Assembly (NCBI GenBank): GCA_016866215.1
Contig: VGNE01000020.1
Location: 1-59,135 of the forward strand
Direction: 5' to 3'
DNA: 59,135 nucleotides
From: Chloroflexota bacterium
GTDB lineage: Bacteria > Chloroflexota > Anaerolineae > Anaerolineales > Villigracilaceae
Shown: positions 1 through 59,135 of the stretch, piece after piece
Position numbering within the stretch: position 1 is the first letter of the stretch
How the letters are laid out: each line of letters starts with the position of its first letter
Notes under the pieces: generated by a model
What the model saw: the letters and a program-made list of their open reading frames with translations, nothing else
Databases searched by the model: none
What the model was told of the DNA's origin: nothing
Program-made: the position numbers and the translations under genes

Positions 1-1626
1 CCCCTTGAAGTTGGCGTCGCCGATGAAGCCCAGCGCGATCAGCACCACACTCAGATGGATGATGTAACCTCCGTAACGGCGGTGATTCCGTCCGATCAGA
101 TTGAACAGCGCGGTCAATGGATTCTCACCGCGTGTTACGCGCCGCGCCTGGACTCCCTTCCAAAATTCAGCCAGGATCGCGCTCAGAGAAAACGTGACCA
201 GCCAAAGTCCAAGGATGGAAGCGGGGTGCATGCGGTGGGTATATCCCCAGATTCCCGCGATCCCCAGTGAAGCGATGAATGGCATCCAAATGGCTTTCCC
301 AAATGTACGGGCAGCCTGCTTGCGCCAGGCTAAAAGCGGGGCGATGCCCATCAATATCACCAGCACGAAGAAAAGCGGGCCAGTGGCTTTTTGGAAATAA
401 GGCGGCCCTACCGTGATCTTGATGCCGGTCACCAATTCACTGATGAGCGGGAAGATTGTGCCCCAGAAAACGACGAAGGTGACCGCCAGGAAAAGCATGT
501 TCTGCAGAACGAATGCCGATTCCCGCGAAATGAAACTCTCCAGCGTATGTTCGGATTTGAGCGTATCCCAGCGCAGGTAGAGAATGGTCACCGAGCCGAT
601 GAAGGTGAGTCCGATGAAAGCAAAGAAGGCCGGCCCGAGCGCGGACTTGGTGAAGGCATGCACTGAGCTAATTACGCCGGTGCGAGTAATGAAGGTTCCA
701 AACAGCGCAAGCGAATAGGTCAGGATGATGAGGACCATGTTCCACCTTTTCATCATGCCGCGTTTCTCGGTCATCATCACGGAATGCAGGAAGGCGGTGC
801 CGGTCAGCCACGGCATCAGCATGGCATTCTCGACCGGGTCCCAGCCCCAGAAGCCTCCCCAGCCCAGTACATCGTAAGCCCAGCGTCCGCCGAGGATCAG
901 ACCGATGGAAAGAAATATCCATGCGACTAATGTCCAGCGGCGAGTCGTGCGGATCCACTCATCGCCGCGTGATTGACCGGTGATCAGCGCGGCAATTGCA
1001 AACGAAAAGGGGATGACGAATCCTGTGAAACCCAGATAAGTGGTCGGCGGGTGGCCGATCATGCCAAAGTGACGCAGGAGCGGATTCAAGCCGCCGCCAT
1101 CTTCCGGATAGTATGGCATCGAATTGGCTGGCTGAAAGAGGGCTTGAGTCAATTCAGCTGCGCCTTCGATGTGCCAGAGGCGCACGAACGGATTGGCGAT
1201 GAACAACACCACACCCACGAAGAAAGCCGTGGTCAACATGGCCGTGGCGGTGAAGTAGGGCATCATCTCGCGGTCGCGGTCCCACTTTCGCAATAAGACA
1301 GCCGCGACGAAGCCGGCCATCATCCAGGCCCAGAAGAGGATCGAACCCTGCTGTCCGCCCCACAGGGCAGCCATGCGCAGGAAGGGCGACATGGCCTGAC
1401 TGGAAACATCGTAGACATAAGCCAGGGAGAAATCAAGCACGTAAAGGGAATACACGATCACGATGACCGAGACCGTGAGAAATGGGAAAGCCAGCAGGGA
1501 GGCGTTGCGGGCGCTCTCAACCAAATCCCAGCGTCCGCGCCACCCGCCATAAGCGGAGGCGAAAGTGGCGTAAACAGTAAAGATAAATGCAATGGTCAGG
1601 GCGATCAAACCGATATCAGCGATCAT
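1..1626 (-). CDS. ccmF: Cytochrome c heme lyase CcmF (3' end cut by window edge)
   Basis: The start ATG is at 1626, and 542 codons are open to the left edge, so the C-terminus lies outside the window. The translation is a polytopic membrane protein. It carries the tryptophan-rich heme-handling signature GGFWGWDPVENAA followed by PWLTGTAFLHS, both typical of the CcmF/NrfE (HHP) family. An earlier GGQQGSILFW segment and the conserved ITRTGVISSVHAF are also present. CcmF ligates heme to apocytochromes c outside the membrane as part of System I. It is the last visible gene of a minus-strand set; the TlpA-like thioredoxin ends 15 bp upstream, which fits a cytochrome maturation operon. Confidence 0.95.
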   Translation of the reverse strand, partial: MIADIGLIALTIAFIFTVYATFASAYGGWRGRWDLVESARNASLLAFPFLTVSVIVIVYSLYVLDFSLAYVYDVSSQAMSPFLRMAALWGGQQGSILFWAWMMAGFVAAVLLRKWDRDREMMPYFTATAMLTTAFFVGVVLFIANPFVRLWHIEGAAELTQALFQPANSMPYYPEDGGGLNPLLRHFGMIGHPPTTYLGFTGFVIPFSFAIAALITGQSRGDEWIRTTRRWTLVAWIFLSIGLILGGRWAYDVLGWGGFWGWDPVENAMLMPWLTGTAFLHSVMMTEKRGMMKRWNMVLIILTYSLALFGTFITRTGVISSVHAFTKSALGPAFFAFIGLTFIGSVTILYLRWDTLKSEHTLESFISRESAFVLQNMLFLAVTFVVFWGTIFPLISELVTGIKITVGPPYFQKATGPLFFVLVILMGIAPLLAWRKQAARTFGKAIWMPFIASLGIAGIWGYTHRMHPASILGLWLVTFSLSAILAEFWKGVQARRVTRGENPLTALFNLIGRNHRRYGGYIIHLSVVLIALGFIGDANFKG

Positions 1627-1641
1627 GGAATGCTCCAGTTT

Positions 1642-2217
1642 TCATGGGTATTGTTCTGCAAGTAATTCTTCGATCTTTTCATCGAGTTGAGGGGATTTCA
1701 TCGGGCCGATGTGGACGCCGCGCAATTCTCCGTTCTTGGCGACGAAGAACGTTTCTGGCACGCCCTGAATGTTATATGCCTGGGAGATGCGCGTGCCGAT
1801 GTCCGGGCCGTTGAGATAGGTGATGTCGAATTCGTCAATGTAGGCGAGCGCTTCCTTTTCGGTGTCCACGTAGTCGACGCCGATGAACACGACGCCTTTA
1901 TCCTCGTATTTGCGCCAGGTCTCTTCCAAATACGCGGCTTCTTCGCGGCAGGGCGGACACCACGAGGCCCAGAAGTTGATGACCACTACCTGACCGCGCA
2001 GTTCACTCAACGTAGCAGTTCTGCCATCAAAATCTGTGATGGTGAAATCGGGCGCCAATCCATTATCCAGCGGTCCTGCCTGCGCCTTTTTCAATCCCCA
2101 GGCCAACAGGCCGAGGAGCGTCAGGATCACTGCGAAGGTGATGATGACCCCAATCCTTTTGTTGCCAGTGGCCGGCGGTGATTGAACTTCCTGTTCGTTT
2201 GGGGGCAACTGGGTCAT
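1642..2217 (-). CDS. TlpA/ResA-like membrane-anchored thioredoxin (cytochrome c maturation)
   Basis: 191 aa. An N-terminal cytoplasmic stretch is followed by one membrane anchor (about residues 22-44). An extracytoplasmic thioredoxin fold follows, with the redox motif WCPPC in the sequence INFWASWCPPCREEA, and a cis-Pro region VQGVPETF. AhpC/TSA- or Redoxin-type proteins with this layout (ResA, CcmG/DsbE, TlpA) keep apocytochrome c cysteines reduced for heme attachment. It lies between ccmF and a DUF2933 gene, with gaps of 15 and 2 bp, so it is almost certainly in one transcript with them. Length and architecture are normal for the family; which exact subfamily it belongs to is not settled. 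Confidence 0.92.
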   Translation of the reverse strand: MTQLPPNEQEVQSPPATGNKRIGVIITFAVILTLLGLLAWGLKKAQAGPLDNGLAPDFTITDFDGRTATLSELRGQVVVINFWASWCPPCREEAAYLEETWRKYEDKGVVFIGVDYVDTEKEALAYIDEFDITYLNGPDIGTRISQAYNIQGVPETFFVAKNGELRGVHIGPMKSPQLDEKIEELLAEQYP

Positions 2218-2219
2218 GG

Positions 2220-2462
2220 TTACTTCTCTTTTGTGGGAGCAGTCATGGGACCTGAATGATGTTGATGCTGGGAATGGTTCTCTGTGGTGGAATGATCATG
2301 CCCCATATATTTCATCATCAGCAAATGCGAAAGCGGGCAGAGCAGGATCAGGCCGTACAGCAGCACATTGCTCAGGGGGATATTGAAAAGAAATACCGCC
2401 GCAAGCCCAACGATCGGGATCAAACAGCATAAGATCATGATCCATAGGTGTGATTTTTTCAT
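2220..2462 (-). CDS. DUF2933-type small membrane protein with His-rich tail
   Basis: 80 aa, with two hydrophobic segments (about residues 6-27 and 30-46) and a soluble tail rich in His ([16 protein letters not shown]). This is the pattern of DUF2933 proteins, which are often found near copper or other heavy-metal genes. The molecular role is unknown. Its ATG overlaps the stop of the upstream gene by 4 bp (ATGA), and it ends 2 bp before the thioredoxin gene, so it is translationally coupled. The His-rich tail could bind metal; that is inference from composition. Confidence 0.8.
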
Positions 2463-2965
2463 GGGTAAGCCTCCAGGATTTGTTGTATGGCAATATCGGC
2501 GACAGCCGGGTCAGCGGCCAGCCAGACGATCATGTTTTTGGATTGGAAGTAGTAATGCATTTGCCCCATGCCTTCCAAAACATAGATTGTGCGAGCGCCT
2601 TCAGTGAATTGTTCAAGGGGTGTAAATGGAGAGTTTCCCTTTGCAATTTTCTCTTCCATCGCATTCACCATGCGAGCGGCCATGAAGTTCAAAGGAGCCC
2701 CAGCCGCCCATAGGGTGATCTCGGAATCTCCGTAGATACCAATCGCCCCCGAAGTCAACGGAAATTGTTTATTGTGCAGATTTTCAAACTGTGCTGCGGC
2801 TTGAGCACCAGTTGTGTAATCGGTCATTTGCAGACCTGCGATCTGGTCTGGCAAAGGAACGGCCACGGGATGGTTAACCAGGTTATCAAAATATAACCAG
2901 CCCAATGTGCCGAAAATCAACAGGATTCCCAACCCGATAAGCCCAATCGGAAAGATGCGCTTCAT
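2459..2965 (-). CDS. Membrane-anchored protein of unknown function
   Basis: 168 aa. One N-terminal hydrophobic helix (about residues 5-26) anchors an extracytoplasmic domain of about 140 residues. The domain includes the stretch [18 protein letters not shown], a Gly/Ile-rich strand region and a C-terminal [12 protein letters not shown]-like segment. I do not recognise the domain. It is the first gene of the minus-strand ccm-linked set and overlaps the DUF2933 start by 4 bp, so a role in the same envelope or cytochrome process is plausible but unproven. Confidence 0.7.
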
Positions 2966-3060
2966 TAATTTTGATTATCGAATTCTGTGTCTGTTTTCAC
3001 AAGCGCTAAAAGGCGTATTGTTCAAATAGGCTATTATGCGTATCTAATTTGGAGGTTTGC

Positions 3061-3126
3061 ATGGTATGGAAACAACAGGTCAAACTGCGCATGGACGGAT
3101 GGGTCAAATGGCGCTGGTCTCGATGA
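3061..3126 (+). CDS. Possible 21-residue Trp-rich peptide
   Basis: A GGAGG ribosome-binding sequence at 3051-3055 sits 5 bp before an ATG that opens 21 codons ending at a TGA. The peptide is basic and contains four Trp residues (positions 3, 14, 17 and 19). It lies in the otherwise empty gap between the divergent ccm-linked gene and the L,D-transpeptidase gene. It could be a leader peptide or a chance ORF; only the good ribosome-binding site and spacing support it. Confidence 0.3.
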   Translation: MVWKQQVKLRMDGWVKWRWSR

Positions 3127-3192
3127 TTATTTTCCAAATATAATTTGTAATCACCTTTGTTTTATTGTTTTGCAGGTTACGAATAATTACTT

Positions 3193-4233
3193 ATGGAATC
3201 CTTAAAACAACTTTCCCGCCGCGACTTCCTCAAACTTGCCGCAAGCAGCGCGCTCGGCCTCGCACTTTCCGAACTGCGCCTTGACCGCGCCTTCGCCGCG
3301 CCTCCAGCTTCACAAGGACGCGTCACGTTGAGCGGCATTACGCTATATGACTCACCCTCATTCAACGCGAAGCAGATCCAGATTTTTGGCAAAGATCAGG
3401 TAGTGAATATCACTGCCGAAGTGGAAGGCGACGAAGGCTATGGCAATCCGTACAACAAAATCTGGTATCAGGTGGATAACGGCTATACCTATTCAGGCTG
3501 GCTCCAGCCTGTGGAAACTCGTTTCCAGAAAACGGTCTTTGATATTCCTGCGGCGGGCCAGCTGGGCGAGATTGTCGTCCCCATTGTTGATACACGGCTT
3601 ACGCCTTATATCTTCGCCAAGAAGGGCTATCGTTTATATTACAGTAGTACACACTGGGTAAAGAAAGTTGTTGTGACGCGCAAAGAAAAAAGCGCCTGGT
3701 ACGAGATCTATGACAATTTCCTGCAAAAATCATTTTACGTGCCGACGTATAACCTGCGCCTCATCCCGGACGATGAACTGATTCTGCTTTCTCCGAATGT
3801 GCCCGACGCCGATAAATTTATCCACGTAGACCTCGCCACGCAACTGGTCACGGTTTTTGAAGGAGAGCAGATGGTGCTGTCGGTGCGCTGCTCAAGCGGC
3901 GCCAAAGGATCCGGGACTCCGCTTGGCGATTTCAGCACATATCACAAAGGCCCGTCCATTCACATGACCAATCAGGGCGACGCGGTTGATAATATCTATG
4001 ACCTGCCGGGTGTACCATGGGTTTCGTTCTTTACTGGGAACGGCGACGCGTTTCACGGCACGTACTGGCATAATGACTATGGCCGTCCGCGCAGCCGCGG
4101 ATGCGTGAATCTTCCATCAGAAGCCGCGAAATTCATTTATCGCTGGAGCAGGCCCACCCTCCCGCCGGATACGGATTATCTGCATCTGCCGGGTCAGGGT
4201 ACGCGCGTCCAGATCGTTTCATCCAACGCGTAA
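3193..4233 (+). CDS. Tat-exported L,D-transpeptidase (YkuD) with SH3-like region
   Basis: 346 aa. The N-terminus has a twin-arginine signal (SRRDFLKLAASSALG) ending near AFA (about residue 36). An SH3-like region follows (about 40-100). The YkuD catalytic domain (about 205-340) contains FHGTYWHN and the active-site motif SRGCVNLP with the nucleophilic Cys. L,D-transpeptidases cross-link peptidoglycan at meso-DAP or attach proteins to it. The 345-residue protein at 21910-22947 is a close paralog with the same architecture. No strong ribosome-binding site is visible; the start is chosen because it precedes the signal sequence directly. Confidence 0.92.
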   Translation: MESLKQLSRRDFLKLAASSALGLALSELRLDRAFAAPPASQGRVTLSGITLYDSPSFNAKQIQIFGKDQVVNITAEVEGDEGYGNPYNKIWYQVDNGYTYSGWLQPVETRFQKTVFDIPAAGQLGEIVVPIVDTRLTPYIFAKKGYRLYYSSTHWVKKVVVTRKEKSAWYEIYDNFLQKSFYVPTYNLRLIPDDELILLSPNVPDADKFIHVDLATQLVTVFEGEQMVLSVRCSSGAKGSGTPLGDFSTYHKGPSIHMTNQGDAVDNIYDLPGVPWVSFFTGNGDAFHGTYWHNDYGRPRSRGCVNLPSEAAKFIYRWSRPTLPPDTDYLHLPGQGTRVQIVSSNA

Positions 4234-4256
4234 GGCAGGACGTTGTCCTGTCTTAC
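4230..4256 (+). terminator. Stem-loop after the L,D-transpeptidase gene
   Basis: Arms 4230-4241 and 4245-4256 pair over 12 bp with one G-T, around a GTT loop. The left arm includes the stop codon of the L,D-transpeptidase gene. No long T tract follows, so it could be a weak terminator or an mRNA 3' end protector. Confidence 0.5.
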
Positions 4257-4413
4257 ATGTAGTCGCGGGGGAATGCGTTCCAAGCACTTGTATCAGTCTG
4301 ATCAAGCCATCAGCCGAACGGCGCATGACGAAATAGGCCAAACGCCTCTCACTCTCCAACCTCAAATCCTTTAGACTCATTTTGGAAGCAAATTGCTTTC
4401 AAAGGAGTAAAAA

Positions 4414-4707
4414 ATGGAATCTCATCCCTCACTAACAGATCGTCCCGTGCGTATTCCGCCCATCGTCTGGTTTCTAGGCTTGGGTCTGATCGCCGCCCTG
4501 ATTGCCATCTTCGTTTTCAATGTGGCAATCAATACCGTTGCATATTATGGCTTCTTTGCTTTGATGATCGGCAGTCATTTCTTTATGCACGGCAGCCATG
4601 GCGGGCACGGCGGTCATGCCGGACACCAGTCCGGCGCAGCATCGGACCCTGACGAAGCAAATAAGGATAAGAACGAACATGCCGGACATTCCGGCGGCTG
4701 TCACTAA
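4414..4707 (+). CDS. DUF2933-like membrane protein with Gly/His-rich tail
   Basis: 97 aa. Two hydrophobic segments (about residues 15-36 and 41-55) are followed by a tail of HGGHGGHAGH-type repeats, an acidic/lysine linker and a C-terminal HAGHSGGCH. It is the second DUF2933-like protein in the window. A good ribosome-binding site (AAAGGAG) precedes the ATG. The next gene, a YHS protein, starts 52 bp later, and this pairing suggests metal binding or metal tolerance. The biochemical role is not known. Confidence 0.78.
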   Translation: MESHPSLTDRPVRIPPIVWFLGLGLIAALIAIFVFNVAINTVAYYGFFALMIGSHFFMHGSHGGHGGHAGHQSGAASDPDEANKDKNEHAGHSGGCH

Positions 4708-4759
4708 AGACAAGACTTCATACGCCATCGTAAGTTAAGAGTCACAAGGAGTTGCTCCC

Positions 4760-4963
4760 ATGTTATTCAAAGATCCCGTATGCGGCAAGCGGCTTCAACG
4801 CGGAAAGGCTCACATTGTCATCGAGTATGAAGGTGTGAATTACTTCCTTTGCTGTCCGCGCTGCCAGACGGAATTCGAGCACAATCTAAAGCTATATGCC
4901 AGGCCTGAACTCGGAGAAAAGGCAAAGAAATTAACGCAAGTGCCTCATCGTCGTCACTCGTAA
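4760..4963 (+). CDS. Small YHS-domain protein
   Basis: 67 aa. It starts with KDPVCGKRL and has a second Cys pair in FLCCPRC, the expected spacing for a YHS domain. YHS domains occur in or beside copper and heavy-metal transporters and bind metal through these cysteines. A strong AAGGAG ribosome-binding site precedes the ATG. It lies between the DUF2933-like gene and the cyclopropane fatty acid synthase gene. A second YHS domain in this window is fused to an ABC ATPase (19142-20011). Confidence 0.88.
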   Translation: MLFKDPVCGKRLQRGKAHIVIEYEGVNYFLCCPRCQTEFEHNLKLYARPELGEKAKKLTQVPHRRHS

Positions 4964-5022
4964 GGAAAAGCGAAGGAAAGATAAATAAACTTCATTGAAT
5001 AGGTCAAAGAAAGGAGCCTGCC

Positions 5023-6345
5023 ATGTCACAAAATATATTAATTTCAGCTGTTGATCCTGCAATCCATCGCACAATGGATTTGCTCGAACGTCTCTTTCCA
5101 GCGCCGCGCCGCTTCGGGATGCGTCTGTGGGATGGGACGGAACTGCCTGCGGATGGCCGCCCATCATTTCAGCTCGTGCTGAATCATGCAGGCGCGCTGC
5201 GGCGTATGTTTAGAACGCCCATCGAACTCTCACTGGGCGAAGCCTTTATCCTGAACGATTTCGACATCGAAGGCGATATCTTTTCAACATTCTCGCTGAT
5301 GGAGTCAATTGCGACACGCTCTTTTTCAATGGGAGAAATCGTCAGCATTGGACTCGGCTTGTCCGCGCTGCCAGCCTCGGGTCCCGCGCGAGCGCAGGGG
5401 CGCGGACCCGCTCAACTGCGTGGCGCAGTCCATTCGCGTGAACGCGATCTCGTCGCGGTTCAATATCATTATGATGTCGGCAATGATTTTTATTCGCTGT
5501 GGCTCGACCGCAACCTGCAATATTCCTGCGGTTACTTTCCCACTGGCACAGAAGACCTCGACGCCGCGCAGGAACGCAAGATGGAACACATTTGCCGCAA
5601 ACTGCGATTGCAGGCTGGTGAGCGATTGCTCGACATCGGCTGCGGCTGGGGCGGGCTGGCGCGCTACGCCGCGAAGAATTACGGCGTGGATGTGCTGGGC
5701 GTGACGCTCAGCAAAAATCAAAAAACATACGCGGATGAACAAATCGCTCGGGCCGGACTTCAGGGGCGGGTCGCCGTTGAACTGAAGGATTACCGCGACC
5801 TCGGCGACGCGTCCTTCGACAAAATCGTGAGTGTGGGCATGTTCGAGCATGTGGGTCGAAGCCATCTGCCCGAATATTTTGATCAGGTTTATCGCCTGCT
5901 CAAGCCCGGCGGACTGTTTCTCAATCATGGCATCTCGCGCCGCGCGAGCACAGAGGAAGACCGACACAGCTTTGTCCAGGAGCGCATCCTTGGACGCGGT
6001 ACTTTCTTACAAAAATACATCTTCCCCGATGGAGAATTGATGCCGGTCAGCGAGGTCAATGTGATGGCTGAGAACGCGGGCTTTGAAGTGCGCGATGTGG
6101 AAAACCTGCGCGAACATTATGCACTCACATTACGTCACTGGGTCAATCGTCTGGCGGCGCGCCGAGAACAAGCAGTGAAAGCCTCTGATGAAGTCACGTA
6201 CCGCACGTGGCGGTTGTACATGTCCGCTTCGGCATACGGATTTGAGTCGGGCAGCGTCAACGTCAATCAAACCCTGTTGGCAAAGATAACGCCTGAAGGT
6301 AAAAGCAGTGTGCCGTTCAACCGCGCCGATTTGTATGGAACCTAA
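5023..6345 (+). CDS. cfa: Cyclopropane-fatty-acyl-phospholipid synthase
   Basis: 440 aa. The N-terminal domain (about 1-110) resembles the lipid-binding part of CFA synthases. The C-terminal SAM-dependent methyltransferase domain holds QYHYDVGNDFY, the SAM motif LLDIGCGWGGLARYAA and MFEHVGR, all hallmarks of the family. The enzyme transfers a methylene group from SAM to double bonds of membrane phospholipid acyl chains. A GGAG ribosome-binding site lies 9 bp before the start. An alpha/beta hydrolase gene follows 32 bp later. The linker around 5376-5440 is unusually GC-rich and can form a hairpin. Confidence 0.94.
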   Translation: MSQNILISAVDPAIHRTMDLLERLFPAPRRFGMRLWDGTELPADGRPSFQLVLNHAGALRRMFRTPIELSLGEAFILNDFDIEGDIFSTFSLMESIATRSFSMGEIVSIGLGLSALPASGPARAQGRGPAQLRGAVHSRERDLVAVQYHYDVGNDFYSLWLDRNLQYSCGYFPTGTEDLDAAQERKMEHICRKLRLQAGERLLDIGCGWGGLARYAAKNYGVDVLGVTLSKNQKTYADEQIARAGLQGRVAVELKDYRDLGDASFDKIVSVGMFEHVGRSHLPEYFDQVYRLLKPGGLFLNHGISRRASTEEDRHSFVQERILGRGTFLQKYIFPDGELMPVSEVNVMAENAGFEVRDVENLREHYALTLRHWVNRLAARREQAVKASDEVTYRTWRLYMSASAYGFESGSVNVNQTLLAKITPEGKSSVPFNRADLYGT

Positions 6346-6377
6346 TGTGTTCAACAGGATAATAAGAGGTTGGTTGT

Positions 6378-7220
6378 ATGAAATCAAATTTACTGCATTC
6401 CATTGAATCAGGTGTGCCTGCTGGCTCAACACTGGCCTTCATCCCCGGCTTGAGCGGGACCACGCGCTATTGGCAGGGACGTCTGGGCGCGCTCGAAAAG
6501 AAGTATCGCATCCTGCTGGTGGATCCGCTCGGCTTCGGCGATTCGCCCAAATCCTGGTCGCGCTACACCGTTGATCGCCATGTGGATGCGCTCTACCAGA
6601 CCCTGAAAAACGAAAAGCGATTCGTGCTGATCGGCCATTCAATGGGGACATTGCTTTCCATTGCTTACGCCGCGCATCATCCCGAACAGGTGGAAAGCCT
6701 TGTGTTATTAAGCACCCCCTTCTTTGGCGGGGCGAAAGAAGCCCGGCGTTTTTTCAGCAGCCAACCCGTTCCACTTGGATGGTTCTTCTCGAACATGGCG
6801 CTGGCCGCTGTCATCTGTATGATCACCCGCCGCGTGTTCGGGCGGCTCATGCCTTACTTTCGGCGCGATCTCCCGCGCGAAGTCGCTGCCGATATTGTTA
6901 AGCATTCCTGGCGCTCATTTACTTCATCATTCTGGGAAGTCATCTGCAATTACGACGCAAAAAAAGATGCAGACACGCTCGGCGATCTTCCTGTTCTGTG
7001 CATTCACGGCGATCAGGACGATACCGCTCCGCTGACTGGCGCGATGGCCCTGGCAAATGGGCGGAAAAATTGGCAGATTCATGTTCTGGATGGTGTAGAT
7101 CATCACCCCTGGTTGCGTGCGCCTGAAATATGTCAGAGGGATGTAGACACTGGCTATATACCAAAAATACCGGCGCAAGAGTGGAAGGCAATACAGCAAG
7201 ACAAACTTATTGCCGCATAA
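6378..7220 (+). CDS. Alpha/beta hydrolase
   Basis: 280 aa with an alpha/beta-hydrolase fold: an early oxyanion region (FIPGLSGTTRYW), the nucleophile elbow GHSMGT (Ser near residue 96), an acid in HGDQDDTAP and the catalytic His in DGVDHHPWL. The substrate cannot be told from sequence. It follows the CFA synthase closely with an AAGAGG ribosome-binding site, which suggests co-expression and perhaps a lipid substrate (inference). Confidence 0.88.
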   Translation: MKSNLLHSIESGVPAGSTLAFIPGLSGTTRYWQGRLGALEKKYRILLVDPLGFGDSPKSWSRYTVDRHVDALYQTLKNEKRFVLIGHSMGTLLSIAYAAHHPEQVESLVLLSTPFFGGAKEARRFFSSQPVPLGWFFSNMALAAVICMITRRVFGRLMPYFRRDLPREVAADIVKHSWRSFTSSFWEVICNYDAKKDADTLGDLPVLCIHGDQDDTAPLTGAMALANGRKNWQIHVLDGVDHHPWLRAPEICQRDVDTGYIPKIPAQEWKAIQQDKLIAA

Positions 7221-7299
7221 AGCCTATTACATGAATTAGTTATCCATATCCAAAATGACAGGGGAGAGGCGATTAAACTTCTTGAAGTAAAATGATGAA

Positions 7300-7905
7300 A
7301 TGATGCTTCACGAAATCACAGTCTCGGTTGGCGGCGGTCGTGAACTAGACCGGGCTGGGCTGGCGGCGTTGATCGCCAGCCTGCCGGGTTTGCGCGTCGT
7401 TCCACTGGATAAGACTCCGCAGGTTTTGGTCTGGGATGCGCAAGGAGGCAGTGATGATTTACCATCTGTTTCATCCGATACAGCTATTTTGCTACTGACT
7501 GAAGCCGCAGGGTTTGAGTCGCTTCCAGAAACGGTAACAGGCCTTTTGTCCAGGGATGAACCGCCGGCGGCGCTCGGTATCGCCATCCGCCAGGTAGCGC
7601 GCGCCGAGCAGTATCTCAGTCCCTCGCTGGTAACGGCTATCCTGCAAAAGCGTCAGGAAAAATCCTCTCTAACCGAATCACAGAAATCAATCATCGGGTC
7701 GCTGACTGATCGCGAACGCGAGATCCTCGAATTGCTCGCGCAGGGGCTGAGCAACAAGACGATTGCGGCGCGGCTTTATCTGAGCGTCCGCACGGTGGAA
7801 GGTCACCTGGCAAATATCTATTCGCAGTTGGGCGTGCATTCGCGCACCGAAGCCATGCTGGTGGCTGTCAAAATCCCGAAGAGCATCGGGACTATAGTCA
7901 GGTAG
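7300..7905 (+). CDS. LuxR/NarL-type transcription regulator with degenerate receiver
   Basis: 201 aa. The C-terminal 65 residues are a classic LuxR helix-turn-helix (LTDREREILELLAQGLSNKT, then LYLSVRTVEGHLANIY). The N-terminal half has the length of a receiver domain but lacks an obvious phospho-acceptor Asp and its acidic pair, so it probably does not respond to a histidine kinase in the usual way. The start is the ATG at 7300, followed by a second ATG at 7303; a GGGGAGAGG sequence lies about 30 bp upstream. No partner kinase is adjacent. Confidence 0.85.
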   Translation: MMLHEITVSVGGGRELDRAGLAALIASLPGLRVVPLDKTPQVLVWDAQGGSDDLPSVSSDTAILLLTEAAGFESLPETVTGLLSRDEPPAALGIAIRQVARAEQYLSPSLVTAILQKRQEKSSLTESQKSIIGSLTDREREILELLAQGLSNKTIAARLYLSVRTVEGHLANIYSQLGVHSRTEAMLVAVKIPKSIGTIVR

Positions 7906-7967
7906 TTTTACTTGATGACTTCAAGCGGCTTTGCGCTTCTCCTTATTCGAGTTCGGCGTTATCCTTT

Positions 7968-8588
7968 TTGAAAATGAGATCTTCTTCCCAAACCCGTCTC
8001 GCTATCCTCGGAACGATGTCTGACCTTCATAGACAGCCCATTGCTTATGACCTGGATTGTCTGCGTAAGGTTGTCGCCGATCTTGCGCCTGACCTGCTGT
8101 GCGCCGAGATCACTTTGCAGACATGGGAGCGCGAGGATTTTTCACAAGCATCCATCGAAGTCCGTGAAGCACTGGCGCCTGTGATCGCTTCAACAGATAT
8201 TGTTCTGATTCCGGTCGCGCCGACCCCGGAGCGATATACCGATTTCATGCCAAATTCTGGCTCGAGGCGCCGCCTCGTGCGGACCTTCAACCGGCTTCTG
8301 CAATGGGGGCAGGTCCAAGCCGACGATGTGCAGACTGTCAACGGGCCATGGTTCGGCGTGTTCTGCCATACAGTTTGTTGGTTGACCGAATCGCTTTGGA
8401 CTGCCAAGGATCGCGCCGCATGGGAAAGACAGAATAAAGAGTTGGTTGAGAATATCGTCCGCGCTGTTCAGCGGGACAGTGGACGCCGTGTACTGGTGGC
8501 TGTGCAATGCCAACGACTGCATCGCCTGATCTCCCTTCTGCGCACCCATGATGATCTTTTCAAGATTGTGCCATATCAAAATTTATAG
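7968..8588 (+). CDS. Conserved hypothetical, possibly TraB/DUF5694-like
   Basis: 206 aa, soluble and without a signal peptide. The opening AILGTMSDLHRQP, then LAPDLLCAEI, resemble the start of TraB/GumN- or DUF5694-like proteins, where an early Gly-Thr and a Glu after a PDxxxxE pattern recur. The match is weak and by eye only. A Trp- and Cys-containing middle (WFGVFCHTVCWLTESLW) is distinctive. The stop codon TAG overlaps a GTG that is in frame with the next gene, so the two are probably co-transcribed. Confidence 0.6.
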   Translation: MKMRSSSQTRLAILGTMSDLHRQPIAYDLDCLRKVVADLAPDLLCAEITLQTWEREDFSQASIEVREALAPVIASTDIVLIPVAPTPERYTDFMPNSGSRRRLVRTFNRLLQWGQVQADDVQTVNGPWFGVFCHTVCWLTESLWTAKDRAAWERQNKELVENIVRAVQRDSGRRVLVAVQCQRLHRLISLLRTHDDLFKIVPYQNL

Positions 8589-8599
8589 TGCGAGATGCA

Positions 8600-10003
8600 A
8601 TGAGATTATCCAAACTTTTATTCATTTCGCTCGCTGTCGTTCTTCCGCTGGTTATTTATTCACCGGTTACAGCCCAGGATGGTGGACAGGATCAGCCATA
8701 TTACATCGTTCAGGAAGGCGATTCGCTTTGGGAGATTGCGGCACGTTTTGGAGTAACCCTCGAAGACTTGCAACAAGCGAACAATATCAGCGATCCAGGA
8801 CAAGTGGTGACTGGCGCTCGTTTGGTAATCCCCGGCTTGAATGGTGTAAACAGTCGTCTGGATACAATTACTGTATCTTATGGCGAGACCCTTCGCAGTT
8901 TGAGTCGTCGTTATAATCTTTCAGATACAGCCTTAGCCCAACTGAATCGCTTCATCAGCCCCGCAGAACTATATGCTGGCGCGACTCTGATTGTTCCAGT
9001 AACAGAAAATCAAAGTTCATCTTTCGCTGGACGGGCTGGACTGACCTCTGGCCAGTCCTTGTTGGAACTCGCGGTATTGCGTGGCGAAGATGTTTGGTCG
9101 CTGACTCTGGATAATAATTTGCAAGGCACATGGGCAGGTCTGCCGGGGGATACGCTTCGCGTTGCCGGTAACTCTCAAACGGATGCGCCAACTGGTTTAC
9201 CGGAGCCAATTACAAAGGTCGAGGTTGATCCGCTATTCATGATCCAGGGTGGGACGACGGCCGTCAAAGTCTATGCACCGCCGGGTATTGCGATGGGCGG
9301 TTCGCTGGCTGATCGTACCCTGAATTTTTTCCCTCAGGATTACGGCTATGTTGCCTTGCAAGGCATCCATGCCATGATATCGCCCGGTCTTTATCTCCTG
9401 ACATTGGCGGGTGAACTACCCGGCGGAGAACGCTTCGCTTTTTCACAAGATGTGCTCGTTCAGAATGCGAACTTCACTTACGATCCCAGCCTGCAAGTTG
9501 ACCCAGTCACCGTGGACCCGGCAGTGACAGGACCCGAAAGCGAACTGTGGGTATCATTGGGCGTACCCGTCACGCCTGAAAAGATGTGGGATGATCTGTT
9601 CGCCAGCCCCGTGCCGCCAGAATTCACTAAATGTTGGCCTTCCCTATTTGGCAATCGGCGCTCATATAACGGCAGCACCTATGATTATTTCCATAGCGGT
9701 CTGGATTTCTGCGGCCAGACTGGAACTGAACTTTATGCCAGTGCGCCCGGCAAAGTTGTTTACACCGGCGAATTAACTGTGCGTGGGGGTGTTGTGGTGA
9801 TTGATCATGGTTGGGGAGTTTATACCGCCTATGATCACCTTTCGAAAACCCTTGTCCAACCCGGCGACATGGTTCAACCGGGACAAGTGATCGGGCTGGG
9901 TGGAGCAACAGGTCGCACGACGGGGCCGCACCTGCATTGGGAAGTCTGGGTTGGCGGTGTACAGGTCAACCCGCAGGATTGGCTTACGCGCGCCTATCCT
10001 TGA
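8600..10003 (+). CDS. Secreted LysM / M23 peptidase
   Basis: 467 aa from the ATG at 8600 (an upstream in-frame GTG at 8588 overlaps the previous stop). A signal peptide ends near TAQ. It is followed by two LysM repeats (YIVQEGDSLWEIAARFG and ITVSYGETLRSLSRRYN), a long middle region and a C-terminal M23 (LytM) domain. Zinc-binding residues are visible in FHSGLDF, then DHGWGVYTAYDHLSK and GPHLHWEVW. M23 enzymes cleave peptidoglycan cross-links. This is one of three LysM-M23 proteins in the window (also 20192-21199 and 27023-28237). Confidence 0.93.
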   Translation: MRLSKLLFISLAVVLPLVIYSPVTAQDGGQDQPYYIVQEGDSLWEIAARFGVTLEDLQQANNISDPGQVVTGARLVIPGLNGVNSRLDTITVSYGETLRSLSRRYNLSDTALAQLNRFISPAELYAGATLIVPVTENQSSSFAGRAGLTSGQSLLELAVLRGEDVWSLTLDNNLQGTWAGLPGDTLRVAGNSQTDAPTGLPEPITKVEVDPLFMIQGGTTAVKVYAPPGIAMGGSLADRTLNFFPQDYGYVALQGIHAMISPGLYLLTLAGELPGGERFAFSQDVLVQNANFTYDPSLQVDPVTVDPAVTGPESELWVSLGVPVTPEKMWDDLFASPVPPEFTKCWPSLFGNRRSYNGSTYDYFHSGLDFCGQTGTELYASAPGKVVYTGELTVRGGVVVIDHGWGVYTAYDHLSKTLVQPGDMVQPGQVIGLGGATGRTTGPHLHWEVWVGGVQVNPQDWLTRAYP

Positions 10004-10127
10004 TAAGCCAAAGCACTTATCCGCGAACAGGCAAAACCGCGCTTCGGTATTCTCCACGAATCTCATACAATCTGTCGAAACGATCTCCCTGTAAAGGAGA
10101 TTTATCCCTGCATTGAAGAGAGGTACT

Positions 10128-10820
10128 ATGCCAAACCGATTGACTCAAATCCTGAAATTACTCATCATTTCGCTTATCACCATTTTCATTGTGGGTGGCG
10201 CAGTACAGATACTGGCTACTGATTCGTATCTGGCTTTCGAATACGGAAAAGCCAGTTTTCCGCCTGACTCGTTTGGTTTCACTCAACAAGAGCGCTTCGA
10301 TCTTGCATCGTCGAACATACATTATGTGCGCGCTCATCTTCCCAGCGACGCACTCTCAATTCAGACACTGAATGGTGCGCCGGTTTACAATCCGCGCGAA
10401 GTGATGCACATGGCAGATGTTCAAGCAGTCTTTCAATCCGTTTTGCGCGTCTGGCTCGCCACGTTCATTCTGCTCATATTACTGGGCTTCGTCCTTTGGA
10501 AATCAGGAGAGCGGAAGGCGCTTGCCTCGGCGATCCAATCAGGAGGTCTTCTAACTTCAGGGCTTATCCTGACTATCGCATTGTTGGCACTCTTTGCCTG
10601 GCAATTTTGGTTTGAAACGTTCCACCTGTTTTTCTTCAAACCGGGTTCATGGCTGTTTTCCTACTCTGATGCACTAATCAGACTCTTTCCCATCAATTTC
10701 TGGTTTGATGCAACTTTGACGATTTCCATATTGAGCCTGATTGGAGGACTCATCATGGCCCTCATTGGATGGCAATGGTGGATTTCCATGGAAAAAGCCA
10801 CGCAAAAGATACAACTTTAA
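10128..10820 (+). CDS. DUF1461 / TIGR01906 integral membrane protein, Lit-like
   Basis: 230 aa from the ATG at 10128, which has AGAGAGGT just upstream. There are four or five membrane helices with an extracytoplasmic loop after the first. The loop carries GFTQQERFDLA and the REVMHMADVQAVFQ motif, and a second conserved-looking His lies in WFETFHLFFFKPG. This layout fits the TIGR01906/DUF1461 family. That family includes Lit, the lipoprotein intramolecular transacylase of Firmicutes, which uses two outward-facing histidines to make lyso-lipoproteins. Whether this member is a true Lit is inference from the two histidines. Confidence 0.72.
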   Translation: MPNRLTQILKLLIISLITIFIVGGAVQILATDSYLAFEYGKASFPPDSFGFTQQERFDLASSNIHYVRAHLPSDALSIQTLNGAPVYNPREVMHMADVQAVFQSVLRVWLATFILLILLGFVLWKSGERKALASAIQSGGLLTSGLILTIALLALFAWQFWFETFHLFFFKPGSWLFSYSDALIRLFPINFWFDATLTISILSLIGGLIMALIGWQWWISMEKATQKIQL

Positions 10821-10829
10821 TATAAGCGC

Positions 10830-11066
10830 CTACTCACTGCCCCTTAACCCAAAGGCATCGCAGATTGCAACACGCTGTAAGCGGCGGAACGTCTGCGCTA
10901 GGTTTTCGAGCGTATGGGGTTGGCGCTTTTCCAGCCATCTTGTACCCGCGCGATCTGCGCCCCAGCCAGATAATCGCAGCACGTCGAACAGGATGGTGCT
11001 GTCGGCTTCGGTAAAGGTGGTGCGCAGGTCACGGAAGCGTCGCAGAAAAACAGTAGCATATTTCGC
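10830..11066 (-). pseudogene. Probable decayed coding remnant, no start codon
   Basis: A 79-codon minus-strand frame between two stops has protein-like composition (for example FRDLRTTFTEADSTILFDV and LEKRQPHTLENLAQTF) but contains no Met start. I do not recognise the family. It sits in the 312-bp gap between the Lit-like gene and tetR, which otherwise holds nothing I can identify. It may be the tail of a lost gene. Confidence 0.35.
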
Positions 11067-11132
11067 TTACCGCTCAAAATAGGATAACCAGGCAGACAAG
11101 GAGAATCAAGAAGGCATGGTGTCTTCTTAATA

Positions 11133-11807
11133 TTAGGTCTCATGATTTGCTGCTAGGACTCGTTCGAAGCTTGGTATTGCCAGTTGTCTAAAAAGCCTAT
11201 TTACCTCTTCCGCTGTACAGGGCATATCTTTCTTAACCCACCATACCAATAGGCCCATTAATGCACTGACAAAGTAATGGGCCGCAATTTCGGATTCGAG
11301 TGAACCATACTTCTCATGTGACTTCAATATTTTGAAAGACTCGTGCATATTAGCAACTACATCATTGTGGACAGGTTTGGTGAATAAACCGTGTACATGA
11401 GCAAACACATAATCGTAGACAGGCTTGGCGAATATGCCATAACCGTGATTCCCCAGCATGGGTTTGAAGAAGCGATGATTTTGCCCAACAAATTGAAACA
11501 AGCTAATTGTAGGGGAAAATTCGTGGGTCAGATTCATAATGTCAGCGTTACCAAGGTTTTTCTTTGCATCCAGGAACAGTTTTTCATGCTGCTCAAAAAG
11601 TTCATCGAGACGATCAAGAATGCTGTGTAGCAGTTGATCCTTATCCTGGAAGTGCGCATAAAAAGTAGAGCGTCCTACATTGGCTCTTTCCAGAATCTCT
11701 CGTATCGAGACCGATTCGTAACTCTTTTCCGCGACCAACTCAATCAAAGCATCTTGTAAGAGTTTTCGGGTCTTCTGTACCCTTCGGTCCAGATCGTTTT
11801 GGGGCAT
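11133..11807 (-). CDS. TetR-family repressor
   Basis: 224 aa. The N-terminal helix-turn-helix reads VSIREILERANVGRSTFYAHF followed by QDKDQLLHSILD, typical of TetR regulators. The ligand-binding C-terminal domain is not informative by eye, though its middle contains an internal repeat of two similar stretches (KPVYDYVFAHVHGLFTKP and KPVHNDVVANMHESF). It is divergent from the ABC-permease-methyltransferase operon starting at 11966 and likely represses that operon and itself from the shared intergenic region. Confidence 0.92.
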   Translation of the reverse strand: MPQNDLDRRVQKTRKLLQDALIELVAEKSYESVSIREILERANVGRSTFYAHFQDKDQLLHSILDRLDELFEQHEKLFLDAKKNLGNADIMNLTHEFSPTISLFQFVGQNHRFFKPMLGNHGYGIFAKPVYDYVFAHVHGLFTKPVHNDVVANMHESFKILKSHEKYGSLESEIAAHYFVSALMGLLVWWVKKDMPCTAEEVNRLFRQLAIPSFERVLAANHET

Positions 11808-11872
11808 ATTCTTTCACCTCTTTCCGTACAATTTCGGCATTTTAGTTCATAAAGGAACTTTTCTTGTTGATT

Positions 11873-11890
11873 TGGTTGTTGACTAAACCA
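11873..11890. promoter_or_regulatory. Candidate TetR operator
   Basis: The inverted repeat TGGTT-N8-AACCA overlaps the -35 box of the ABC operon promoter. A second inverted repeat, AGTTC-N6-GAACT, lies at 11844-11859. Either could be the operator of the divergent TetR repressor. Placement supports this; arm length is short. Confidence 0.4.
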
Positions 11891-11907
11891 TACCCACACA
11901 TTATAAC
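11879..11907 (+). promoter_or_regulatory. Sigma-70-type promoter of the ABC/methyltransferase operon
   Basis: TTGACT at 11879-11884 and TATAAC at 11902-11907 are separated by exactly 17 bp. This places transcription start near 11914. It rules out the upstream ATG at 11864 as the start of the ABC ATPase and supports the ATG at 11966. Confidence 0.65.
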
Positions 11908-11965
11908 GTTGCAGGACAAAAAGTTCAATAACGAATTAAAAGTTCTGATAATTATGAAAGGAATA

Positions 11966-12712
11966 ATGATGCAAACCTATCCCTTGCAACAAAATGCAAC
12001 TAAGAAGCGGGGCTCACAGCACCGCGAGAACCATATCATCGACCTGCGCCAGATGCAGAAAGACTACGAAACTCCCTCCGGATCCTTTACTGCGCTTCAA
12101 GACATCAACCTGCGCATCCAGGCAGGAGAGTTCATTGCCGTTGTCGGAAAATCCGGCAGCGGCAAGACAACGTTGCTGAACCTCCTGGCAGGCATTGACC
12201 GGCCTACAAAAGGCGAAGCCATTATTGCTGAAACCAATCTTGGTTTACTCACGGAGTCGAGGCTGGCAGAATGGCGTGGCAGGAATGTGGGGCTGGTGTT
12301 CCAGTTCTTCCAGTTGTTGCCGACCTTAACGGTGGCTGAGAACGTGATGCTGCCGATGGATTTTGCAGAGATCATCCCAGCCGCCAAACGGCGCGTCAAG
12401 GCTTTGGAGCTTTTGGAACGAGTTGGTATCGCAGATCAGGCTGACAAATTACCCAACGCTCTATCAGGTGGTCAGCAACAACGGGCGGCCATTGCGCGAG
12501 CGTTGGCCAACGATCCGCCAATCTTGATGGCTGACGAACCGACTGGCAATTTAGATGAGGCTACCAGAACGTCAGTCTTGGAATTGTTCGCCAAACTGAA
12601 CGCTGAAGGACGCACAATTATCATCGTAACTCACGAGCGCGATATCAGCAGTTACACGAACCGACAGGTGACGCTGGTAGATGGCCGCGTCGCCGACGAT
12701 ACTCAAAGGTGA
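11966..12712 (+). CDS. ABC transporter ATPase (LolD/MacB type)
   Basis: 248 aa using the ATG at 11966 (or 11969), which has GAAAGGA just upstream and lies after the promoter at 11879-11907. Walker A is [10 protein letters not shown], the Q-loop region is [10 protein letters not shown], the signature is [15 protein letters not shown], Walker B is [10 protein letters not shown] and the switch His is in IIIVTHE. The class pairs with FtsX-type permeases that export lipoproteins, peptides or drugs or act mechanically on the envelope. The permease gene starts 7 bp after its stop. Confidence 0.93.
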
Positions 12713-12719
12713 GGCGGCC

Positions 12720-15173
12720 ATGACACCACTACTATTTATCAAATTACTGCGCGATTTTCAAACAACCTGGGAGCGGATGGTGATGATGGTCATAGCCATT
12801 AGCGTCAGCTTGATTGTCTTTAGTGGCATGTGGTACGCCCGTACTCTGGTGCAATCCAATACAGTCAGCGGATACAGCAGCACGAACCCTGCCTCCGCTC
12901 GTATTACGCTGGAGCCGGGGGTCATGCCCGATAAGACCGATGAGTTCATTGCCGCGGCCAAAGCCGAACCCGGGGTGATCGACGCCACCATGCGTCAGGT
13001 AACGAATGTCAAGCTCCAAAAAGAGAGCGGCGGTTTGAAATCACTTCAACTCTTCGTAGCTGCGGCATCTGATCCGATGCGAATTGCCACATTCAAAATT
13101 GAACAAGGCGCTGGTTGGCCGCCCCCGCCGGATGGCATTCTGATCGAGCGATCGACGCTTGAATCACTGAAGCTGAAGGTGGGCGATAAGGTGGACGTCC
13201 TCGGTTTCGATGGCAGGCCAACCCAGCTGATTGTCACAGGTTCCGTGCATGATCAAAGCCTGGCGTTAGCCGGTCAAGAAGCGGGAGTTGGTTATATTCA
13301 GTCGAACACATTGCCATTACTAGGTAAACCACCGGCACTGGACCAGTTGGTCATCACCGTTGCCGACGGACCCGGGCTGGCAGTACCAAGCCGTGATCGT
13401 GAGACGATTGTGCGTACCGCGCTAAGTTTTGTTGATCGGCTCAAAGCTACGCCCGGCATAACCATCAAGCAAGTGGCTGTGCCAACACCGTATGAGCATC
13501 CTCATCAGGCGATATCTTACACAGTACTCAGTGCATTATCAGCCTTCGGCCTTTTATCGCTCATCTTGAGTTCCGTCCTGATCGCTACCATGTTCAATGG
13601 CCTGCTGACACAGCAGATACCTCAGATTGGTATGATGAAAGCGATTGGCGCTCGTTCCAGTCGCATCTTGCAGTTGTATATGATCATGGTACTGCTGGTG
13701 TCGGTCTTAGCCACGGTTCTCGCCCTTGTTCCCGGGATGATCCTGGGCCGCACCCTGGCTCAGATGATCCTCAGCAGTGCCCTAAACATTGACGTCGCCA
13801 GTCTCAGTATTCCATGGTGGGTATTGGGAACAGTCATACTTGCCGGGGTATTCGTACCGCTTCTCATCGCGCTCCCTCCGCTGCTACAAGCCAGCCGCCG
13901 AACCGTACGCGAGGCACTGGATGAACGTGGAGTTGCTGAACAGCCGGGGCGCATCATAACCGGATTGTTCAGCTGGTTAGGTCGACTGGACCGTATAGAT
14001 CGTACACTCCTGGCAGCGTTTCGCAACCTATTTCGGCGACAGGCACGATTGTTCCTATCAGTTGGATTATTTGCGACTGGTGGAGCGATATTCGTCAGCG
14101 GTTTCAACGTGATGGCAGGCTTCCAGGCGATACCCTATACGATTTACAACGAACAACGCTGGGACGTTGAAATACGGCTTGGTGAACCTGCATCTTCCGA
14201 CAAGCTCACAGCCATCGTCGAAAAGGTCCCCGGTGTCAGCCGCATCGAAACCTGGAATATTATTGCGACCAGTATCCAGAACACGGGGGAAATTAACGTG
14301 ACGCGCACCTATCCAGATCAAGGGCACGGCTCACTGGGTCTCAGTGCCGTTCCTCCATCGACTTCCATGCTGATTCCTCCACCGATCACTGAAGGCCGCT
14401 GGCTCAATCCAGATGACACAGACACCGTTGTTCTGCCTCCATCCATCCGCCAAACAATGCCGGACTTGAAGGTCGGCGATAACGTTCAGCTGTCAGTGGA
14501 GGATCGCCCAACTACCTGGCGTGTCATCGGGATAACAGGTGGGATGGGCGGAAGTTGCCCTTGTGTTACCCAAAAGGGCTTTGAACGCGCAAGCGGCCGA
14601 CAGGACCAAGCTAACGTCATCCGTATCATAACCAATCAACATGATAAGGACGCGCGAGTTTCCACCGGTCAGGCAGTTGCTCAGGCGCTCACCGAAGCCG
14701 GTATAAAATATCAGGAACCGCGCTCGATTGATGTCGTGGTCGAGTCAACCGAAGGACATTCAGTCATCCTGGTCGGAGTGATTTTGCTCATTGCATCTAC
14801 TATCGGTATCGTCGGTTTGATCGGTCTGGGCTCGACCATGAGCACTAACATCATTGAACGTACCCGCGAGTTCGGCGTGATGAAAGCCATCGGTGCGTCT
14901 GGCTCTAGGATCCAGCGCCTGGTGGTATTCGAGGGTGTTTTTATAGTGACGGTAAGCTGTGTGGTTGCAGTCATTCCTGCCATGGCCCTCACATGGGCTA
15001 TGGGTGCAGGTCTTGGCAATTTATTCCTCGGCACGCCCATACCGTTCGAGGTATCGGCACAGGGAATAGCCATTTGGATTCTCGTGGTCATCCTTGGCGC
15101 GGTCCTGGCTACGCTGGCACCCGCATCCCAAGCTGCCCATCTGACCGTTCGCGAAGCCCTCGCATACTTGTAA
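12720..15173 (+). CDS. Large FtsX/MacB-type ABC permease
   Basis: 817 aa from the ATG at 12720 with AAAGGTGAGG upstream. The layout is a duplicated permease: N-terminal helix, extracytoplasmic domain, three helices (about 270-385), another helix (about 445-465), a second extracytoplasmic domain and three final helices. Both halves show FtsX signatures (GMMKAIGARSSRI and FGVMKAIGASGSRIQ). This is the YknZ/LolE-like eight-to-ten-helix class often found in antimicrobial or lipid export. It is cotranscribed with the ATPase and followed by a 41-residue membrane peptide. Confidence 0.92.
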   Translation: MTPLLFIKLLRDFQTTWERMVMMVIAISVSLIVFSGMWYARTLVQSNTVSGYSSTNPASARITLEPGVMPDKTDEFIAAAKAEPGVIDATMRQVTNVKLQKESGGLKSLQLFVAAASDPMRIATFKIEQGAGWPPPPDGILIERSTLESLKLKVGDKVDVLGFDGRPTQLIVTGSVHDQSLALAGQEAGVGYIQSNTLPLLGKPPALDQLVITVADGPGLAVPSRDRETIVRTALSFVDRLKATPGITIKQVAVPTPYEHPHQAISYTVLSALSAFGLLSLILSSVLIATMFNGLLTQQIPQIGMMKAIGARSSRILQLYMIMVLLVSVLATVLALVPGMILGRTLAQMILSSALNIDVASLSIPWWVLGTVILAGVFVPLLIALPPLLQASRRTVREALDERGVAEQPGRIITGLFSWLGRLDRIDRTLLAAFRNLFRRQARLFLSVGLFATGGAIFVSGFNVMAGFQAIPYTIYNEQRWDVEIRLGEPASSDKLTAIVEKVPGVSRIETWNIIATSIQNTGEINVTRTYPDQGHGSLGLSAVPPSTSMLIPPPITEGRWLNPDDTDTVVLPPSIRQTMPDLKVGDNVQLSVEDRPTTWRVIGITGGMGGSCPCVTQKGFERASGRQDQANVIRIITNQHDKDARVSTGQAVAQALTEAGIKYQEPRSIDVVVESTEGHSVILVGVILLIASTIGIVGLIGLGSTMSTNIIERTREFGVMKAIGASGSRIQRLVVFEGVFIVTVSCVVAVIPAMALTWAMGAGLGNLFLGTPIPFEVSAQGIAIWILVVILGAVLATLAPASQAAHLTVREALAYL

Positions 15174-15202
15174 GGCGAAATAACCCCCAGGAGAAAAATA
15201 AA

Positions 15203-15328
15203 ATGAACAAGAAAGTCGTTACCGTAATCATTGTGATCGTTGTGGTGGCTTTGTGTGCATTGGCCGTGATCTATGCGCCAAACATGCTGGAAGCTATGCT
15301 GCGCTTCCACAAGATACCGCAACACTAA
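15203..15328 (+). CDS. 41-residue single-span membrane peptide
   Basis: It starts at 15203 behind a strong AGGAGAAAA ribosome-binding site, 29 bp after the permease stop. A Lys pair is followed by a very hydrophobic Val/Ile helix (residues 5-24) and a short basic, His-containing tail (MLRFHKIPQH). The position between permease and methyltransferase and the good ribosome-binding site argue for a real gene. It may be a small accessory subunit of the transporter; the function is unknown. Confidence 0.65.
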   Translation: MNKKVVTVIIVIVVVALCALAVIYAPNMLEAMLRFHKIPQH

Positions 15329-15364
15329 ATGAATAAACACCTGATGTAAATGAAGAGGTCCAAA

Positions 15365-16033
15365 ATGCACACTCATACACATAGCCCCGAATCCGCGGCA
15401 TCTACAGAAGGGCACTTGGTCAAGTGGGCGTCATTTTATGATGGATTAGTAAATATCATGACCCTTGGTCAAGCTCGCCGACTACGCTTCATGACCGTGA
15501 ACCATGCTCTGCTTCAGTCCGGTGAAACTGCTCTTGACGTCGGCTGCGGTACCGGTGGCGTGACTATCCCAGCCAAACAACAGGTTGGAAATAATGGAAG
15601 CGTGGCAGGCATTGACCCTGACCCGGAGATGATCGCCGCTGCCCGCCGAAAAGCGCAACAGGCGGGGATTGAGATCGACTTTAGAGTCGGTGTGATCGAG
15701 TCCCTGCCTTTTTCTGATGCAACCTTTAATGTGGTAACTTCCAGTCTGATGATGCACCATCTGCCTGAACATTTACAGGTCGAGGGACTGGCTGAAATCT
15801 GGCGTGTGCTCAAACCGGGCGGGCGGATTTTGATCGCGGACGTGGTACGCCCAAGCACATCATCGTTCAAGAGGTTCTTCACTTCGCTGTTATTTCATCA
15901 TGGTCATGGGGTTCAATTTGGGATCGAGGATCTGCCAAAACTGATGAGGCAGGCGGGGTTTGAAAAAGTGGAGCAACTGGACGCTCGCTTTCTGATCATT
16001 GGGTTTGTGCGGGCAAGTAAACCTGTCGTCTGA
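15365..16033 (+). CDS. Class I SAM-dependent methyltransferase (UbiE-like)
   Basis: 222 aa from the ATG at 15365, which has AAGAGG upstream (an in-frame ATG at 15350 is less likely). A His-rich start (MHTHTHSPES) precedes the SAM motif LDVGCGTGGVTIPA, then DPDPEMIAAA, and a late FRVLKPGG-like motif (WRVLKPGGRILIAD). It is like UbiE/COQ5-type methyltransferases, but the substrate cannot be deduced. It is in the TetR-controlled operon, followed 39 bp later by another methyltransferase. Confidence 0.88.
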   Translation: MHTHTHSPESAASTEGHLVKWASFYDGLVNIMTLGQARRLRFMTVNHALLQSGETALDVGCGTGGVTIPAKQQVGNNGSVAGIDPDPEMIAAARRKAQQAGIEIDFRVGVIESLPFSDATFNVVTSSLMMHHLPEHLQVEGLAEIWRVLKPGGRILIADVVRPSTSSFKRFFTSLLFHHGHGVQFGIEDLPKLMRQAGFEKVEQLDARFLIIGFVRASKPVV

Positions 16034-16072
16034 TCCAGCTCTTCTCCATAACCTTTCAGGAGGAACTTTCCC

Positions 16073-16750
16073 ATGAGTAGCTTCGATCAAACTGCTATTG
16101 AGCACACTTATCAAAATTGGGCCAAGGTGTACGAGTGGTTAACCCCAATTTACCTACTTGGTAATGAGAAACGTCTTCGCAGGGAAACTATCGGTTGTCT
16201 TCACTTGCAACCTGGTCAAACGGTTCTTGATATCGCCTGTGGAACGGGTCGGAATTTCCCGTTGATCCTTGAAAAAATCGGTCCCTCCGGAAAGCTGGTA
16301 GGAGTGGATTACACTGCTGCTATGCTGGACCGAGCCCGAGAGCGCGTTAAACGCGAAGGGTGGAAAAATGTGGAGTTGATCCGAGGTGATGCAGCTCGTA
16401 TAGACCTGAAACGTAAGTTTGATGCTGCCTTGTGCACTCTGGCAATCGGTGTCATTCCCGATTATCACGGTGCGCTGGACCGTATGGTGGCACACGTTAA
16501 ACCAGGTGGATGGCTGGTAATTGGCGATGCCAAACGTAGTACGCGCTGGTATGGCCGTCCCTTTAACTGGTTGGCAGATTTATTAGGGTATGGTGCGGCT
16601 GAAGATATGTTGCGACGGCCATGGGTATCGTTCCAAGAGATGCTCAACGATTTCCATTACGAGGAGTGGTTCTCGGGATTCTTCTACGTCGCTGCTGGAA
16701 TTGCCCCTCTTATAAATAAGGCTTATAGCCCAGTGTCCAGACACAGCTAG
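16073..16750 (+). CDS. Class I SAM-dependent methyltransferase
   Basis: 225 aa. An AGGAGGAA ribosome-binding site precedes the ATG. The SAM motif is LDIACGTGRNFPLIL, followed by VGVDYTAAMLDRAR and the post-motif HVKPGGWLVIGDAK. The C-terminal part has a hydrophobic stretch (WLADLLGYGAAEDM to YVAAGIAP) that may contact membrane lipid. It ends the TetR-controlled operon; a terminator follows at 16785. The similar enzyme at 21228-21887 suggests a family of lipid or quinone methyltransferases. Confidence 0.88.
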   Translation: MSSFDQTAIEHTYQNWAKVYEWLTPIYLLGNEKRLRRETIGCLHLQPGQTVLDIACGTGRNFPLILEKIGPSGKLVGVDYTAAMLDRARERVKREGWKNVELIRGDAARIDLKRKFDAALCTLAIGVIPDYHGALDRMVAHVKPGGWLVIGDAKRSTRWYGRPFNWLADLLGYGAAEDMLRRPWVSFQEMLNDFHYEEWFSGFFYVAAGIAPLINKAYSPVSRHS

Positions 16751-16784
16751 TTTAGTTCAGACCGCGTCACATTCTGGTTGGATC

Positions 16785-16820
16785 AAGCCCGGCTCTTACT
16801 CGTCGGGCTTTCGTTTTAAA
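16785..16820 (+). terminator. Rho-independent terminator of the TetR-linked operon
   Basis: AAGCCCG at 16785-16791 pairs with CGGGCTT at 16804-16810 and is followed by TTTCGTTTT. It separates the methyltransferase operon from the next ABC operon. Confidence 0.75.
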
Positions 16821-16928
16821 TAGGTAGTTTTGCCTATATTAGTTGCGCTGATTTGCGCTTATGCCCTGAGGACGGGGGTGCTATATTGGAAACATGGATA
16901 AATTCGTCACTCTGAAAGGAATTTGACC

Positions 16929-18029
16929 ATGTCCCTTGCGCGCCGTAACCTCTTTCAAGACAAAACCCGACTGGCATTGAGCATCGGCGGAGTGGCATTG
17001 GCTGTCATGTTGATCCTTATACTCAAAGGCTTTCTGACCGGGATGAATCGCCAGATCACTTCGTACATAGACAATTCACCCGGCTCAATCATCCTGGCTC
17101 AGGAAGATGTGGTCAATCTGCTCGGGGCAACCTCCTTGCTGCCAGAGGGAATCATTCAGAAAGCAGAAACAATTCGAGGCGTGGACGAAGCGATCCCGAT
17201 CCTCTCGCAGTTTGTCATTCTCGACCTGCATGAAAAAAAACAACCTGCATACATGATCGGATATGATCCGAAGCTGGGCGGCGGGCCATGGGAACTGATC
17301 TCAGGAAGTGAGCCGCGCTCGAAACGAGAAATAGTCTTTGATCGTATTTTCGCTGACCGCCATGATCTAAAACTTGGAGATGAGGTCGAAGTGATGGGAA
17401 AAGATTTCACCATCGTCGGTTTGTCGAGCGGCACTACTTCTTGGATGACCAGTTTTTTCTTTGTTCGTAAACAAGATGCAGAGGATTTACTGCTGGCTCC
17501 GAATGCGACCAGCTTTCTTCTGCTGACAACCTCGGACGGCGCAAGTTTGGATGACATCCTTCGGCGATTAAACAATATATCCGGGGTCAACGCGCTCACC
17601 AAGAAGGATATGTCCGCTAATGACATCATTTTGTTCGCCAATATTTTCTCGGCGCCGCTCAAGCTGATGGTCGGCATTGCCTTTCTGGTTGGGACGATGA
17701 TCGTTGGGTTGATCATCTACACCGCCACGGTTGAGCGTCAACGCGAGTATGGCGTCATCAAAGCCATCGGAGCGAAGAATCGCTTTCTCTATCAAATCGT
17801 GGTGACGCAGGCGTTGTTCGCATCGATAGCCGGATCAGCGCTCGGTATCTTGCTGGCGAACGGCGCGGCTCAATGGATTATGTCTGCCCGACCTCAATTC
17901 CTGATTGTCTTTGATCCTGTGGATAGCGTGCAGGCGTTGCTTGCCGGCCTGGGCATGGCGCTGATCGCCTCCATCTTCCCGACCCGCGTGATGGCCGGTC
18001 TTGCGCCGGCGGAGGTCTTCCGCAAATGA
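16929..18029 (+). CDS. FtsX-type ABC permease (DevC/MacB-like), subunit 1
   Basis: 366 aa from the ATG at 16929 with GAAAGGA upstream. One N-terminal helix is followed by a large extracytoplasmic MacB-like domain and three C-terminal helices with YGVIKAIGAKNRFLYQ. It overlaps the next permease by 4 bp (ATGA), and the two are clear paralogs of equal size (shared RNLFQ(D/N)K near the start). Together with the ATPase at 19142 they form one transporter, probably a heterodimeric DevC-like exporter. Confidence 0.9.
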   Translation: MSLARRNLFQDKTRLALSIGGVALAVMLILILKGFLTGMNRQITSYIDNSPGSIILAQEDVVNLLGATSLLPEGIIQKAETIRGVDEAIPILSQFVILDLHEKKQPAYMIGYDPKLGGGPWELISGSEPRSKREIVFDRIFADRHDLKLGDEVEVMGKDFTIVGLSSGTTSWMTSFFFVRKQDAEDLLLAPNATSFLLLTTSDGASLDDILRRLNNISGVNALTKKDMSANDIILFANIFSAPLKLMVGIAFLVGTMIVGLIIYTATVERQREYGVIKAIGAKNRFLYQIVVTQALFASIAGSALGILLANGAAQWIMSARPQFLIVFDPVDSVQALLAGLGMALIASIFPTRVMAGLAPAEVFRK

Positions 18030-19138
18030 TCAGGCTGGCGTTCCGCAACCTTTTTCAGAACAAGGTCCGTCTGGTCATCTCCGTCGGCGGAGTAGCCCTG
18101 GCATTGCTGCTCATCCTTTCGCTGGATGCCATTTTTACCGGCGTCGAACGGCAGGTCACAGCTTACATTGAATACAGTGGCGCAGATATTTGGGTCTCGC
18201 AGGCTGATGTGCGCAACATGCACATGGCCTCTTCGTCGTTGCCAGATTCCGTTGCAAGGAAAGTAAAGTTCGTTCCCGGCGTTGCCTCGGTCTCGCCCAT
18301 CCTATATCTGACGAACAACGTGGTGGCGGGCGATGAAAGAAATCTGGCATACATTATCGGCTTGCCGGAAAATACTGAACTCGGCGGTCCTTGGGATATC
18401 TCATCCGGGCGAAGTCTGCCCGCTGAAGGTGAAGCGATCATCAACCGCGGTGTTGCTGAGAAATCCGGTATCGCATTGGGTGATGAGGTCGAGATTCTCG
18501 GTGATGAATTCAAAGTAACGGGTTTTTCTGAAGGAACGGCAAGCCTGGTCAACTCGGTGGCTTTCATATCAATGAAAGATTTTGAAGAGATGCGCGGCAG
18601 TTACGATACCATCAGCTTCCTGCTCGTGAAGGTGAGCGATGGAGAATCTCCAGAAGCTGTGGCTGCCCGCATCCAGACTCAGGTCAGGGATGTCACCGCC
18701 CAGACAAGAAACGACTTTGCCGCGCAGGAGCGTCAGGTAATCAAGGACATGAGCACGGATGTGATCACCATCATGAATCTGATTGGCTTTCTCATTGGGT
18801 TGGCGGTGATGGCGTTGACCGTATACACATCCACGCTCTCGCGCCGACGGGAATATGGCATGTTGAAAGCGCTCGGCGCGCGCAATACCGATCTCTACCT
18901 GACGGTGCTGGCGCAGGCGATACTAAGCGTGATTCTGGGTTTTCTTTTTGGGTTGGCTCTCACGCTTCTGCTGACTATTGTGATTCCCATCTTTGGCTCA
19001 AACCTGGTTCTTGAAGTCAGCCGTATCTCGTTGCTCAAGGTAGGCAGCGTTTCCCTGGTGATTGCCGCGATTTCAGCGATGCTTCCCATTCGTCAGATCG
19101 CCGGATTGGATCCGGCCATGGTATTTCGAGGCAGGTAA
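18026..19138 (+). CDS. FtsX-type ABC permease (DevC/MacB-like), subunit 2
   Basis: 370 aa. The start overlaps the stop of the previous permease by 4 bp. The architecture is the same: an N-terminal helix, an extracytoplasmic domain with GGPWDISSGRSLPAEGE, and three C-terminal helices with YGMLKALGARNTDLYL. The ATPase gene begins 4 bp downstream. Two non-identical permease halves plus one ATPase is the usual plan of DevBCA-like exporters. No membrane-fusion protein (DevB) is seen here, which fits a single-membrane envelope. Confidence 0.9.
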   Translation: MIRLAFRNLFQNKVRLVISVGGVALALLLILSLDAIFTGVERQVTAYIEYSGADIWVSQADVRNMHMASSSLPDSVARKVKFVPGVASVSPILYLTNNVVAGDERNLAYIIGLPENTELGGPWDISSGRSLPAEGEAIINRGVAEKSGIALGDEVEILGDEFKVTGFSEGTASLVNSVAFISMKDFEEMRGSYDTISFLLVKVSDGESPEAVAARIQTQVRDVTAQTRNDFAAQERQVIKDMSTDVITIMNLIGFLIGLAVMALTVYTSTLSRRREYGMLKALGARNTDLYLTVLAQAILSVILGFLFGLALTLLLTIVIPIFGSNLVLEVSRISLLKVGSVSLVIAAISAMLPIRQIAGLDPAMVFRGR

Positions 19139-19141
19139 AAA

Positions 19142-20011
19142 ATGACAAACTCTTCTTCTCAAGACGAGACTTTGCAAATCGCCCACGTCACCAAACGTTA
19201 CGGTTCCGGTTCAACCGAAGTGACTGCCGTACATGACGTGTCTTTAACTGTTAGCCCGGGTGAAATCATACTCATCATGGGTCCCTCAGGTTCAGGCAAG
19301 ACCACCCTGCTCTCCATGCTCGGCGCGCTGCTCAAGCCGACCGAAGGCGCGATCCAATTGAACGGCACAATCATCAGCGCGCTGGCGGAAAACCGCCTGC
19401 CCGATATTCGCCTCAAGCAATTCGGTTTTATCTTTCAGGATTTCAACCTGCTCTCGGCGCTGACCGCATTGGAGAACGTTGCCATTGTATCGGAACTCGC
19501 GGGATTCAAATCTGGTGAGGCGCGACGAAAAGCCGCCTCACTCCTGACCGAACTGGGGCTCGGCGAACGGTTGAATTTTCTACCCGAAAAATTATCGGGA
19601 GGCGAAAAACAACGCGTCGCCATCGCCCGCGCCCTGATCAACGACCCGGCCCTGATCCTGGCTGACGAACCCACCGCCAACCTGGACTCGAAGATCGGTC
19701 ACGAGATCATGCGCCTGCTGCGGCGCATCGCCAAAGAGCAGGGACGCAGTGTCGTCATTGTCTCACACGACCAGCGCATCAAAGACATCGCCGACCGCGT
19801 ATTGTGGCTCGAGGATGGAGAGTTCAAGGAAACGGTCACCATGGCGATTGACCCGGTCTGCGGCATGTCGGTCGAACGCGAGAAGGCGGTCAGCGCTGAA
19901 TGGGAGGGAGAGATTTTTTACTTCTGCGCGCGCGGCTGCCGGGATGAATTTTTGAACGATCCACAGAAGTTTCTTCTTACGGCTTCGCAGGAGTCTTCAA
20001 AAAAGATTTAA
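19142..20011 (+). CDS. ABC transporter ATPase with fused C-terminal YHS domain
   Basis: 289 aa. Residues about 10-228 form a normal MacB/LolD-type ATPase: Walker [11 protein letters not shown], signature [15 protein letters not shown], Walker [11 protein letters not shown] and the switch His in VIVSHD. From residue 234 on a complete YHS domain follows in frame, opening with [11 protein letters not shown] and including [12 protein letters not shown], with all expected Cys residues. The fusion suggests metal binding by the cytoplasmic ATPase subunit, so the exporter may be metal-gated or metal-linked (inference). An internal ATG at 19841 could in principle also start a separate YHS product. Confidence 0.93.
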
Positions 20012-20041
20012 GTTTCAATCCGAGATCATACGCAACCCCGT

Positions 20042-20080
20042 GCGCCATTTTGCTTATTCGTCTGAGTAGCAAAATGGCGC
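20042..20080. terminator. Stem-loop after the ABC-YHS operon
   Basis: Arms GCGCCATTTTGC (20042-20053) and GCAAAATGGCGC (20069-20080) pair perfectly over 12 bp with a 15-nt loop. There is no T tract, so termination strength is uncertain. Confidence 0.5.
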
Positions 20081-20191
20081 TGGTGATTCGTTTGCTGAGG
20101 CAATATCATCAAGCGAAGAACCATCAAGCCAAATGCGATCCACCATAAAGCCATTCTTCCATCAATTTCAACAACAAATACAAAGAACAAA

Positions 20192-21199
20192 ATGAAGCGT
20201 ACATTCAACATAATTTTGGTTGTTGGCTGTGTTATGTCCATCGCGGCCGCCTTTGTCATTTCAGTAAAGCCAGCGGGGACAACCGCCGCACCGACCGCCC
20301 TGATTGAGACGGCTGTCCTGCCTTCTCTACCACCGTTGAATACAAATCCCCCGGCCTCATTACAAGACACTGGAATTACACGGCACATACAATTGAAAAC
20401 CATCATCCCGGAACGAACCAAAAACAAGGTAACTGAATATGTTGTACGAAGGGGCGATTCGCTTTGGTCAATTGGCCAACAGTTCGACTTGGAGCCAGAG
20501 ACAATCTTGTGGGGCAATGAGAAGTTAAACGGAGCGGCAGGTATTCTAAAAATTGGTGATACCTTGAATGTCCTGCCGGTGGATGGCGTGCTTCATACGG
20601 TGCAGGATGGGGATACGCTCGAAAAGCTCCAGGAACTTCACGGGACACCAGTTGAGGAAATCTTTGAATTCTTAGGTAATAACTTCGATCTGACACAACC
20701 TCCGGAACTGACCATTGGCCAGCAGATCATCATTCCTAATGGATACAGTCCTATTTTCTGGTCGGAGGCGCGGCCGCCTGGCGCGGCTCAGACAGGATCA
20801 AGTGGAGGTTATCCCAGTGATGTTCCAAATCTTGGAACAGGCTACTTTATTTGGCCGGTCAACGGGTATACTCTTACTCAGGAATACTGGAGCGGCCACC
20901 CCGGGCTTGATCTGGCCACCGACTTCCGACAGCCGATTTTCGCCTCTGACAGCGGCACAGTGGTTTTCTCGGGCTGGGATGACACCGGGTATGGCGTTAT
21001 GGTGATCATTGACCATGGCAATGGGTATCGAACCTACTATTCCCACAATGAGGCCAATCTGGTCAGTGCAGGGCAAACTGTCGCGAAAGGACAACAGATT
21101 GCCGAATCCGGCAGCACAGGCAATTCGACCGGTGACCATGTCGACTTCCGCATCCTTCTAAACGGCGCCTTCCAGAATCCGTTGGCCTATTTGCCATGA
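20192..21199 (+). CDS. Secreted LysM / M23 peptidase
   Basis: 335 aa. An N-terminal membrane segment (about residues 5-27) is followed by a Pro/Thr-rich linker, two LysM units (EYVVRRGDSLWSIGQQFD and HTVQDGDTLEKLQELHG) and a C-terminal M23 domain. The zinc and active-site residues are in HPGLDLATD, DHGNGYRTYYSHNE and STGDHVDFRIL. The last has His-Val-Asp where many members have His-Leu-His, so the catalytic state is worth checking. It resembles the protein at 27023-28237 throughout. It stands between the ABC-YHS operon and a methyltransferase gene. Confidence 0.9.
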   Translation: MKRTFNIILVVGCVMSIAAAFVISVKPAGTTAAPTALIETAVLPSLPPLNTNPPASLQDTGITRHIQLKTIIPERTKNKVTEYVVRRGDSLWSIGQQFDLEPETILWGNEKLNGAAGILKIGDTLNVLPVDGVLHTVQDGDTLEKLQELHGTPVEEIFEFLGNNFDLTQPPELTIGQQIIIPNGYSPIFWSEARPPGAAQTGSSGGYPSDVPNLGTGYFIWPVNGYTLTQEYWSGHPGLDLATDFRQPIFASDSGTVVFSGWDDTGYGVMVIIDHGNGYRTYYSHNEANLVSAGQTVAKGQQIAESGSTGNSTGDHVDFRILLNGAFQNPLAYLP

Positions 21200-21227
21200 C
21201 TAAAGCAATGAAATAGATATTATCCAA

Positions 21228-21887
21228 ATGATTTCCATCTCTTCTTCGACACCTGACTCCTCTGCTACAGACGCAACACGTCGCCGTTATCAACGTCTCT
21301 CTCCATTTTACGATGCAATGGAAGGATTGGCTGAGCGGCGTTATCGCCCCTGGCGCACAAAATTATGGTCACAAGTACCAGGCTTGCGTGTCCTTGAAGT
21401 CGGTATTGGAACCGGCAAGAATATGCAGTTTTACCCTCCTGGCATTTCGATTACCGGTATTGATCTTACACCCGGCATGTTGCAACGCGCAAAAAAACGA
21501 GCCGGCAATTTGCGATTAAGGTCAAGGGTCGAGCTTCATCTCGGTGATGTTCAACAATTGGATTTCCCGAATGGTAAGTTTGATTCAGCCGTTGCCACCT
21601 TTGTTTTCTGCTCAGTACCTGACCCGGTGCTTGGTTTGTGTGAACTCAAGCGCGTGGTGAAACCCGGCGGAAGAGTTCTGCTCCTCGAACACATGCGCTC
21701 TCCTCACCCCATTATGGGAGCCGTGATGGATTTTCTCAATCCGCTAATTGTGCGAATGATGGGCGCAAACATTAATCGCCAGACAGTGGAAAATGTACGC
21801 AAGGCCGGGCTGGAGATCGAGCAGGTTGAAGATTTGGGAGCGGGCGGAATCTTCAACCTGATTGCGGCCCGTGTCCCCTCAAAATAA
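21228..21887 (+). CDS. Class I SAM-dependent methyltransferase
   Basis: 219 aa. The SAM-binding motif is VLEVGIGTGKNMQFY, then GIDLTPGMLQRAKK, and a late KRVVKPGGRVLLLEHMRSP motif. It resembles phospholipid N-methyltransferases and UbiE-like enzymes; the HMRSPHP segment is common in phosphatidylethanolamine N-methyltransferase-like members. The substrate is not certain. Its 3' end overlaps the possible extended start of the next gene, so the two are closely packed. Confidence 0.86.
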   Translation: MISISSSTPDSSATDATRRRYQRLSPFYDAMEGLAERRYRPWRTKLWSQVPGLRVLEVGIGTGKNMQFYPPGISITGIDLTPGMLQRAKKRAGNLRLRSRVELHLGDVQQLDFPNGKFDSAVATFVFCSVPDPVLGLCELKRVVKPGGRVLLLEHMRSPHPIMGAVMDFLNPLIVRMMGANINRQTVENVRKAGLEIEQVEDLGAGGIFNLIAARVPSK

Positions 21888-21909
21888 ATCTGGTTTGAGC
21901 AGGCGATCT

Positions 21910-22947
21910 ATGACTCATCTCTCACGACGCGATTTTCTTAAACTGAGTGCTTCGACTTTTACAGGTCTGGCATTTTCTCCATTCCTGCCTGATCTAGGAA
22001 CTTTCGATGGTACAGAAAAGGTACGCGTGGCGACCAGTTCAGTCAGCGTCTACAGCGCTCCAAATGATCAGAGTCAGATCGTCGGACAATGGTTCAGAGA
22101 TGAGTTGGTAAACATCTATGAAGAGGTAAACTCTGGCACACCGGCTTACAATCCAATCTGGTATCGTGTCTGGGGCGGATATGTGCATCGCGGGCGCCTG
22201 CAAAAGGTCAAAGTTCTTTTCAATGAACCACTGAAATCCTTCCCCGAAGGGACGCAGCAACTGGCTGAACTGACCGTGCCTTATACTCAGGCCATGCGTT
22301 TTACAAAAACCTACGGCTGGCAGCCAAACTTGCGGCTTTACTATGGGACGGTGCATTGGATGGATGGGATTGATGAAGGTCCCGATGGTCAGCCTTGGTA
22401 CCGCATTCTCGATGAATTGGTCAAATTTCCCTATCACGTCCCGGCTAGCCACTTACGCCCGATCCCGTTCGAGGAATGGGCTGCCATTGCTCCGGATGTG
22501 CCGCTCGAAAACAAACGCATTGAAGTCAACCTAAGCACCCAGGTCTTAACCGCATACGAGTATGACAAAAACGTATTTCAAACCACCATTTCTTCCGGCA
22601 TCCCGTCTGGGCGGCCCAGCCCAAAGGAACTCTCGACCAAAACCCCTAGCGGTGAGTTTCGTATTTTATCGAAATATCCCTCCAAGCACATGGGCAATGG
22701 AAACTTGTTTGCCGGCATTGAAGATTATGAATTGCCTGGCGTCCCCTGGACGAGTTTCTTTACCGGAACGGGAGTTGCTTTTCACGGGACGTACTGGCAC
22801 GATAACTTCGGCATACCGATGAGCCGCGGCTGTGTCAACATGCGCATCGAAGAAGCAAAATGGCTGTTCCGTTGGGCGCGCCCATTTCACAAGTTTGACC
22901 GTATCTATACCACCGGTTACGGGACGCTGGTGATGATTACTCCCTAA
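21910..22947 (+). CDS. Tat-exported L,D-transpeptidase (YkuD) with SH3-like region
   Basis: 345 aa from the ATG at 21910, which directly precedes the twin-arginine signal (THLSRRDFLKLSASTFTG); an in-frame extension to 21862 would bury the signal. An SH3-like region follows, then the YkuD domain with FHGTYWHDNFG and SRGCVNMR, including the catalytic Cys. It is a paralog of the protein at 3193-4233 (same length and domain order). It cross-links or modifies peptidoglycan outside the membrane. Confidence 0.92.
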   Translation: MTHLSRRDFLKLSASTFTGLAFSPFLPDLGTFDGTEKVRVATSSVSVYSAPNDQSQIVGQWFRDELVNIYEEVNSGTPAYNPIWYRVWGGYVHRGRLQKVKVLFNEPLKSFPEGTQQLAELTVPYTQAMRFTKTYGWQPNLRLYYGTVHWMDGIDEGPDGQPWYRILDELVKFPYHVPASHLRPIPFEEWAAIAPDVPLENKRIEVNLSTQVLTAYEYDKNVFQTTISSGIPSGRPSPKELSTKTPSGEFRILSKYPSKHMGNGNLFAGIEDYELPGVPWTSFFTGTGVAFHGTYWHDNFGIPMSRGCVNMRIEEAKWLFRWARPFHKFDRIYTTGYGTLVMITP

Positions 22948-23083
22948 ATCATTAAACCCAACATATCGAAGCAGCGGGCGAATAATGGTTTTTCCCAATT
23001 CTATTGCGTAAATGATCCATTCAAGCGGGATATTTAAAGTGACATTTGTCATAAGCCATTTTGCTCATGCATCTATCTACTAT

Positions 23084-23102
23084 CCCACACTATAATTGTG
23101 GG
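23084..23102. promoter_or_regulatory. Palindrome centred on a TATAAT box upstream of the selenoprotein candidate
   Basis: CCCACA and TGTGGG flank CTATAAT. The central TATAAT is a good -10 box for the gene starting at 23159, though no clear -35 box is placed 17 bp upstream. A second palindrome, TGACATTTGTCA, lies at 23040-23051. Both could be operators. Confidence 0.4.
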
Positions 23103-23158
23103 CAATCTGGTCGGCAGGAAAATTATTCTAGGCAGAGCATTGTTAATAAAGAGGTTTG

Positions 23159-23623
23159 ATGAGCAAAAAACATAAGAGACAAAAACAAAGAAAGAATTTC
23201 CCCTGGCCGCTTGTTGTATTTGGCGGAATCCTGTTAATCCTTGCCGCATTTTTCTTCACCAATCAAGGCGGCGGGGATGGCGGTGGGACTCCCTCCATCG
23301 CGGTGGATCAGCAAAAGATTGAGTATGGCGACCAAAAGTTCGGCACTAACCTGACTTTCGCCATCAAAGTCACCAACACGGGTGATGGTACGTTGCGCTT
23401 CAAAGAAGAACCGTATATCGAAGTCCTGGAGGGGTGCTGACCTCCTCAATTAACCATCGGTTCGATGGTACTCAAGCCTGGTGAAAGCACAATCGTTGAA
23501 TCTGCCGTCTTCATGATGCACGAAGGCATGGACGGTCCGCACAACTTCGGGGTTCATCTCAAAACGAACGATCCTGCAAATCCTGATCTGGTCGTGAATG
23601 TGCTGTCAAACTGGATACCTTAA
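23159..23623 (+). CDS. Candidate selenoprotein: membrane-anchored DUF1573-like protein with in-frame UGA (Sec94)
   Basis: The ATG at 23159 (AAGAGG upstream) opens 93 codons ending in EVLEGC, then TGA at 23438-23440, then 60 more codons in the same frame to TAA at 23621. The downstream part (PPQLTIGSMVLKPGEST, later MMHEGMDGPHNFGVHLKTND) is coherent protein. It completes an Ig-like DUF1573-type domain with the typical KTNDPANPD strand. A cytoplasmic basic N-terminus and one helix (about 15-35) put the domain outside. The TGA codon sits in Cys-TGA-Pro-Pro, where a redox Cys would be expected, giving a Cys-Sec pair. Support: the SECIS-like hairpin at 23453-23469 and selB at 29923-31818. A nonsense mutation is the alternative. 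Confidence 0.82.
23453..23469 (+). promoter_or_regulatory. Bacterial SECIS-like hairpin
   Basis: ACCATC (23453-23458) and GATGGT (23464-23469) pair perfectly around the loop GGTTC. The loop begins 18 nt after the in-frame TGA, close to the spacing of the E. coli fdhF element (from memory), and starts with GG as SelB-binding apical loops usually do. It is coding sequence at the same time (TIGSM). Confidence 0.65.
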
Positions 23624-23639
23624 ATAAAACGATGAATCA

Positions 23640-23674
23640 AAACAGCGGCGCATATTTATTACGCGCCGCTGTTT
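23640..23674. terminator. Bidirectional terminator between converging genes
   Basis: AAACAGCGGCGC (23640-23651) and GCGCCGCTGTTT (23663-23674) form a perfect 12-bp stem with T-rich flanks on both strands. It sits exactly between the selenoprotein candidate (plus) and the sensor kinase (minus). Confidence 0.8.
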
Positions 23675-24820
23675 CTATTTCGCAATCGGTAATGTGAAAG
23701 TGAAGGTACTCCCCTTTCCATCACCTGCCGACTCCACCCAAAGGTGCCCACCTTGCGCTTCGACAAGGGCGCGTGCAATCGTCAGGCCGATGCCGCTTCC
23801 GCCACCACTTTGACGTGAGCGCGATTTATCCACGCGGTAGAAGCGGTCGAAAATATGAGAAAGATGTTTGGGTGGAATGCCAATGCCCGAATCGCGGACA
23901 GCGATCTGAATTTCATCCCCAATTCGTTTCGCATTGATAGTAACCCGTCCGCCTTCTGGTGTATATTGCAAGGCGTTGCCTGTCAGATTCGTCAACACCT
24001 GCACGGCGCGGTCCTCATCGGCGAGGACATGCGGAAGGTCGGGAGCCAGTTCGAGGTCCAGAGCGATGCGTTTGGATTTGAAATGAGGGGCGAGTCGTTT
24101 GTTCACAGTCTGCACAAGGGTGGAAACATACAAAGATTGGATTTCCAGTTTATATGCGTGAGCCTCAACGCGGCTGAGTTCCTGCAGGTCATCCACGAGG
24201 CGATTGAGGCGATCCGCCTCGGCGTGAATTTGTTGATAGGTTTCATGGGTGGCGGGCAGAACGCCATCCATCAAGCCCTCCATCGAGCCTTTGATGGCGG
24301 TCAGCGGTGTGCGCAGTTCGTGACTGACATCGCCGATGAGACGGCGGCGCATGGATTCAATTTGATTCAGTTTTTCAGCCATTTGGTTGAAATACAATGC
24401 GAGCTGTGCGAGTTCATCTTTGCCATTCACTTGCACGCGTTCATCGTAATGTCCTTCTGAGATGCGCTGTGTAGCAAGCGACATGGCTTGTATGGGTGCA
24501 ATCACACTGCGGCTGAGAAACAGACTGAATGCGATAGCCACAATCATAGCCGCCAGTGCCGCATACGTCAGAGCCTCATTGAAGCTGGCGCGGAAATCAA
24601 CGTACAGTTGTGGCATTGAATTAGAGTTGCCAATTCCCTGGTTACCCATTCCCATGCCCATCCCACCGTCCATCATCCCCATGCCAGACATATGGCGATT
24701 GAAAGATGTCGGCAGGATGAACTGGCTGGCCATGATCAGCACTGCCACACCCACAACGATGATGGCGAGATAAGACAGTAGAAGTTTTGCGCCCAAATGA
24801 CGGCGGAAGTAGTCGGTCAT
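23675..24820 (-). CDS. Sensor histidine kinase with Met-rich extracytoplasmic loop
   Basis: 381 aa. Helix 1 (about 13-35), a short outside loop and helix 2 (about 82-107) are followed by HAMP, HisKA with the phospho-accepting His in SHELRTPLTAIKG, and HATPase with N, G1 and G2 boxes (GNALQYTPEGG, RDSGIGIP, GGGSGIGL). The loop has Met at residues 44, 47, 49, 50, 54, 56, 58 and 69 in a Gly-rich context, like soft-metal binding motifs. A Cu(I) or Ag(I) sensing role is inferred. Its regulator gene lies 15 bp upstream in the same direction. Confidence 0.93.
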   Translation of the reverse strand: MTDYFRRHLGAKLLLSYLAIIVVGVAVLIMASQFILPTSFNRHMSGMGMMDGGMGMGMGNQGIGNSNSMPQLYVDFRASFNEALTYAALAAMIVAIAFSLFLSRSVIAPIQAMSLATQRISEGHYDERVQVNGKDELAQLALYFNQMAEKLNQIESMRRRLIGDVSHELRTPLTAIKGSMEGLMDGVLPATHETYQQIHAEADRLNRLVDDLQELSRVEAHAYKLEIQSLYVSTLVQTVNKRLAPHFKSKRIALDLELAPDLPHVLADEDRAVQVLTNLTGNALQYTPEGGRVTINAKRIGDEIQIAVRDSGIGIPPKHLSHIFDRFYRVDKSRSRQSGGGSGIGLTIARALVEAQGGHLWVESAGDGKGSTFTFTLPIAK

Positions 24821-24835
24821 AATTCCTCACACTGC

Positions 24836-25519
24836 CTAAAGCGGCTCATCTTCAAAGCGGTAGCCCACGCTGCGCACGGTGGCAATCAGATCCTCGCGGC
24901 CCAATTTTTGGCGGACGTGCCCCAGGTGCACATCTACGACGCGTATTTCGCCGAAGTATTCGCCGCCCCAAACTTTTTCGAGTAATTGCTCGCGCGATAA
25001 AACGCGCCCGCGATTTTCAGCCAGCGCTTTTAATAGATCAAATTCGATGGCAGTTAACTCAATCGGATTTTCATCCACGCTGACGGTACGCGCGCCGACG
25101 TCCATTCGCAGATGACGGAAAGACAGCACGCTCATTTCGGACCCCGAGCCTGTTCCCGTTTGAATGCGCCTCAGCGCGGCTTTGACGCGCGCCGTCAACT
25201 CGCGCGGGCTGAATGGTTTCGTCACGTAATCATCCGCCCCGACAGAAAGGCCGACAATCTTATCGGTCTCTTCCGTTTTTGCTGTAAGCAGGATCACGTA
25301 CACTTCTGATTCGCGGCGCAGGCGGGAAAGCAACTCGATCCCATCCATGCCAGGGAGCATGATATCCAAAATAACGAGATCGGGCTTGAAGGCGCGCGCC
25401 GCTTTCAAGCCCGATGATCCATCCAGCGCTGTGAAAATTTCATAGCCTTCGGGCTTCAGATAAGCCGTGACAAGATTCACGATGGATGGTTCGTCATCTA
25501 CAACAAGGATTTTAGCCAT
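24836..25519 (-). CDS. OmpR-family response regulator
   Basis: 227 aa. The receiver domain has VVDDEPSIV, the phospho-acceptor Asp in DLVILDIMLPGMDG and the conserved Lys in DYVTKPFSPREL. The winged-helix output domain ends with VRSVGYRFEDE. It pairs with the Met-rich sensor kinase directly downstream. The likely targets include the Met-rich PepSY gene just upstream (25681-26451), as often seen with metal-responsive systems; this is inferred from position. Confidence 0.95.
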   Translation of the reverse strand: MAKILVVDDEPSIVNLVTAYLKPEGYEIFTALDGSSGLKAARAFKPDLVILDIMLPGMDGIELLSRLRRESEVYVILLTAKTEETDKIVGLSVGADDYVTKPFSPRELTARVKAALRRIQTGTGSGSEMSVLSFRHLRMDVGARTVSVDENPIELTAIEFDLLKALAENRGRVLSREQLLEKVWGGEYFGEIRVVDVHLGHVRQKLGREDLIATVRSVGYRFEDEPL

Positions 25520-25566
25520 AAGAGTTTCTCGATTTGCGATTTAAGGTTTTTGATTTTCAATTAGCG

Positions 25567-25598
25567 ACACCTGCACTTGCGTGCGGTGCAAGTGTTGG
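25567..25598. repeat. Imperfect hairpin upstream of the response regulator gene
   Basis: CACTTGC and GCAAGTG pair around a short loop, with outer CACC/GGTG arms and a two-base mismatch. It lies in the leader or promoter region of the minus-strand regulator gene. Confidence 0.4.
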
Positions 25599-25618
25599 TG
25601 ATATTGTAACAAATGTTG

Positions 25619-25667
25619 GATAAAGAGAACGCGCCGAAAAGCATATCGTCGGCGCGTTCTCTTTATC
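25619..25667 (-). terminator. Strong terminator of the PepSY-like gene
   Basis: Perfect 19-bp arms (25619-25637 and 25649-25667) with an 11-nt loop lie 13 bp beyond the stop of the Met-rich PepSY-like gene. The regulator gene is therefore probably transcribed mainly from its own promoter. Confidence 0.75.
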
Positions 25668-25680
25668 AGCGTGATGAATA

Positions 25681-26451
25681 TTACTCGGCTTCTTCGATAA
25701 ACGTGCCATGCCAGGTGTGTAGGAAGATCTGTCCGCTGTAACCATTGACGCTCAACATGCCGATGATCTGGCCGTCCTTCTCGAAGTCGAGGGTGTAGTA
25801 GCCGTAGAATTGCATGGGATCAGTTGCGGCGGTTGCGCCCGCGTAATTGCTATTGAGATACTTCTGGGCATATTCCACAGCCTGTTCAGAAGTGACGATC
25901 ATTTCAGCAGAGACCTTCGTGGATGGTGTAGTTTGATAATTCCAACCGCCCATCATGCCGTTGCCGCCCATCATTCCTCCGTGATTCAGACCGCCATACT
26001 TGAGATTCCACATCATGTTGGGGCCATATTCAGGGTATGCGATCTGCGAAACGGGGTCCACCAGCAATTCGAACGCGCCCAGGCCCGTCTCACTTTCCTT
26101 GACGATGACGTAGGCATGGTTGTCGAAGATCATGACTTCGCCCGTCTCCAGTCCTTGAATGTTAAGAGACTGAATGTATTTCTCTGCCGCGCCCTTGGCC
26201 TGGTCAACGGTCAGGGGTTTGACGTTGGAGTTGGTTCCGTTGTTCCAGCCGTATCCGCCCATCATGCCGTAACCACCGTTACGGTTCATCATGCCAGGGC
26301 CATACGCTTGGTTATTGTTCCAGCTGTTTCTAAACATCATGGAAGGGCCATACGCATTCGCACGAGCATACATGCTTCCAGCGAAAAAGACGCCGCCTGC
26401 CAGCACAAGAACTGCGATAACGATCAGGATCGTGCTTAAAGTTTTGTTCAT
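25681..26451 (-). CDS. Secreted Met/Gly-rich protein with PepSY-like repeats
   Basis: 256 aa. An N-terminal signal or anchor helix (about 5-26) is followed by a low-complexity Asn/Gly/Met segment (YGPGMMNRNGGYGMMGGYGW). Two PepSY-like units follow: VDQAKGAAEKYIQSLNI and then VTSEQAVEYAQKYLNSNY. A second Met/Gly stretch (GGMMGGNGMMGGW) lies between them. A clean AGGAGA ribosome-binding site precedes the start. The Met clusters match those of the nearby kinase loop, suggesting both contact the same soft metal. PepSY domains are otherwise linked to protease inhibition or envelope metal proteins. Confidence 0.82.
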   Translation of the reverse strand: MNKTLSTILIVIAVLVLAGGVFFAGSMYARANAYGPSMMFRNSWNNNQAYGPGMMNRNGGYGMMGGYGWNNGTNSNVKPLTVDQAKGAAEKYIQSLNIQGLETGEVMIFDNHAYVIVKESETGLGAFELLVDPVSQIAYPEYGPNMMWNLKYGGLNHGGMMGGNGMMGGWNYQTTPSTKVSAEMIVTSEQAVEYAQKYLNSNYAGATAATDPMQFYGYYTLDFEKDGQIIGMLSVNGYSGQIFLHTWHGTFIEEAE

Positions 26452-26595
26452 GGATTATCTCCTATTATTTGCGATTCACACGTTTGTATGTCGTTTTATG
26501 ACGCTAGTATAGGATTCTCCATTGAAGAAGGTGTGAAGCGACTATAAAGATATGGTAAAGGTTATTTTGGGGAAGATAAACATATTGCGGTTGAT

Positions 26596-26796
26596 ATGGA
26601 TATCCATCATGGCGAGCCATGTGTCAATGGCACACGTATCCCTGTTTCAATGATCGTCGGAAGTGCAGCAGATGGAATGACCTTCGATGAAATTTTGGAT
26701 GCATATCCTCAATTGAAAAAGGAATCCATTCAAGCAGCATTGGCGTATGCAGCTGACATTGTCCGTCATGATGTTTTCCTGCCACTTGCGGGATAA
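26596..26796 (+). CDS. DUF433 protein (VapB45-like antitoxin), orphan
   Basis: 66 aa from the ATG. It has the DUF433 core: GEPCVNGTRIPVSMIVG, then FDEILDAYPQLKKESIQAAL. Members are antitoxins of DUF5615/PIN-type toxins. The family usually has a few more N-terminal residues, and these are encoded in frame upstream (HIAVD). No ATG, GTG or TTG is available there, but an ATT at 26584 follows GGGGAAG with good spacing, so a rare start is possible. No toxin gene follows. Confidence 0.75.
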   Translation: MDIHHGEPCVNGTRIPVSMIVGSAADGMTFDEILDAYPQLKKESIQAALAYAADIVRHDVFLPLAG

Positions 26797-26844
26797 ACCA
26801 TGTCATGAGGTCGGAGGTAGGTGGTCGTCCTCTGACGCCTATTA

Positions 26845-26891
26845 CCATAAGCCGCATGTTTAGCAAAATTGGCTAAACATGCGGCTTATGG
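26845..26891. terminator. Perfect 20-bp stem-loop between DUF433 gene and tRNA-Val
   Basis: Arms 26845-26864 and 26872-26891 are exact reverse complements with a 7-nt loop (AAAATTG). It lies 11 bp from the 3' end of the tRNA (minus strand) and downstream of the DUF433 gene (plus), so it may end both transcripts, though there is no strong T tract. A small mobile palindrome is an alternative. Confidence 0.6.
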
Positions 26892-26901
26892 TGAGCTTTT
26901 G

Positions 26902-26975
26902 TGGGCGCGGGGGGACTCGAACCCTCGACCTCATGTGTGTGATACATGCACTCTAACCAGCTGAGCTACGCGCCC
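26902..26975 (-). tRNA. tRNA-Val (anticodon CAC)
   Basis: The minus strand folds as a cloverleaf: acceptor GGGCGCG/CGCGCCC, D stem GCTC/GAGT, anticodon stem CATGT/ACATG with loop ATCACAC (anticodon CAC), and T arm with TTCGAGT. The T stem has one A-C mismatch (GAGGG against CCCCC). CCA is not encoded. The discriminator base is A. Confidence 0.93.
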
Positions 26976-27022
26976 GGGGAAGCAATTGAGATTATAGTAT
27001 AGGCTTTTTGCTTTGGCAAGTA

Positions 27023-28237
27023 TTATGGCGGGGGAAGATAACTCCAGGGGTTGACCTTCGAGCCGGCCATCAATTCAAAATGCAAGTGCGCGCCGGAAGA
27101 ACGACCTGTGGAACCGATTGCCCCAATGCCTTCACCCTGTCCAACGCTTTGCCCACATCCGCGATAGACGGCGCTTAAGTGGGCGTATAAAGATTGAAAG
27201 CCATTGCCATGATCGATCATGATCATATTACCATAGCCGTAGTCGTTCCAGCCTGAATACACCACTACGCCCGCGTCCGCTGCATAAACGCCTTCGCCTT
27301 CATTGCCTGCAAAATCAACCCCATAGTGATTTGTCTCTGGAGAGAAATCGAAACCTGATAGATAACGCTTGTTGGTGGGGTAGACGTAAGTTCCGTATCC
27401 TACAGCGCCGCCGCTGACCGGGTCGCAGGCGCCCGCTCCCATTACGCGCGCAGAGGCGGGGTTTTCGCGCGTCACACCCAGCGGTGCGCTCCAGCTTACG
27501 AATTCCCTTTTTCCATTGGGGATGATCAACCAGGTGCCATTCTTAATATTTGCATTGTTATAGTCGCCAATTGTGTTCGGGTCAATATGGTTGCCTGGGT
27601 ATTCGATAATGTCTGCGGCTGTCACACCGTAGAATTCAGCCCAACTTCCGAATGTAAGCCCGCCGAGCCATTCCCAGTACACGCCATCCACAGGCAGGAT
27701 GTTCAATTCCTGAGAGGGTCTCAGCGAGTGCGGGTTATCCTGCAAAATATTGTAATTGCCCCATAAAATGGTTTGTGGTTCAAGCCCAAATTTTTCAGCA
27801 ATGCCAAAGACCGTGTCGCCTTCCTGCACGGTATAGATGGTTATTTCCTGCCGCGGGCGGGAGGGGACATTGGTATGGATTTGCGCGGAGCGCGAGATGC
27901 CGTCAACGATGGGAACATCCAGAGCAGGGATCAAGCCTATATCCACAACGGCGGTCGCGGCGGGACCTGAGTCCTGTGCCGTATTTTCGGTTAGTGGGCT
28001 CTGCGCTTGACCATAAAAAGCCTGCACAAGCAAAACCACAAGGATAATTGCAAGGATCGAGAACAGGTTGGTCCCGATCCGCAAAAGGGACTCGCCGAGT
28101 CCCATGCCCACCAGGTTATCCATCCAGCGCGTAAAAGAACTGCGCTGCCGGAATGGTATATCTGTCGTTTTTTCCCGATCTTTGCTTTCAGGGTTTGGAG
28201 CGTCTTCTTTAAAATCGTTTTGCATGGTTTTCATCAT
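27023..28237 (-). CDS. Membrane-anchored LysM / M23 peptidase
   Basis: 404 aa. A cytoplasmic N-terminus of about 55 residues is followed by a helix (about 57-75), LysM (ITIYTVQEGDTVFGIAEKFG, continuing to ILWGNYN), a second LysM-like region and an M23 domain. The zinc ligands and active site are in NHYGVDFAG, DHGNGFQSLYAHLS and SSGAHLHFELM. All canonical residues are present, unlike in the paralog at 20192. It probably trims peptidoglycan. It is followed 50 bp upstream on the map by an MFS gene in the same direction. Confidence 0.92.
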   Translation of the reverse strand: MMKTMQNDFKEDAPNPESKDREKTTDIPFRQRSSFTRWMDNLVGMGLGESLLRIGTNLFSILAIILVVLLVQAFYGQAQSPLTENTAQDSGPAATAVVDIGLIPALDVPIVDGISRSAQIHTNVPSRPRQEITIYTVQEGDTVFGIAEKFGLEPQTILWGNYNILQDNPHSLRPSQELNILPVDGVYWEWLGGLTFGSWAEFYGVTAADIIEYPGNHIDPNTIGDYNNANIKNGTWLIIPNGKREFVSWSAPLGVTRENPASARVMGAGACDPVSGGAVGYGTYVYPTNKRYLSGFDFSPETNHYGVDFAGNEGEGVYAADAGVVVYSGWNDYGYGNMIMIDHGNGFQSLYAHLSAVYRGCGQSVGQGEGIGAIGSTGRSSGAHLHFELMAGSKVNPWSYLPPP

Positions 28238-28288
28238 AACATGGGCAAAAAATCAGAGTCAAGGAGGCGGATAAACACTTATTTTGCC

Positions 28289-29560
28289 TTAATCAGGAGA
28301 TCGGAAAAACAGGCGCACAAATACAATTCCAAGCAGGCAAGTCACACCGCCTGTTAGGATGGCGGTTTGAACGCTCCAGGTCTGTGCGATCCAGCCGATC
28401 ATAATGCTCCCAAAAGGCGCCACGCCCTGCAATGCCCAGAAATAGATGCTGAACACACGTCCGCGCAATTCATTCGGCACAAGCATTTGGATCGTGATGT
28501 TCATGCTGATCAATTGCGCCACTGTGCCCCAGCCAATACATGCCAGCAAAACCAACGCAACAGGGGTGTTCATGGTCATGCCAAGCATAATGACTGGAAA
28601 AATAAAAGCGATTTGCCCCCACAATAAGATTTTGTTTTTATTTGTAGAACTAAGATAAGCCATCATGAAAGCGGCGATCACGGCGCCTACACCTTGTGCC
28701 GTGTAGAAACTGCTGGTGCGGGCAGCGATCAGCGCTTCCGTATCGAAAGCGGTCTTTAATACATCGCGCGCGAGAGCAGGGATTTGCTGAAGCAGTGGAA
28801 TACCGAAAAACCCCAACAATGCAGACATGAGAACAGCAGATAGGACGACTGCATCCTGACGGATGTAGCGAAGTCCCTCTTTGAATTCGCTGCTCATGTT
28901 TTGTTGTTTATAGGCTTCATCCTCGAGACTTCGACTGCGCTCAGCCCGGGCCTTGAAACTGGTGCGCGCAAAGAACAGACCGATGATCACGAACACAAAA
29001 CTAACCCCATTTGCCAGAAAGACACTCCCCTCGCTTCCTGTTGAGGCGATCAGCCATGCCGCCCCAAGCGGACCTAGCACCCGTCCCAGATTGAATGCGG
29101 TGGTTTGCAGGGCAATTGCGCTGGGTAGTGACTCCCGCCCCGCCAGTTCGATCAGCATGGCCTGACGCGCAGTCACCTCTACTGCCACGGCGGAACCATA
29201 GAAGAAAGCCAATGTAACCACGTGCCAAATTTGAATTTGACCTGTAAAAGTGAGGAATGCCAGCCCAAACCCCTGAATGGACATTATGGCTTGAAATAAG
29301 ATCACGGTTTTACGTTTGTCCCAGCGCTCCACCAGCACGCCGGCCGGCAATGCAAATAACAAGGTGGGCAGGGTGTTTGCGAATCCGATCAGTCCCAAAT
29401 CCAGCGGGCGGCCTGAAATGCGATAGGCCAGGTAAGGCAGGGCTGTTGCCTGCATCCAGGTGCCGATGACGGAGATGAATTGACCGATCAGGAACAGGAC
29501 ATAATCACGTGAGGCGAGCGCCGGGAAGCGGCTGATCAGCCAGTTTTTCAGGGTTTGCAT
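28289..29560 (-). CDS. MFS exporter (MFS_3/EntS-like)
   Basis: 423 aa with 12 predicted helices. The loop motif PAGVLVERWDKRKTVI and the opening ALASRDYVLFLIGQFISVIGTWMQ are typical of the MFS_3 group that exports siderophores or macrolides. The central cytoplasmic loop (about residues 205-222, KARAERSRSLEDEAYKQQ) is encoded by a copy of the dispersed repeat at 28921-28952, so part of this loop looks repeat-derived. The substrate is unknown. Confidence 0.9.
   Translation of the reverse strand: MQTLKNWLISRFPALASRDYVLFLIGQFISVIGTWMQATALPYLAYRISGRPLDLGLIGFANTLPTLLFALPAGVLVERWDKRKTVILFQAIMSIQGFGLAFLTFTGQIQIWHVVTLAFFYGSAVAVEVTARQAMLIELAGRESLPSAIALQTTAFNLGRVLGPLGAAWLIASTGSEGSVFLANGVSFVFVIIGLFFARTSFKARAERSRSLEDEAYKQQNMSSEFKEGLRYIRQDAVVLSAVLMSALLGFFGIPLLQQIPALARDVLKTAFDTEALIAARTSSFYTAQGVGAVIAAFMMAYLSSTNKNKILLWGQIAFIFPVIMLGMTMNTPVALVLLACIGWGTVAQLISMNITIQMLVPNELRGRVFSIYFWALQGVAPFGSIMIGWIAQTWSVQTAILTGGVTCLLGIVFVRLFFRSPD
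28921..28952. repeat. Dispersed repeat fragment inside the MFS gene
   Basis: The core CTTCGACTGCGCTCAG recurs in related form at about 38670, 41887 and 55395 (some inverted). Here it encodes part of the central loop of the MFS protein without breaking the frame. Confidence 0.6.
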
Positions 29561-29575
29561 ATTTGATTTCTGGAG

Positions 29576-29595
29576 TCCATCAGCTTGCTGATGGA
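29576..29595. repeat. Perfect 9-bp hairpin upstream of the MFS gene
   Basis: TCCATCAGC and GCTGATGGA are separated by TT. It could attenuate or end read-through from selB into the MFS gene; there is no T tract. Confidence 0.45.
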
Positions 29596-29795
29596 TAGTT
29601 TAGGAAGCAAGCTGCCTGACTCAAGAATTACCGATTAAGACAGAGGTACGACACATTCGGGACGGTCATTGCCAGGTTAGTTTACCAATGTAGAGACAGG
29701 GTATGCGGATATTTTGTCAACCGTGAGTGTAAATCGTCCGCACATATAATGCTCCTTTTGAAAAACAGTACTCCCTGCTTTAAATGTAGATCTTG

Positions 29796-29867
29796 GGACG
29801 CAGATAAACGCTGAGAACTGCAGATGAATTTTCTTGGATCAGCGAAGATCAGTTTTGATCAGCGTCC
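29796..29867. repeat. MITE-like dispersed repeat with short terminal inverted repeats
   Basis: A 72-bp unit bounded by GGACGCAGAT and ATCAGCGTCC (9 of 10 bases inverted), with internal GATCAGCGAAGATCAG direct repetition. It lies in the 362-bp gap between the MFS gene and selB. The rest of this gap shows nothing I can identify; no tRNA-Sec is present. Confidence 0.55.
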
Positions 29868-29922
29868 TGCTTGAATTTGTATGCTCGAAAAACTTTGTGG
29901 AAATGCGGCAGACAGGGCGCGC

Positions 29923-31818
29923 TTAATTTTTTAACTTCCTTGCATCGCCGTCGCGCATGGTTATGCCGATGGCATCCATATGTTCCAGTAAAGCTTGTAT
30001 GTATTTCCTGGTCGTATCGAGCATATCGCGCACTTCGGCAAGCGTGATCCGCCCTTTTTGTTGAATTGCTGTTCTGATCCTTTCAACCATTTCTTCATAA
30101 TCTTTTTTGCGAAAGATGACGTCCTGCGAGACAGGGATCAGCTCGCCCATTTCGATCAAAGCATTGATGACCTCCTCGCCGGCCTGCGCCTGACATTCCC
30201 TGACGCTGGGCGTGGCGTACGGAGTCTTCTCGAACCTTCGCATCAATTCCTCGACCTGGACCTGCTGGCTGGCCTCGAACTTGATCTCATGCCCTGTGAG
30301 GGATACCGCTGCCCTCGTGTCCGTCAATACATTCGATTCCGCGAGCTTCTTTATGGCTGTATTGAAAATACGCGCAGTGAGTTTGAGCCTGCTTTTCATT
30401 TCCTCGCGCGGAATGCCGCGCCTTAATGGAAATTGTTTGTGAAAGGTGTTGAGAATATTTTCAACGCGTCCGCGCAGTTCGTTCCAGTCAGGGAGCGCAA
30501 TCGCAAGCGAATCACTTTGTATGCCAGGGTCGCCAGCCTCCAAATGGACAAGTTGGCCGGTTTTGGTTAATTCTTTCACAGCCGCATCAGCAGTGGCCGC
30601 ATCCAATCGGGATTTGGCGACGATCTCTTTCAACGACGCAGCATGAAGGGACAAAGCCGCCTCCAACAGCACTTCGGCAGGGGAGCCTTGAGCAAGAGAT
30701 TCTAAAGATTTCAGCACACTCTTATCAAAGCGCTTGTGCCTGCCTTTGGGTTGATGATCAATCACCGCACCGCCGCCAAGGGTTTCACCGGGGGACGGAC
30801 GGCGCAGGATGTAACGATCTCCGCGCACAGTGACGAGAGGCTCACGCAGTTCAAGTTGGATCCAGCCTTCTTCGCCTGCGATGAGTTCCTCCGTGCCGAG
30901 CAGGCGTACTATTGCGATGGTCTCACTCGCGCCCGCAAAGAATTTCACCTCATCGCCATGTTTGATGGACGTGGAGGCGTCCTTGAGCAGACGAAAGCGC
31001 GCGTCAATTCTGCGTGTGGTTTGATATTGATTTGGATATGTCACCACCTTCCCGCGGCGGATCGAGCCCATATCCACCCCTGAAATATTCACTGCTGTCC
31101 GCGAACCCGGCAGGGCTTTTTCTTCTTTCTTCTTATGCGTTTGAAGCCCTCGAATTCTTCCCTTTGATCCTCCTGGCAAAATTTCCACTTCATCGCCGAT
31201 GGAAAGATGACCATCGCTGAGGGTGCCTGTTACGACGGTGCCGAATCCGCTCATGCTGAAGACGCGGTCAATTGGCAGGCGCGGACGGCCGATATCCAGA
31301 CGGGTGGGTTTTTGTTGAAGAAGAACTTGGAGACTGGAGATAAGTTTCTCGAGTCCTGTTTTATTTTTTGCAGAGACTCTGACAATTTGGGCGTCTTCGA
31401 GGACGGTGTTTCTCACGGCGGAGCGAATGTCTGTTTCCAGCAGATCAAGCCACCCTGGGTCTGAAGCGAGGTCTGTTTTTGTCAGGACGATCAATCCGGC
31501 GGGGATCTGTAATAGATCCAGAATCGCCAAATGTTCTTTTGTCTGCGGCATGACACCTTCATTAGCGGCAACGACGAGCAGCGCGGCGTCAATTCCGCTG
31601 ATGCCTGAAAGCATGTTCTCAATGAAATCGCGGTGACCGGGCACATCCACAATGCCGACTTCCTCACCGCTGGGGAGGGTGAGCCAGCCGAAACCGAGTT
31701 CGATGGTCATTTCGCGGGCTTGTTCTTCTTTGAGACGGTCGGGATGTATGCCCGTGAGCGCTTCAATTAATGTGGATTTGCCATGATCTACGTGGCCTGC
31801 AGTACCGATAACTCTCAT
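29923..31818 (-). CDS. selB: Selenocysteine-specific elongation factor SelB
   Basis: 631 aa. The GTPase domain has GHVDHGKST, a switch II DVPGHRDF and TKTD. Two beta-barrel domains follow (FSMSGFGTVVTGTLSDG region), then the C-terminal winged-helix repeats that distinguish SelB from EF-Tu (for example PLRRGIPREEMKSRL and the final KGRITLAEVRDMLDTTRKY). SelB carries Sec-tRNA to UGA codons marked by a SECIS hairpin. Its presence means the genome decodes UGA as Sec, supporting the selenoprotein candidate at 23159. selA, selD and selC are not in the window. Confidence 0.95.
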   Translation of the reverse strand: MRVIGTAGHVDHGKSTLIEALTGIHPDRLKEEQAREMTIELGFGWLTLPSGEEVGIVDVPGHRDFIENMLSGISGIDAALLVVAANEGVMPQTKEHLAILDLLQIPAGLIVLTKTDLASDPGWLDLLETDIRSAVRNTVLEDAQIVRVSAKNKTGLEKLISSLQVLLQQKPTRLDIGRPRLPIDRVFSMSGFGTVVTGTLSDGHLSIGDEVEILPGGSKGRIRGLQTHKKKEEKALPGSRTAVNISGVDMGSIRRGKVVTYPNQYQTTRRIDARFRLLKDASTSIKHGDEVKFFAGASETIAIVRLLGTEELIAGEEGWIQLELREPLVTVRGDRYILRRPSPGETLGGGAVIDHQPKGRHKRFDKSVLKSLESLAQGSPAEVLLEAALSLHAASLKEIVAKSRLDAATADAAVKELTKTGQLVHLEAGDPGIQSDSLAIALPDWNELRGRVENILNTFHKQFPLRRGIPREEMKSRLKLTARIFNTAIKKLAESNVLTDTRAAVSLTGHEIKFEASQQVQVEELMRRFEKTPYATPSVRECQAQAGEEVINALIEMGELIPVSQDVIFRKKDYEEMVERIRTAIQQKGRITLAEVRDMLDTTRKYIQALLEHMDAIGITMRDGDARKLKN

Positions 31819-31888
31819 GAGTAGTCATTTCTTTCCTCTTTCGTCTTTCTTTTGAATGAAAGAAGAAAAACGAAATATTATCTTCTTT

Positions 31889-33076
31889 TTACTTCTTCGT
31901 CTTCTTGCCATGCCCCATGATGCGTTGATAGGATGTCATCCATTCGTGCACGACATTCATCATTTCCTGCAATTGCTTTTCTGAGGTGTCTGTGGTTTGA
32001 TGCATTTGGTCTTGCAAAACCTGGGTGGCTTCGTTTAATTCAGTCAGGCGCTCTTCCGCTTTTTGAACATTCTTCCGAATATCGCGCATGGATTCTTCGG
32101 AGGAAAGGCTGTATCCCGTCCAGCGTTTTTGGTCATCTGTCTTGAAACTGACCCATTCCTGCCGCAGTCGATCTTCAGTGAGGCGCTGCATTTCTGTCAC
32201 CTCATTGATTCGTCGTTCAAGTTTTGTATTGAGTTCAAGATAGGTCTCCTGCGCCTTTTTTGCACCGCGCAGGACATCATCCAGTTTTTGAACGTGAGCA
32301 TCTATGTTTTCGGCCTCCTTTTGGAAGGCGTCGTACTTATCCCTCCATTCCTTCCAGGCACGGTTACGGTCAATCTGTTCCAGGGCTTGTTTTTCGAGAA
32401 AGGCAGTTTGTGCCTGCTTGCGTTCCAATTCGGATGCAAGCAGTTCGGTAAAGCGGTTTTCGATATGACGGATGCCGTCGGCGTTGACGGCCGATTTTTC
32501 ACGGCTATCATCAATCCGTTTGCGGAGAGAGGTCATTTCACCTTGGATGTCTGCAATCCGTTTCAGGTCGTTTTTGCGGGCTTCTTCAGATGCTTTAATG
32601 GCAAGTTGAACATCTTCGTTGGAACGTGTGGCTTCTTCAATCCGTGTTTTAAGGTCGTTTACATTGTTTAAGACACGCTGTATTTCATCAGTTCGTTCTT
32701 TGTTATTTTTTTTTATTTCAGTCAAATTAACGCTGGTTTTAAGTTGAGTGACAACCTGGTTAATGTCACTTAATTCCGCCTGCACCTTTTTTGCAGAAAG
32801 GAGTTCCCTGCGCGCGTACGCTTTATCGTTTTCCTTGAGAAGTTTGACAAAATCGGTGCGTTGTTTTGTTAACAGTGCTTCGAACTGTTCTGAGCGTTTT
32901 GCGGCGGGGGCAATCTCTGTAACTTGCTTGCTGAGCGTTTTGAGCTGCCCGGAGAGGGCCTTGACCGATGTTTCAAATGAAGTCAAGCGTTCGCTCAGGA
33001 TAGAGAGCGAGTCTTTGCTGGTGCGTTGTTGTTTTTCCAGCCAATCAAGACGATTGACGATTTGTTCGAATTCCAT
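31889..33076 (-). CDS. Long coiled-coil protein of unknown function
   Basis: 395 aa, nearly all charged heptad-rich helix with no signal peptide or membrane segment. Examples are RLDWLEKQQRTSKDSLSILS at the start and repeated RI/L-EE patterns throughout. The C-terminus is lysine-rich (GKKTKK). It lies between the complex I-like genes and selB on the same strand, with gaps of 64 and 70 bp. It could be a cytoplasmic scaffold; nothing more can be said from sequence. Confidence 0.75.
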   Translation of the reverse strand: MEFEQIVNRLDWLEKQQRTSKDSLSILSERLTSFETSVKALSGQLKTLSKQVTEIAPAAKRSEQFEALLTKQRTDFVKLLKENDKAYARRELLSAKKVQAELSDINQVVTQLKTSVNLTEIKKNNKERTDEIQRVLNNVNDLKTRIEEATRSNEDVQLAIKASEEARKNDLKRIADIQGEMTSLRKRIDDSREKSAVNADGIRHIENRFTELLASELERKQAQTAFLEKQALEQIDRNRAWKEWRDKYDAFQKEAENIDAHVQKLDDVLRGAKKAQETYLELNTKLERRINEVTEMQRLTEDRLRQEWVSFKTDDQKRWTGYSLSSEESMRDIRKNVQKAEERLTELNEATQVLQDQMHQTTDTSEKQLQEMMNVVHEWMTSYQRIMGHGKKTKK

Positions 33077-33140
33077 GTTGCTCTCCGATAATTATTTGGG
33101 AATTAAGTGAATTAAATTATAGCACGCTCGCATAAGATGT

Positions 33141-34538
33141 TCATTGGCCAAGATGCTCGAACAGAGATGGCAGGTTGGCAAGAAATGGTTGTAATGCCTG
33201 CGGGAAAATTCCCAGGATGAAAAGTCCGAATATGCCTAACGCGAGCATGGTCCTTTGGGTCAGGCTTTCGTTCATGCTCCATGATTTGCCCTGATCTGCC
33301 ATGACGAAAACGGCCAGTGTGCGGAGGGCGCCAACCAGCAGTCCTAGCATTCCCAAAAAGACCCAAAAGGAAGTGCCGAGAGATTGACCTGCCAACTCCC
33401 CCCAGATTGCCAAGCGCGGAGGGAAACCCACAAGCAGGGGGAAACCTGTCATGGAGAGATGTGCGAGAATAAGCGCGGCTGCTGCTACAGGGTAAGTGCG
33501 AGCCAGCCCCTGCACTTCGTTGAAGCGTAATGAATAAGCTTTGCGCTTAATGATCGAAAGCGCCAGCGCCCAAACAGTCAATTCCAGTCCACGCGATATG
33601 AGAATCAGGAAGGTGATGGTGACGATCTCTGAAGACTTTAATCCCATAACGAGAATCAATAACCCGGTCTCTGCGATGGCGGCATAGCCCAGGATGCGCC
33701 CTATGTGGCGCTGCAGGGATGCAAAGATGCCGCCACTTGCCACCATGAAGACGCCCGTAAATTGGATGCCGTTGGAGAGTTGAGAAGAATTGCGCAGCCA
33801 GGCGTAATGGTCCAGAAAGCTGAGCGCAAAGATGACTATGAAAGTGGGCAGGGCCCAGAGCAGGAATCCTGTTACATAGGGCGAAGATTCTTCCATCAAC
33901 ATGAGTATCCAATTGTAGAGTGGGAAGACAGCCAGCAGGAATGCAAATCCCAAACCAAGTACTATTCCTGCTTGTGTGGTGGCGCCGAGGTCGCCCGGGT
34001 TGGCTTCCACACCAGCCAGCATCCATCCAGAAAAAAGAATAAAAGGCATGGCAAGCGTTTGATAGATGAGGAAACGAACCGGGCCGCGCCCGGGTTTTTG
34101 ATAGGGAGGCACCAGCAATGGAACGACCAGCATGGCCGCCATTTCGAGCAGCAACGCCGCATATAGAAACGGTTCGACTGCGATGGACGCAGTTAATAAT
34201 GCGATGATCATTAATCCTAAGGAGACGAAGCGCCTGGAGGTCCCGGAGGCTTCCGTGCCCAGGAACCATAATGCGGATATTCCATAAACGACGACGAGCA
34301 AAGGCCTGTCTGCTGTGTTGAATTCAAAACTGCGCCCAAAGAATTGAATCGATGGCGAAATTTTTATTGAGATTGAACCGAGCAGGAGCGCAATGTCAAT
34401 CGGCAAGACCATAGCAATCAATGCCAATACAGACGCTGTGACTCCCCCGATCAGCGCAGAAGAGCGTTCGCGTAAAATGAATAAGCTGAAGATCCCCACA
34501 AAGAAGGGGATCGCTATCCATATAATGGGAGCGCTCAT
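33141..34538 (-). CDS. NuoN/antiporter-like membrane subunit lacking key lysines
   Basis: 465 aa with about 14 helices. It is recognisable as a proton-translocating NuoL/M/N relative by LLLEMAAMLVV (the helix-5 Glu is kept), GLGFAFLLAVFPLYNW and RILGYAAIAETG. In the helix-7 motif the usual Lys (GLGFKLxxVPFH type) is Leu and the His is Tyr. In helix 8 the Lys position reads Pro, and in helix 12 (GFPLLVGFPPRLAIW) it is Arg. The start overlaps the upstream gene by 4 bp. It is likely part of a non-canonical complex I-like or Mrp-like module. Confidence 0.78.
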   Translation of the reverse strand: MSAPIIWIAIPFFVGIFSLFILRERSSALIGGVTASVLALIAMVLPIDIALLLGSISIKISPSIQFFGRSFEFNTADRPLLVVVYGISALWFLGTEASGTSRRFVSLGLMIIALLTASIAVEPFLYAALLLEMAAMLVVPLLVPPYQKPGRGPVRFLIYQTLAMPFILFSGWMLAGVEANPGDLGATTQAGIVLGLGFAFLLAVFPLYNWILMLMEESSPYVTGFLLWALPTFIVIFALSFLDHYAWLRNSSQLSNGIQFTGVFMVASGGIFASLQRHIGRILGYAAIAETGLLILVMGLKSSEIVTITFLILISRGLELTVWALALSIIKRKAYSLRFNEVQGLARTYPVAAAALILAHLSMTGFPLLVGFPPRLAIWGELAGQSLGTSFWVFLGMLGLLVGALRTLAVFVMADQGKSWSMNESLTQRTMLALGIFGLFILGIFPQALQPFLANLPSLFEHLGQ

Positions 34539-35143
34539 CGGTCATCCTCCATTTCAAGCGGGGACGACCCAGCCATCAGGAGATAGGAGCCGATGATTCC
34601 AAGCCCTAAATTCACTAATGCAAGAAATCCTGTCACAAGGATCGAGCTTTCCACTGCTCCGTATAAAATTTCAAAACCCGCCAACAGGGTCAGAAGTCCA
34701 ATCGTCACGCGCCAGGGATCAGAGGTTACGCCTAGATGTACCATACCTGCGCCGATTAAAAGTATACCCCCGCCGATGACCGGCAATCCCAATCCGGGGA
34801 TGGCTGCTTCGATGCTCAGTGTCGAACCCATTGTGATCAGTGCGACAATGCCCATCAGAATGGCCGTGAACCCTTGCCCGCGCGGCCAGAAAGTGTCTTC
34901 TTCATGTTCCAAATTGGTTAAACCCAGGCGGGTGATGCCGAGGACTGCGACCACCATCCACCCGGTGATCAATTTTGCGGAACCCATTGCGAAAGGCAGA
35001 TGGCGGGTCACCAGCCAGGAAGCTGCTAGGTATTGCACAGCCAGCGCCCCGAGACCCACACGCCAGTCTCTATTAATAAGGATGGTGGTGGCAGTTGTGA
35101 GGATCAAGCCTACCGAGATCCAGGAGATGATGTCCATGACCAT
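34535..35143 (-). CDS. Polytopic membrane protein, NuoK/HyfE-like region
   Basis: 202 aa with about six helices. The C-terminal part (GLLTLLAGFEILYGAVESS) has a helix Glu in a pattern resembling NuoK-type subunits, but the protein is about twice NuoK length, closer to HyfE-like hydrogenase subunits. It lies between, and is tightly packed with, two antiporter-like genes (1-bp gap and 4-bp overlap). This supports a three-subunit membrane module. The assignment is tentative. Confidence 0.65.
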   Translation of the reverse strand: MVMDIISWISVGLILTTATTILINRDWRVGLGALAVQYLAASWLVTRHLPFAMGSAKLITGWMVVAVLGITRLGLTNLEHEEDTFWPRGQGFTAILMGIVALITMGSTLSIEAAIPGLGLPVIGGGILLIGAGMVHLGVTSDPWRVTIGLLTLLAGFEILYGAVESSILVTGFLALVNLGLGIIGSYLLMAGSSPLEMEDDR

Positions 35144-35144
35144 G

Positions 35145-36698
35145 TTATGGAGTCCCGTTTCTTAGTAATGAAACAAATAAGGCCAGGAAGAGCAATGTCC
35201 ACAGAATGCCGCCTTCGCCTTCGAGCGTCACAATGATGGCTTGACTGATCCTTTCAAGTACGCGGTATAGCGACCCCAGCCCCTCATCCAAGTCATTCAA
35301 GAGTGACGTAGTGGATGTTGTGACCCAGTGGGCGCGGATGGGGTTGAGGACGCGAAAACGTGGTATCGCCCAAACCAGCCCAAAGGTCAGGAGTGAAGCG
35401 ATGACGGCTTGCAGCCAGGCGCCGACCTGGAAAGCCCCGCCCCAGCCGATCCATCCCAATAGAAATTGAAGAGCAATGAGCAGGATAATTCCAGATGAGT
35501 ATACAGTGCGTGTCCAGCCTGGCTGCGCATCGAGTGTGTCACGCCCCGCGGGGCGGAGGGCATGGCGGATAAATCCTGCGATGACCAGGGCTTGCGCGAT
35601 GATGACGAACGGGATGAAGAATCCCAAACTGCCAAGCCAGGCGCTGGCTGTCAATGAAAAAGGTAAAGAGGAAAGACTCCATGCGCCGAGCAGCATGATG
35701 CGGTTTAACCAGACATGTTGAACGGATGCAAGAAAGAGCGCCCCGCCTACGAGGAGCAATGCGCATCCCCAGGCAACAGCCCCCAGTGGATTACCGCTCA
35801 GCGAGGCAATCACCGAAAGTGAAGCGAGACTGATGATCCAATAAGGACGGCCATTTAATTCTTCAGGCGCACGTAACCACATCCAGCCGCCGTAGATCGC
35901 GGCCGTCGTTGCAAGCATCAGTAGGAATGGTGTGGCAAAGGAGTCCAACCCTCCGGCAGGAATACGCCCCAACAAGATCAGGCTGGATGCCGCAGAAATT
36001 AAGCGCAGCGCTGTTCCAAAACCGCGCCTCAAGATTGATTCAGTTGAATAGGGTAAATGTATTGGAAGCACACCCAGCCGCAAGCCCGCCGCGACCACCA
36101 GATATAAGCCGGAAGCCGGTGACATGGATTGGAAATCAAAAACGCCTCCCCCTGATATACTGACAATGCTTGCCCACAACAATGCACCAATTCCCAAGGC
36201 GCGCGCTGAAAAAGACATCACAACTTTTTTATTATTCGCAGATCCATCCACGGAGCCCAGCTGGGTCAATAATTCGGTGATATCCAATGCCGCCCATACC
36301 AATAAAAGAGTTAGGGGATTGTTCGTCGTAACAGCCAGAATGCCAAGCCCGCCCAACGCAAGCGTCCCGACCCAGGCAAAGGAATTAACGAAGACCGGCC
36401 TCGTGACCGAAGTCAACAATATCGACAGGGTTAAGCCAGCGATGCCAAATGCAAAGGGCCATGAAATACCATCCGCCTGAAAGAGGATTGGCGTTGTAAA
36501 CAATCTGACCGGTTGCCATGCAGGCAACACAAGGTCAAATGGCATCTGCGCCAGCCAGATGAATACACTCGCCAGCGCCAGCATTGCGCCCCCGACCGCG
36601 ACCAGCCAAGTGTAACGCGCATTGGGTTGTACCACGCGCAATACAATCAATGTCAACGCGGTGACAAAAAGTAAAAGGCAGGAAATCAAGATCAACAT
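35145..36698 (-). CDS. NuoL/M-like membrane subunit, diverged
   Basis: 517 aa from the ATG at 36698 (the frame stays open to 36770, but that start would add a non-hydrophobic leader). It has many helices. ILFQADGISWPFAF matches the early NuoL/M signature. In the helix-7 motif AAGLRLGVLPIHLP the usual Lys is Arg while the His is kept. The helix-5 region reads LLLVWAALDITELL. A C-terminal amphipathic part (DLDEGLGSLYRVLERISQ) and a last helix complete it. It is the first gene of a three-gene membrane module. Confidence 0.75.
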   Translation of the reverse strand: MLILISCLLLFVTALTLIVLRVVQPNARYTWLVAVGGAMLALASVFIWLAQMPFDLVLPAWQPVRLFTTPILFQADGISWPFAFGIAGLTLSILLTSVTRPVFVNSFAWVGTLALGGLGILAVTTNNPLTLLLVWAALDITELLTQLGSVDGSANNKKVVMSFSARALGIGALLWASIVSISGGGVFDFQSMSPASGLYLVVAAGLRLGVLPIHLPYSTESILRRGFGTALRLISAASSLILLGRIPAGGLDSFATPFLLMLATTAAIYGGWMWLRAPEELNGRPYWIISLASLSVIASLSGNPLGAVAWGCALLLVGGALFLASVQHVWLNRIMLLGAWSLSSLPFSLTASAWLGSLGFFIPFVIIAQALVIAGFIRHALRPAGRDTLDAQPGWTRTVYSSGIILLIALQFLLGWIGWGGAFQVGAWLQAVIASLLTFGLVWAIPRFRVLNPIRAHWVTTSTTSLLNDLDEGLGSLYRVLERISQAIIVTLEGEGGILWTLLFLALFVSLLRNGTP

Positions 36699-36730
36699 GG
36701 GAGAATGCAATTGTATCAGTTTTATCCCTG

Positions 36731-36745
36731 AGGGGCTTTGCCCCT
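36731..36745. repeat. Short GC hairpin between divergent genes
   Basis: AGGGGC-TTT-GCCCCT sits in the divergent gap between the NuoL/M-like gene and the DUF3048 gene. It may lie in the 5' leader of the minus-strand transcript. Confidence 0.4.
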
Positions 36746-36778
36746 TTAACTCCTTTTGCTTTTGGTACAATCACCATC

Positions 36779-38068
36779 ATGACTTTTCAACGACACAGAC
36801 TCATTGGATATAAAATAACATACTGGACATTGATCAGCCTGCTCAGCGCTTCATGTGCCGTCCTCGCCTCAACGCCTGCGCCGACGCCTGCCCCTGTTTT
36901 CCCAAACATTCTTCCAACGCTGACGCCATTCCAGCCCGCCCCTGAAAATTCTCCTGGTACTTACTTTGCGATCACAACCCCGCAGCCCGCGCCGACCTAT
37001 ACGCCCTATCCTACAAAATATGTTGTGGTTGAGAATCCTTCTGCATTCGTTCAACTTTCTCCTTCCCCGGAGATCAACTCACTGGTTATCAACAATCCAT
37101 TAACAGGCTTGCCAGTCAATGATCCGTCCTTGCTGCAGCGCAGGCCGCTCGCAATTAAGATTGCCAATTCGCCGGATTATGTCCGCCCGCAATCCGGGTT
37201 GACACTGGCGGATGTGGTCTATGAATATTATATTGAATGGGGCGATACACGTTTTATTGCGGTCTTTTACAGCAACGATTCTTCTCGTGTGGGACCTGTG
37301 CGTTCGGGCAGGTTTTTTGATGAGCACATTGCCCGCATGTATCATGCCTTCCTGATGTTCAAAGGCGCTGATCCGCGCGAATTGAATTACTTGCAGGGAA
37401 CTGACATCAGCGAATTCCTCATTACCGTGGGAATTGGCTCCTGCCCGCCCTATTTTATTGGTCCTTATAAACGCGAATCCTACAATAATGTGTTTTTCAA
37501 TTCAACAAAATGGCCGGCCTGCGCGAAAAAAAAGGGACTGGATAACTCGCCGCAAACGCTAAGCGGAGGCTTTTTTACTTCGGACGTGCCTGAGAGCCAA
37601 TTGCAGGCAACGCGGATATATTCTTTCTACTCGGTTTATAGCTATAACTATTGGGAATATGATCCCGCCACGAATAACTACATCCGCTATTCGGAAGCGA
37701 ATGACATGATTAAAGGAAAGCCGGAAGCGTATGCCGCTCTTTCAGATGCCCAGACGGGATTGCCAGTCACTGCCGCGAACGTGGTTGTCTTGTTCGCGCC
37801 GCATATATTTTCGAATACATTTAACGCAGAGGATGAGGTATTCAGCATTGATTTGATAGATTATGGAAATGCAATGGTCTTTCGCGATGGAAAAGCGGTA
37901 CCAGCACATTGGAATCGGATGCAAAGAGACCAACCGATTGTGCTGACTGATTTGGCTGGAGCCCCGATCTATCTACGCCCGGGGCGCACCTTCTATCAGG
38001 TGATGGGTACTACCTCTACTTACACTCAGGATGGAACGAACTGGCGTTTTGTGTTCCAAACCCCATAA
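36779..38068 (+). CDS. DUF3048 (YerB-like) lipoprotein
   Basis: 429 aa. A lipoprotein signal (ISLLSASC) is followed by a Pro/Thr-rich linker. The DUF3048 N domain has NPLTGLPVNDPSLLQRRPLA, RPQSGLTLADVVYEY and SRVGPVRSGR, and the C domain ends with RPGRTFYQVMG. YerB-type proteins are exported and of unclear function, with some links to PcrA/LigA-interacting or wall-related processes. A TACAAT box lies only 8 bp before the ATG, so the mRNA may have almost no leader. Confidence 0.9.
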   Translation: MTFQRHRLIGYKITYWTLISLLSASCAVLASTPAPTPAPVFPNILPTLTPFQPAPENSPGTYFAITTPQPAPTYTPYPTKYVVVENPSAFVQLSPSPEINSLVINNPLTGLPVNDPSLLQRRPLAIKIANSPDYVRPQSGLTLADVVYEYYIEWGDTRFIAVFYSNDSSRVGPVRSGRFFDEHIARMYHAFLMFKGADPRELNYLQGTDISEFLITVGIGSCPPYFIGPYKRESYNNVFFNSTKWPACAKKKGLDNSPQTLSGGFFTSDVPESQLQATRIYSFYSVYSYNYWEYDPATNNYIRYSEANDMIKGKPEAYAALSDAQTGLPVTAANVVVLFAPHIFSNTFNAEDEVFSIDLIDYGNAMVFRDGKAVPAHWNRMQRDQPIVLTDLAGAPIYLRPGRTFYQVMGTTSTYTQDGTNWRFVFQTP

Positions 38069-38121
38069 GACATGAGATAATGGTTGAAATATTGAAATCC
38101 CTGCCTTAACCGGAGTTTCCC

Positions 38122-38652
38122 ATGACCTTTGATCCTGTTTTTATCAGCAGTTTAACCCTTGTGTTGACCGCATTCGGTGGCGCATTTCTGGCCGCGTTGT
38201 GGATCAGCCTGGTGGTGTGGACGTATCGAGACATCCGTGCGCGTGCAAGAGACCCGTTGGTCAAAACACTGGCGGCCTTGCTTGTGGCGGTCATGAATTT
38301 GCCAGGTGTGTTGGTTTATCTCATCTTGCGCCCGCCGCGTACCTTGGAGGAGGAATATCAACGCACGCTGGAAGAAGAAGCCCTACTTCAAGCGTTGGAG
38401 GATCTTCCGCTTTGCCCGGGTTGTGAGCGGCGTGTTAAAGAGGATTGGCAGATCTGTCCCAATTGCCATACCAAATTAAAGAAATCCTGCCATCACTGCT
38501 TGAAGTTCATGGAATTGTCGTGGAACCTTTGTCCGTATTGTGGAACGCCTGTGCCGGGCATGCGTTTGGAATCCAACAGTATAGATGAGGCTTTGCGCGG
38601 CATGAAAACGAATGAAAATACCGGTGATGTGGAGGTTGATTCTTCGTCCTGA
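38122..38652 (+). CDS. Membrane-anchored double zinc-ribbon protein
   Basis: 176 aa. An N-terminal helix (about 5-31) and a second hydrophobic stretch (about 52-70) are followed by two zinc ribbons: CPGC with CPNC, then CHHC with CPYC. The last codons and the stop overlap a dispersed repeat (TTCGTCCTGAGCGGAG), so its C-terminal SSS is probably repeat-derived. The function is unknown; such proteins often serve as membrane-linked adaptors. Confidence 0.85.
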   Translation: MTFDPVFISSLTLVLTAFGGAFLAALWISLVVWTYRDIRARARDPLVKTLAALLVAVMNLPGVLVYLILRPPRTLEEEYQRTLEEEALLQALEDLPLCPGCERRVKEDWQICPNCHTKLKKSCHHCLKFMELSWNLCPYCGTPVPGMRLESNSIDEALRGMKTNENTGDVEVDSSS

Positions 38653-38800
38653 GCGGAGCTGCACGTACTACGCGGCGCAGTCGAAGGATAGGTGCCATAA
38701 AAAACATATTTTTCAAGTCGCTTGCGCTTCGACTTCGTTCAACCGAAGCATGTCCTGACGGTTCGACTTTTGCCCACCGTGTCGAAGGGAACACAGCCTC
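38641..38800. repeat. Dispersed repeat cluster after the zinc-ribbon gene
   Basis: It contains TTCGTCCTGAGCGGAG (also at 41954-41969), a GCAGTCGAAGGA unit (inverse of the CTTCGACTGC unit elsewhere) and a segment TGTCCTGACGGTTCGACTTT with a close copy at 42128-42147. The remaining gap to 38903 shows no gene. Confidence 0.6.
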
Positions 38801-38903
38801 ACTCCGTTCACATTGGCCCGACACTTGCGCCGTACGCCAGTGCGGTGTGTTTTTTCGGGAGCGAGGATGCAGTCTAAGAACAGGTTATTGTGAAGGTTAA
38901 AAA

Positions 38904-40019
38904 ATGAAAATAGAATCGATCACGCTCCATCATATTTCCATGCCTTTGACCGCGCCCTTTGAGACATCCTTTGGACGCGAGACCGATCGGCAGTGTGTCA
39001 TTATTCAAATCCATTCCGAGGGACTGGTCGGTTATGGCGAGTGTGTCACCACCCGTGACCCGGGTTATAACTATGAAACCACCGGAACGGCTGTTCATAT
39101 TCTCAAGGATTTTGTTGCGCCGTTAATTCTTGGCAAAGATGTAAAAGATGCGCTTGATTTCCAAGAGAAAATCTCAGGCATTCGCGGGCATTACCTTGCC
39201 AAAGCGGGCGTCGAAATGGCGATCTGGGATCTGCTTGGCAAGCGGGCAGGCAGGTCATTGCGCGAGTTGCTGGGAGGCGCGCGCGAAAAAGTTGAGGTGG
39301 GAGTCTCCATCGGGATTCAGGAATCAGCTCAAAGCTTGGTGCGAAGCGCGACGGATTTCGTCAAGCAGGGCTATGCGCGGGTGAAGATCAAGATCAAGCC
39401 GGGCCGGGATGTTGAAGATGCGGCCGCAGTTCGCAGGGAATTTCCAAGCCTGCGCTTGCAGGTGGATGCGAATTCCGCCTATTCAATGGAAGATGTGTCC
39501 AATCTTAAGCCCCTGGACAAATTAAATTTACTGCTGATCGAACAGCCGTTGTTTGAAGACGATATTTGGGATCACCATAAATTTCAGGCGCAATTTGAAA
39601 CGCCGGTTTGTTTGGATGAAAGCATCCTCACACCGCGCCACGCGCGCTATGCCATTGAAATGAAGGCCTGCAGAATCATTAACATCAAAGCCGGCAGATT
39701 GGGCGGGTTGAGTCGGGCTGTGATGGTGCATGACCTGTGCCAGCAGCAGCATATGCCCGTTTGGTGCGGCGGCATGTTAGAGACGGGCATCGGCCGCGCT
39801 TCAAACCTGGCGCTGGCTTCACTGCCAAACTTTGTTTTGCCCGGCGATGTTTCTGCCTCGGATCGTTATTATGCGCGCGATATCACCCATGAACGTTTTG
39901 TGTTGAATTCAGACTCAACCATTGACGTGCCGCGCGGCGCAGGCCTTGGTGTGACAATTGATGAAGAGGCGTTGAAGTCGTATTCATTGGGTCAGATAAA
40001 ATTGAATGAAAATCCATAA
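38904..40019 (+). CDS. menC: Enolase-superfamily enzyme: o-succinylbenzoate synthase / N-acylamino acid racemase type
   Basis: 371 aa, one full-length barrel. The catalytic pattern is complete: KIKIKPG (Lys pair), metal ligands in LQVDANSAY, LIEQPL and LDES, the second-half Lys in IINIKAGRLGG, and GGMLETGIGRASN, which is typical of the MenC/NAAAR group. OSBS makes o-succinylbenzoate for menaquinone. NAAAR members racemise N-acyl amino acids. No other men genes are near, so the promiscuous racemase role cannot be excluded. Confidence 0.85.
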   Translation: MKIESITLHHISMPLTAPFETSFGRETDRQCVIIQIHSEGLVGYGECVTTRDPGYNYETTGTAVHILKDFVAPLILGKDVKDALDFQEKISGIRGHYLAKAGVEMAIWDLLGKRAGRSLRELLGGAREKVEVGVSIGIQESAQSLVRSATDFVKQGYARVKIKIKPGRDVEDAAAVRREFPSLRLQVDANSAYSMEDVSNLKPLDKLNLLLIEQPLFEDDIWDHHKFQAQFETPVCLDESILTPRHARYAIEMKACRIINIKAGRLGGLSRAVMVHDLCQQQHMPVWCGGMLETGIGRASNLALASLPNFVLPGDVSASDRYYARDITHERFVLNSDSTIDVPRGAGLGVTIDEEALKSYSLGQIKLNENP

Positions 40020-40133
40020 ACCGATTACTGTGGGAGTTTTACAGCACGAAGTGTACAGCTTTCTTCGTGCTGTTATTTTGAATAGGCAATTATATTCCTG
40101 CAAGACTTCCGAAGGTTGAGATTAAGATTTCAC

Positions 40134-41798
40134 ATGAAGAAAATTTTCTTATTCCTGATTTGTATTTCAATTCTCATTGCTTGCGTCCCCGCTGAAGTCG
40201 CAACATTGACTCCTTCACCACATCCACCTTTGCCAACCGAAACAATTACGCCGATGCCCGCGGCGTTGTGGGTCAGCCCTGCTGTGCCAAATGATTTGCG
40301 CCTCATCATGCAATCATGGGATATCCCGCTCGTTGATGACCCCGCGCTCGCCACGCAAAAACTGGATGTATCTGAGGCGACGCCAAGCGCATTGTGGATT
40401 TATGTCCTCGTTGCGCCGTTTCCTACAATTACGGATGATGTGACCTCCGACGATTTGATCTCTGCCTGGAAGGGCGCTTCAAACGGGACTTTGAGCGGGC
40501 GCCCGTTACTCATGGCAGAATCCACCTTGAAGGCGTTGACTGCTTTGTGGGGCGAACCAGCCCGGGGTGTGATGCGCACTGTTCCAGCCGATAAACTGCT
40601 GGATGAAGCATGGAGCGATATGTCCAGTTGGGCGATTATCCCGTTCGAGGAGATCAATCCAAAATGGAAAGTGTTGAGCGTGGACGGTCAATCTCCCATC
40701 CATAAGGATTTTGATGCGGAGTTGTATCCGCTGAAAATAAATTTTGGTTTATCAGATCCTAAATCATTTGCATTGCCTGAATCGAATCAGGATGCCTCAA
40801 AATTAGCCACGGTGGTTTTAACAGGCGTGACGGCGCTGGTGCGCGCAACGGCATTCACGATGGAACAAAAAGGCGTGACGCGCCCCGGCGAGCTGATCCA
40901 CGATTGGTTGTATAACGCAGACGTGACTCACATCAGTAATGAGGTGGCTTTCGATAAGAATTGTCCATACCCAAAGCCGGGATATAAAAATTTTATTTTG
41001 TGCAGTGACCCGAAATATTTTGAATTGCTGAAATATGTCGGGACGGATATCATCGAATTAACGGGTGATCACTTTACAGATCGCGGCACACAAGCCATGC
41101 TGGATACATTGGAGTTGTACAGGCAAAACAACCTGCCCTATTACGGCGGCGGCGCCAATGCAGAAGAAGCGCGTTTACCTGTGTTGATGGAAATAAACGG
41201 CAATCAACTCGCGTTCACCGGCTGTAATGGCAAGAAGGCTTATGTTTTTGCAAAAGCAACAGCAACCTCCCCCGGCGCAGCGGATTGCGATTATGACTAT
41301 TTCAAAAAGCAAATCGGTGAGTTGAAGGCGCAGGGATATATGGTCATCTTCACTTTTCAGCATGAAGAGTGTTATCACCCCGGTCCGTGTTATGCGCATG
41401 GCGAGGATTTTCGCAGTATGGCGGATGCAGGCGCAGTGGTGGTCAGCGGCAGTCAGGCGCATTATCCGCATTTGATGGAGTTTCGCGGCGACTCTTTCAT
41501 CCATTATGGCTTGGGAAATCTTTTCTTCGACCAGATGACCTACACGCTCCCGGATGGCAATGTCATAGATGAAACCCGCCGCGAATTTATTGACCGCCAT
41601 GTCTTTTATGACGGCCGCTACCTCGGCGTGGAATTGCTAAGTGCGATGCTGGAGGATTTTTCACGTCCGCGACCGATGAATCAGCGCGAGAGGACGGCCT
41701 TTCTCTCCGATTATTTTTATTACAGCGGCTGGGCGCCGCTCTTGCCGACGCCTGTTCCCCAGCCAACCGTCACACTCACACCGATTGTGCTGCCTTAG
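40134..41798 (+). CDS. CapA/PgsA-type lipoprotein (PGA_cap metallophosphatase-like domain)
   Basis: 554 aa from the ATG at 40134, which directly precedes a lipobox signal (FLICISILIAC). The N-terminal half is unlike known domains by eye. The C-terminal half has the CapA features LTGDHFTDRGTQAM, LPYYGGGANAEEA, FTFQHEECYHPGPC, GSQAHYPHL and HYGLGNLFFDQ. CapA proteins act in poly-gamma-glutamate or related surface polymer handling. The adjacent capsule cluster (45718 onward) makes a surface role plausible. Confidence 0.85.
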   Translation: MKKIFLFLICISILIACVPAEVATLTPSPHPPLPTETITPMPAALWVSPAVPNDLRLIMQSWDIPLVDDPALATQKLDVSEATPSALWIYVLVAPFPTITDDVTSDDLISAWKGASNGTLSGRPLLMAESTLKALTALWGEPARGVMRTVPADKLLDEAWSDMSSWAIIPFEEINPKWKVLSVDGQSPIHKDFDAELYPLKINFGLSDPKSFALPESNQDASKLATVVLTGVTALVRATAFTMEQKGVTRPGELIHDWLYNADVTHISNEVAFDKNCPYPKPGYKNFILCSDPKYFELLKYVGTDIIELTGDHFTDRGTQAMLDTLELYRQNNLPYYGGGANAEEARLPVLMEINGNQLAFTGCNGKKAYVFAKATATSPGAADCDYDYFKKQIGELKAQGYMVIFTFQHEECYHPGPCYAHGEDFRSMADAGAVVVSGSQAHYPHLMEFRGDSFIHYGLGNLFFDQMTYTLPDGNVIDETRREFIDRHVFYDGRYLGVELLSAMLEDFSRPRPMNQRERTAFLSDYFYYSGWAPLLPTPVPQPTVTLTPIVLP

Positions 41799-41826
41799 GT
41801 TCGATAAATTCTTTGCTCCAGTACAA

Positions 41827-42175
41827 ATGTCGTTGCGAGTAAAACCACAGCGAAAAAGCGACGCTGTTCAAAGCGGAAGAAACTTGTAGCGTGCGCGCTT
41901 CGACTGCGTTCGGACGATAGTGCTGCCCTCACTCCGCTCAGCGAGGAGGCTCCTTCGTCCTGAGCGGAGGGTTGAGCGTTCTTGCTCTCCCTGGCGCTGC
42001 CCGTCACTACAGTCCCCGAAGCGGAGCGAGTGGGTGGGCAGAGGTATGCCCGAAGCAATCTCCGGTTAAGCGGAAGGAACTACTTGATGAATTTTTTTCG
42101 TTAAATCGGGGATTGCTTCGCGAAGCCTGTCCTGATGGTTCGACTTTCGCTCACCGTGTGGAAGGGTGCGCTCAC
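41827..42175. repeat. Composite dispersed repeat region
   Basis: This fills most of the 497-bp gap after the CapA gene. It contains a GTCGTTGCGAG end (41828), CTTCGACTGCGTTC, CCTTCGTCCTGAGCGGAG and a unit at 41974-42066 matching the MITE-like element at 44118-44268. A TGTCCTGATGGTTCGACTTT segment like that at 38752 completes it. No coding sequence is supported here. Confidence 0.65.
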
Positions 42176-42295
42176 AACAACATAGTTGAGGAGTTTGTAC
42201 GGACGAGAAATAAATTTACAATCTTTTTACATGCATGCCACACGCACTTAACTTGCTTCACCTAAAATCACATCGTAACCTAAAGGAGGCTTACG

Positions 42296-42826
42296 ATGAA
42301 AAACATGTTCAAGAAAACTATTTTGGCGGCATTGGCCACCGCCCTCGTCTTTGCCGCATTCCCTGTGACCACTGCTTTTGCCGCAAAGGATCCACCCCCC
42401 GCGAGCGGTGAGTTGACCACGGAAAGATTGGAACGGATTTGGGCGCGTCAGTTGCGGAGGTATGAACGGCTTGGTAAAGTATTCAATGACATGGATGCTC
42501 ATATTGCCAGGTTTCAAGCAGGGATTGACAAAGCCGCTGAAAATGGCAAGGATGTCTCTTCTTTGCAAGCCGCGCTGGATGCTTACGAATCCGCATTGAA
42601 AGCCGCGCAACCGGCCTACGACAGCATTAATGGCATCGTCAGCTCGCACCAGGGATTTGATGAGAATGGCAAGGTAACAAATGCTGAAAAGGCCAAATCC
42701 ACAGTGCGGGAAATGCGCGCGAAAATGCAGGAGATCAAATCTTCGATGGACAGTACTTTCAAGGCTTTGCGCGAGGCCATGAAGGCATTCCGTGAAGCGA
42801 ATAAACCCGCCGGCGAACTGAAGTAA
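42296..42826 (+). CDS. Secreted helical protein of unknown function
   Basis: 176 aa. A clear signal peptide ends at AFAA (about residue 29). The mature protein is charged and helical with Lys/Ala/Glu-rich heptads and no cysteine. A very strong AAAGGAGG ribosome-binding site precedes the start, and a terminator-like hairpin follows at 42850, so this is a single highly expressed transcription unit. I do not recognise the family. Confidence 0.82.
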   Translation: MKNMFKKTILAALATALVFAAFPVTTAFAAKDPPPASGELTTERLERIWARQLRRYERLGKVFNDMDAHIARFQAGIDKAAENGKDVSSLQAALDAYESALKAAQPAYDSINGIVSSHQGFDENGKVTNAEKAKSTVREMRAKMQEIKSSMDSTFKALREAMKAFREANKPAGELK

Positions 42827-42849
42827 CGCCGATAATAACTCCCATTAAG

Positions 42850-42881
42850 GAACAGGCGCGGACGACGATCCGTGCCTGTTC
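42850..42881 (+). terminator. Terminator-like hairpin after the secreted helical protein
   Basis: GAACAGGCGCGGA pairs with TCCGTGCCTGTTC (13 bp with one G-T) around a 6-nt loop. Only a short T-rich stretch follows. Confidence 0.6.
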
Positions 42882-43048
42882 ATGGTTTGCGCGCCGCATA
42901 CATGGCCAAACCGGAATTATGATGTTTATTCGTTTTATTCCCAAAAAGATAAGAAAGTAATGTAACAAGCGGTAAAATAGACTTCGTCTGTTTCGATATG
43001 CTGTCAAATTGTTGATTTGCGAATTCACATAATTCAAATGAGGTAATC

Positions 43049-43432
43049 ATGCAAAAGAAAGTTATCTATACCGATAAAGCCCCAAAAGCTATCGGGCCAT
43101 ATTCCCAGGCCATCCGTACTGAAGCGATGATCTACACAGCCGGCCAGACCGGTCTTGAACCCTCCACAGGAGAGTTGATCGCAGGCGGTGTTGAAGAGCA
43201 AACCCGGCAGGTGCTTAATAATATCCGCAATGTATTGGAAGCGGCAGGTTCCAGCCTTGAGCAGGTCGTCAAGACGACCGTCTTTCTTCAAGACATGAAC
43301 GACTTCGCCAAAATGAATGCGATCTATGCCGAATATTTTGGCGAAAACCCGCCCGCGCGCAGTACGATTGCTGTTGCCGCGTTGCCCAAGGGCGGGTTGG
43401 TTGAAATTGAAGTCGTCGCGTTAATTGCCTGA
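43049..43432 (+). CDS. ridA: RidA/YjgF family enamine deaminase
   Basis: 127 aa, full length. It has IGPYSQAIRT, the core YTAGQTGLEPSTGEL, NVLEAAGSSLEQVVKTTVFL and PPARSTIAVAALPKGGLVEIE. The invariant Arg of the active site is present in PARSTI. RidA hydrolyses reactive enamines/imines formed by PLP enzymes; a PLP desulfhydrase-like gene lies further on at 53348. It starts a plus-strand run, with the response regulator 3 bp behind it. Confidence 0.95.
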   Translation: MQKKVIYTDKAPKAIGPYSQAIRTEAMIYTAGQTGLEPSTGELIAGGVEEQTRQVLNNIRNVLEAAGSSLEQVVKTTVFLQDMNDFAKMNAIYAEYFGENPPARSTIAVAALPKGGLVEIEVVALIA

Positions 43433-43435
43433 GCC

Positions 43436-44116
43436 ATGCCATCTGAATTGATCCTGCTGGTTGATGACGAACCATCCATTATTCAACTGTCGCGCATGTA
43501 TTTCGAGCGTGATGGGTTTCGCGTGCAGGAAATTTCGGACGGTGAATCCGCGCTTGCAGCAGTTGCGCAGTACCACCCGGACTTGATCGTGTTGGATGTG
43601 ATGCTTCCGAAATTGGGTGGTTTTGAAGTGTGCAAAAAATTACGCGCCAGCGGAGATCAAACCCCGATCATCATGTTGACCGCGCGGGATGAAGATATTG
43701 ATAAAATCCTCGGCCTCGAACTCGGTGCGGATGACTACCTCACCAAGCCATTCAATCCGCGTGAATTGATCGCGCGGGTTAAGGCAATTTTACGAAGAGG
43801 CGAAAACAAGATGCAAGCGCATGGCAAAGCCGTTCATCGCGGAGATTTGACCCTGGACCCGGTCACACGGGAAGCCCGCCTCGCTTCGCAGACCCTCGAA
43901 CTGCGTACCCAGGAATTTGACCTTTTACTCACCCTGGCAGAACAGCCCGGGCGCGTGTTTACCCGTGAACAATTGCTCCAACTTGCCTGGGGATTTGATT
44001 TCTATGGACAAACCCGCACAATAGATGTGCACATTGCACATCTACGCAAAAAGCTGGACGGTGGTTCTGTGAAAATAGAAACCGTCACTGGCGTTGGGTA
44101 TAAATTGATAATATGA
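43436..44116 (+). CDS. OmpR-family response regulator
   Basis: 226 aa. The receiver has LVDDEPSIIQL, the phospho-Asp in DLIVLDVMLPKLGG and DYLTKPFNPREL. The winged-helix output domain ends VTGVGYKLII. Its partner kinase gene starts at 44283. The 166 bp between them are almost entirely the MITE-like repeat at 44118-44268, so an originally tight operon has been interrupted. The start is 3 bp after ridA. Confidence 0.94.
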   Translation: MPSELILLVDDEPSIIQLSRMYFERDGFRVQEISDGESALAAVAQYHPDLIVLDVMLPKLGGFEVCKKLRASGDQTPIIMLTARDEDIDKILGLELGADDYLTKPFNPRELIARVKAILRRGENKMQAHGKAVHRGDLTLDPVTREARLASQTLELRTQEFDLLLTLAEQPGRVFTREQLLQLAWGFDFYGQTRTIDVHIAHLRKKLDGGSVKIETVTGVGYKLII

Positions 44117-44117
44117 T

Positions 44118-44268
44118 GTCGTTGCGAGGAGCGCTCTTGCTTTTCCCTGGCACCGCCCGTCACTACAGCCCCCGAAGCGGAGCGAGTGGGAGGGCAGGTG
44201 TGCGACGAAGCAATCTCAGTTCGGCGAGGAGATTGCATCGTCGGGGAAAGCGTCCTCCTCGCAAAGAC
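44118..44268. mobile_element. MITE-like element with about 18-bp terminal inverted repeats
   Basis: The left end GTCGTTGCGAGGAGCGCT (44118-44135) and the right end at 44249-44268 are imperfect inverted repeats. Inside lie GCAATCTC/GAGATTGC arms and a core shared with 41974-42066 and 55340-55400. No transposase frame. It separates the response regulator gene from its kinase gene. Confidence 0.7.
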
Positions 44269-44282
44269 ATATTTAACCTCCC

Positions 44283-45677
44283 ATGTTCTCCTCTCTCCGC
44301 TCCCGGCTCTGGTTAAGTTATGCCTTCATCATCGTCACAGCCTTAGGTGTTGTGGCGATGGTGTTGTTTATTTACCTGCTACGTAATCCCTTTTTGTATC
44401 GCCAAACAAGCGAGAGATTGAAAGCCGTGCAGGCTGTTGTGCTGCAGCGCGAGAGTCAATCACAGCCTGTTTCTGTTGCGGCGCAAGAGGCTTCGCGAAC
44501 GTTTAACGTGCGCGTTCTCTTGTACTCAAAAGATAGGCAGTTGATTTTAGACACATATTCAACTCAAGAAGTCCCATTATCTTTTCCGGAACAGAGACTG
44601 ATCTTGCGCAAGACCCCGATCGTGCGCGATGAGAACGGCGCGAGCTGGTTGTATTCGGTTGAAAAACTTCCTGATAGTACGTATTTGGTTATCGCTTCAC
44701 CGCGCCCGCGTATTTCCATCTTCAATATATTCACAGACGATTTCCTTCCGCTCATCCTGCAAAGCGGATTGATCGCGTTACTCCTCTCACTTGTGCTTGC
44801 CTTTCTTTTTGCGCGCTGGATCGCAGATCCATTGCAAAAGGTGATGCTTGCGGTGCGCAACCTGCCTTCCGCTGAGATCAAACCTGTTGAAACCAGCGGC
44901 CCGCATGAAATCCAGGAATTGACGCGGGCGTTCAACGATATGATCGCGCGGATGCAGGCCAGTCAAAAATCCCAGCGTGAATTTGTGGCGAACGTATCCC
45001 ACGAATTGAAGACCCCGCTTACATCTGTTCAAGGATTTGCGCAGGCGATGCTGGATGGCACAGCGGATACGAGTGATGCGCGCCAAAAAGCTGCGCAAGT
45101 GATCTACGATGAATCGGGACGTATGCAACGAATGGTGCTGGATCTGCTCGATCTGGCGCGGCTTGACGCTGGTACAGCGGATATTACGATGTCTCCCGTC
45201 AATATGTTTGGTTTGTTACAAGCGGTTGCCGAGAAGTTCGCGCCGCAATCACAGAGAGCCGGTGTGGATATTAAAGTGGATGTTGCTGCAAATTTACAAA
45301 CGATCACCGCAGATGGCGACCGCCTTGCGCAGGTCTTTACCAATCTTGTGGATAATGCGCTCAAGTTTACACCGCGCGGCGGTTTGATCTCATTGCATGT
45401 TTCGGTTGCAAATGGAGAAATGCTGGTTTCTGTTTCTGATACTGGCACAGGGATTCCCGTCGAGGCACAGGCGCATATCTTTGACCGTTTCTATCAAGCA
45501 GACCCTGCTCGAAAAGGCGGTGAGAAACATGGCGCAGGGTTGGGGCTGGCGATTGCGCATGAGATCGTGCAGGCGCATGGTGGTAGAATTAACGTCCGCA
45601 GTAGGTTGGGGGAGGGGACATCCTTTGATGTGTTCCTGCCGCTGAGTAGGCACACGGGTAAACAAGTGCACAGGTAA
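44283..45677 (+). CDS. Sensor histidine kinase (two-component, HAMP)
   Basis: 464 aa. Two membrane helices (about 8-32 and 158-178) bracket a sensor domain of about 125 residues. HAMP, HisKA (phospho-His in SHELKTPLTSVQG) and HATPase (DNALKFTPRGG, SDTGTGIP, GAGLGLAI) follow. It pairs with the response regulator at 43436. The last residues (HTGKQVHR) are encoded by a short direct repeat (GGTAAACA-AGT type) that continues past the stop. Confidence 0.94.
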   Translation: MFSSLRSRLWLSYAFIIVTALGVVAMVLFIYLLRNPFLYRQTSERLKAVQAVVLQRESQSQPVSVAAQEASRTFNVRVLLYSKDRQLILDTYSTQEVPLSFPEQRLILRKTPIVRDENGASWLYSVEKLPDSTYLVIASPRPRISIFNIFTDDFLPLILQSGLIALLLSLVLAFLFARWIADPLQKVMLAVRNLPSAEIKPVETSGPHEIQELTRAFNDMIARMQASQKSQREFVANVSHELKTPLTSVQGFAQAMLDGTADTSDARQKAAQVIYDESGRMQRMVLDLLDLARLDAGTADITMSPVNMFGLLQAVAEKFAPQSQRAGVDIKVDVAANLQTITADGDRLAQVFTNLVDNALKFTPRGGLISLHVSVANGEMLVSVSDTGTGIPVEAQAHIFDRFYQADPARKGGEKHGAGLGLAIAHEIVQAHGGRINVRSRLGEGTSFDVFLPLSRHTGKQVHR

Positions 45678-45692
45678 ACACGTAAACAAGTA
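45655..45692. repeat. Short direct repeat over the kinase stop codon
   Basis: Three near copies of GGTAAACAAGT-like units run through the stop of the kinase gene. They encode its last residues. Confidence 0.55.
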
Positions 45693-45700
45693 GAAAGTTG

Positions 45701-45717
45701 ATTACGCAACACGTATT
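45701..45717. repeat. Dispersed 17-bp repeat, inverted copy at 53257-53273
   Basis: ATTACGCAACACGTATT is the exact reverse complement of the sequence at 53257-53273. The two copies bracket the exopolysaccharide/FemAB cluster (45718-53258). A related unit is at 49079-49117. Confidence 0.7.
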
Positions 45718-46722
45718 ATGTATCCCTTCGTCTCCATTATCGTCCCTTGTTATAACGAAGAATCCACCATTCGACATTTGCTTGACGCCGTTCTCGCACA
45801 GACCTATCCGCATGAGCAGATGGACTTGGTCATCTCTGACGGCATGTCTACGGACCGCACGCGGGAGGTGATCGCTGCGTTTCAAAAAGAACATGTGGAT
45901 TTGGCGGTGCGCGTGGTTGAGAATTCGGCGCGGACAATTCCCTCGGGACTGAATCAGGCTATTCGTGAGTCAAGAGGCGAGATCATTATCCGCCTGGATG
46001 CACACTCCATGCCCATCCCGGAATATGTGGAGCGCTGCGTTTCTGCTCATCAATCTGGTAAAGGTGACAATATCGGCGGCGTGTGGGAAATCCGCGCGGG
46101 AGCAGACACGTGGATTGCAAATGCGATTTCGTTTGCGGCGGCACATCCATTGGGTGTGGGTGATGCGATGTATCGTCTCAATCCAAAAGCGGGCCCTGTG
46201 GATACCGTTCCGTTTGGTTCCTTTCGCCGCGCGTTGATCGATAAGATCGGCGGCTTTGATGAAACCTTGCTCGCGAATGAAGATTACGAATTCAACACAC
46301 GCGTGCGTGAATCAGGCGGAACGGTCTGGCTGGAGCCGTCCATTCGTTGTGTTTATTTTTCGCGCAGTACATTTGGAAAACTTGCGCTCCAATACTGGCG
46401 TTATGGTTTTTGGAAATTTAAAATGCTCAGGCGTTATCCGCACACTTTGCTCTGGAGGCAGGCTTTGCCGCCTGTCTTCGTGTTCAGTCTGATGGCCTTG
46501 ATTGTGTTATCCTTCTGGGTTGCATTGATGCGGTCTGTACTTGCGGCGCAGGTATTCATTTATTTTGCATCGCTGAGTTTGGCTGGTTTGAAACTGGCCA
46601 TAAAAGAACGGAAAGGCTTTCTTCTTTTGGGGCTGCCGCTTGCGATCTCAACCATGCATTTAGCCTGGGGTGCGGGTTTTTTGTGGAGCGTCATCATAAA
46701 TTTGTTTAATAAAAATGGCTGA
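45718..46722 (+). CDS. GT2 glycosyltransferase (ExoA-like)
   Basis: 334 aa. The GT-A domain opens with VSIIVPCYNEESTIRHLL and has SDGMSTDRTREV and LDAHSMPIPEY. The late NEDYEFNTRVRESGG supplies the catalytic acidic residues. C-terminal helices (about 255-330) anchor it in the membrane. ExoA-type enzymes extend lipid-linked sugars in exopolysaccharide synthesis. The next gene (the initiating transferase) overlaps its end by 8 bp. Confidence 0.9.
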   Translation: MYPFVSIIVPCYNEESTIRHLLDAVLAQTYPHEQMDLVISDGMSTDRTREVIAAFQKEHVDLAVRVVENSARTIPSGLNQAIRESRGEIIIRLDAHSMPIPEYVERCVSAHQSGKGDNIGGVWEIRAGADTWIANAISFAAAHPLGVGDAMYRLNPKAGPVDTVPFGSFRRALIDKIGGFDETLLANEDYEFNTRVRESGGTVWLEPSIRCVYFSRSTFGKLALQYWRYGFWKFKMLRRYPHTLLWRQALPPVFVFSLMALIVLSFWVALMRSVLAAQVFIYFASLSLAGLKLAIKERKGFLLLGLPLAISTMHLAWGAGFLWSVIINLFNKNG

Positions 46723-48157
46723 TATCTATCGTCCTTCCTTACGTTTAAGACCAAGTGAGCAGCGTTCCATCTTGATGGTGGGAGACCTTATTGCATCTGC
46801 CAGCGCCATGGGCGGCGCAATTTATTTTTGGTATCAGTATTCTCTTTATAAATTGATCGAAAGCGGGATGACGCCAGGCAGAGCCGAACGCCTGATAACA
46901 ATCGAAGTTCCGTTTTGGTTTTACCTGCTTCCTCTTGTCTGGCTTTTGTTAATGGTGGAATCATACGACCCGCACTCCGCGGCAAATTGGAAGAAGACCC
47001 TGCGCGGGATTGCAGTGGCGCCGATCGTTGGTTTGTTGGCGTATTCCCTGCTCTTTACGATCAATCTCGACCCGAACTCTCTCCCGCGTATTGCAGTTGG
47101 CGCATTCCTTGTCATCGCCTCGATCTTAACCCTGGGCTGGCGCGCCATCTATATTCGACTCTACACTTCGTCCGGCCTCATGCGCCGCGTGCTGATCATC
47201 GGCGCGGGTAAGGCTGGCCATTCGCTTGCAGGCATATACAGTAAACTAAATCCGCCGCCATTTAATTTAATGGGATATATTGACGACGATCCTCACAAAC
47301 AGGGAAAACTGATCCAGGGCTTCAGAGTATTTGGCTCAAGCGAGAAGTTATTGGATATCATTGACGACATGAATATTTCTGATATTGTCGTCGCAATCAA
47401 TGGCGAGATCAAAGGTGAAACTTTTCAGACGATATTGGATGCACAGGAGAGAGGATTAGAAGTAACGCGAATGCCAATCATGTATGAAGAACTGACCCAG
47501 CGCGTGCCTGTCGAACACCTTGAATCAGACTGGGTGATCCGCTCATTTGTGGATCAAGTGCGTGTCAGCGGCATGTATGAACTTGCCAAGAGATTGATGG
47601 ATGTTTTAGGCGCCGTTTTTGGATGCCTGATATTCGCATTTGTCTTCCCATTCGTATCGCTTGCCATTCTTTTGGAAAGCGGCTTCCCGATCTTCTATTC
47701 CCAGACCCGCCTTGGCAAGGGAGGCAAAGTCTTTAGAATTCTTAAGTTCCGCACCATGAAGCAAGATGCAGAAGAGGATGGCGTAGTTAAAATGGCCGAA
47801 GAGAACGACCCGCGTGTGACCCGAGTCGGAAATTTTCTGCGGCGGACACGCCTGGATGAAACGCCCCAGTTTTTGAGTGTCTTGCGCGGGGAGATCAGCA
47901 TGGTCGGTCCGCGCGCTGAACGCCCGGAGTTGGTGGCGGATTTTCAAAAGCGAATTCCGTTTTACCGGGCACGTCTGCTTGTAAAACCCGGCCTCACAGG
48001 ATGGGCGCAGATCAATTATGGATATGTTGCCAATGTACGGGAGACCATTGTAAAACTTGAGTACGACCTGTATTATATTAAGCATCGTACCATTAGTCTG
48101 GATTTCATTATTATCCTTCGTACGATTGGCACTGTCTTAAGAAGGACAGGTAGATAA
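46715..48157 (+). CDS. Initiating phosphosugar transferase (WbaP/EpsL-like, polyprenyl glycosylphosphotransferase)
   Basis: 480 aa. Four N-terminal helices and a CoA-binding-like domain (LIIGAGKAGHSLAGIY) are followed by another helix (about 290-315) and the bacterial sugar transferase domain. The domain has LRFRTM-type KFRTMKQDAEEDG, RRTRLDETPQF, MVGPRAERPE and KPGLTGWAQINYGY. It loads the first sugar phosphate onto undecaprenyl phosphate for exopolysaccharide or O-unit assembly. It overlaps the GT2 gene, and the epimerase follows immediately. Confidence 0.93.
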   Translation: MADIYRPSLRLRPSEQRSILMVGDLIASASAMGGAIYFWYQYSLYKLIESGMTPGRAERLITIEVPFWFYLLPLVWLLLMVESYDPHSAANWKKTLRGIAVAPIVGLLAYSLLFTINLDPNSLPRIAVGAFLVIASILTLGWRAIYIRLYTSSGLMRRVLIIGAGKAGHSLAGIYSKLNPPPFNLMGYIDDDPHKQGKLIQGFRVFGSSEKLLDIIDDMNISDIVVAINGEIKGETFQTILDAQERGLEVTRMPIMYEELTQRVPVEHLESDWVIRSFVDQVRVSGMYELAKRLMDVLGAVFGCLIFAFVFPFVSLAILLESGFPIFYSQTRLGKGGKVFRILKFRTMKQDAEEDGVVKMAEENDPRVTRVGNFLRRTRLDETPQFLSVLRGEISMVGPRAERPELVADFQKRIPFYRARLLVKPGLTGWAQINYGYVANVRETIVKLEYDLYYIKHRTISLDFIIILRTIGTVLRRTGR

Positions 48158-49081
48158 ATGAAATATTTGGTGACAGGCGGCGCAGGGTTCATTGGATCTC
48201 ATATCGCGAGCACTCTTCTAAAACAAGGCCGCCAGGTTCGCGTATTGGATAACTTCTCATCGGGCAAGCGCGAGAATTTGAAAGGCTTGGACCTTGAACT
48301 CATCGAAGGCGACCTGCGCGATACCTCCAAAGTTGCGCAGGCTGTCAAAGGTGTTGAGATCATTTTTCATGAGGCGGCTTTCGTCTCCGTTCCCGAATCA
48401 ATGGAAAAACCGCAGGAATGTTTTGATGTCAATATTACTGGCACGTCCATATTGTTTGACGCGGCACGCAAGGCAGGCGTCAGGCGGGTTGTGATCGCAT
48501 CCAGCGCGGCAGTCTATGGCGACTCGGATTCCATGCCTCTCGTGGAAGAAACCCCGCTTCGTCAGCTATCGCCTTATGCTGTCTCCAAACAAGTGGCTGA
48601 AATGTACGCCGAATTATTCACCCATCAATTCGGATTGGAAGTCGCCGCGCTGCGCTATTTCAACGTCTACGGCCCGCGCCAGCGACCCGACTCGATGTAC
48701 GCCGCCGCTGTGCCGATCTTCATCCGTCGTATGCTGGATAACAAACCCATCACCATATTCGGCGATGGAGGTCAAAGCCGTGACCTGATCAATGTGCGCG
48801 ATGTTGTCCAAGCCAACTTGCTCGCCTCACAGCACCCCGCCGCGCCCGGTCAAATCTTCAACGTCTGCACTGGCGTCGAAACGCGCCTGCTTGACCTGAT
48901 TGACATCCTCTACGAATTTTTCCCCAACGCCCCCAAATATGTCCACGCCGAACCCCGCGCAGGTGACATTTATCGCTCCATCGGCACACCCCAAAAAGCA
49001 ATGGACACCCTCGGCTTCAAACCACAGATCACTTTGGCGGATGGTCTTTTTGAAGCTGTGGAGTCAATGCGGAATGTGTAA
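48158..49081 (+). CDS. NAD-dependent sugar epimerase (SDR, GalE/WbpP-like)
   Basis: 307 aa. The Rossmann motif is TGGAGFIGSHIAS. The catalytic Ser region is ASSAAVYGD, and Tyr/Lys is in SPYAVSKQVAEMY. The sugar-binding segment is RYFNVYGPRQ. This fits UDP-glucose/UDP-GlcNAc 4-epimerases of the WbpP type. It begins directly after the initiating transferase stop and probably supplies a nucleotide sugar for this cluster. Confidence 0.92.
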   Translation: MKYLVTGGAGFIGSHIASTLLKQGRQVRVLDNFSSGKRENLKGLDLELIEGDLRDTSKVAQAVKGVEIIFHEAAFVSVPESMEKPQECFDVNITGTSILFDAARKAGVRRVVIASSAAVYGDSDSMPLVEETPLRQLSPYAVSKQVAEMYAELFTHQFGLEVAALRYFNVYGPRQRPDSMYAAAVPIFIRRMLDNKPITIFGDGGQSRDLINVRDVVQANLLASQHPAAPGQIFNVCTGVETRLLDLIDILYEFFPNAPKYVHAEPRAGDIYRSIGTPQKAMDTLGFKPQITLADGLFEAVESMRNV

Positions 49082-49117
49082 TTCGTAATTTACGTATCAC
49101 ACAACACGCATTACTTC
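49079..49117. repeat. AT-rich dispersed repeat (ATTCGTAATTTACG type)
   Basis: This lies in the gap after the epimerase gene. It has TAATTCGTAATT and ACACAACACGCATTA units related to 45701-45717 and 53252-53282, followed by three TCCTTCCTCATTCA-like repeats. Confidence 0.55.
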
Positions 49118-49148
49118 ATCCTTCCTCATTCATCCTTCCTCCTTTCAA

Positions 49149-51029
49149 ATGTCATCCCGACCACACTTTCGCAACCGCTTCGTCTTAATTGGCGACCTCG
49201 TCCTCACCATCGTTTCGGTGCTGGGCAGTTTTGCCCTGCGGCTGGACGTTAAAGAGCTGCCGTTTTATTTTCCCGCCGCCCTGGTCATGTGTGCGGTGGC
49301 GTTGATCGTAAAGATCCCAGTTTACAATTATTTCGGTTTATATCGCCGCTTGTGGATTTACGCGAGTACAAGTGAACTTCGCTTGATCACTGCTGCAGTG
49401 ACGGCTGCCTCTGTGGTGACCTCCGGCGTGATGCTTTTGTTGATCAGCTTGGGTTGGATTCTGCCTGGCATGCCTCGCTCCGCGCTCGGTATTGACTGGT
49501 TACTTTCGCTTGTTCTCATCGGCGGCTCCCGCTTTGCCCTGCGCATCCTCGCAGAGCAGAACACCATGGCACGCACTGGAAAGGCCAGACGTGCGCTCAT
49601 CATTGGCGCAGGGGATGCAGGCGCGCTGGTTGTGCGTGAATTGCAAAAATCATCCCAGTTGAATCTTATCCCTGTTGGCTTTCTCGATGATGATCCTGCC
49701 AAACAGAATCATCAGATTTACGGTGTCTCTATCCTTGGCAGCCTGAACAAACTTGTAGATGTTCTTGATAATCAAAGCGTGGATGAAGTGATCATTGCCA
49801 TTCCCTCCGCGCCTGGGAGCATCATCCGCCTGGTTAATGATGCTTGCAGGCAAAGAGGGATTTCATCCCGCACCATGCCGGGCATGTATGAACTCATAGG
49901 CGGCAAAGTCAGTGTCAATCGTCTGCGCGAAGTGGATATTACTGACCTGCTCCGCCGTGAGCCAGTGCAAATTGACGATCTTTTAGTGGGTTCGATCCTT
50001 GGCAGTAAACGGGTCTTGGTCACGGGCGCAGGCGGATCCATTGGACGTGAGATCTGTCGTCAGGTGGCGCGCTGGGCTCCCGCGGAACTGGTTTTGCTTG
50101 GACATGGCGAGAACAGCGTTTTTGAATCACTTCTTGAACTCAATGAAGATTACCCATCGTTACCTATTCATCCAGTCATTGCCGATGTGCGCGATATAAA
50201 CCGCATGGGCGAGATTTTCAGGTTGCATCAACCGCAGGTAGTGTTCCATGCCGCTGCCCATAAACATGTCCCTTTGATGGAAGCCAATGTTGAAGAGGCG
50301 GTCACGAACAACGTTCTCGGCACAAGAAATATTGTAGAAACAGCCAACAGGATTGCGGTCGAAAGACTCGTCCTTATTTCCACGGATAAAGCGGTTCGCC
50401 CGGTCAGCATCATGGGCGCGACCAAACGTCTCGCGGAAATGATCGTTCTTGATTCCGCACAACACAATGGGCGCGCCTATTCAGTTGTCCGTTTTGGAAA
50501 TGTGCTCGGAAGCCGCGGCAGTGTCGTGCCGCTTTTCAAAAATCAAATTGCGCGTGGCGGACCTGTTACGGTCACGCATCCAGAAATGTATCGTTATTTT
50601 ATGACCATTCCCGAAGCGGTGCATCTTGTTTTGCAAGCCGCTGCGATGGGGCGCGGTGGTGAAGTGTTCATGCTCAACATGGGCCAGCAGGTTCGCATTC
50701 TCGATCTTGCCGAAGACCTGATAAAGCTTTCCGGTTTGGAACCGCATCGCGATATTGAAATTTCCTTCACAGGCATTCGCCCCGGAGAAAAACTGCGCGA
50801 GGATCTTTGGGAAGAAGGTATGCAATTTGAGCGAACACCGCACCTGGAAATCTTTCGTGCTGTTGAAGAGGAAAAGGTGGATGGCGATTCCCTGGCCCGC
50901 GCCATTGAACAACTTACTCAATTCGCGCATCACTCCAGAACCGATGATCTGATTCGCGCACTCAATGATTATCTTCCCTCAGGTTCCATTGGCTCCACCC
51001 CGCCGCCTGATATGACCTCGGTGGTTTAA
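49149..51029 (+). CDS. Membrane nucleoside-diphosphate-sugar 4,6-dehydratase (CapD/PglF/WbpM-like)
   Basis: 626 aa. Four N-terminal helices (about 10-125) and a CoA-binding-like Rossmann domain (ALIIGAGDAGALVVREL) are followed by the Polysacc_synt_2 domain with TGAGGSIGREICRQ, the catalytic STDKAVRPVSIMGATKR and RPGEKLREDLW. These membrane dehydratases make 4-keto-6-deoxy sugars from UDP-GlcNAc. Full length for the family. Part of the exopolysaccharide cluster. Confidence 0.94.
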   Translation: MSSRPHFRNRFVLIGDLVLTIVSVLGSFALRLDVKELPFYFPAALVMCAVALIVKIPVYNYFGLYRRLWIYASTSELRLITAAVTAASVVTSGVMLLLISLGWILPGMPRSALGIDWLLSLVLIGGSRFALRILAEQNTMARTGKARRALIIGAGDAGALVVRELQKSSQLNLIPVGFLDDDPAKQNHQIYGVSILGSLNKLVDVLDNQSVDEVIIAIPSAPGSIIRLVNDACRQRGISSRTMPGMYELIGGKVSVNRLREVDITDLLRREPVQIDDLLVGSILGSKRVLVTGAGGSIGREICRQVARWAPAELVLLGHGENSVFESLLELNEDYPSLPIHPVIADVRDINRMGEIFRLHQPQVVFHAAAHKHVPLMEANVEEAVTNNVLGTRNIVETANRIAVERLVLISTDKAVRPVSIMGATKRLAEMIVLDSAQHNGRAYSVVRFGNVLGSRGSVVPLFKNQIARGGPVTVTHPEMYRYFMTIPEAVHLVLQAAAMGRGGEVFMLNMGQQVRILDLAEDLIKLSGLEPHRDIEISFTGIRPGEKLREDLWEEGMQFERTPHLEIFRAVEEEKVDGDSLARAIEQLTQFAHHSRTDDLIRALNDYLPSGSIGSTPPPDMTSVV

Positions 51030-51047
51030 CGTTGAACGTTCAACGTT
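51028..51047. repeat. Perfect 20-bp palindrome of AACGTT units
   Basis: AACGTTGAACGTTCAACGTT is its own reverse complement and overlaps the stop of the dehydratase gene. A longer array of the same units lies inside the second FemAB gene at 52821-52847. Confidence 0.8.
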
Positions 51048-51052
51048 TTCTT

Positions 51053-52048
51053 ATGACTATTGTTTCCCTCACCGAATGGAATATTTTTTTGGAGAATCAT
51101 CCCAACGCACATTTACTTCAGATGGGTGAATGGGGCGAACTCAAGAAGGATTTCGGGTGGAAACCCGTGCGCTTCATCCTTGACGGTGAAACGGGTGCGC
51201 AGATCCTATTCCGCCGCCTCCCGTTGGGCTTGACACTCGGCTACATGCCAAAGCCAGTGATGAGTAACAAGTTACAAGAAATGAGTAACGATTTCTGGCG
51301 CGAAGTGGATGTCATCTGTAAAAAGAATCGCGCCGTCTTCCTGAAAATTGAGCCTGATATGTGGGACGATGAATTTCAACTCATCGCTCGTTACTCATCA
51401 CTCGTCACTTCTCCTCACAACATCCAACCTCCTCGCACTATCGTAATCTCCCTCGAAGAAGACGAAGAACAAATTCTGGCGAGGATGAAACCAAAATGCC
51501 GCTACAACATCCGTCTTGCCGAGAAAAGAGGTGTGACCATTTGCACATGGGGTGATCTTCCTGCTTTCCATGAAATGATGACTGTCACGGGTGGGCGCAC
51601 TAACTTTGGCGTGCATACACTGGAATACTATCAACGTGCATACGAGCTGTTCCATCCAAAAGGGACATGTGAATTATTGGTTGCTGAATACGAAGACACA
51701 CCGCTCGCCGCGTTGATGGTCTTCGCCAATGCAAAGCGCGCCTGGTATGTGTACGGCGCGTCGAATGACGAAGAACGCAACCGAATGCCAACCTATCTCC
51801 TGCAATGGGAAGCCATCCGCTGGGCAAAGGCGCGCGGCTGTGAAGAATACGACCTGTGGGGTGTTCCCGACGAAAATGAAGATGTGCTGGAGTCCAATTT
51901 TGAAACCCGCCACGATGGCTTGTGGGGAGTGTATCGCTTCAAACGCGGATTCGGCGGTCAACTCAAGCGCGCCGCGCAAGCCGTGGATCGAGTCTATAAT
52001 CCTTTGTTGTACTGGTTTTATACAAAATTGGTAATTGGTAAATCGTAA
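51053..52048 (+). CDS. FemAB-type aminoacyltransferase, copy 1
   Basis: 331 aa from the ATG at 51053 (an upstream in-frame TTG at 51032 lies inside the palindrome). GNAT-like double domain of FemX/FemAB type: HLLQMGEWGELKKDFGW, then QILARMKPKCRYNIRLAEKR, MPTYLLQWEAIRWAKARGC and YRFKRGFGG. These enzymes add amino acids from aminoacyl-tRNA to the peptidoglycan side chain. Two short segments (VMSNKLQEMSND and ARYSSLVTSPHN) are encoded by simple repeats and look like in-frame insertions. A paralog follows. Confidence 0.9.
   Translation: MTIVSLTEWNIFLENHPNAHLLQMGEWGELKKDFGWKPVRFILDGETGAQILFRRLPLGLTLGYMPKPVMSNKLQEMSNDFWREVDVICKKNRAVFLKIEPDMWDDEFQLIARYSSLVTSPHNIQPPRTIVISLEEDEEQILARMKPKCRYNIRLAEKRGVTICTWGDLPAFHEMMTVTGGRTNFGVHTLEYYQRAYELFHPKGTCELLVAEYEDTPLAALMVFANAKRAWYVYGASNDEERNRMPTYLLQWEAIRWAKARGCEEYDLWGVPDENEDVLESNFETRHDGLWGVYRFKRGFGGQLKRAAQAVDRVYNPLLYWFYTKLVIGKS
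51261..51292. repeat. In-frame GAGTAAC/GTTAC microrepeat in FemAB copy 1
   Basis: Units GAGTAACAAGTTACAAG and GAGTAACGA encode MSNKLQEMSND. A related TTACTCATCACTCGTCAC stretch is at 51389-51413 in the same gene. Confidence 0.55.
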
Positions 52049-52070
52049 TTTTCCAATTGCCAATTACCAA
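52028..52070. repeat. AT-rich inverted repeat between the FemAB genes
   Basis: TTGGTAATTGG (52028-52038) and CCAATTACCAA (52060-52070) are exact inverted repeats that cover the end of copy 1 and the leader of copy 2. Confidence 0.7.
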
Positions 52071-52076
52071 ATTCAA

Positions 52077-53258
52077 ATGAATTCATCAAACCAACCCTCT
52101 CACCTGTGGAATCAGCTCATCAGCCAACTTCCCAACCCGCACTTCCTCCAAACCTATGAATGGGGACAGGTGAAGGCGAAGTATGGCTGGATTCCATACT
52201 ATGCTGTCTGGACAGATGACGGGAAATTCCTTGTAACTCAAACCACTGATAACTGGTCACTGAACACTGAACATTGCCTCGCCGCAGCAATGATCTTAAA
52301 GAAGAAAATCCTCAACCGCGGATTCGCCGCGCGCCTGTCCATTCTCTACGCGCCGAAAGGTCCGCTATTTGATTGGAAGGACGCAGCCTTACAGACTCGT
52401 GTGTTGAATGACCTGCAATCTTTCGCCAAAAAACAGAGCGCGATCTTCCTCAAAATTGACCCTGACATCGTACTCGGGCGTGGAGTCCCTCAAAGCGCTG
52501 ACAATGTCCCTGATAATATTGGGCAGGTTGTGAGGTCCGAATTGACGCGCAGGGGCTGGGTCTATTCGTCGGATCAGATCCAATTCCAAAATACAGTCCT
52601 CATTGATCTATCTGCATCTGAAGAAGAAATGCTTGCACGCATGAAACCGAAGACGCGCTACAACGTCCGCCTCGCAGAAAAAAAAGGCGTAACCGTGCGT
52701 ACTGGCACACTGGACGACCTATCCATGCTCTACAAAATGTACGCCGAAACCAGCATCCGAGATGGCTTTGTAATCCGCGATGAAAATTATTACATGACCG
52801 TCTGGAAATTGTTTATGCAAAACGTTGAACGTTTAACGTTAAACGTTCCAACCTGCATTCCCTTGATCGCCGAAGTAAACAACGAACCTGTCGCCGCAAT
52901 CTTCCTGTTCATGTTCGCGGGTCGCGCATATTATGTCTACGGCATGTCGCGCAATCTTCATCGCGAAAAAATGCCAACCTATCTTTTGCAATGGGAAGCC
53001 ATGAAGCGTGCGAAGGCCAATGGATGCAGCGCCTATGATCTGTGGGGCGCGCCGGAGGAAATTAATGAAAGCGATTCGATGTGGGGCGTGTATCGTTTCA
53101 AAGAAGGCTTGGGCGGGGAAGTTGTCCGCACACTCGGCGCGTATGATTTTGCGCCAAGCAAAATTTGGTATAAGCTATATGCTGAAGTTGTGCCGCGTGT
53201 GTTGGATGTGATGCGCTTACGCGGGAAACAAAAGACGAAGGAGGGATTAAGTGCGTAA
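52077..53258 (+). CDS. FemAB-type aminoacyltransferase, copy 2
   Basis: 393 aa from the ATG at 52077 (the longer frame from 52035 runs through the intergenic inverted repeat). It has the same family marks as copy 1: HFLQTYEWGQVKAKYGW, MLARMKPKTRYNVRLAEKK, MPTYLLQWEAMKRAKANGC and YRFKEGLGG. Extra segments not in copy 1 are repeat-encoded: NVERLTLNVPT (AACGTT array) and TTDNWSLNTEH (ACTGAACACTGAA-type repeat). Two FemAB genes in tandem would allow a two-residue bridge or two different additions. Confidence 0.9.
   Translation: MNSSNQPSHLWNQLISQLPNPHFLQTYEWGQVKAKYGWIPYYAVWTDDGKFLVTQTTDNWSLNTEHCLAAAMILKKKILNRGFAARLSILYAPKGPLFDWKDAALQTRVLNDLQSFAKKQSAIFLKIDPDIVLGRGVPQSADNVPDNIGQVVRSELTRRGWVYSSDQIQFQNTVLIDLSASEEEMLARMKPKTRYNVRLAEKKGVTVRTGTLDDLSMLYKMYAETSIRDGFVIRDENYYMTVWKLFMQNVERLTLNVPTCIPLIAEVNNEPVAAIFLFMFAGRAYYVYGMSRNLHREKMPTYLLQWEAMKRAKANGCSAYDLWGAPEEINESDSMWGVYRFKEGLGGEVVRTLGAYDFAPSKIWYKLYAEVVPRVLDVMRLRGKQKTKEGLSA
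52241..52272. repeat. In-frame ACTGA microrepeat in FemAB copy 2
   Basis: AACCACTGATAACTGG and CACTGAACACTGAAC units encode TTDNWSLNTE within the gene. Confidence 0.5.
52821..52847. repeat. In-frame AACGTT array in FemAB copy 2
   Basis: Four AACGTT units with one- to two-base spacers, some as palindromes, encode NVERLTLNV. It is related to the palindrome at 51028-51047. Confidence 0.75.
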
Positions 53259-53329
53259 TACGTGTTGCGTAATTCGTAATTGTGATTACGCTGGGAGGCT
53301 TCTTACGGATCATGGATTACGAATTACGA
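53252..53329. repeat. AT-rich dispersed repeat cluster closing the FemAB cluster
   Basis: Contains the 17-bp unit inverted relative to 45701-45717, then TAATTCGTAATTGTGATTACG and GATTACGAATTACG. It covers the stop of FemAB copy 2 and the leader of the desulfhydrase-like gene. Confidence 0.65.
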
Positions 53330-53347
53330 CAATCAAGGAGATATGCC

Positions 53348-54322
53348 ATGAAACCAATTGCCCGATTAAATTTCGCCCATCTGCCCACCCCAATCGAAGA
53401 GCTCCCGCGCCTGACTGAGGCCCTCGGCGGAGCGCGCATCCTCGTCAAGCGCGATGACCAGACGGGACTGGCCTTCGGCGGGAATAAAACCCGCAAGCTG
53501 GAATTCCTCGTTGCGGAAGCGCGCGAGCAAGGCGCGAAGCTGCTTATCTCAGCAGGTGCGATCCAGTCGAATCACTGCCGCCAGACAGTCGCCGCTGCGG
53601 CACGCTTTGGTTTTGATTGCACGCTGGTCCTGACAGGCGAGAAACCGAAACAAGCATCTGCAAATTTTCTACTCGACCAACTCTTTGGTGCGGAAATTAT
53701 TACCGTGGCAGACCGCAAAGACCGCGACCGTATTTTGCAGGAAACTTTTGACAATGCCGTTACCGCAGGGAAGAAACCTTACCTCGTACCTTATGGCGGA
53801 TCAAGCCCAATAGGTGTGCTGGGATACGCGTTTGCGATGGAAGAATTCATGAATCAAGACACGAAAGTGGATTGGATCGTCTTCGGCACATCCTCAGGCG
53901 GTACGCACGCGGGATTTGTTCTGGGTCAGCGAGTGTTTGATTTCAAAGGCAAAGTGTTGGGGATCAGCATTGACGAGCCAGAAGCGCAACTCAAAACGCA
54001 TGTCTCCGAACTTGCTTCACAAGCCAGTGAAAAATTTGGCGGGCGAATCGAATTTACAGGCGATGACGTTCTGGCGAATGAAAATTATTGTCAGGCGGGT
54101 TATGGAGTCTTTGGGGCAGGGGAGCGTGAAGCGATCAAGTTATTTGCCAGCAACGAAGGACTCCTGCTTGACCCCGTCTACACTGGACGCGCCGCTGCTG
54201 GGATGATTGATCTCATCCGCAAGGGATTCTTCAAGAAAGATGAAACCATATTGTTCTGGCACACCGGCGGTCAGCCCGCCCTGTTTGCGGATAAGTATTC
54301 GCAGGAAATCATTAAGACCTGA
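53348..54322 (+). CDS. PLP-dependent D-cysteine desulfhydrase-like enzyme (ACC deaminase family)
   Basis: 324 aa from the ATG at 53348 with AAGGAGAT just upstream (the frame open from 53282 passes through repeats). The PLP Lys is in FGGNKTRKLEF. SAGAIQSNHCRQTVAAAA and WHTGGQPALF are conserved. The segment DPVYTGRAAAG has Thr where true ACC deaminases usually have Glu, which points to D-cysteine desulfhydrase or L-cysteate sulfolyase activity rather than ACC deamination (family knowledge, not tested). Confidence 0.85.
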   Translation: MKPIARLNFAHLPTPIEELPRLTEALGGARILVKRDDQTGLAFGGNKTRKLEFLVAEAREQGAKLLISAGAIQSNHCRQTVAAAARFGFDCTLVLTGEKPKQASANFLLDQLFGAEIITVADRKDRDRILQETFDNAVTAGKKPYLVPYGGSSPIGVLGYAFAMEEFMNQDTKVDWIVFGTSSGGTHAGFVLGQRVFDFKGKVLGISIDEPEAQLKTHVSELASQASEKFGGRIEFTGDDVLANENYCQAGYGVFGAGEREAIKLFASNEGLLLDPVYTGRAAAGMIDLIRKGFFKKDETILFWHTGGQPALFADKYSQEIIKT

Positions 54323-54409
54323 CATGTCTCCGCGAAACCTTGATAAACATGTCCTTTATCCGCGCGTAGATCATTTTTTGTAAAGGTGCGCATGAGACAT
54401 GTCAGGTCT
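54315..54409. repeat. 16-bp inverted repeat spaced by 63 bp
   Basis: AGACCTGACATGTCTC (54315-54330) and its exact complement at 54394-54409 flank a 63-bp spacer that includes a TTTTTT tract. The left arm covers the stop of the desulfhydrase-like gene. It could be a bidirectional terminator with the minus-strand gene ending at 54416, or a small MITE. Confidence 0.65.
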
Positions 54410-54415
54410 CAGAAT

Positions 54416-54664
54416 CTAACTCTTCATCCAAACTTTACGACCGAGTGTGACAAACGCGATGCCAACCCAGGCGATATTCAACCCTGCGGACGGATACGCG
54501 CGCAAGTAAAGGGTGTTGATGATAAGCAATGCCCCGGCAAATAAATTCAATCCCTGATACAACCACGAATCGCCTTCCACTTTCTTTGCAGAGACCAGTC
54601 CATAGGCGATGAGATATAGGATCGTCCCAGCCCAGCCGAGGATGTCAATGATGATTTTTTCCAT
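54416..54664 (-). CDS. Small three-helix membrane protein (CBU_0592-like)
   Basis: 82 aa. Hydrophobic segments at about 5-24, 38-54 and 58-74; GWAGTILYLIAYGLVS and YQGLNLFAGALLIINTLYLRAYPS fit the CBU_0592-like or PQ-loop-like small membrane family. The function is unknown. It lies downstream of the MOSC gene on the same strand, with a 12-bp hairpin between them. Confidence 0.7.
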   Translation of the reverse strand: MEKIIIDILGWAGTILYLIAYGLVSAKKVEGDSWLYQGLNLFAGALLIINTLYLRAYPSAGLNIAWVGIAFVTLGRKVWMKS

Positions 54665-54675
54665 AGTTACCTCGA

Positions 54676-54706
54676 GGTGACAGTCACATTAAAAGTGACT
54701 GTCACC
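54676..54706 (-). terminator. Perfect 12-bp stem-loop at the MOSC gene end
   Basis: GGTGACAGTCAC (54676-54687) and GTGACTGTCACC (54695-54706) pair around ATTAAAA and overlap the MOSC stop codon on the minus strand. Confidence 0.6.
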
Positions 54707-55586
54707 CGATTATTTCCACGCTCATACCGGCCTCAAGCCTGCCCTCATTCAACGGAATCGCATTCATGCCGAACATCGCGCCGCCTTTCTGTTTGCGGTA
54801 GGTGCTCAATGTTTTAAGCGGTTCTTTGTTTTGCTCAAGGGTTTCTTTGTCAATCGTCGTCACCACACAGCGTGGACATGGTTTGACGAGCGCTATTTCC
54901 ACATCACCGATTCTGATCCGCTTCCAAGTGTCTTCTGCGAATGGCTCACAATTTTGCAGGACAATGTTCGGGCGGAATCGATTCATTGAGAGGGCACGCG
55001 AAGCGTCAAGCTTCGAGTTTAAGTCCTGAAGCGATGCTTCAGAGATGATCAGGATCGGGTAGCCGTCTGCAAATCCAGTGTGGTCATCTGCACTGACGGC
55101 GTAATCACGATTCAACTTACGTTTGAAGCCATCAGCCATATGCACGAGGCGCACAGAAATGCCGAGCCAGTCAGAAAACCATTCTGCAGACTCATCACCC
55201 TGATCAATTGCGTTCACCTCTTTGCTTCGCCAAATATTCACATGCGTTGCAACCCCAGTTTTTTGAATTGCAAAGTGGATCGAATCAAAATTTGGCGCGG
55301 AAAGCGTGACCGAATCATTTTTTATTTCCTTCGCGCTGAGCGGAGTGAGACCGTGCTCTTCCCTGGCACCGCCCGCCAGGGCAGGTGTGGTCGAACGCAG
55401 TCGAAGCGTGGGCGTGACGAGCGCGAGTCTTGGATATTCGCGTTGCGTAAGAAATTCGCCTGCGGGCGTGACGACCATCATACGGCGGTCATGTTCGAGA
55501 CCCATGCGCTCGACGTTGGAGGCAGGCACGTCAAATCCGCGGCAGGCTTTGATGGGGTAATAGGTGATATTTGAAAGTTGAATCAT
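54702..55586 (-). CDS. MOSC-domain protein (YcbX/mARC-like)
   Basis: 294 aa. The MOSC_N beta-barrel begins ITYYPIKACRGFDVP. The MOSC domain has MNRFRPNIVLQ and KPCPRCVVTTIDKETL, with the conserved Cys expected to bind molybdenum cofactor. YcbX/mARC proteins reduce N-hydroxylated compounds. Residues about 63-88 (LRSTTPALAGGAREEHGL region) have no place in the fold and are encoded by a copy of the dispersed repeat at 55330-55410, so the gene carries an in-frame repeat insertion. A broken copy of this gene is at 56405-56557. Confidence 0.85.
   Translation of the reverse strand: MIQLSNITYYPIKACRGFDVPASNVERMGLEHDRRMMVVTPAGEFLTQREYPRLALVTPTLRLRSTTPALAGGAREEHGLTPLSAKEIKNDSVTLSAPNFDSIHFAIQKTGVATHVNIWRSKEVNAIDQGDESAEWFSDWLGISVRLVHMADGFKRKLNRDYAVSADDHTGFADGYPILIISEASLQDLNSKLDASRALSMNRFRPNIVLQNCEPFAEDTWKRIRIGDVEIALVKPCPRCVVTTIDKETLEQNKEPLKTLSTYRKQKGGAMFGMNAIPLNEGRLEAGMSVEIIG
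55330..55410. repeat. Dispersed repeat inserted in frame in the MOSC gene
   Basis: CTCTTCCCTGGCACCGCCCG, then AGGGCAGGTGTG and a GAACGCAGTCGAAGCG unit match the core of the MITE-like element at 44118-44268 and units at 41887 and 28926. The frame is kept. Confidence 0.7.
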
Positions 55587-55604
55587 GGGCGCAATTGTAC
55601 CGCA

Positions 55605-55628
55605 AAGAAAAACCCGCCAATTGGCGGG
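55605..55628 (-). terminator. Rho-independent terminator of the PIN toxin gene
   Basis: On the minus strand CCCGCCAATTGGCGGG is followed by TTTTTCTTT. It lies directly after the PIN gene stop at 55629. Confidence 0.88.
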
Positions 55629-56042
55629 CTATCTCATCAGCGCCGTAAACCCCGCTTGTTGAAAATGATGGTCGCTTGTCAATGCTTCCGCGACCTCAAG
55701 TTTTGTCATAACGGTAAATGAAATGCAATCTGTGAGTCCCCATTCTTTATCGGACCTGCTGCGAAAGAGATTGAAAGCGTCTTTATAAATTTCCTCTGTT
55801 ACAGGGACAGTTGTAATGGTCTCATCTGCTTCGATTGATTCAATAATTTCGATTGCCGCTTTTCTTTCGTTTTCTTTTACAAGCGAATTTCCAATTTCAA
55901 TCAGGATTGCGCGAGTGGTGATAAGCTGGGGTTTGCTTTGTCTTAATTGCTTTGATAGTGAAACCGCTTTTTCATGAAAGGTATCTTTTGGAGAAACCAG
56001 TGCAATGGCAAATGCCGTATCCAGAAAAATTTTATTTGTCAT
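55629..56042 (-). CDS. PIN-domain toxin (VapC-like ribonuclease)
   Basis: 137 aa from the ATG at 56042 (NKIFLDTAFAIALV). PIN acidic residues: Asp in FLDTAF, Glu in ILIEIGNSLV, Asp in WGLTDCISF, with the late HHFQQAGF typical of the family. VapC-like toxins cut RNA. The start overlaps the 3' end of the antitoxin gene by 11 bp, the usual toxin-antitoxin arrangement. A clean terminator follows. Confidence 0.88.
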   Translation of the reverse strand: MTNKIFLDTAFAIALVSPKDTFHEKAVSLSKQLRQSKPQLITTRAILIEIGNSLVKENERKAAIEIIESIEADETITTVPVTEEIYKDAFNLFRSRSDKEWGLTDCISFTVMTKLEVAEALTSDHHFQQAGFTALMR

Positions 56043-56355
56043 TGAAGGTTTTTCCCCTGTAGAGATAGTCGTCCAAATTTTCTGAATAGTCGCTCGGCAG
56101 ACCAATTTTTATTGACGACGCAATTTCCAAAAACGATTTTGTTTTTGCGCGTTTTACTTTCACCGTTTCAATCGTGATGCGCACACGCGTATTAGGCTTC
56201 AATAAAAGCGGACTATTGGGCAGGAAAACTTTTCCGTCGTACACGGCGTCAATGGTTTGAATTTTTGCGCTGGACTTGACTGAATATGTTCCGCTCAAAT
56301 CCTTGACCTTTTTCGCTTTTTTGACAACACGTGTTTTTTTGTAAGTGACAGCCAT
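56032..56355 (-). CDS. Antitoxin of the PIN pair (AF2212/DUF104-like)
   Basis: 107 aa. A Lys-rich N-terminus precedes TIDAVYDGKVFLPNSPLLL, then KPNTRVRITIETV, the pattern of DUF104/AF2212-like antitoxins. The C-terminal part (IGLPSDYSENLDDYLY) probably folds on the toxin, as in many such antitoxins. It lies directly upstream of, and overlaps, the PIN toxin gene, so the two form one operon with likely autoregulation. Confidence 0.8.
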   Translation of the reverse strand: MAVTYKKTRVVKKAKKVKDLSGTYSVKSSAKIQTIDAVYDGKVFLPNSPLLLKPNTRVRITIETVKVKRAKTKSFLEIASSIKIGLPSDYSENLDDYLYRGKTFNDK

Positions 56356-56404
56356 GTTTTCTCCTGCTTTATTTTACAACAGAATTCACTTTCATTCTCT
56401 TACA

Positions 56405-56557
56405 TCCATCACGCCCGTTTTTTGAATCGCAAAATGGATCGCATCAAAATTCGGCGGTCATGTTCCAGCCCATGCGTTCAACGCGCGATTCGGGCATGTT
56501 AAATCCGCGGCAGGCTTTGATGGGGTAGTAAATGAGGGAAGACAATAAAATAAACAT
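56405..56557 (-). pseudogene. Internally deleted copy of the MOSC gene
   Basis: On the minus strand the first codons read SLIYYPIKACRGFNMPES and VERMGWN, nearly the same as the start of the MOSC protein at 55586. After a deletion the sequence resumes in another frame as NFDAIHFAIQKTGV, matching its residues near 95. The 5' flank (GGGCGCAATTTTACCG) also matches that of the intact gene. It is a decayed partial duplication. The gap 56356-56637 otherwise holds nothing recognised. Confidence 0.85.
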
Positions 56558-56637
56558 GGGCGCAATTTTACCGTATTGCACCCTCAGGAATTTTATGAAA
56601 GTTGGACGATCTATCTTCCTGCCCGCATTCGTCCTGT

Positions 56638-56853
56638 TTATCCGCCGCTTTCGTATTTGAACGAGACTTTTACTTTTGCGCGATAAGCCGTGACCTTTCC
56701 TTCATTCAAAACCATATCCAGTTCAACGATTTCCGCGACGCGCAGCTCACGCAGGGATTGTGCGGCGCGTTCCACTGCAACCGCCGCGGCTTTCTCCCAT
56801 GATTCCGTGCTCGTGCCAATCAACTCGATCACTTTATAAACACTGTCTGCCAT
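56638..56853 (-). CDS. Dodecin (flavin storage protein)
   Basis: 71 aa, full length. VYKVIELIGTSTESWEKAAA, then RELRVAEIVELDMVLNEGKV and YRAKVKVSFKYE fit the dodecin fold. Dodecins form 12-mers that bind flavins, and in some cases CoA, and buffer free flavin. It is a separate small gene with a GGAGAATT ribosome-binding site. The acyl-CoA synthetase gene ends about 59 bp beyond it on the same strand. Confidence 0.93.
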   Translation of the reverse strand: MADSVYKVIELIGTSTESWEKAAAVAVERAAQSLRELRVAEIVELDMVLNEGKVTAYRAKVKVSFKYESGG

Positions 56854-56911
56854 GGTAATTCTCCTTTTTGAATTGAAGATTGTTTAAAATACTATACAAC
56901 ATTTCTTCGGA

Positions 56912-58996
56912 CTACACAACACTTTTAATTCTCACATCCACCGCCACCACGCCCTTGCTCAACACTCGCAACGGATTGATTTCGATCTCTTCCACTTCAG
57001 GGTGTTCATAGGCGAGAAAAGATAGTTTGATCAAAACATCGGTGACAGACTCTTCGTCAACGGGGGGGATGCTGCGGAAGCCTTTGAGTTTTCTCCCAGC
57101 CCACGTTTTGCGGATCATTTCCCGCGCCTCAGCCTGATTCAGCGGTGCTAGGGCAAATGCCACGTCCTTGAGTCCTTCCACCTCGATGCCGCCTGAGCCA
57201 AACATCATCAACGCCCCAAACAGCGGATCACGCACCGCGCCGATGATGACTTCCTGCCCCTCGGCGATTTGACGTTGGAGATGCACGCCTTCGATCCTTG
57301 CCTCAGGTTTTGCTAACTGAATTCGTTCTATCATCTGCGCGTAGCCACTCTGGAGAAAGGAGGTGTCGTTGATGTTGAGCAACACACCGCCCACATCCGA
57401 CTTATGCAAAATATCAGGTGAGGCGATCTTCATCACGACAGGGAAGCCGAGTTCGTTTGCAATTGCGACTGCTTCGTTTTCGTCCCGCGCGAGTTTGATG
57501 GGAGTGGTTGGGATGCCGTAGGCTGCGAGGAGTTCGTCCAGGTTATCTGGACTCAAAAGTCTTCTGACTTTTGAGTTTTCATTATCCACTTGCAAAGTCT
57601 GGGGACTTTGCAGTCCGTTCGCTCGGCGCGCAAGCGCACCCAGCGCCGATGCCGCGCGTTCAGGAAATGGATACGTTGGGATGTGCGCGCGTTGAAATAC
57701 TTTGTTAGCTTCTTCAACAAGTGTGGAACCCATCAATGCGATCACAACGGGTTTATCGGATGAGCGAATCAGCGGGGTCAGCGAGTCAGCGACTTCTTCC
57801 GTCTTGTACATCGGCGGCGGCGGAAGAATCACCAGCACGCCGTCCACATTTTCATCCTGCAATAAAATTTTCAAACAGGTTGCGTAAGCCTCAGGTGAGG
57901 CGGAGGCGAGCATGTCTACAGGGTTGTGGACACTGGCGGAGGGGGGCAGGTAGGAAGATAAAGCTTTCAGCGTGGACTCTGTCAATTGAGACAGAAGCAA
58001 GCCGTTCGTTTCGAGTGCATCGGCGGCGATGACTCCAGGTCCGCCTGCGTTGGTTAATATCGCAATCCCTTTATTACTGGTGGTCGAGCGCAGGCAGTCG
58101 AGACCACGAGGATGGACTTCCAATGCCCGCGCCCAATCGAACATCTGCTCGGCGGTATCGGCGCGCAAAACGCCAGCCTTCGCAAAAGCCGCGTCGAATG
58201 CAGCTTCGGAGCCAGCCAGCGCGCCCGTGTGGGACGCCGCGGCTTTTTGTCCCGCTTCAAAGCGACCGACTTTCAACGCAATGACAGGTTTATGTTTTGT
58301 GACCTCGCGCGCCGCCTGCACGAAACGACTTCCGTCCGAAACGCTTTCCATGTAAAGCACGATAACGCGCGTGTGCTCATCCTTTGCAACTTCGGGGAGC
58401 ACATCTGTCTCGTTGACATCCGCCTGATTGCCGAGGCTGACAATCTGCGAAAAACCGAAACCCTGCCCGCGCGCCCAGTCAATGATGGCGGCGGCAAATG
58501 CGCCCGAATGGGAAATGAAACCGATACCGCCCTGCGCGGGCATGGGCGGCTGGAGAAACGTGGTATCGAGCGGGAGATGCGTATCGAGCGTGCCGATGCA
58601 ATTTGGACCAAGCAAACGGACGCCGTGTTTGCGCGCGACATCCACACATTGCTGTTCAAGCGCCGCGCCCTGCGCGCCCACTTCGCGAAATCCAGATGAG
58701 ACAATGATCGCGGCTTTGATTCCGCGCTTTGCACAATCTTCAATCGTTTGCGGCGTGACTTGTGTTGGCACAATGAGAATCGCAAGGTCAACAGGGTCGG
58801 GCACATCGCGCAGATTTGAATATATCGGACGCTCGAACAGCTCGCCGCTTTTTTGGCTCACAAAATGGATCGCGCCTTGATATCCGCTGGCGATGAGGTT
58901 ACGCGCCACGCCATATCCCAATTTTTCTGGCGATGTGGATGCGCCGATGACGACGACGCCGCGAGGACGGAAGAAGGGGAGGAGTGAAGATGCCAT
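56912..58996 (-). CDS. ADP-forming acyl-CoA (acetyl-CoA) synthetase, fused alpha-beta
   Basis: 694 aa. The N-terminal CoA-binding domain begins GVVVIGASTSPEKLGYGVAR. The succinyl-CoA-ligase-like domain has GPNCIGTLD, FISHSGAFA and the phospho-His region around KVGRFEAGQKAAASHTGALAG. The C-terminal ATP-grasp domain has GFPVVMKIASPDILHKSDVGG. Enzymes of this type make ATP and acetate (or another acid) from acyl-CoA, a common energy step in fermenting anaerobes. Confidence 0.92.
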   Translation of the reverse strand: MASSLLPFFRPRGVVVIGASTSPEKLGYGVARNLIASGYQGAIHFVSQKSGELFERPIYSNLRDVPDPVDLAILIVPTQVTPQTIEDCAKRGIKAAIIVSSGFREVGAQGAALEQQCVDVARKHGVRLLGPNCIGTLDTHLPLDTTFLQPPMPAQGGIGFISHSGAFAAAIIDWARGQGFGFSQIVSLGNQADVNETDVLPEVAKDEHTRVIVLYMESVSDGSRFVQAAREVTKHKPVIALKVGRFEAGQKAAASHTGALAGSEAAFDAAFAKAGVLRADTAEQMFDWARALEVHPRGLDCLRSTTSNKGIAILTNAGGPGVIAADALETNGLLLSQLTESTLKALSSYLPPSASVHNPVDMLASASPEAYATCLKILLQDENVDGVLVILPPPPMYKTEEVADSLTPLIRSSDKPVVIALMGSTLVEEANKVFQRAHIPTYPFPERAASALGALARRANGLQSPQTLQVDNENSKVRRLLSPDNLDELLAAYGIPTTPIKLARDENEAVAIANELGFPVVMKIASPDILHKSDVGGVLLNINDTSFLQSGYAQMIERIQLAKPEARIEGVHLQRQIAEGQEVIIGAVRDPLFGALMMFGSGGIEVEGLKDVAFALAPLNQAEAREMIRKTWAGRKLKGFRSIPPVDEESVTDVLIKLSFLAYEHPEVEEIEINPLRVLSKGVVAVDVRIKSVV

Positions 58997-59049
58997 TTTT
59001 ATTAACCACAGGACTTTCGCTTGGAGTAATGAGATGATAGCATGTGATC

Positions 59050-59135
59050 ATGATCACCAAGCAGCAATACGTCGAATATCTGATTTGCACAATCGGCAAC
59101 TACACGAGTTCAAACCTGGCCGAGCATTTGGATGA
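59050..59135 (+). CDS. Transposase N-terminus (cut by window edge)
   Basis: 28 codons from an ATG at 59050 read MITKQQYVEYLI, then NYTSSNLAEHLDE. This opening resembles IS4/IS701-group transposases from this kind of genome. Only the start is visible, so the family is a guess and inverted repeats cannot be checked. Confidence 0.6.
   Translation, partial: MITKQQYVEYLICTIGNYTSSNLAEHLD

Follow-up and report, generated by a model that had tools for sequence, protein, structure and literature searches.

Selenoproteins with a DUF1573 domain are already known. One with a UGC motif, in which U is selenocysteine (Sec), is included in published review tables (PMC9312934, PMC13188914), and in the available parts of these tables the entries with a CU motif are other proteins. 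Like the family analyzed here, referred to as the CU family, the DUF1573 selenoprotein of an Olavius symbiont (PF07610) has an Ig-like domain of the DUF1573 type. The two differ in the position of Sec, which belongs to a UGC motif in the published Olavius-type protein, as far as the accessible source text goes, and is the residue after Cys in the GCU motif of the CU family. The Olavius UGC selenoprotein and NF041425 (OS_HP2) presumably represent the same family; the NF041425 cut-off of 100 bits was exceeded in 0 of 61 genomes, and the best CU family member scanned reached 46.8 bits. None of the NCBIfam models scanned accepted the CU family, with the window protein scoring 22 bits to choice-of-anchor D. 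The family is absent by name from the nine new families in the available part of the deep-Sep paper (PMC12013277), and no description of it was found in the open-licence literature among the matches listed, within the text accessible for them. The first-pass annotation had called the protein a likely undescribed selenoprotein, a term that needs care because of the UGC entry in the accessible review tables: any novelty would lie in the CU position and in the family, a DUF1573 selenoprotein as such being already known.

The relation to DUF1573 was also examined at the profile level. The window protein scored 15.1 bits to PF07610 (DUF1573), below the gathering cut-off of 26.1 bits, while two of the three Cys-containing relatives scanned passed it (L120 with 35.2 and L121 with 28.8 bits, in contrast to L125 with 19.6). 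In this respect the earlier label of DUF1573-like needs qualification, the Pfam cut-off being reached by these relatives and not by the window protein itself. A profile alignment to two classical DUF1573 members had a probability of 98% and placed C93 on the second Cys of their CGC motif and Sec on the following Thr, where the exact register of C93/Sec is uncertain because of a gap nearby.

Comparison can further be made with extracytoplasmic proteins that serve copper sites. CtaK/YtkA of Bacillus is small, membrane-tethered, and extracytoplasmic, carries conserved His and Met residues, and has been implicated in CuA assembly according to the available text of its sources, which, unlike what is found in the CU family, describes no Cys-Sec pair (PMC13344008, PMC9145763). 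No YtkA match to the window protein was found in a Pfam scan up to E = 1. Both PCuAC, with His and Met ligands, and Sco, with two Cys and a His, act on CuA, and the accessible part of the source gives their motifs as H(M)X10MX21HXM and CXXXCXnH, respectively (PMC9145763). The alignments of the CU family instead contain M-x3-M-x-G-x-H and an adjacent C-U pair, with no CXXXC. In addition, Sco has a thioredoxin fold, whereas the CU family is modeled as an all-beta, Ig-like domain of the ASH type.

The window analyzed in this study is a stretch of 59,135 nucleotides from a Chloroflexota genome, and its relevant features are collected in Table 1. The gene of interest forms one frame from its ATG to a TAA at 23621-23623, with a lone in-frame TGA (codon 94) followed by 60 sense codons, as the first-pass annotation had read it. 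Under the standard code, an ORF of 94 aa ends at this TGA. The N-terminus is rich in Lys and Arg ahead of a predicted helix and is followed by a domain that extends across the TGA and measures about 110 residues; judging from the model, the helix would insert in the membrane and leave the domain outside. No promoter was found by a consensus scan, and the single terminator-like site found was at chance level.

Table 1. Features of the window at and around the CU gene; named loci are the 45 CU loci found in named genome records.
Feature	Coordinates	Strand	Remarks
CU selenoprotein gene	23159..23623	+	154 residues and TAA; Sec predicted at codon 94
GAGG as putative ribosome binding site, 4 nt upstream of ATG	23151..23154	+	read from sequence
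Predicted helix, residues 16-36, read as membrane anchor	23204..23266	+	secondary structure of model
G-C-U-P-P motif, TGA at 23438-23440	23432..23446	+	73 distinct windows at the site: 66 TGA, 7 Cys
SECIS-type hairpin, 7 bp stem, loop GTT	23453..23469	+	conservation, covariation
FMMHEGMDGPHNFGVH segment with M120, H121, M124, G126, H128, H133	23510..23557	+	family alignments
selB, Sec-specific elongation factor	29923..31818	-	354 bits against cut-off of 242
Histidine kinase, Met/Gly-rich stretch in N-terminal part	23675..24820	-	homologs in fetched flank of 16/45 named loci
Response regulator, Trans_reg_C domain	24836..25519	-	16/45 named loci
Met-rich protein, N-terminal hydrophobic stretch, no Pfam match	25681..26451	-	9/45 named loci
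L,D-transpeptidase (YkuD), local neighbor	21862..22947	+	3/45 named loci

The genes for the kinase, the response regulator, and the Met-rich protein all lie downstream of the window copy on the opposite strand, and the Met-rich protein together with the Met/Gly-rich kinase is possibly a copper or silver sensing set. A second copy of the selenoprotein gene in the same genome (C67:4876-5328; locus L058, C67:1-12000) is 87% identical and also contains the TGA. It is located downstream of genes for PCYCGC, CuA, and CuA-cytochrome c proteins, which do not accompany the window copy. The wall enzymes beside the window copy, pointed out in the first-pass annotation, proved to be a local setting and not the informative link: most named relatives and the second copy occur among copper genes, and a wall-enzyme link as the function was rejected on the rarity of the YkuD neighbor (Table 1).

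The CU family is spread over Chloroflexota and Actinomycetota. Among 101 genomes, consisting of the window's own and 100 relatives, a CU match was found in 34, and 43 of the 45 matches contained exactly one TGA, the other two being fragments. In a phylum-wide sample of 400 genomes, 22 had a match; one TGA was present in 28 of 31 matches, and the remaining three were fragments. Scanning the named genome records of bacteria and archaea identified 45 CU loci, several of them from one genome. No internal stop other than TGA was listed by whole-genome searches that read through every stop.

Relatives with Cys exactly at the TGA position had been set beforehand as a check, and seven were found in the named records, six in Chloroflexota and one in Acidimicrobiia. 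The counts at the site (Table 1) refer to U or C rows only, taken from a family-profile reading of the fetched loci after identical windows were removed. Before this reduction there were 122 redundant rows, comprising 109 U, 7 C, 4 gaps, 1 I, and 1 T, where the gaps were fragments (L045, L077, L081, and L075), the I was the fragment L051, and the T was a DUF1573 paralog in L121. The outcomes named beforehand as refuting, with homologs all ending ahead of the site or relatives with unrelated residues or other stops there in genomes lacking sel genes, did not appear. The copy represented by L045, L077, and L081 (G020:C1:4125077-4125534) has a frame broken after about residue 110 and lies near the end of a single-contig genome with an intact copy near its start, which may reflect decay or an assembly overlap. 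The fragment L051 (G025:C1:3108774-3108944) covers residues 94-150 only, with an unrelated residue at the site, and is remnant-like.

A search of 246 genomes from the phylum of the Acidimicrobiia form matched 10 genomes, of which five were counted as family: the TGA forms G733 and G523 (motif GCUDA) and the Cys forms G567 and G545 were added to the Cys form G489. Both Actinomycetota TGA forms, which are not part of the family alignments, have Asp in place of P95. Four of the other matches were weak, and the match in G706 was a different DUF1573 protein. This protein (L132, G706:C210:2428-2730) is DUF1573-like with CGC and a TGA elsewhere in its frame, and its genome of 1.3 Mb has no SelA or SelD match; a different genetic code is possible there.

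Downstream of the TGA, the hairpin ACCATCG-GTT-CGATGGT has its apical loop 19 nt from the TGA, and the loop starts with G. Bacterial SECIS elements are expected to have an apical loop 16-37 nt from the UGA and a G at loop position one or two, according to the available text of the source (PMC13188914), and the window hairpin agrees with this definition, as the first-pass annotation had proposed. Folded alone, the hairpin had a z of -1.02, and 33 of 200 shuffles folded as well; its weight therefore comes from conservation and covariation rather than from single-sequence folding. Across 24 diverse sequences, hand-picked for diversity from 68 TGA sequences, 96.4% of the stem's cells were paired, with double changes in 5 of 7 pairs. 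By paired percentage, covariation score, and count of doubly changed cells, the stem surpassed all 500 shuffles, while two other measures were unexceptional (pairs with double changes, reached by 17 of 500 shuffles, and further pair types, reached by 469). Pairing in slid controls did not exceed 66%, and RNAalifold recovered 6 of the 7 stem pairs unaided. In the 52 close relatives, defined as the sequences containing IGSM, the codons ATC, GGT, and TCG were unchanged in all 52 with varying codons on either side, and ACC was fixed in all 47 that code Thr. Among the seven Cys forms the hairpin was degraded, with each of eight pairs examined surviving in only two to five of them.

The protein sequence behind the TGA appeared coherent, as had been claimed. 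The dN/dS ratio downstream of the TGA was 0.04-0.28 in the six of 12 pairs that gave a value, and synonymous change was saturated in the other six; judged by these ratios, purifying selection acts on this part, and much of the strongest conservation falls at and beyond the site. An AlphaFold2 model from 25 family sequences had a mean pLDDT of 86 and block means of 90-98 across the domain, and in this model the sequence after the TGA confidently completes an Ig-like (ASH/DUF1573) domain. The top structural match by Z was PDB 2qsv (Z 13.1, rmsd 2.0 over 104 residues, 22% identity), a Porphyromonas gingivalis protein of unknown function that is hence no guide to the function of the CU family. The best matches were of the ASH/PapD-like type, including HYDIN, OCRL, CEP192, and VesB/VesC. 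Cupredoxin, PCuAC, and thioredoxin entries were absent among the fold-comparison matches listed, and a relation to them may nevertheless exist.

In the model, the loop joining strands 86-91 and 98-100 holds Cys93-Sec94, and the one joining strands 110-115 and 126-136 holds the MMH..M segment; from the Ig topology, both loops would lie at the same end of the domain. The invariant positions of a 25-sequence alignment included E91, G92, C93, C/U94, P95, P107, G108, M120, H121, M124, G126, and H128. In a more diverse alignment of 19 sequences, C93, C/U94, P95, M120, M124, G126, and H128 remained invariant, E91 and H121 no longer did, and H133 was near-invariant in the closer alignment only. The common motif of the family is GC[U/C]...M-x3-M-x-G-x-H. 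The Met and His residues of the FMMHEGMDGPHNFGVH segment, together with C93 and U94, are proposed as metal ligands on the basis of these alignments.

The machinery for Sec was found in the window's genome, with SelA on C30, SelB in the window itself as previously noted (Table 1), SelD on C3, and tRNA-Sec on C44. The SelD gene (G000:C3:81496-82428) has an in-frame TGA of its own. It had been predicted that TGA forms would occur only in genomes carrying the sel genes, and each of the 53 TGA-form genomes tested held at least one of SelB, SelA, SelD, and tRNA-Sec, but not all four components were found everywhere. SelB was over the cut-off in 45 of the 53 (31 of 34 in the relatives set and 14 of 19 others), and the remaining eight (G016, G062, G100, G126, G221, G348, G491, and G493) each had SelA or SelD over the cut-off, several of them with a tRNA-Sec of at least 68 bits. 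For example, the SelB match of G016 (G016:C2:1971690-1973574) is in two adjacent pieces, both below the cut-off, with SelA and SelD over it. The fragmented, incomplete genomes G062 and G348 had no SelB over the cut-off, while SelD was present in both and SelA in G348; their best tRNA-Sec matches scored 48.8 and 44.3 bits (cut-off, 47), a range in which ordinary tRNAs score likewise. Among the 101 genomes, SelB was over the cut-off in 31 of 34 with a CU gene and in 49 of 67 without (p = 0.04), an association that is weak because most relatives have SelB anyway.

A neat split in which Cys occurs only without the sel genes was not observed, since most genomes with Cys forms also have Sec genes: SelB was over the cut-off in six of the seven from the named records. 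The sole clear case of Cys without sel is the seventh, G484, in which neither a SelA match nor SelB, SelD, or tRNA-Sec hits above threshold were found. Its Cys form, L121, branched among Sec forms with a support of 93/87, as expected if Cys replaced Sec upon loss of the machinery. The tree, in which 42 of 78 rows were kept after removal of near-copies and short rows and whose bootstrap had not settled, needs five Sec/Cys changes in all, and its well-supported branches alone force one. Taken together, the comparative evidence strongly supports the reading of the window gene as a selenoprotein, in which Sec is almost certainly inserted at UGA codon 94.

The neighborhoods of the 45 named loci were grouped into loose single-linkage clusters, of which representatives alone were scanned, and included the CuA cluster at 40 loci, PCYCGC at 30, a NapH-like protein (an NCBIfam match under the cut-off) at 30, and histidine kinases, response regulators, and P-type ATPases at 16 each. 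Rarer neighbors were HMA (13), FTR1 (11) and ArsR-like (10) proteins, both read from sequence, and multicopper oxidases (8). At least one of the CuA cluster, PCYCGC, and NapH-like neighbors was present at 42 of 45 loci, and the other three loci start within 260 bases of the gene. Pfam domains over the cut-off in the representatives comprised a COX2-like cupredoxin, COX2 fused to cytochrome c, a 4Fe-4S membrane protein, PCYCGC (PF13798), HMA, a heavy-metal P-type ATPase, and a multicopper oxidase. The pattern C-x3-C-x3-H-x2-M, which we take to be the CuA ligand motif, was found in 73 of the 81 proteins of the CuA cluster. Genes of the Cys forms were similarly arranged in L120, L124, and L125, and in part in L121 to L123. 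The HMA, P-type ATPase, ArsR, and FTR1 neighbors are compatible with other metals too, and the window copy itself is outside a CuA operon; overall, the CU gene is very probably part of a copper/CuA module.

PCYCGC was present in 31 of the 34 genomes that have a CU gene and in 5 of the 67 others (Fisher p = 2e-17, uncorrected for kinship). In one of these five, G065, classical DUF1573 proteins with CGCT are encoded directly beside PCYCGC (L151 and L138, on C251 and C233), which suggests a wider DUF1573-PCYCGC module, perhaps one in which PCYCGC can pair with either a CU/CC or a CGCT protein. The fetched stretches of the remaining four (G050, G079, G090, and G098) revealed neither a DUF1573-type nor a CU gene. 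In G090, a genome of the same order, the PCYCGC genes L146 (2790-4277) and L147 contain an in-frame TGA, with HGFGUGIC in L146 where relatives have HALGCSIC; they probably represent Sec versions of the known OS_HP4/CYCXC family.

These observations can be combined in a proposed mechanism. UGA codon 94 would be read as Sec through the SECIS just downstream, using the SelA, SelB, SelD, and tRNA-Sec of the genome. A single N-terminal helix is predicted to anchor the protein, with one Ig-like domain of the ASH/DUF1573 type outside the membrane. The vicinal Cys93-Sec94 pair and the M-x3-M-x-G-x-H cluster would together make up a single redox-active site for soft metals, located at one domain end and able to hold and hand over Cu(I) or to keep the cysteines of CuA reduced. 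The recipients would be the CuA cupredoxins and CuA-cytochrome c proteins encoded beside most relatives, and the protein may act together with PCYCGC. Soft ligands (Cys, Sec, two Met, and His) beside CuA genes point to Cu(I) handling, although both copper as the metal and its binding by Sec are conjectural. The chain as a whole, from Sec through a membrane-anchored Ig-like domain to a soft-metal redox site serving CuA proteins, is on balance favored, and it is about as likely as not that the actual job is one of copper delivery or redox maintenance of the CuA site.

Other roles were considered for the same selenoprotein. It could be a thiol/selenol-disulfide oxidoreductase or a peroxide-handling protein that binds no metal and whose clients are the Cys-rich PCYCGC protein or further exported proteins. 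Vicinal Cys-Sec pairs are classic redox chemistry, and the co-occurrence of PCYCGC described above fits such a client, but the invariant M120, M124, and H128 would be unusual for a pure disulfide enzyme, metal proteins are among the neighbors, and no thioredoxin-like entry was among the structural matches listed; this role appears rather unlikely. General resistance to copper or another heavy metal, in which an exported protein sequesters the metal under control of the adjacent two-component system, could draw on the kinase, response regulator, P-type ATPase, HMA, ArsR-like, and multicopper oxidase counts given above, as well as on the two Met-rich features next to the window copy, the stretch in the kinase and the separate protein. 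The commonest partners are, however, CuA electron carriers and not efflux genes, and resistance is considered unlikely.

A part in ferrous-iron uptake or oxidation that protects or loads a copper oxidase, like FtrABCD with its FTR1 permease, cupredoxin, and the polyferredoxin FtrD, is distinctly improbable: FTR1-like and NapH-like Fe-S proteins do occur among the named loci, but FTR1 in a minority, and it is CuA proteins and PCYCGC that recur most constantly. In the available text of its source, FtrABCD is an Fe2+ transporter whose FtrB is related to copper oxidases (PMC11966278). Finally, that the TGA is an ordinary stop with a decayed or separate frame behind it, or a Trp codon, is scarcely credible despite the standard-code ORF ending there, as a stop or pseudogene is opposed by purifying selection and by Cys forms that run through the site, with the SECIS covariation also against it, a separate downstream gene is contradicted by the continuous Cys forms and a modeled domain spanning the site, and Trp is disfavored because the alternative residue is Cys and never Trp, with SelB matches over the cut-off in these genomes free of internal TGA.

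The preferred reading is of a probably undescribed selenium protein that probably helps build or protect extracellular copper sites, a role made probable by the usual placement of CU relatives among copper genes. More tentatively, Sec itself might be a copper ligand, in a membrane-tethered Cu(I) chaperone that uses the Cys-Sec pair and the Met/His residues to load or repair CuA centers; within the family, Sec and Cys appear to have replaced each other on more than one occasion.

The analysis contributes a family of selenoproteins that would be truncated at 94 residues by gene calling with the standard code, and for which the comparative evidence for Sec is unusually clean. Since Sec is predicted here within an Ig-like domain that is tethered to the membrane and associated with CuA carriers, its direct use in copper handling becomes testable. 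The exchange of Sec and Cys within the family, including L121 in G484, provides a natural experiment on why Sec is kept.
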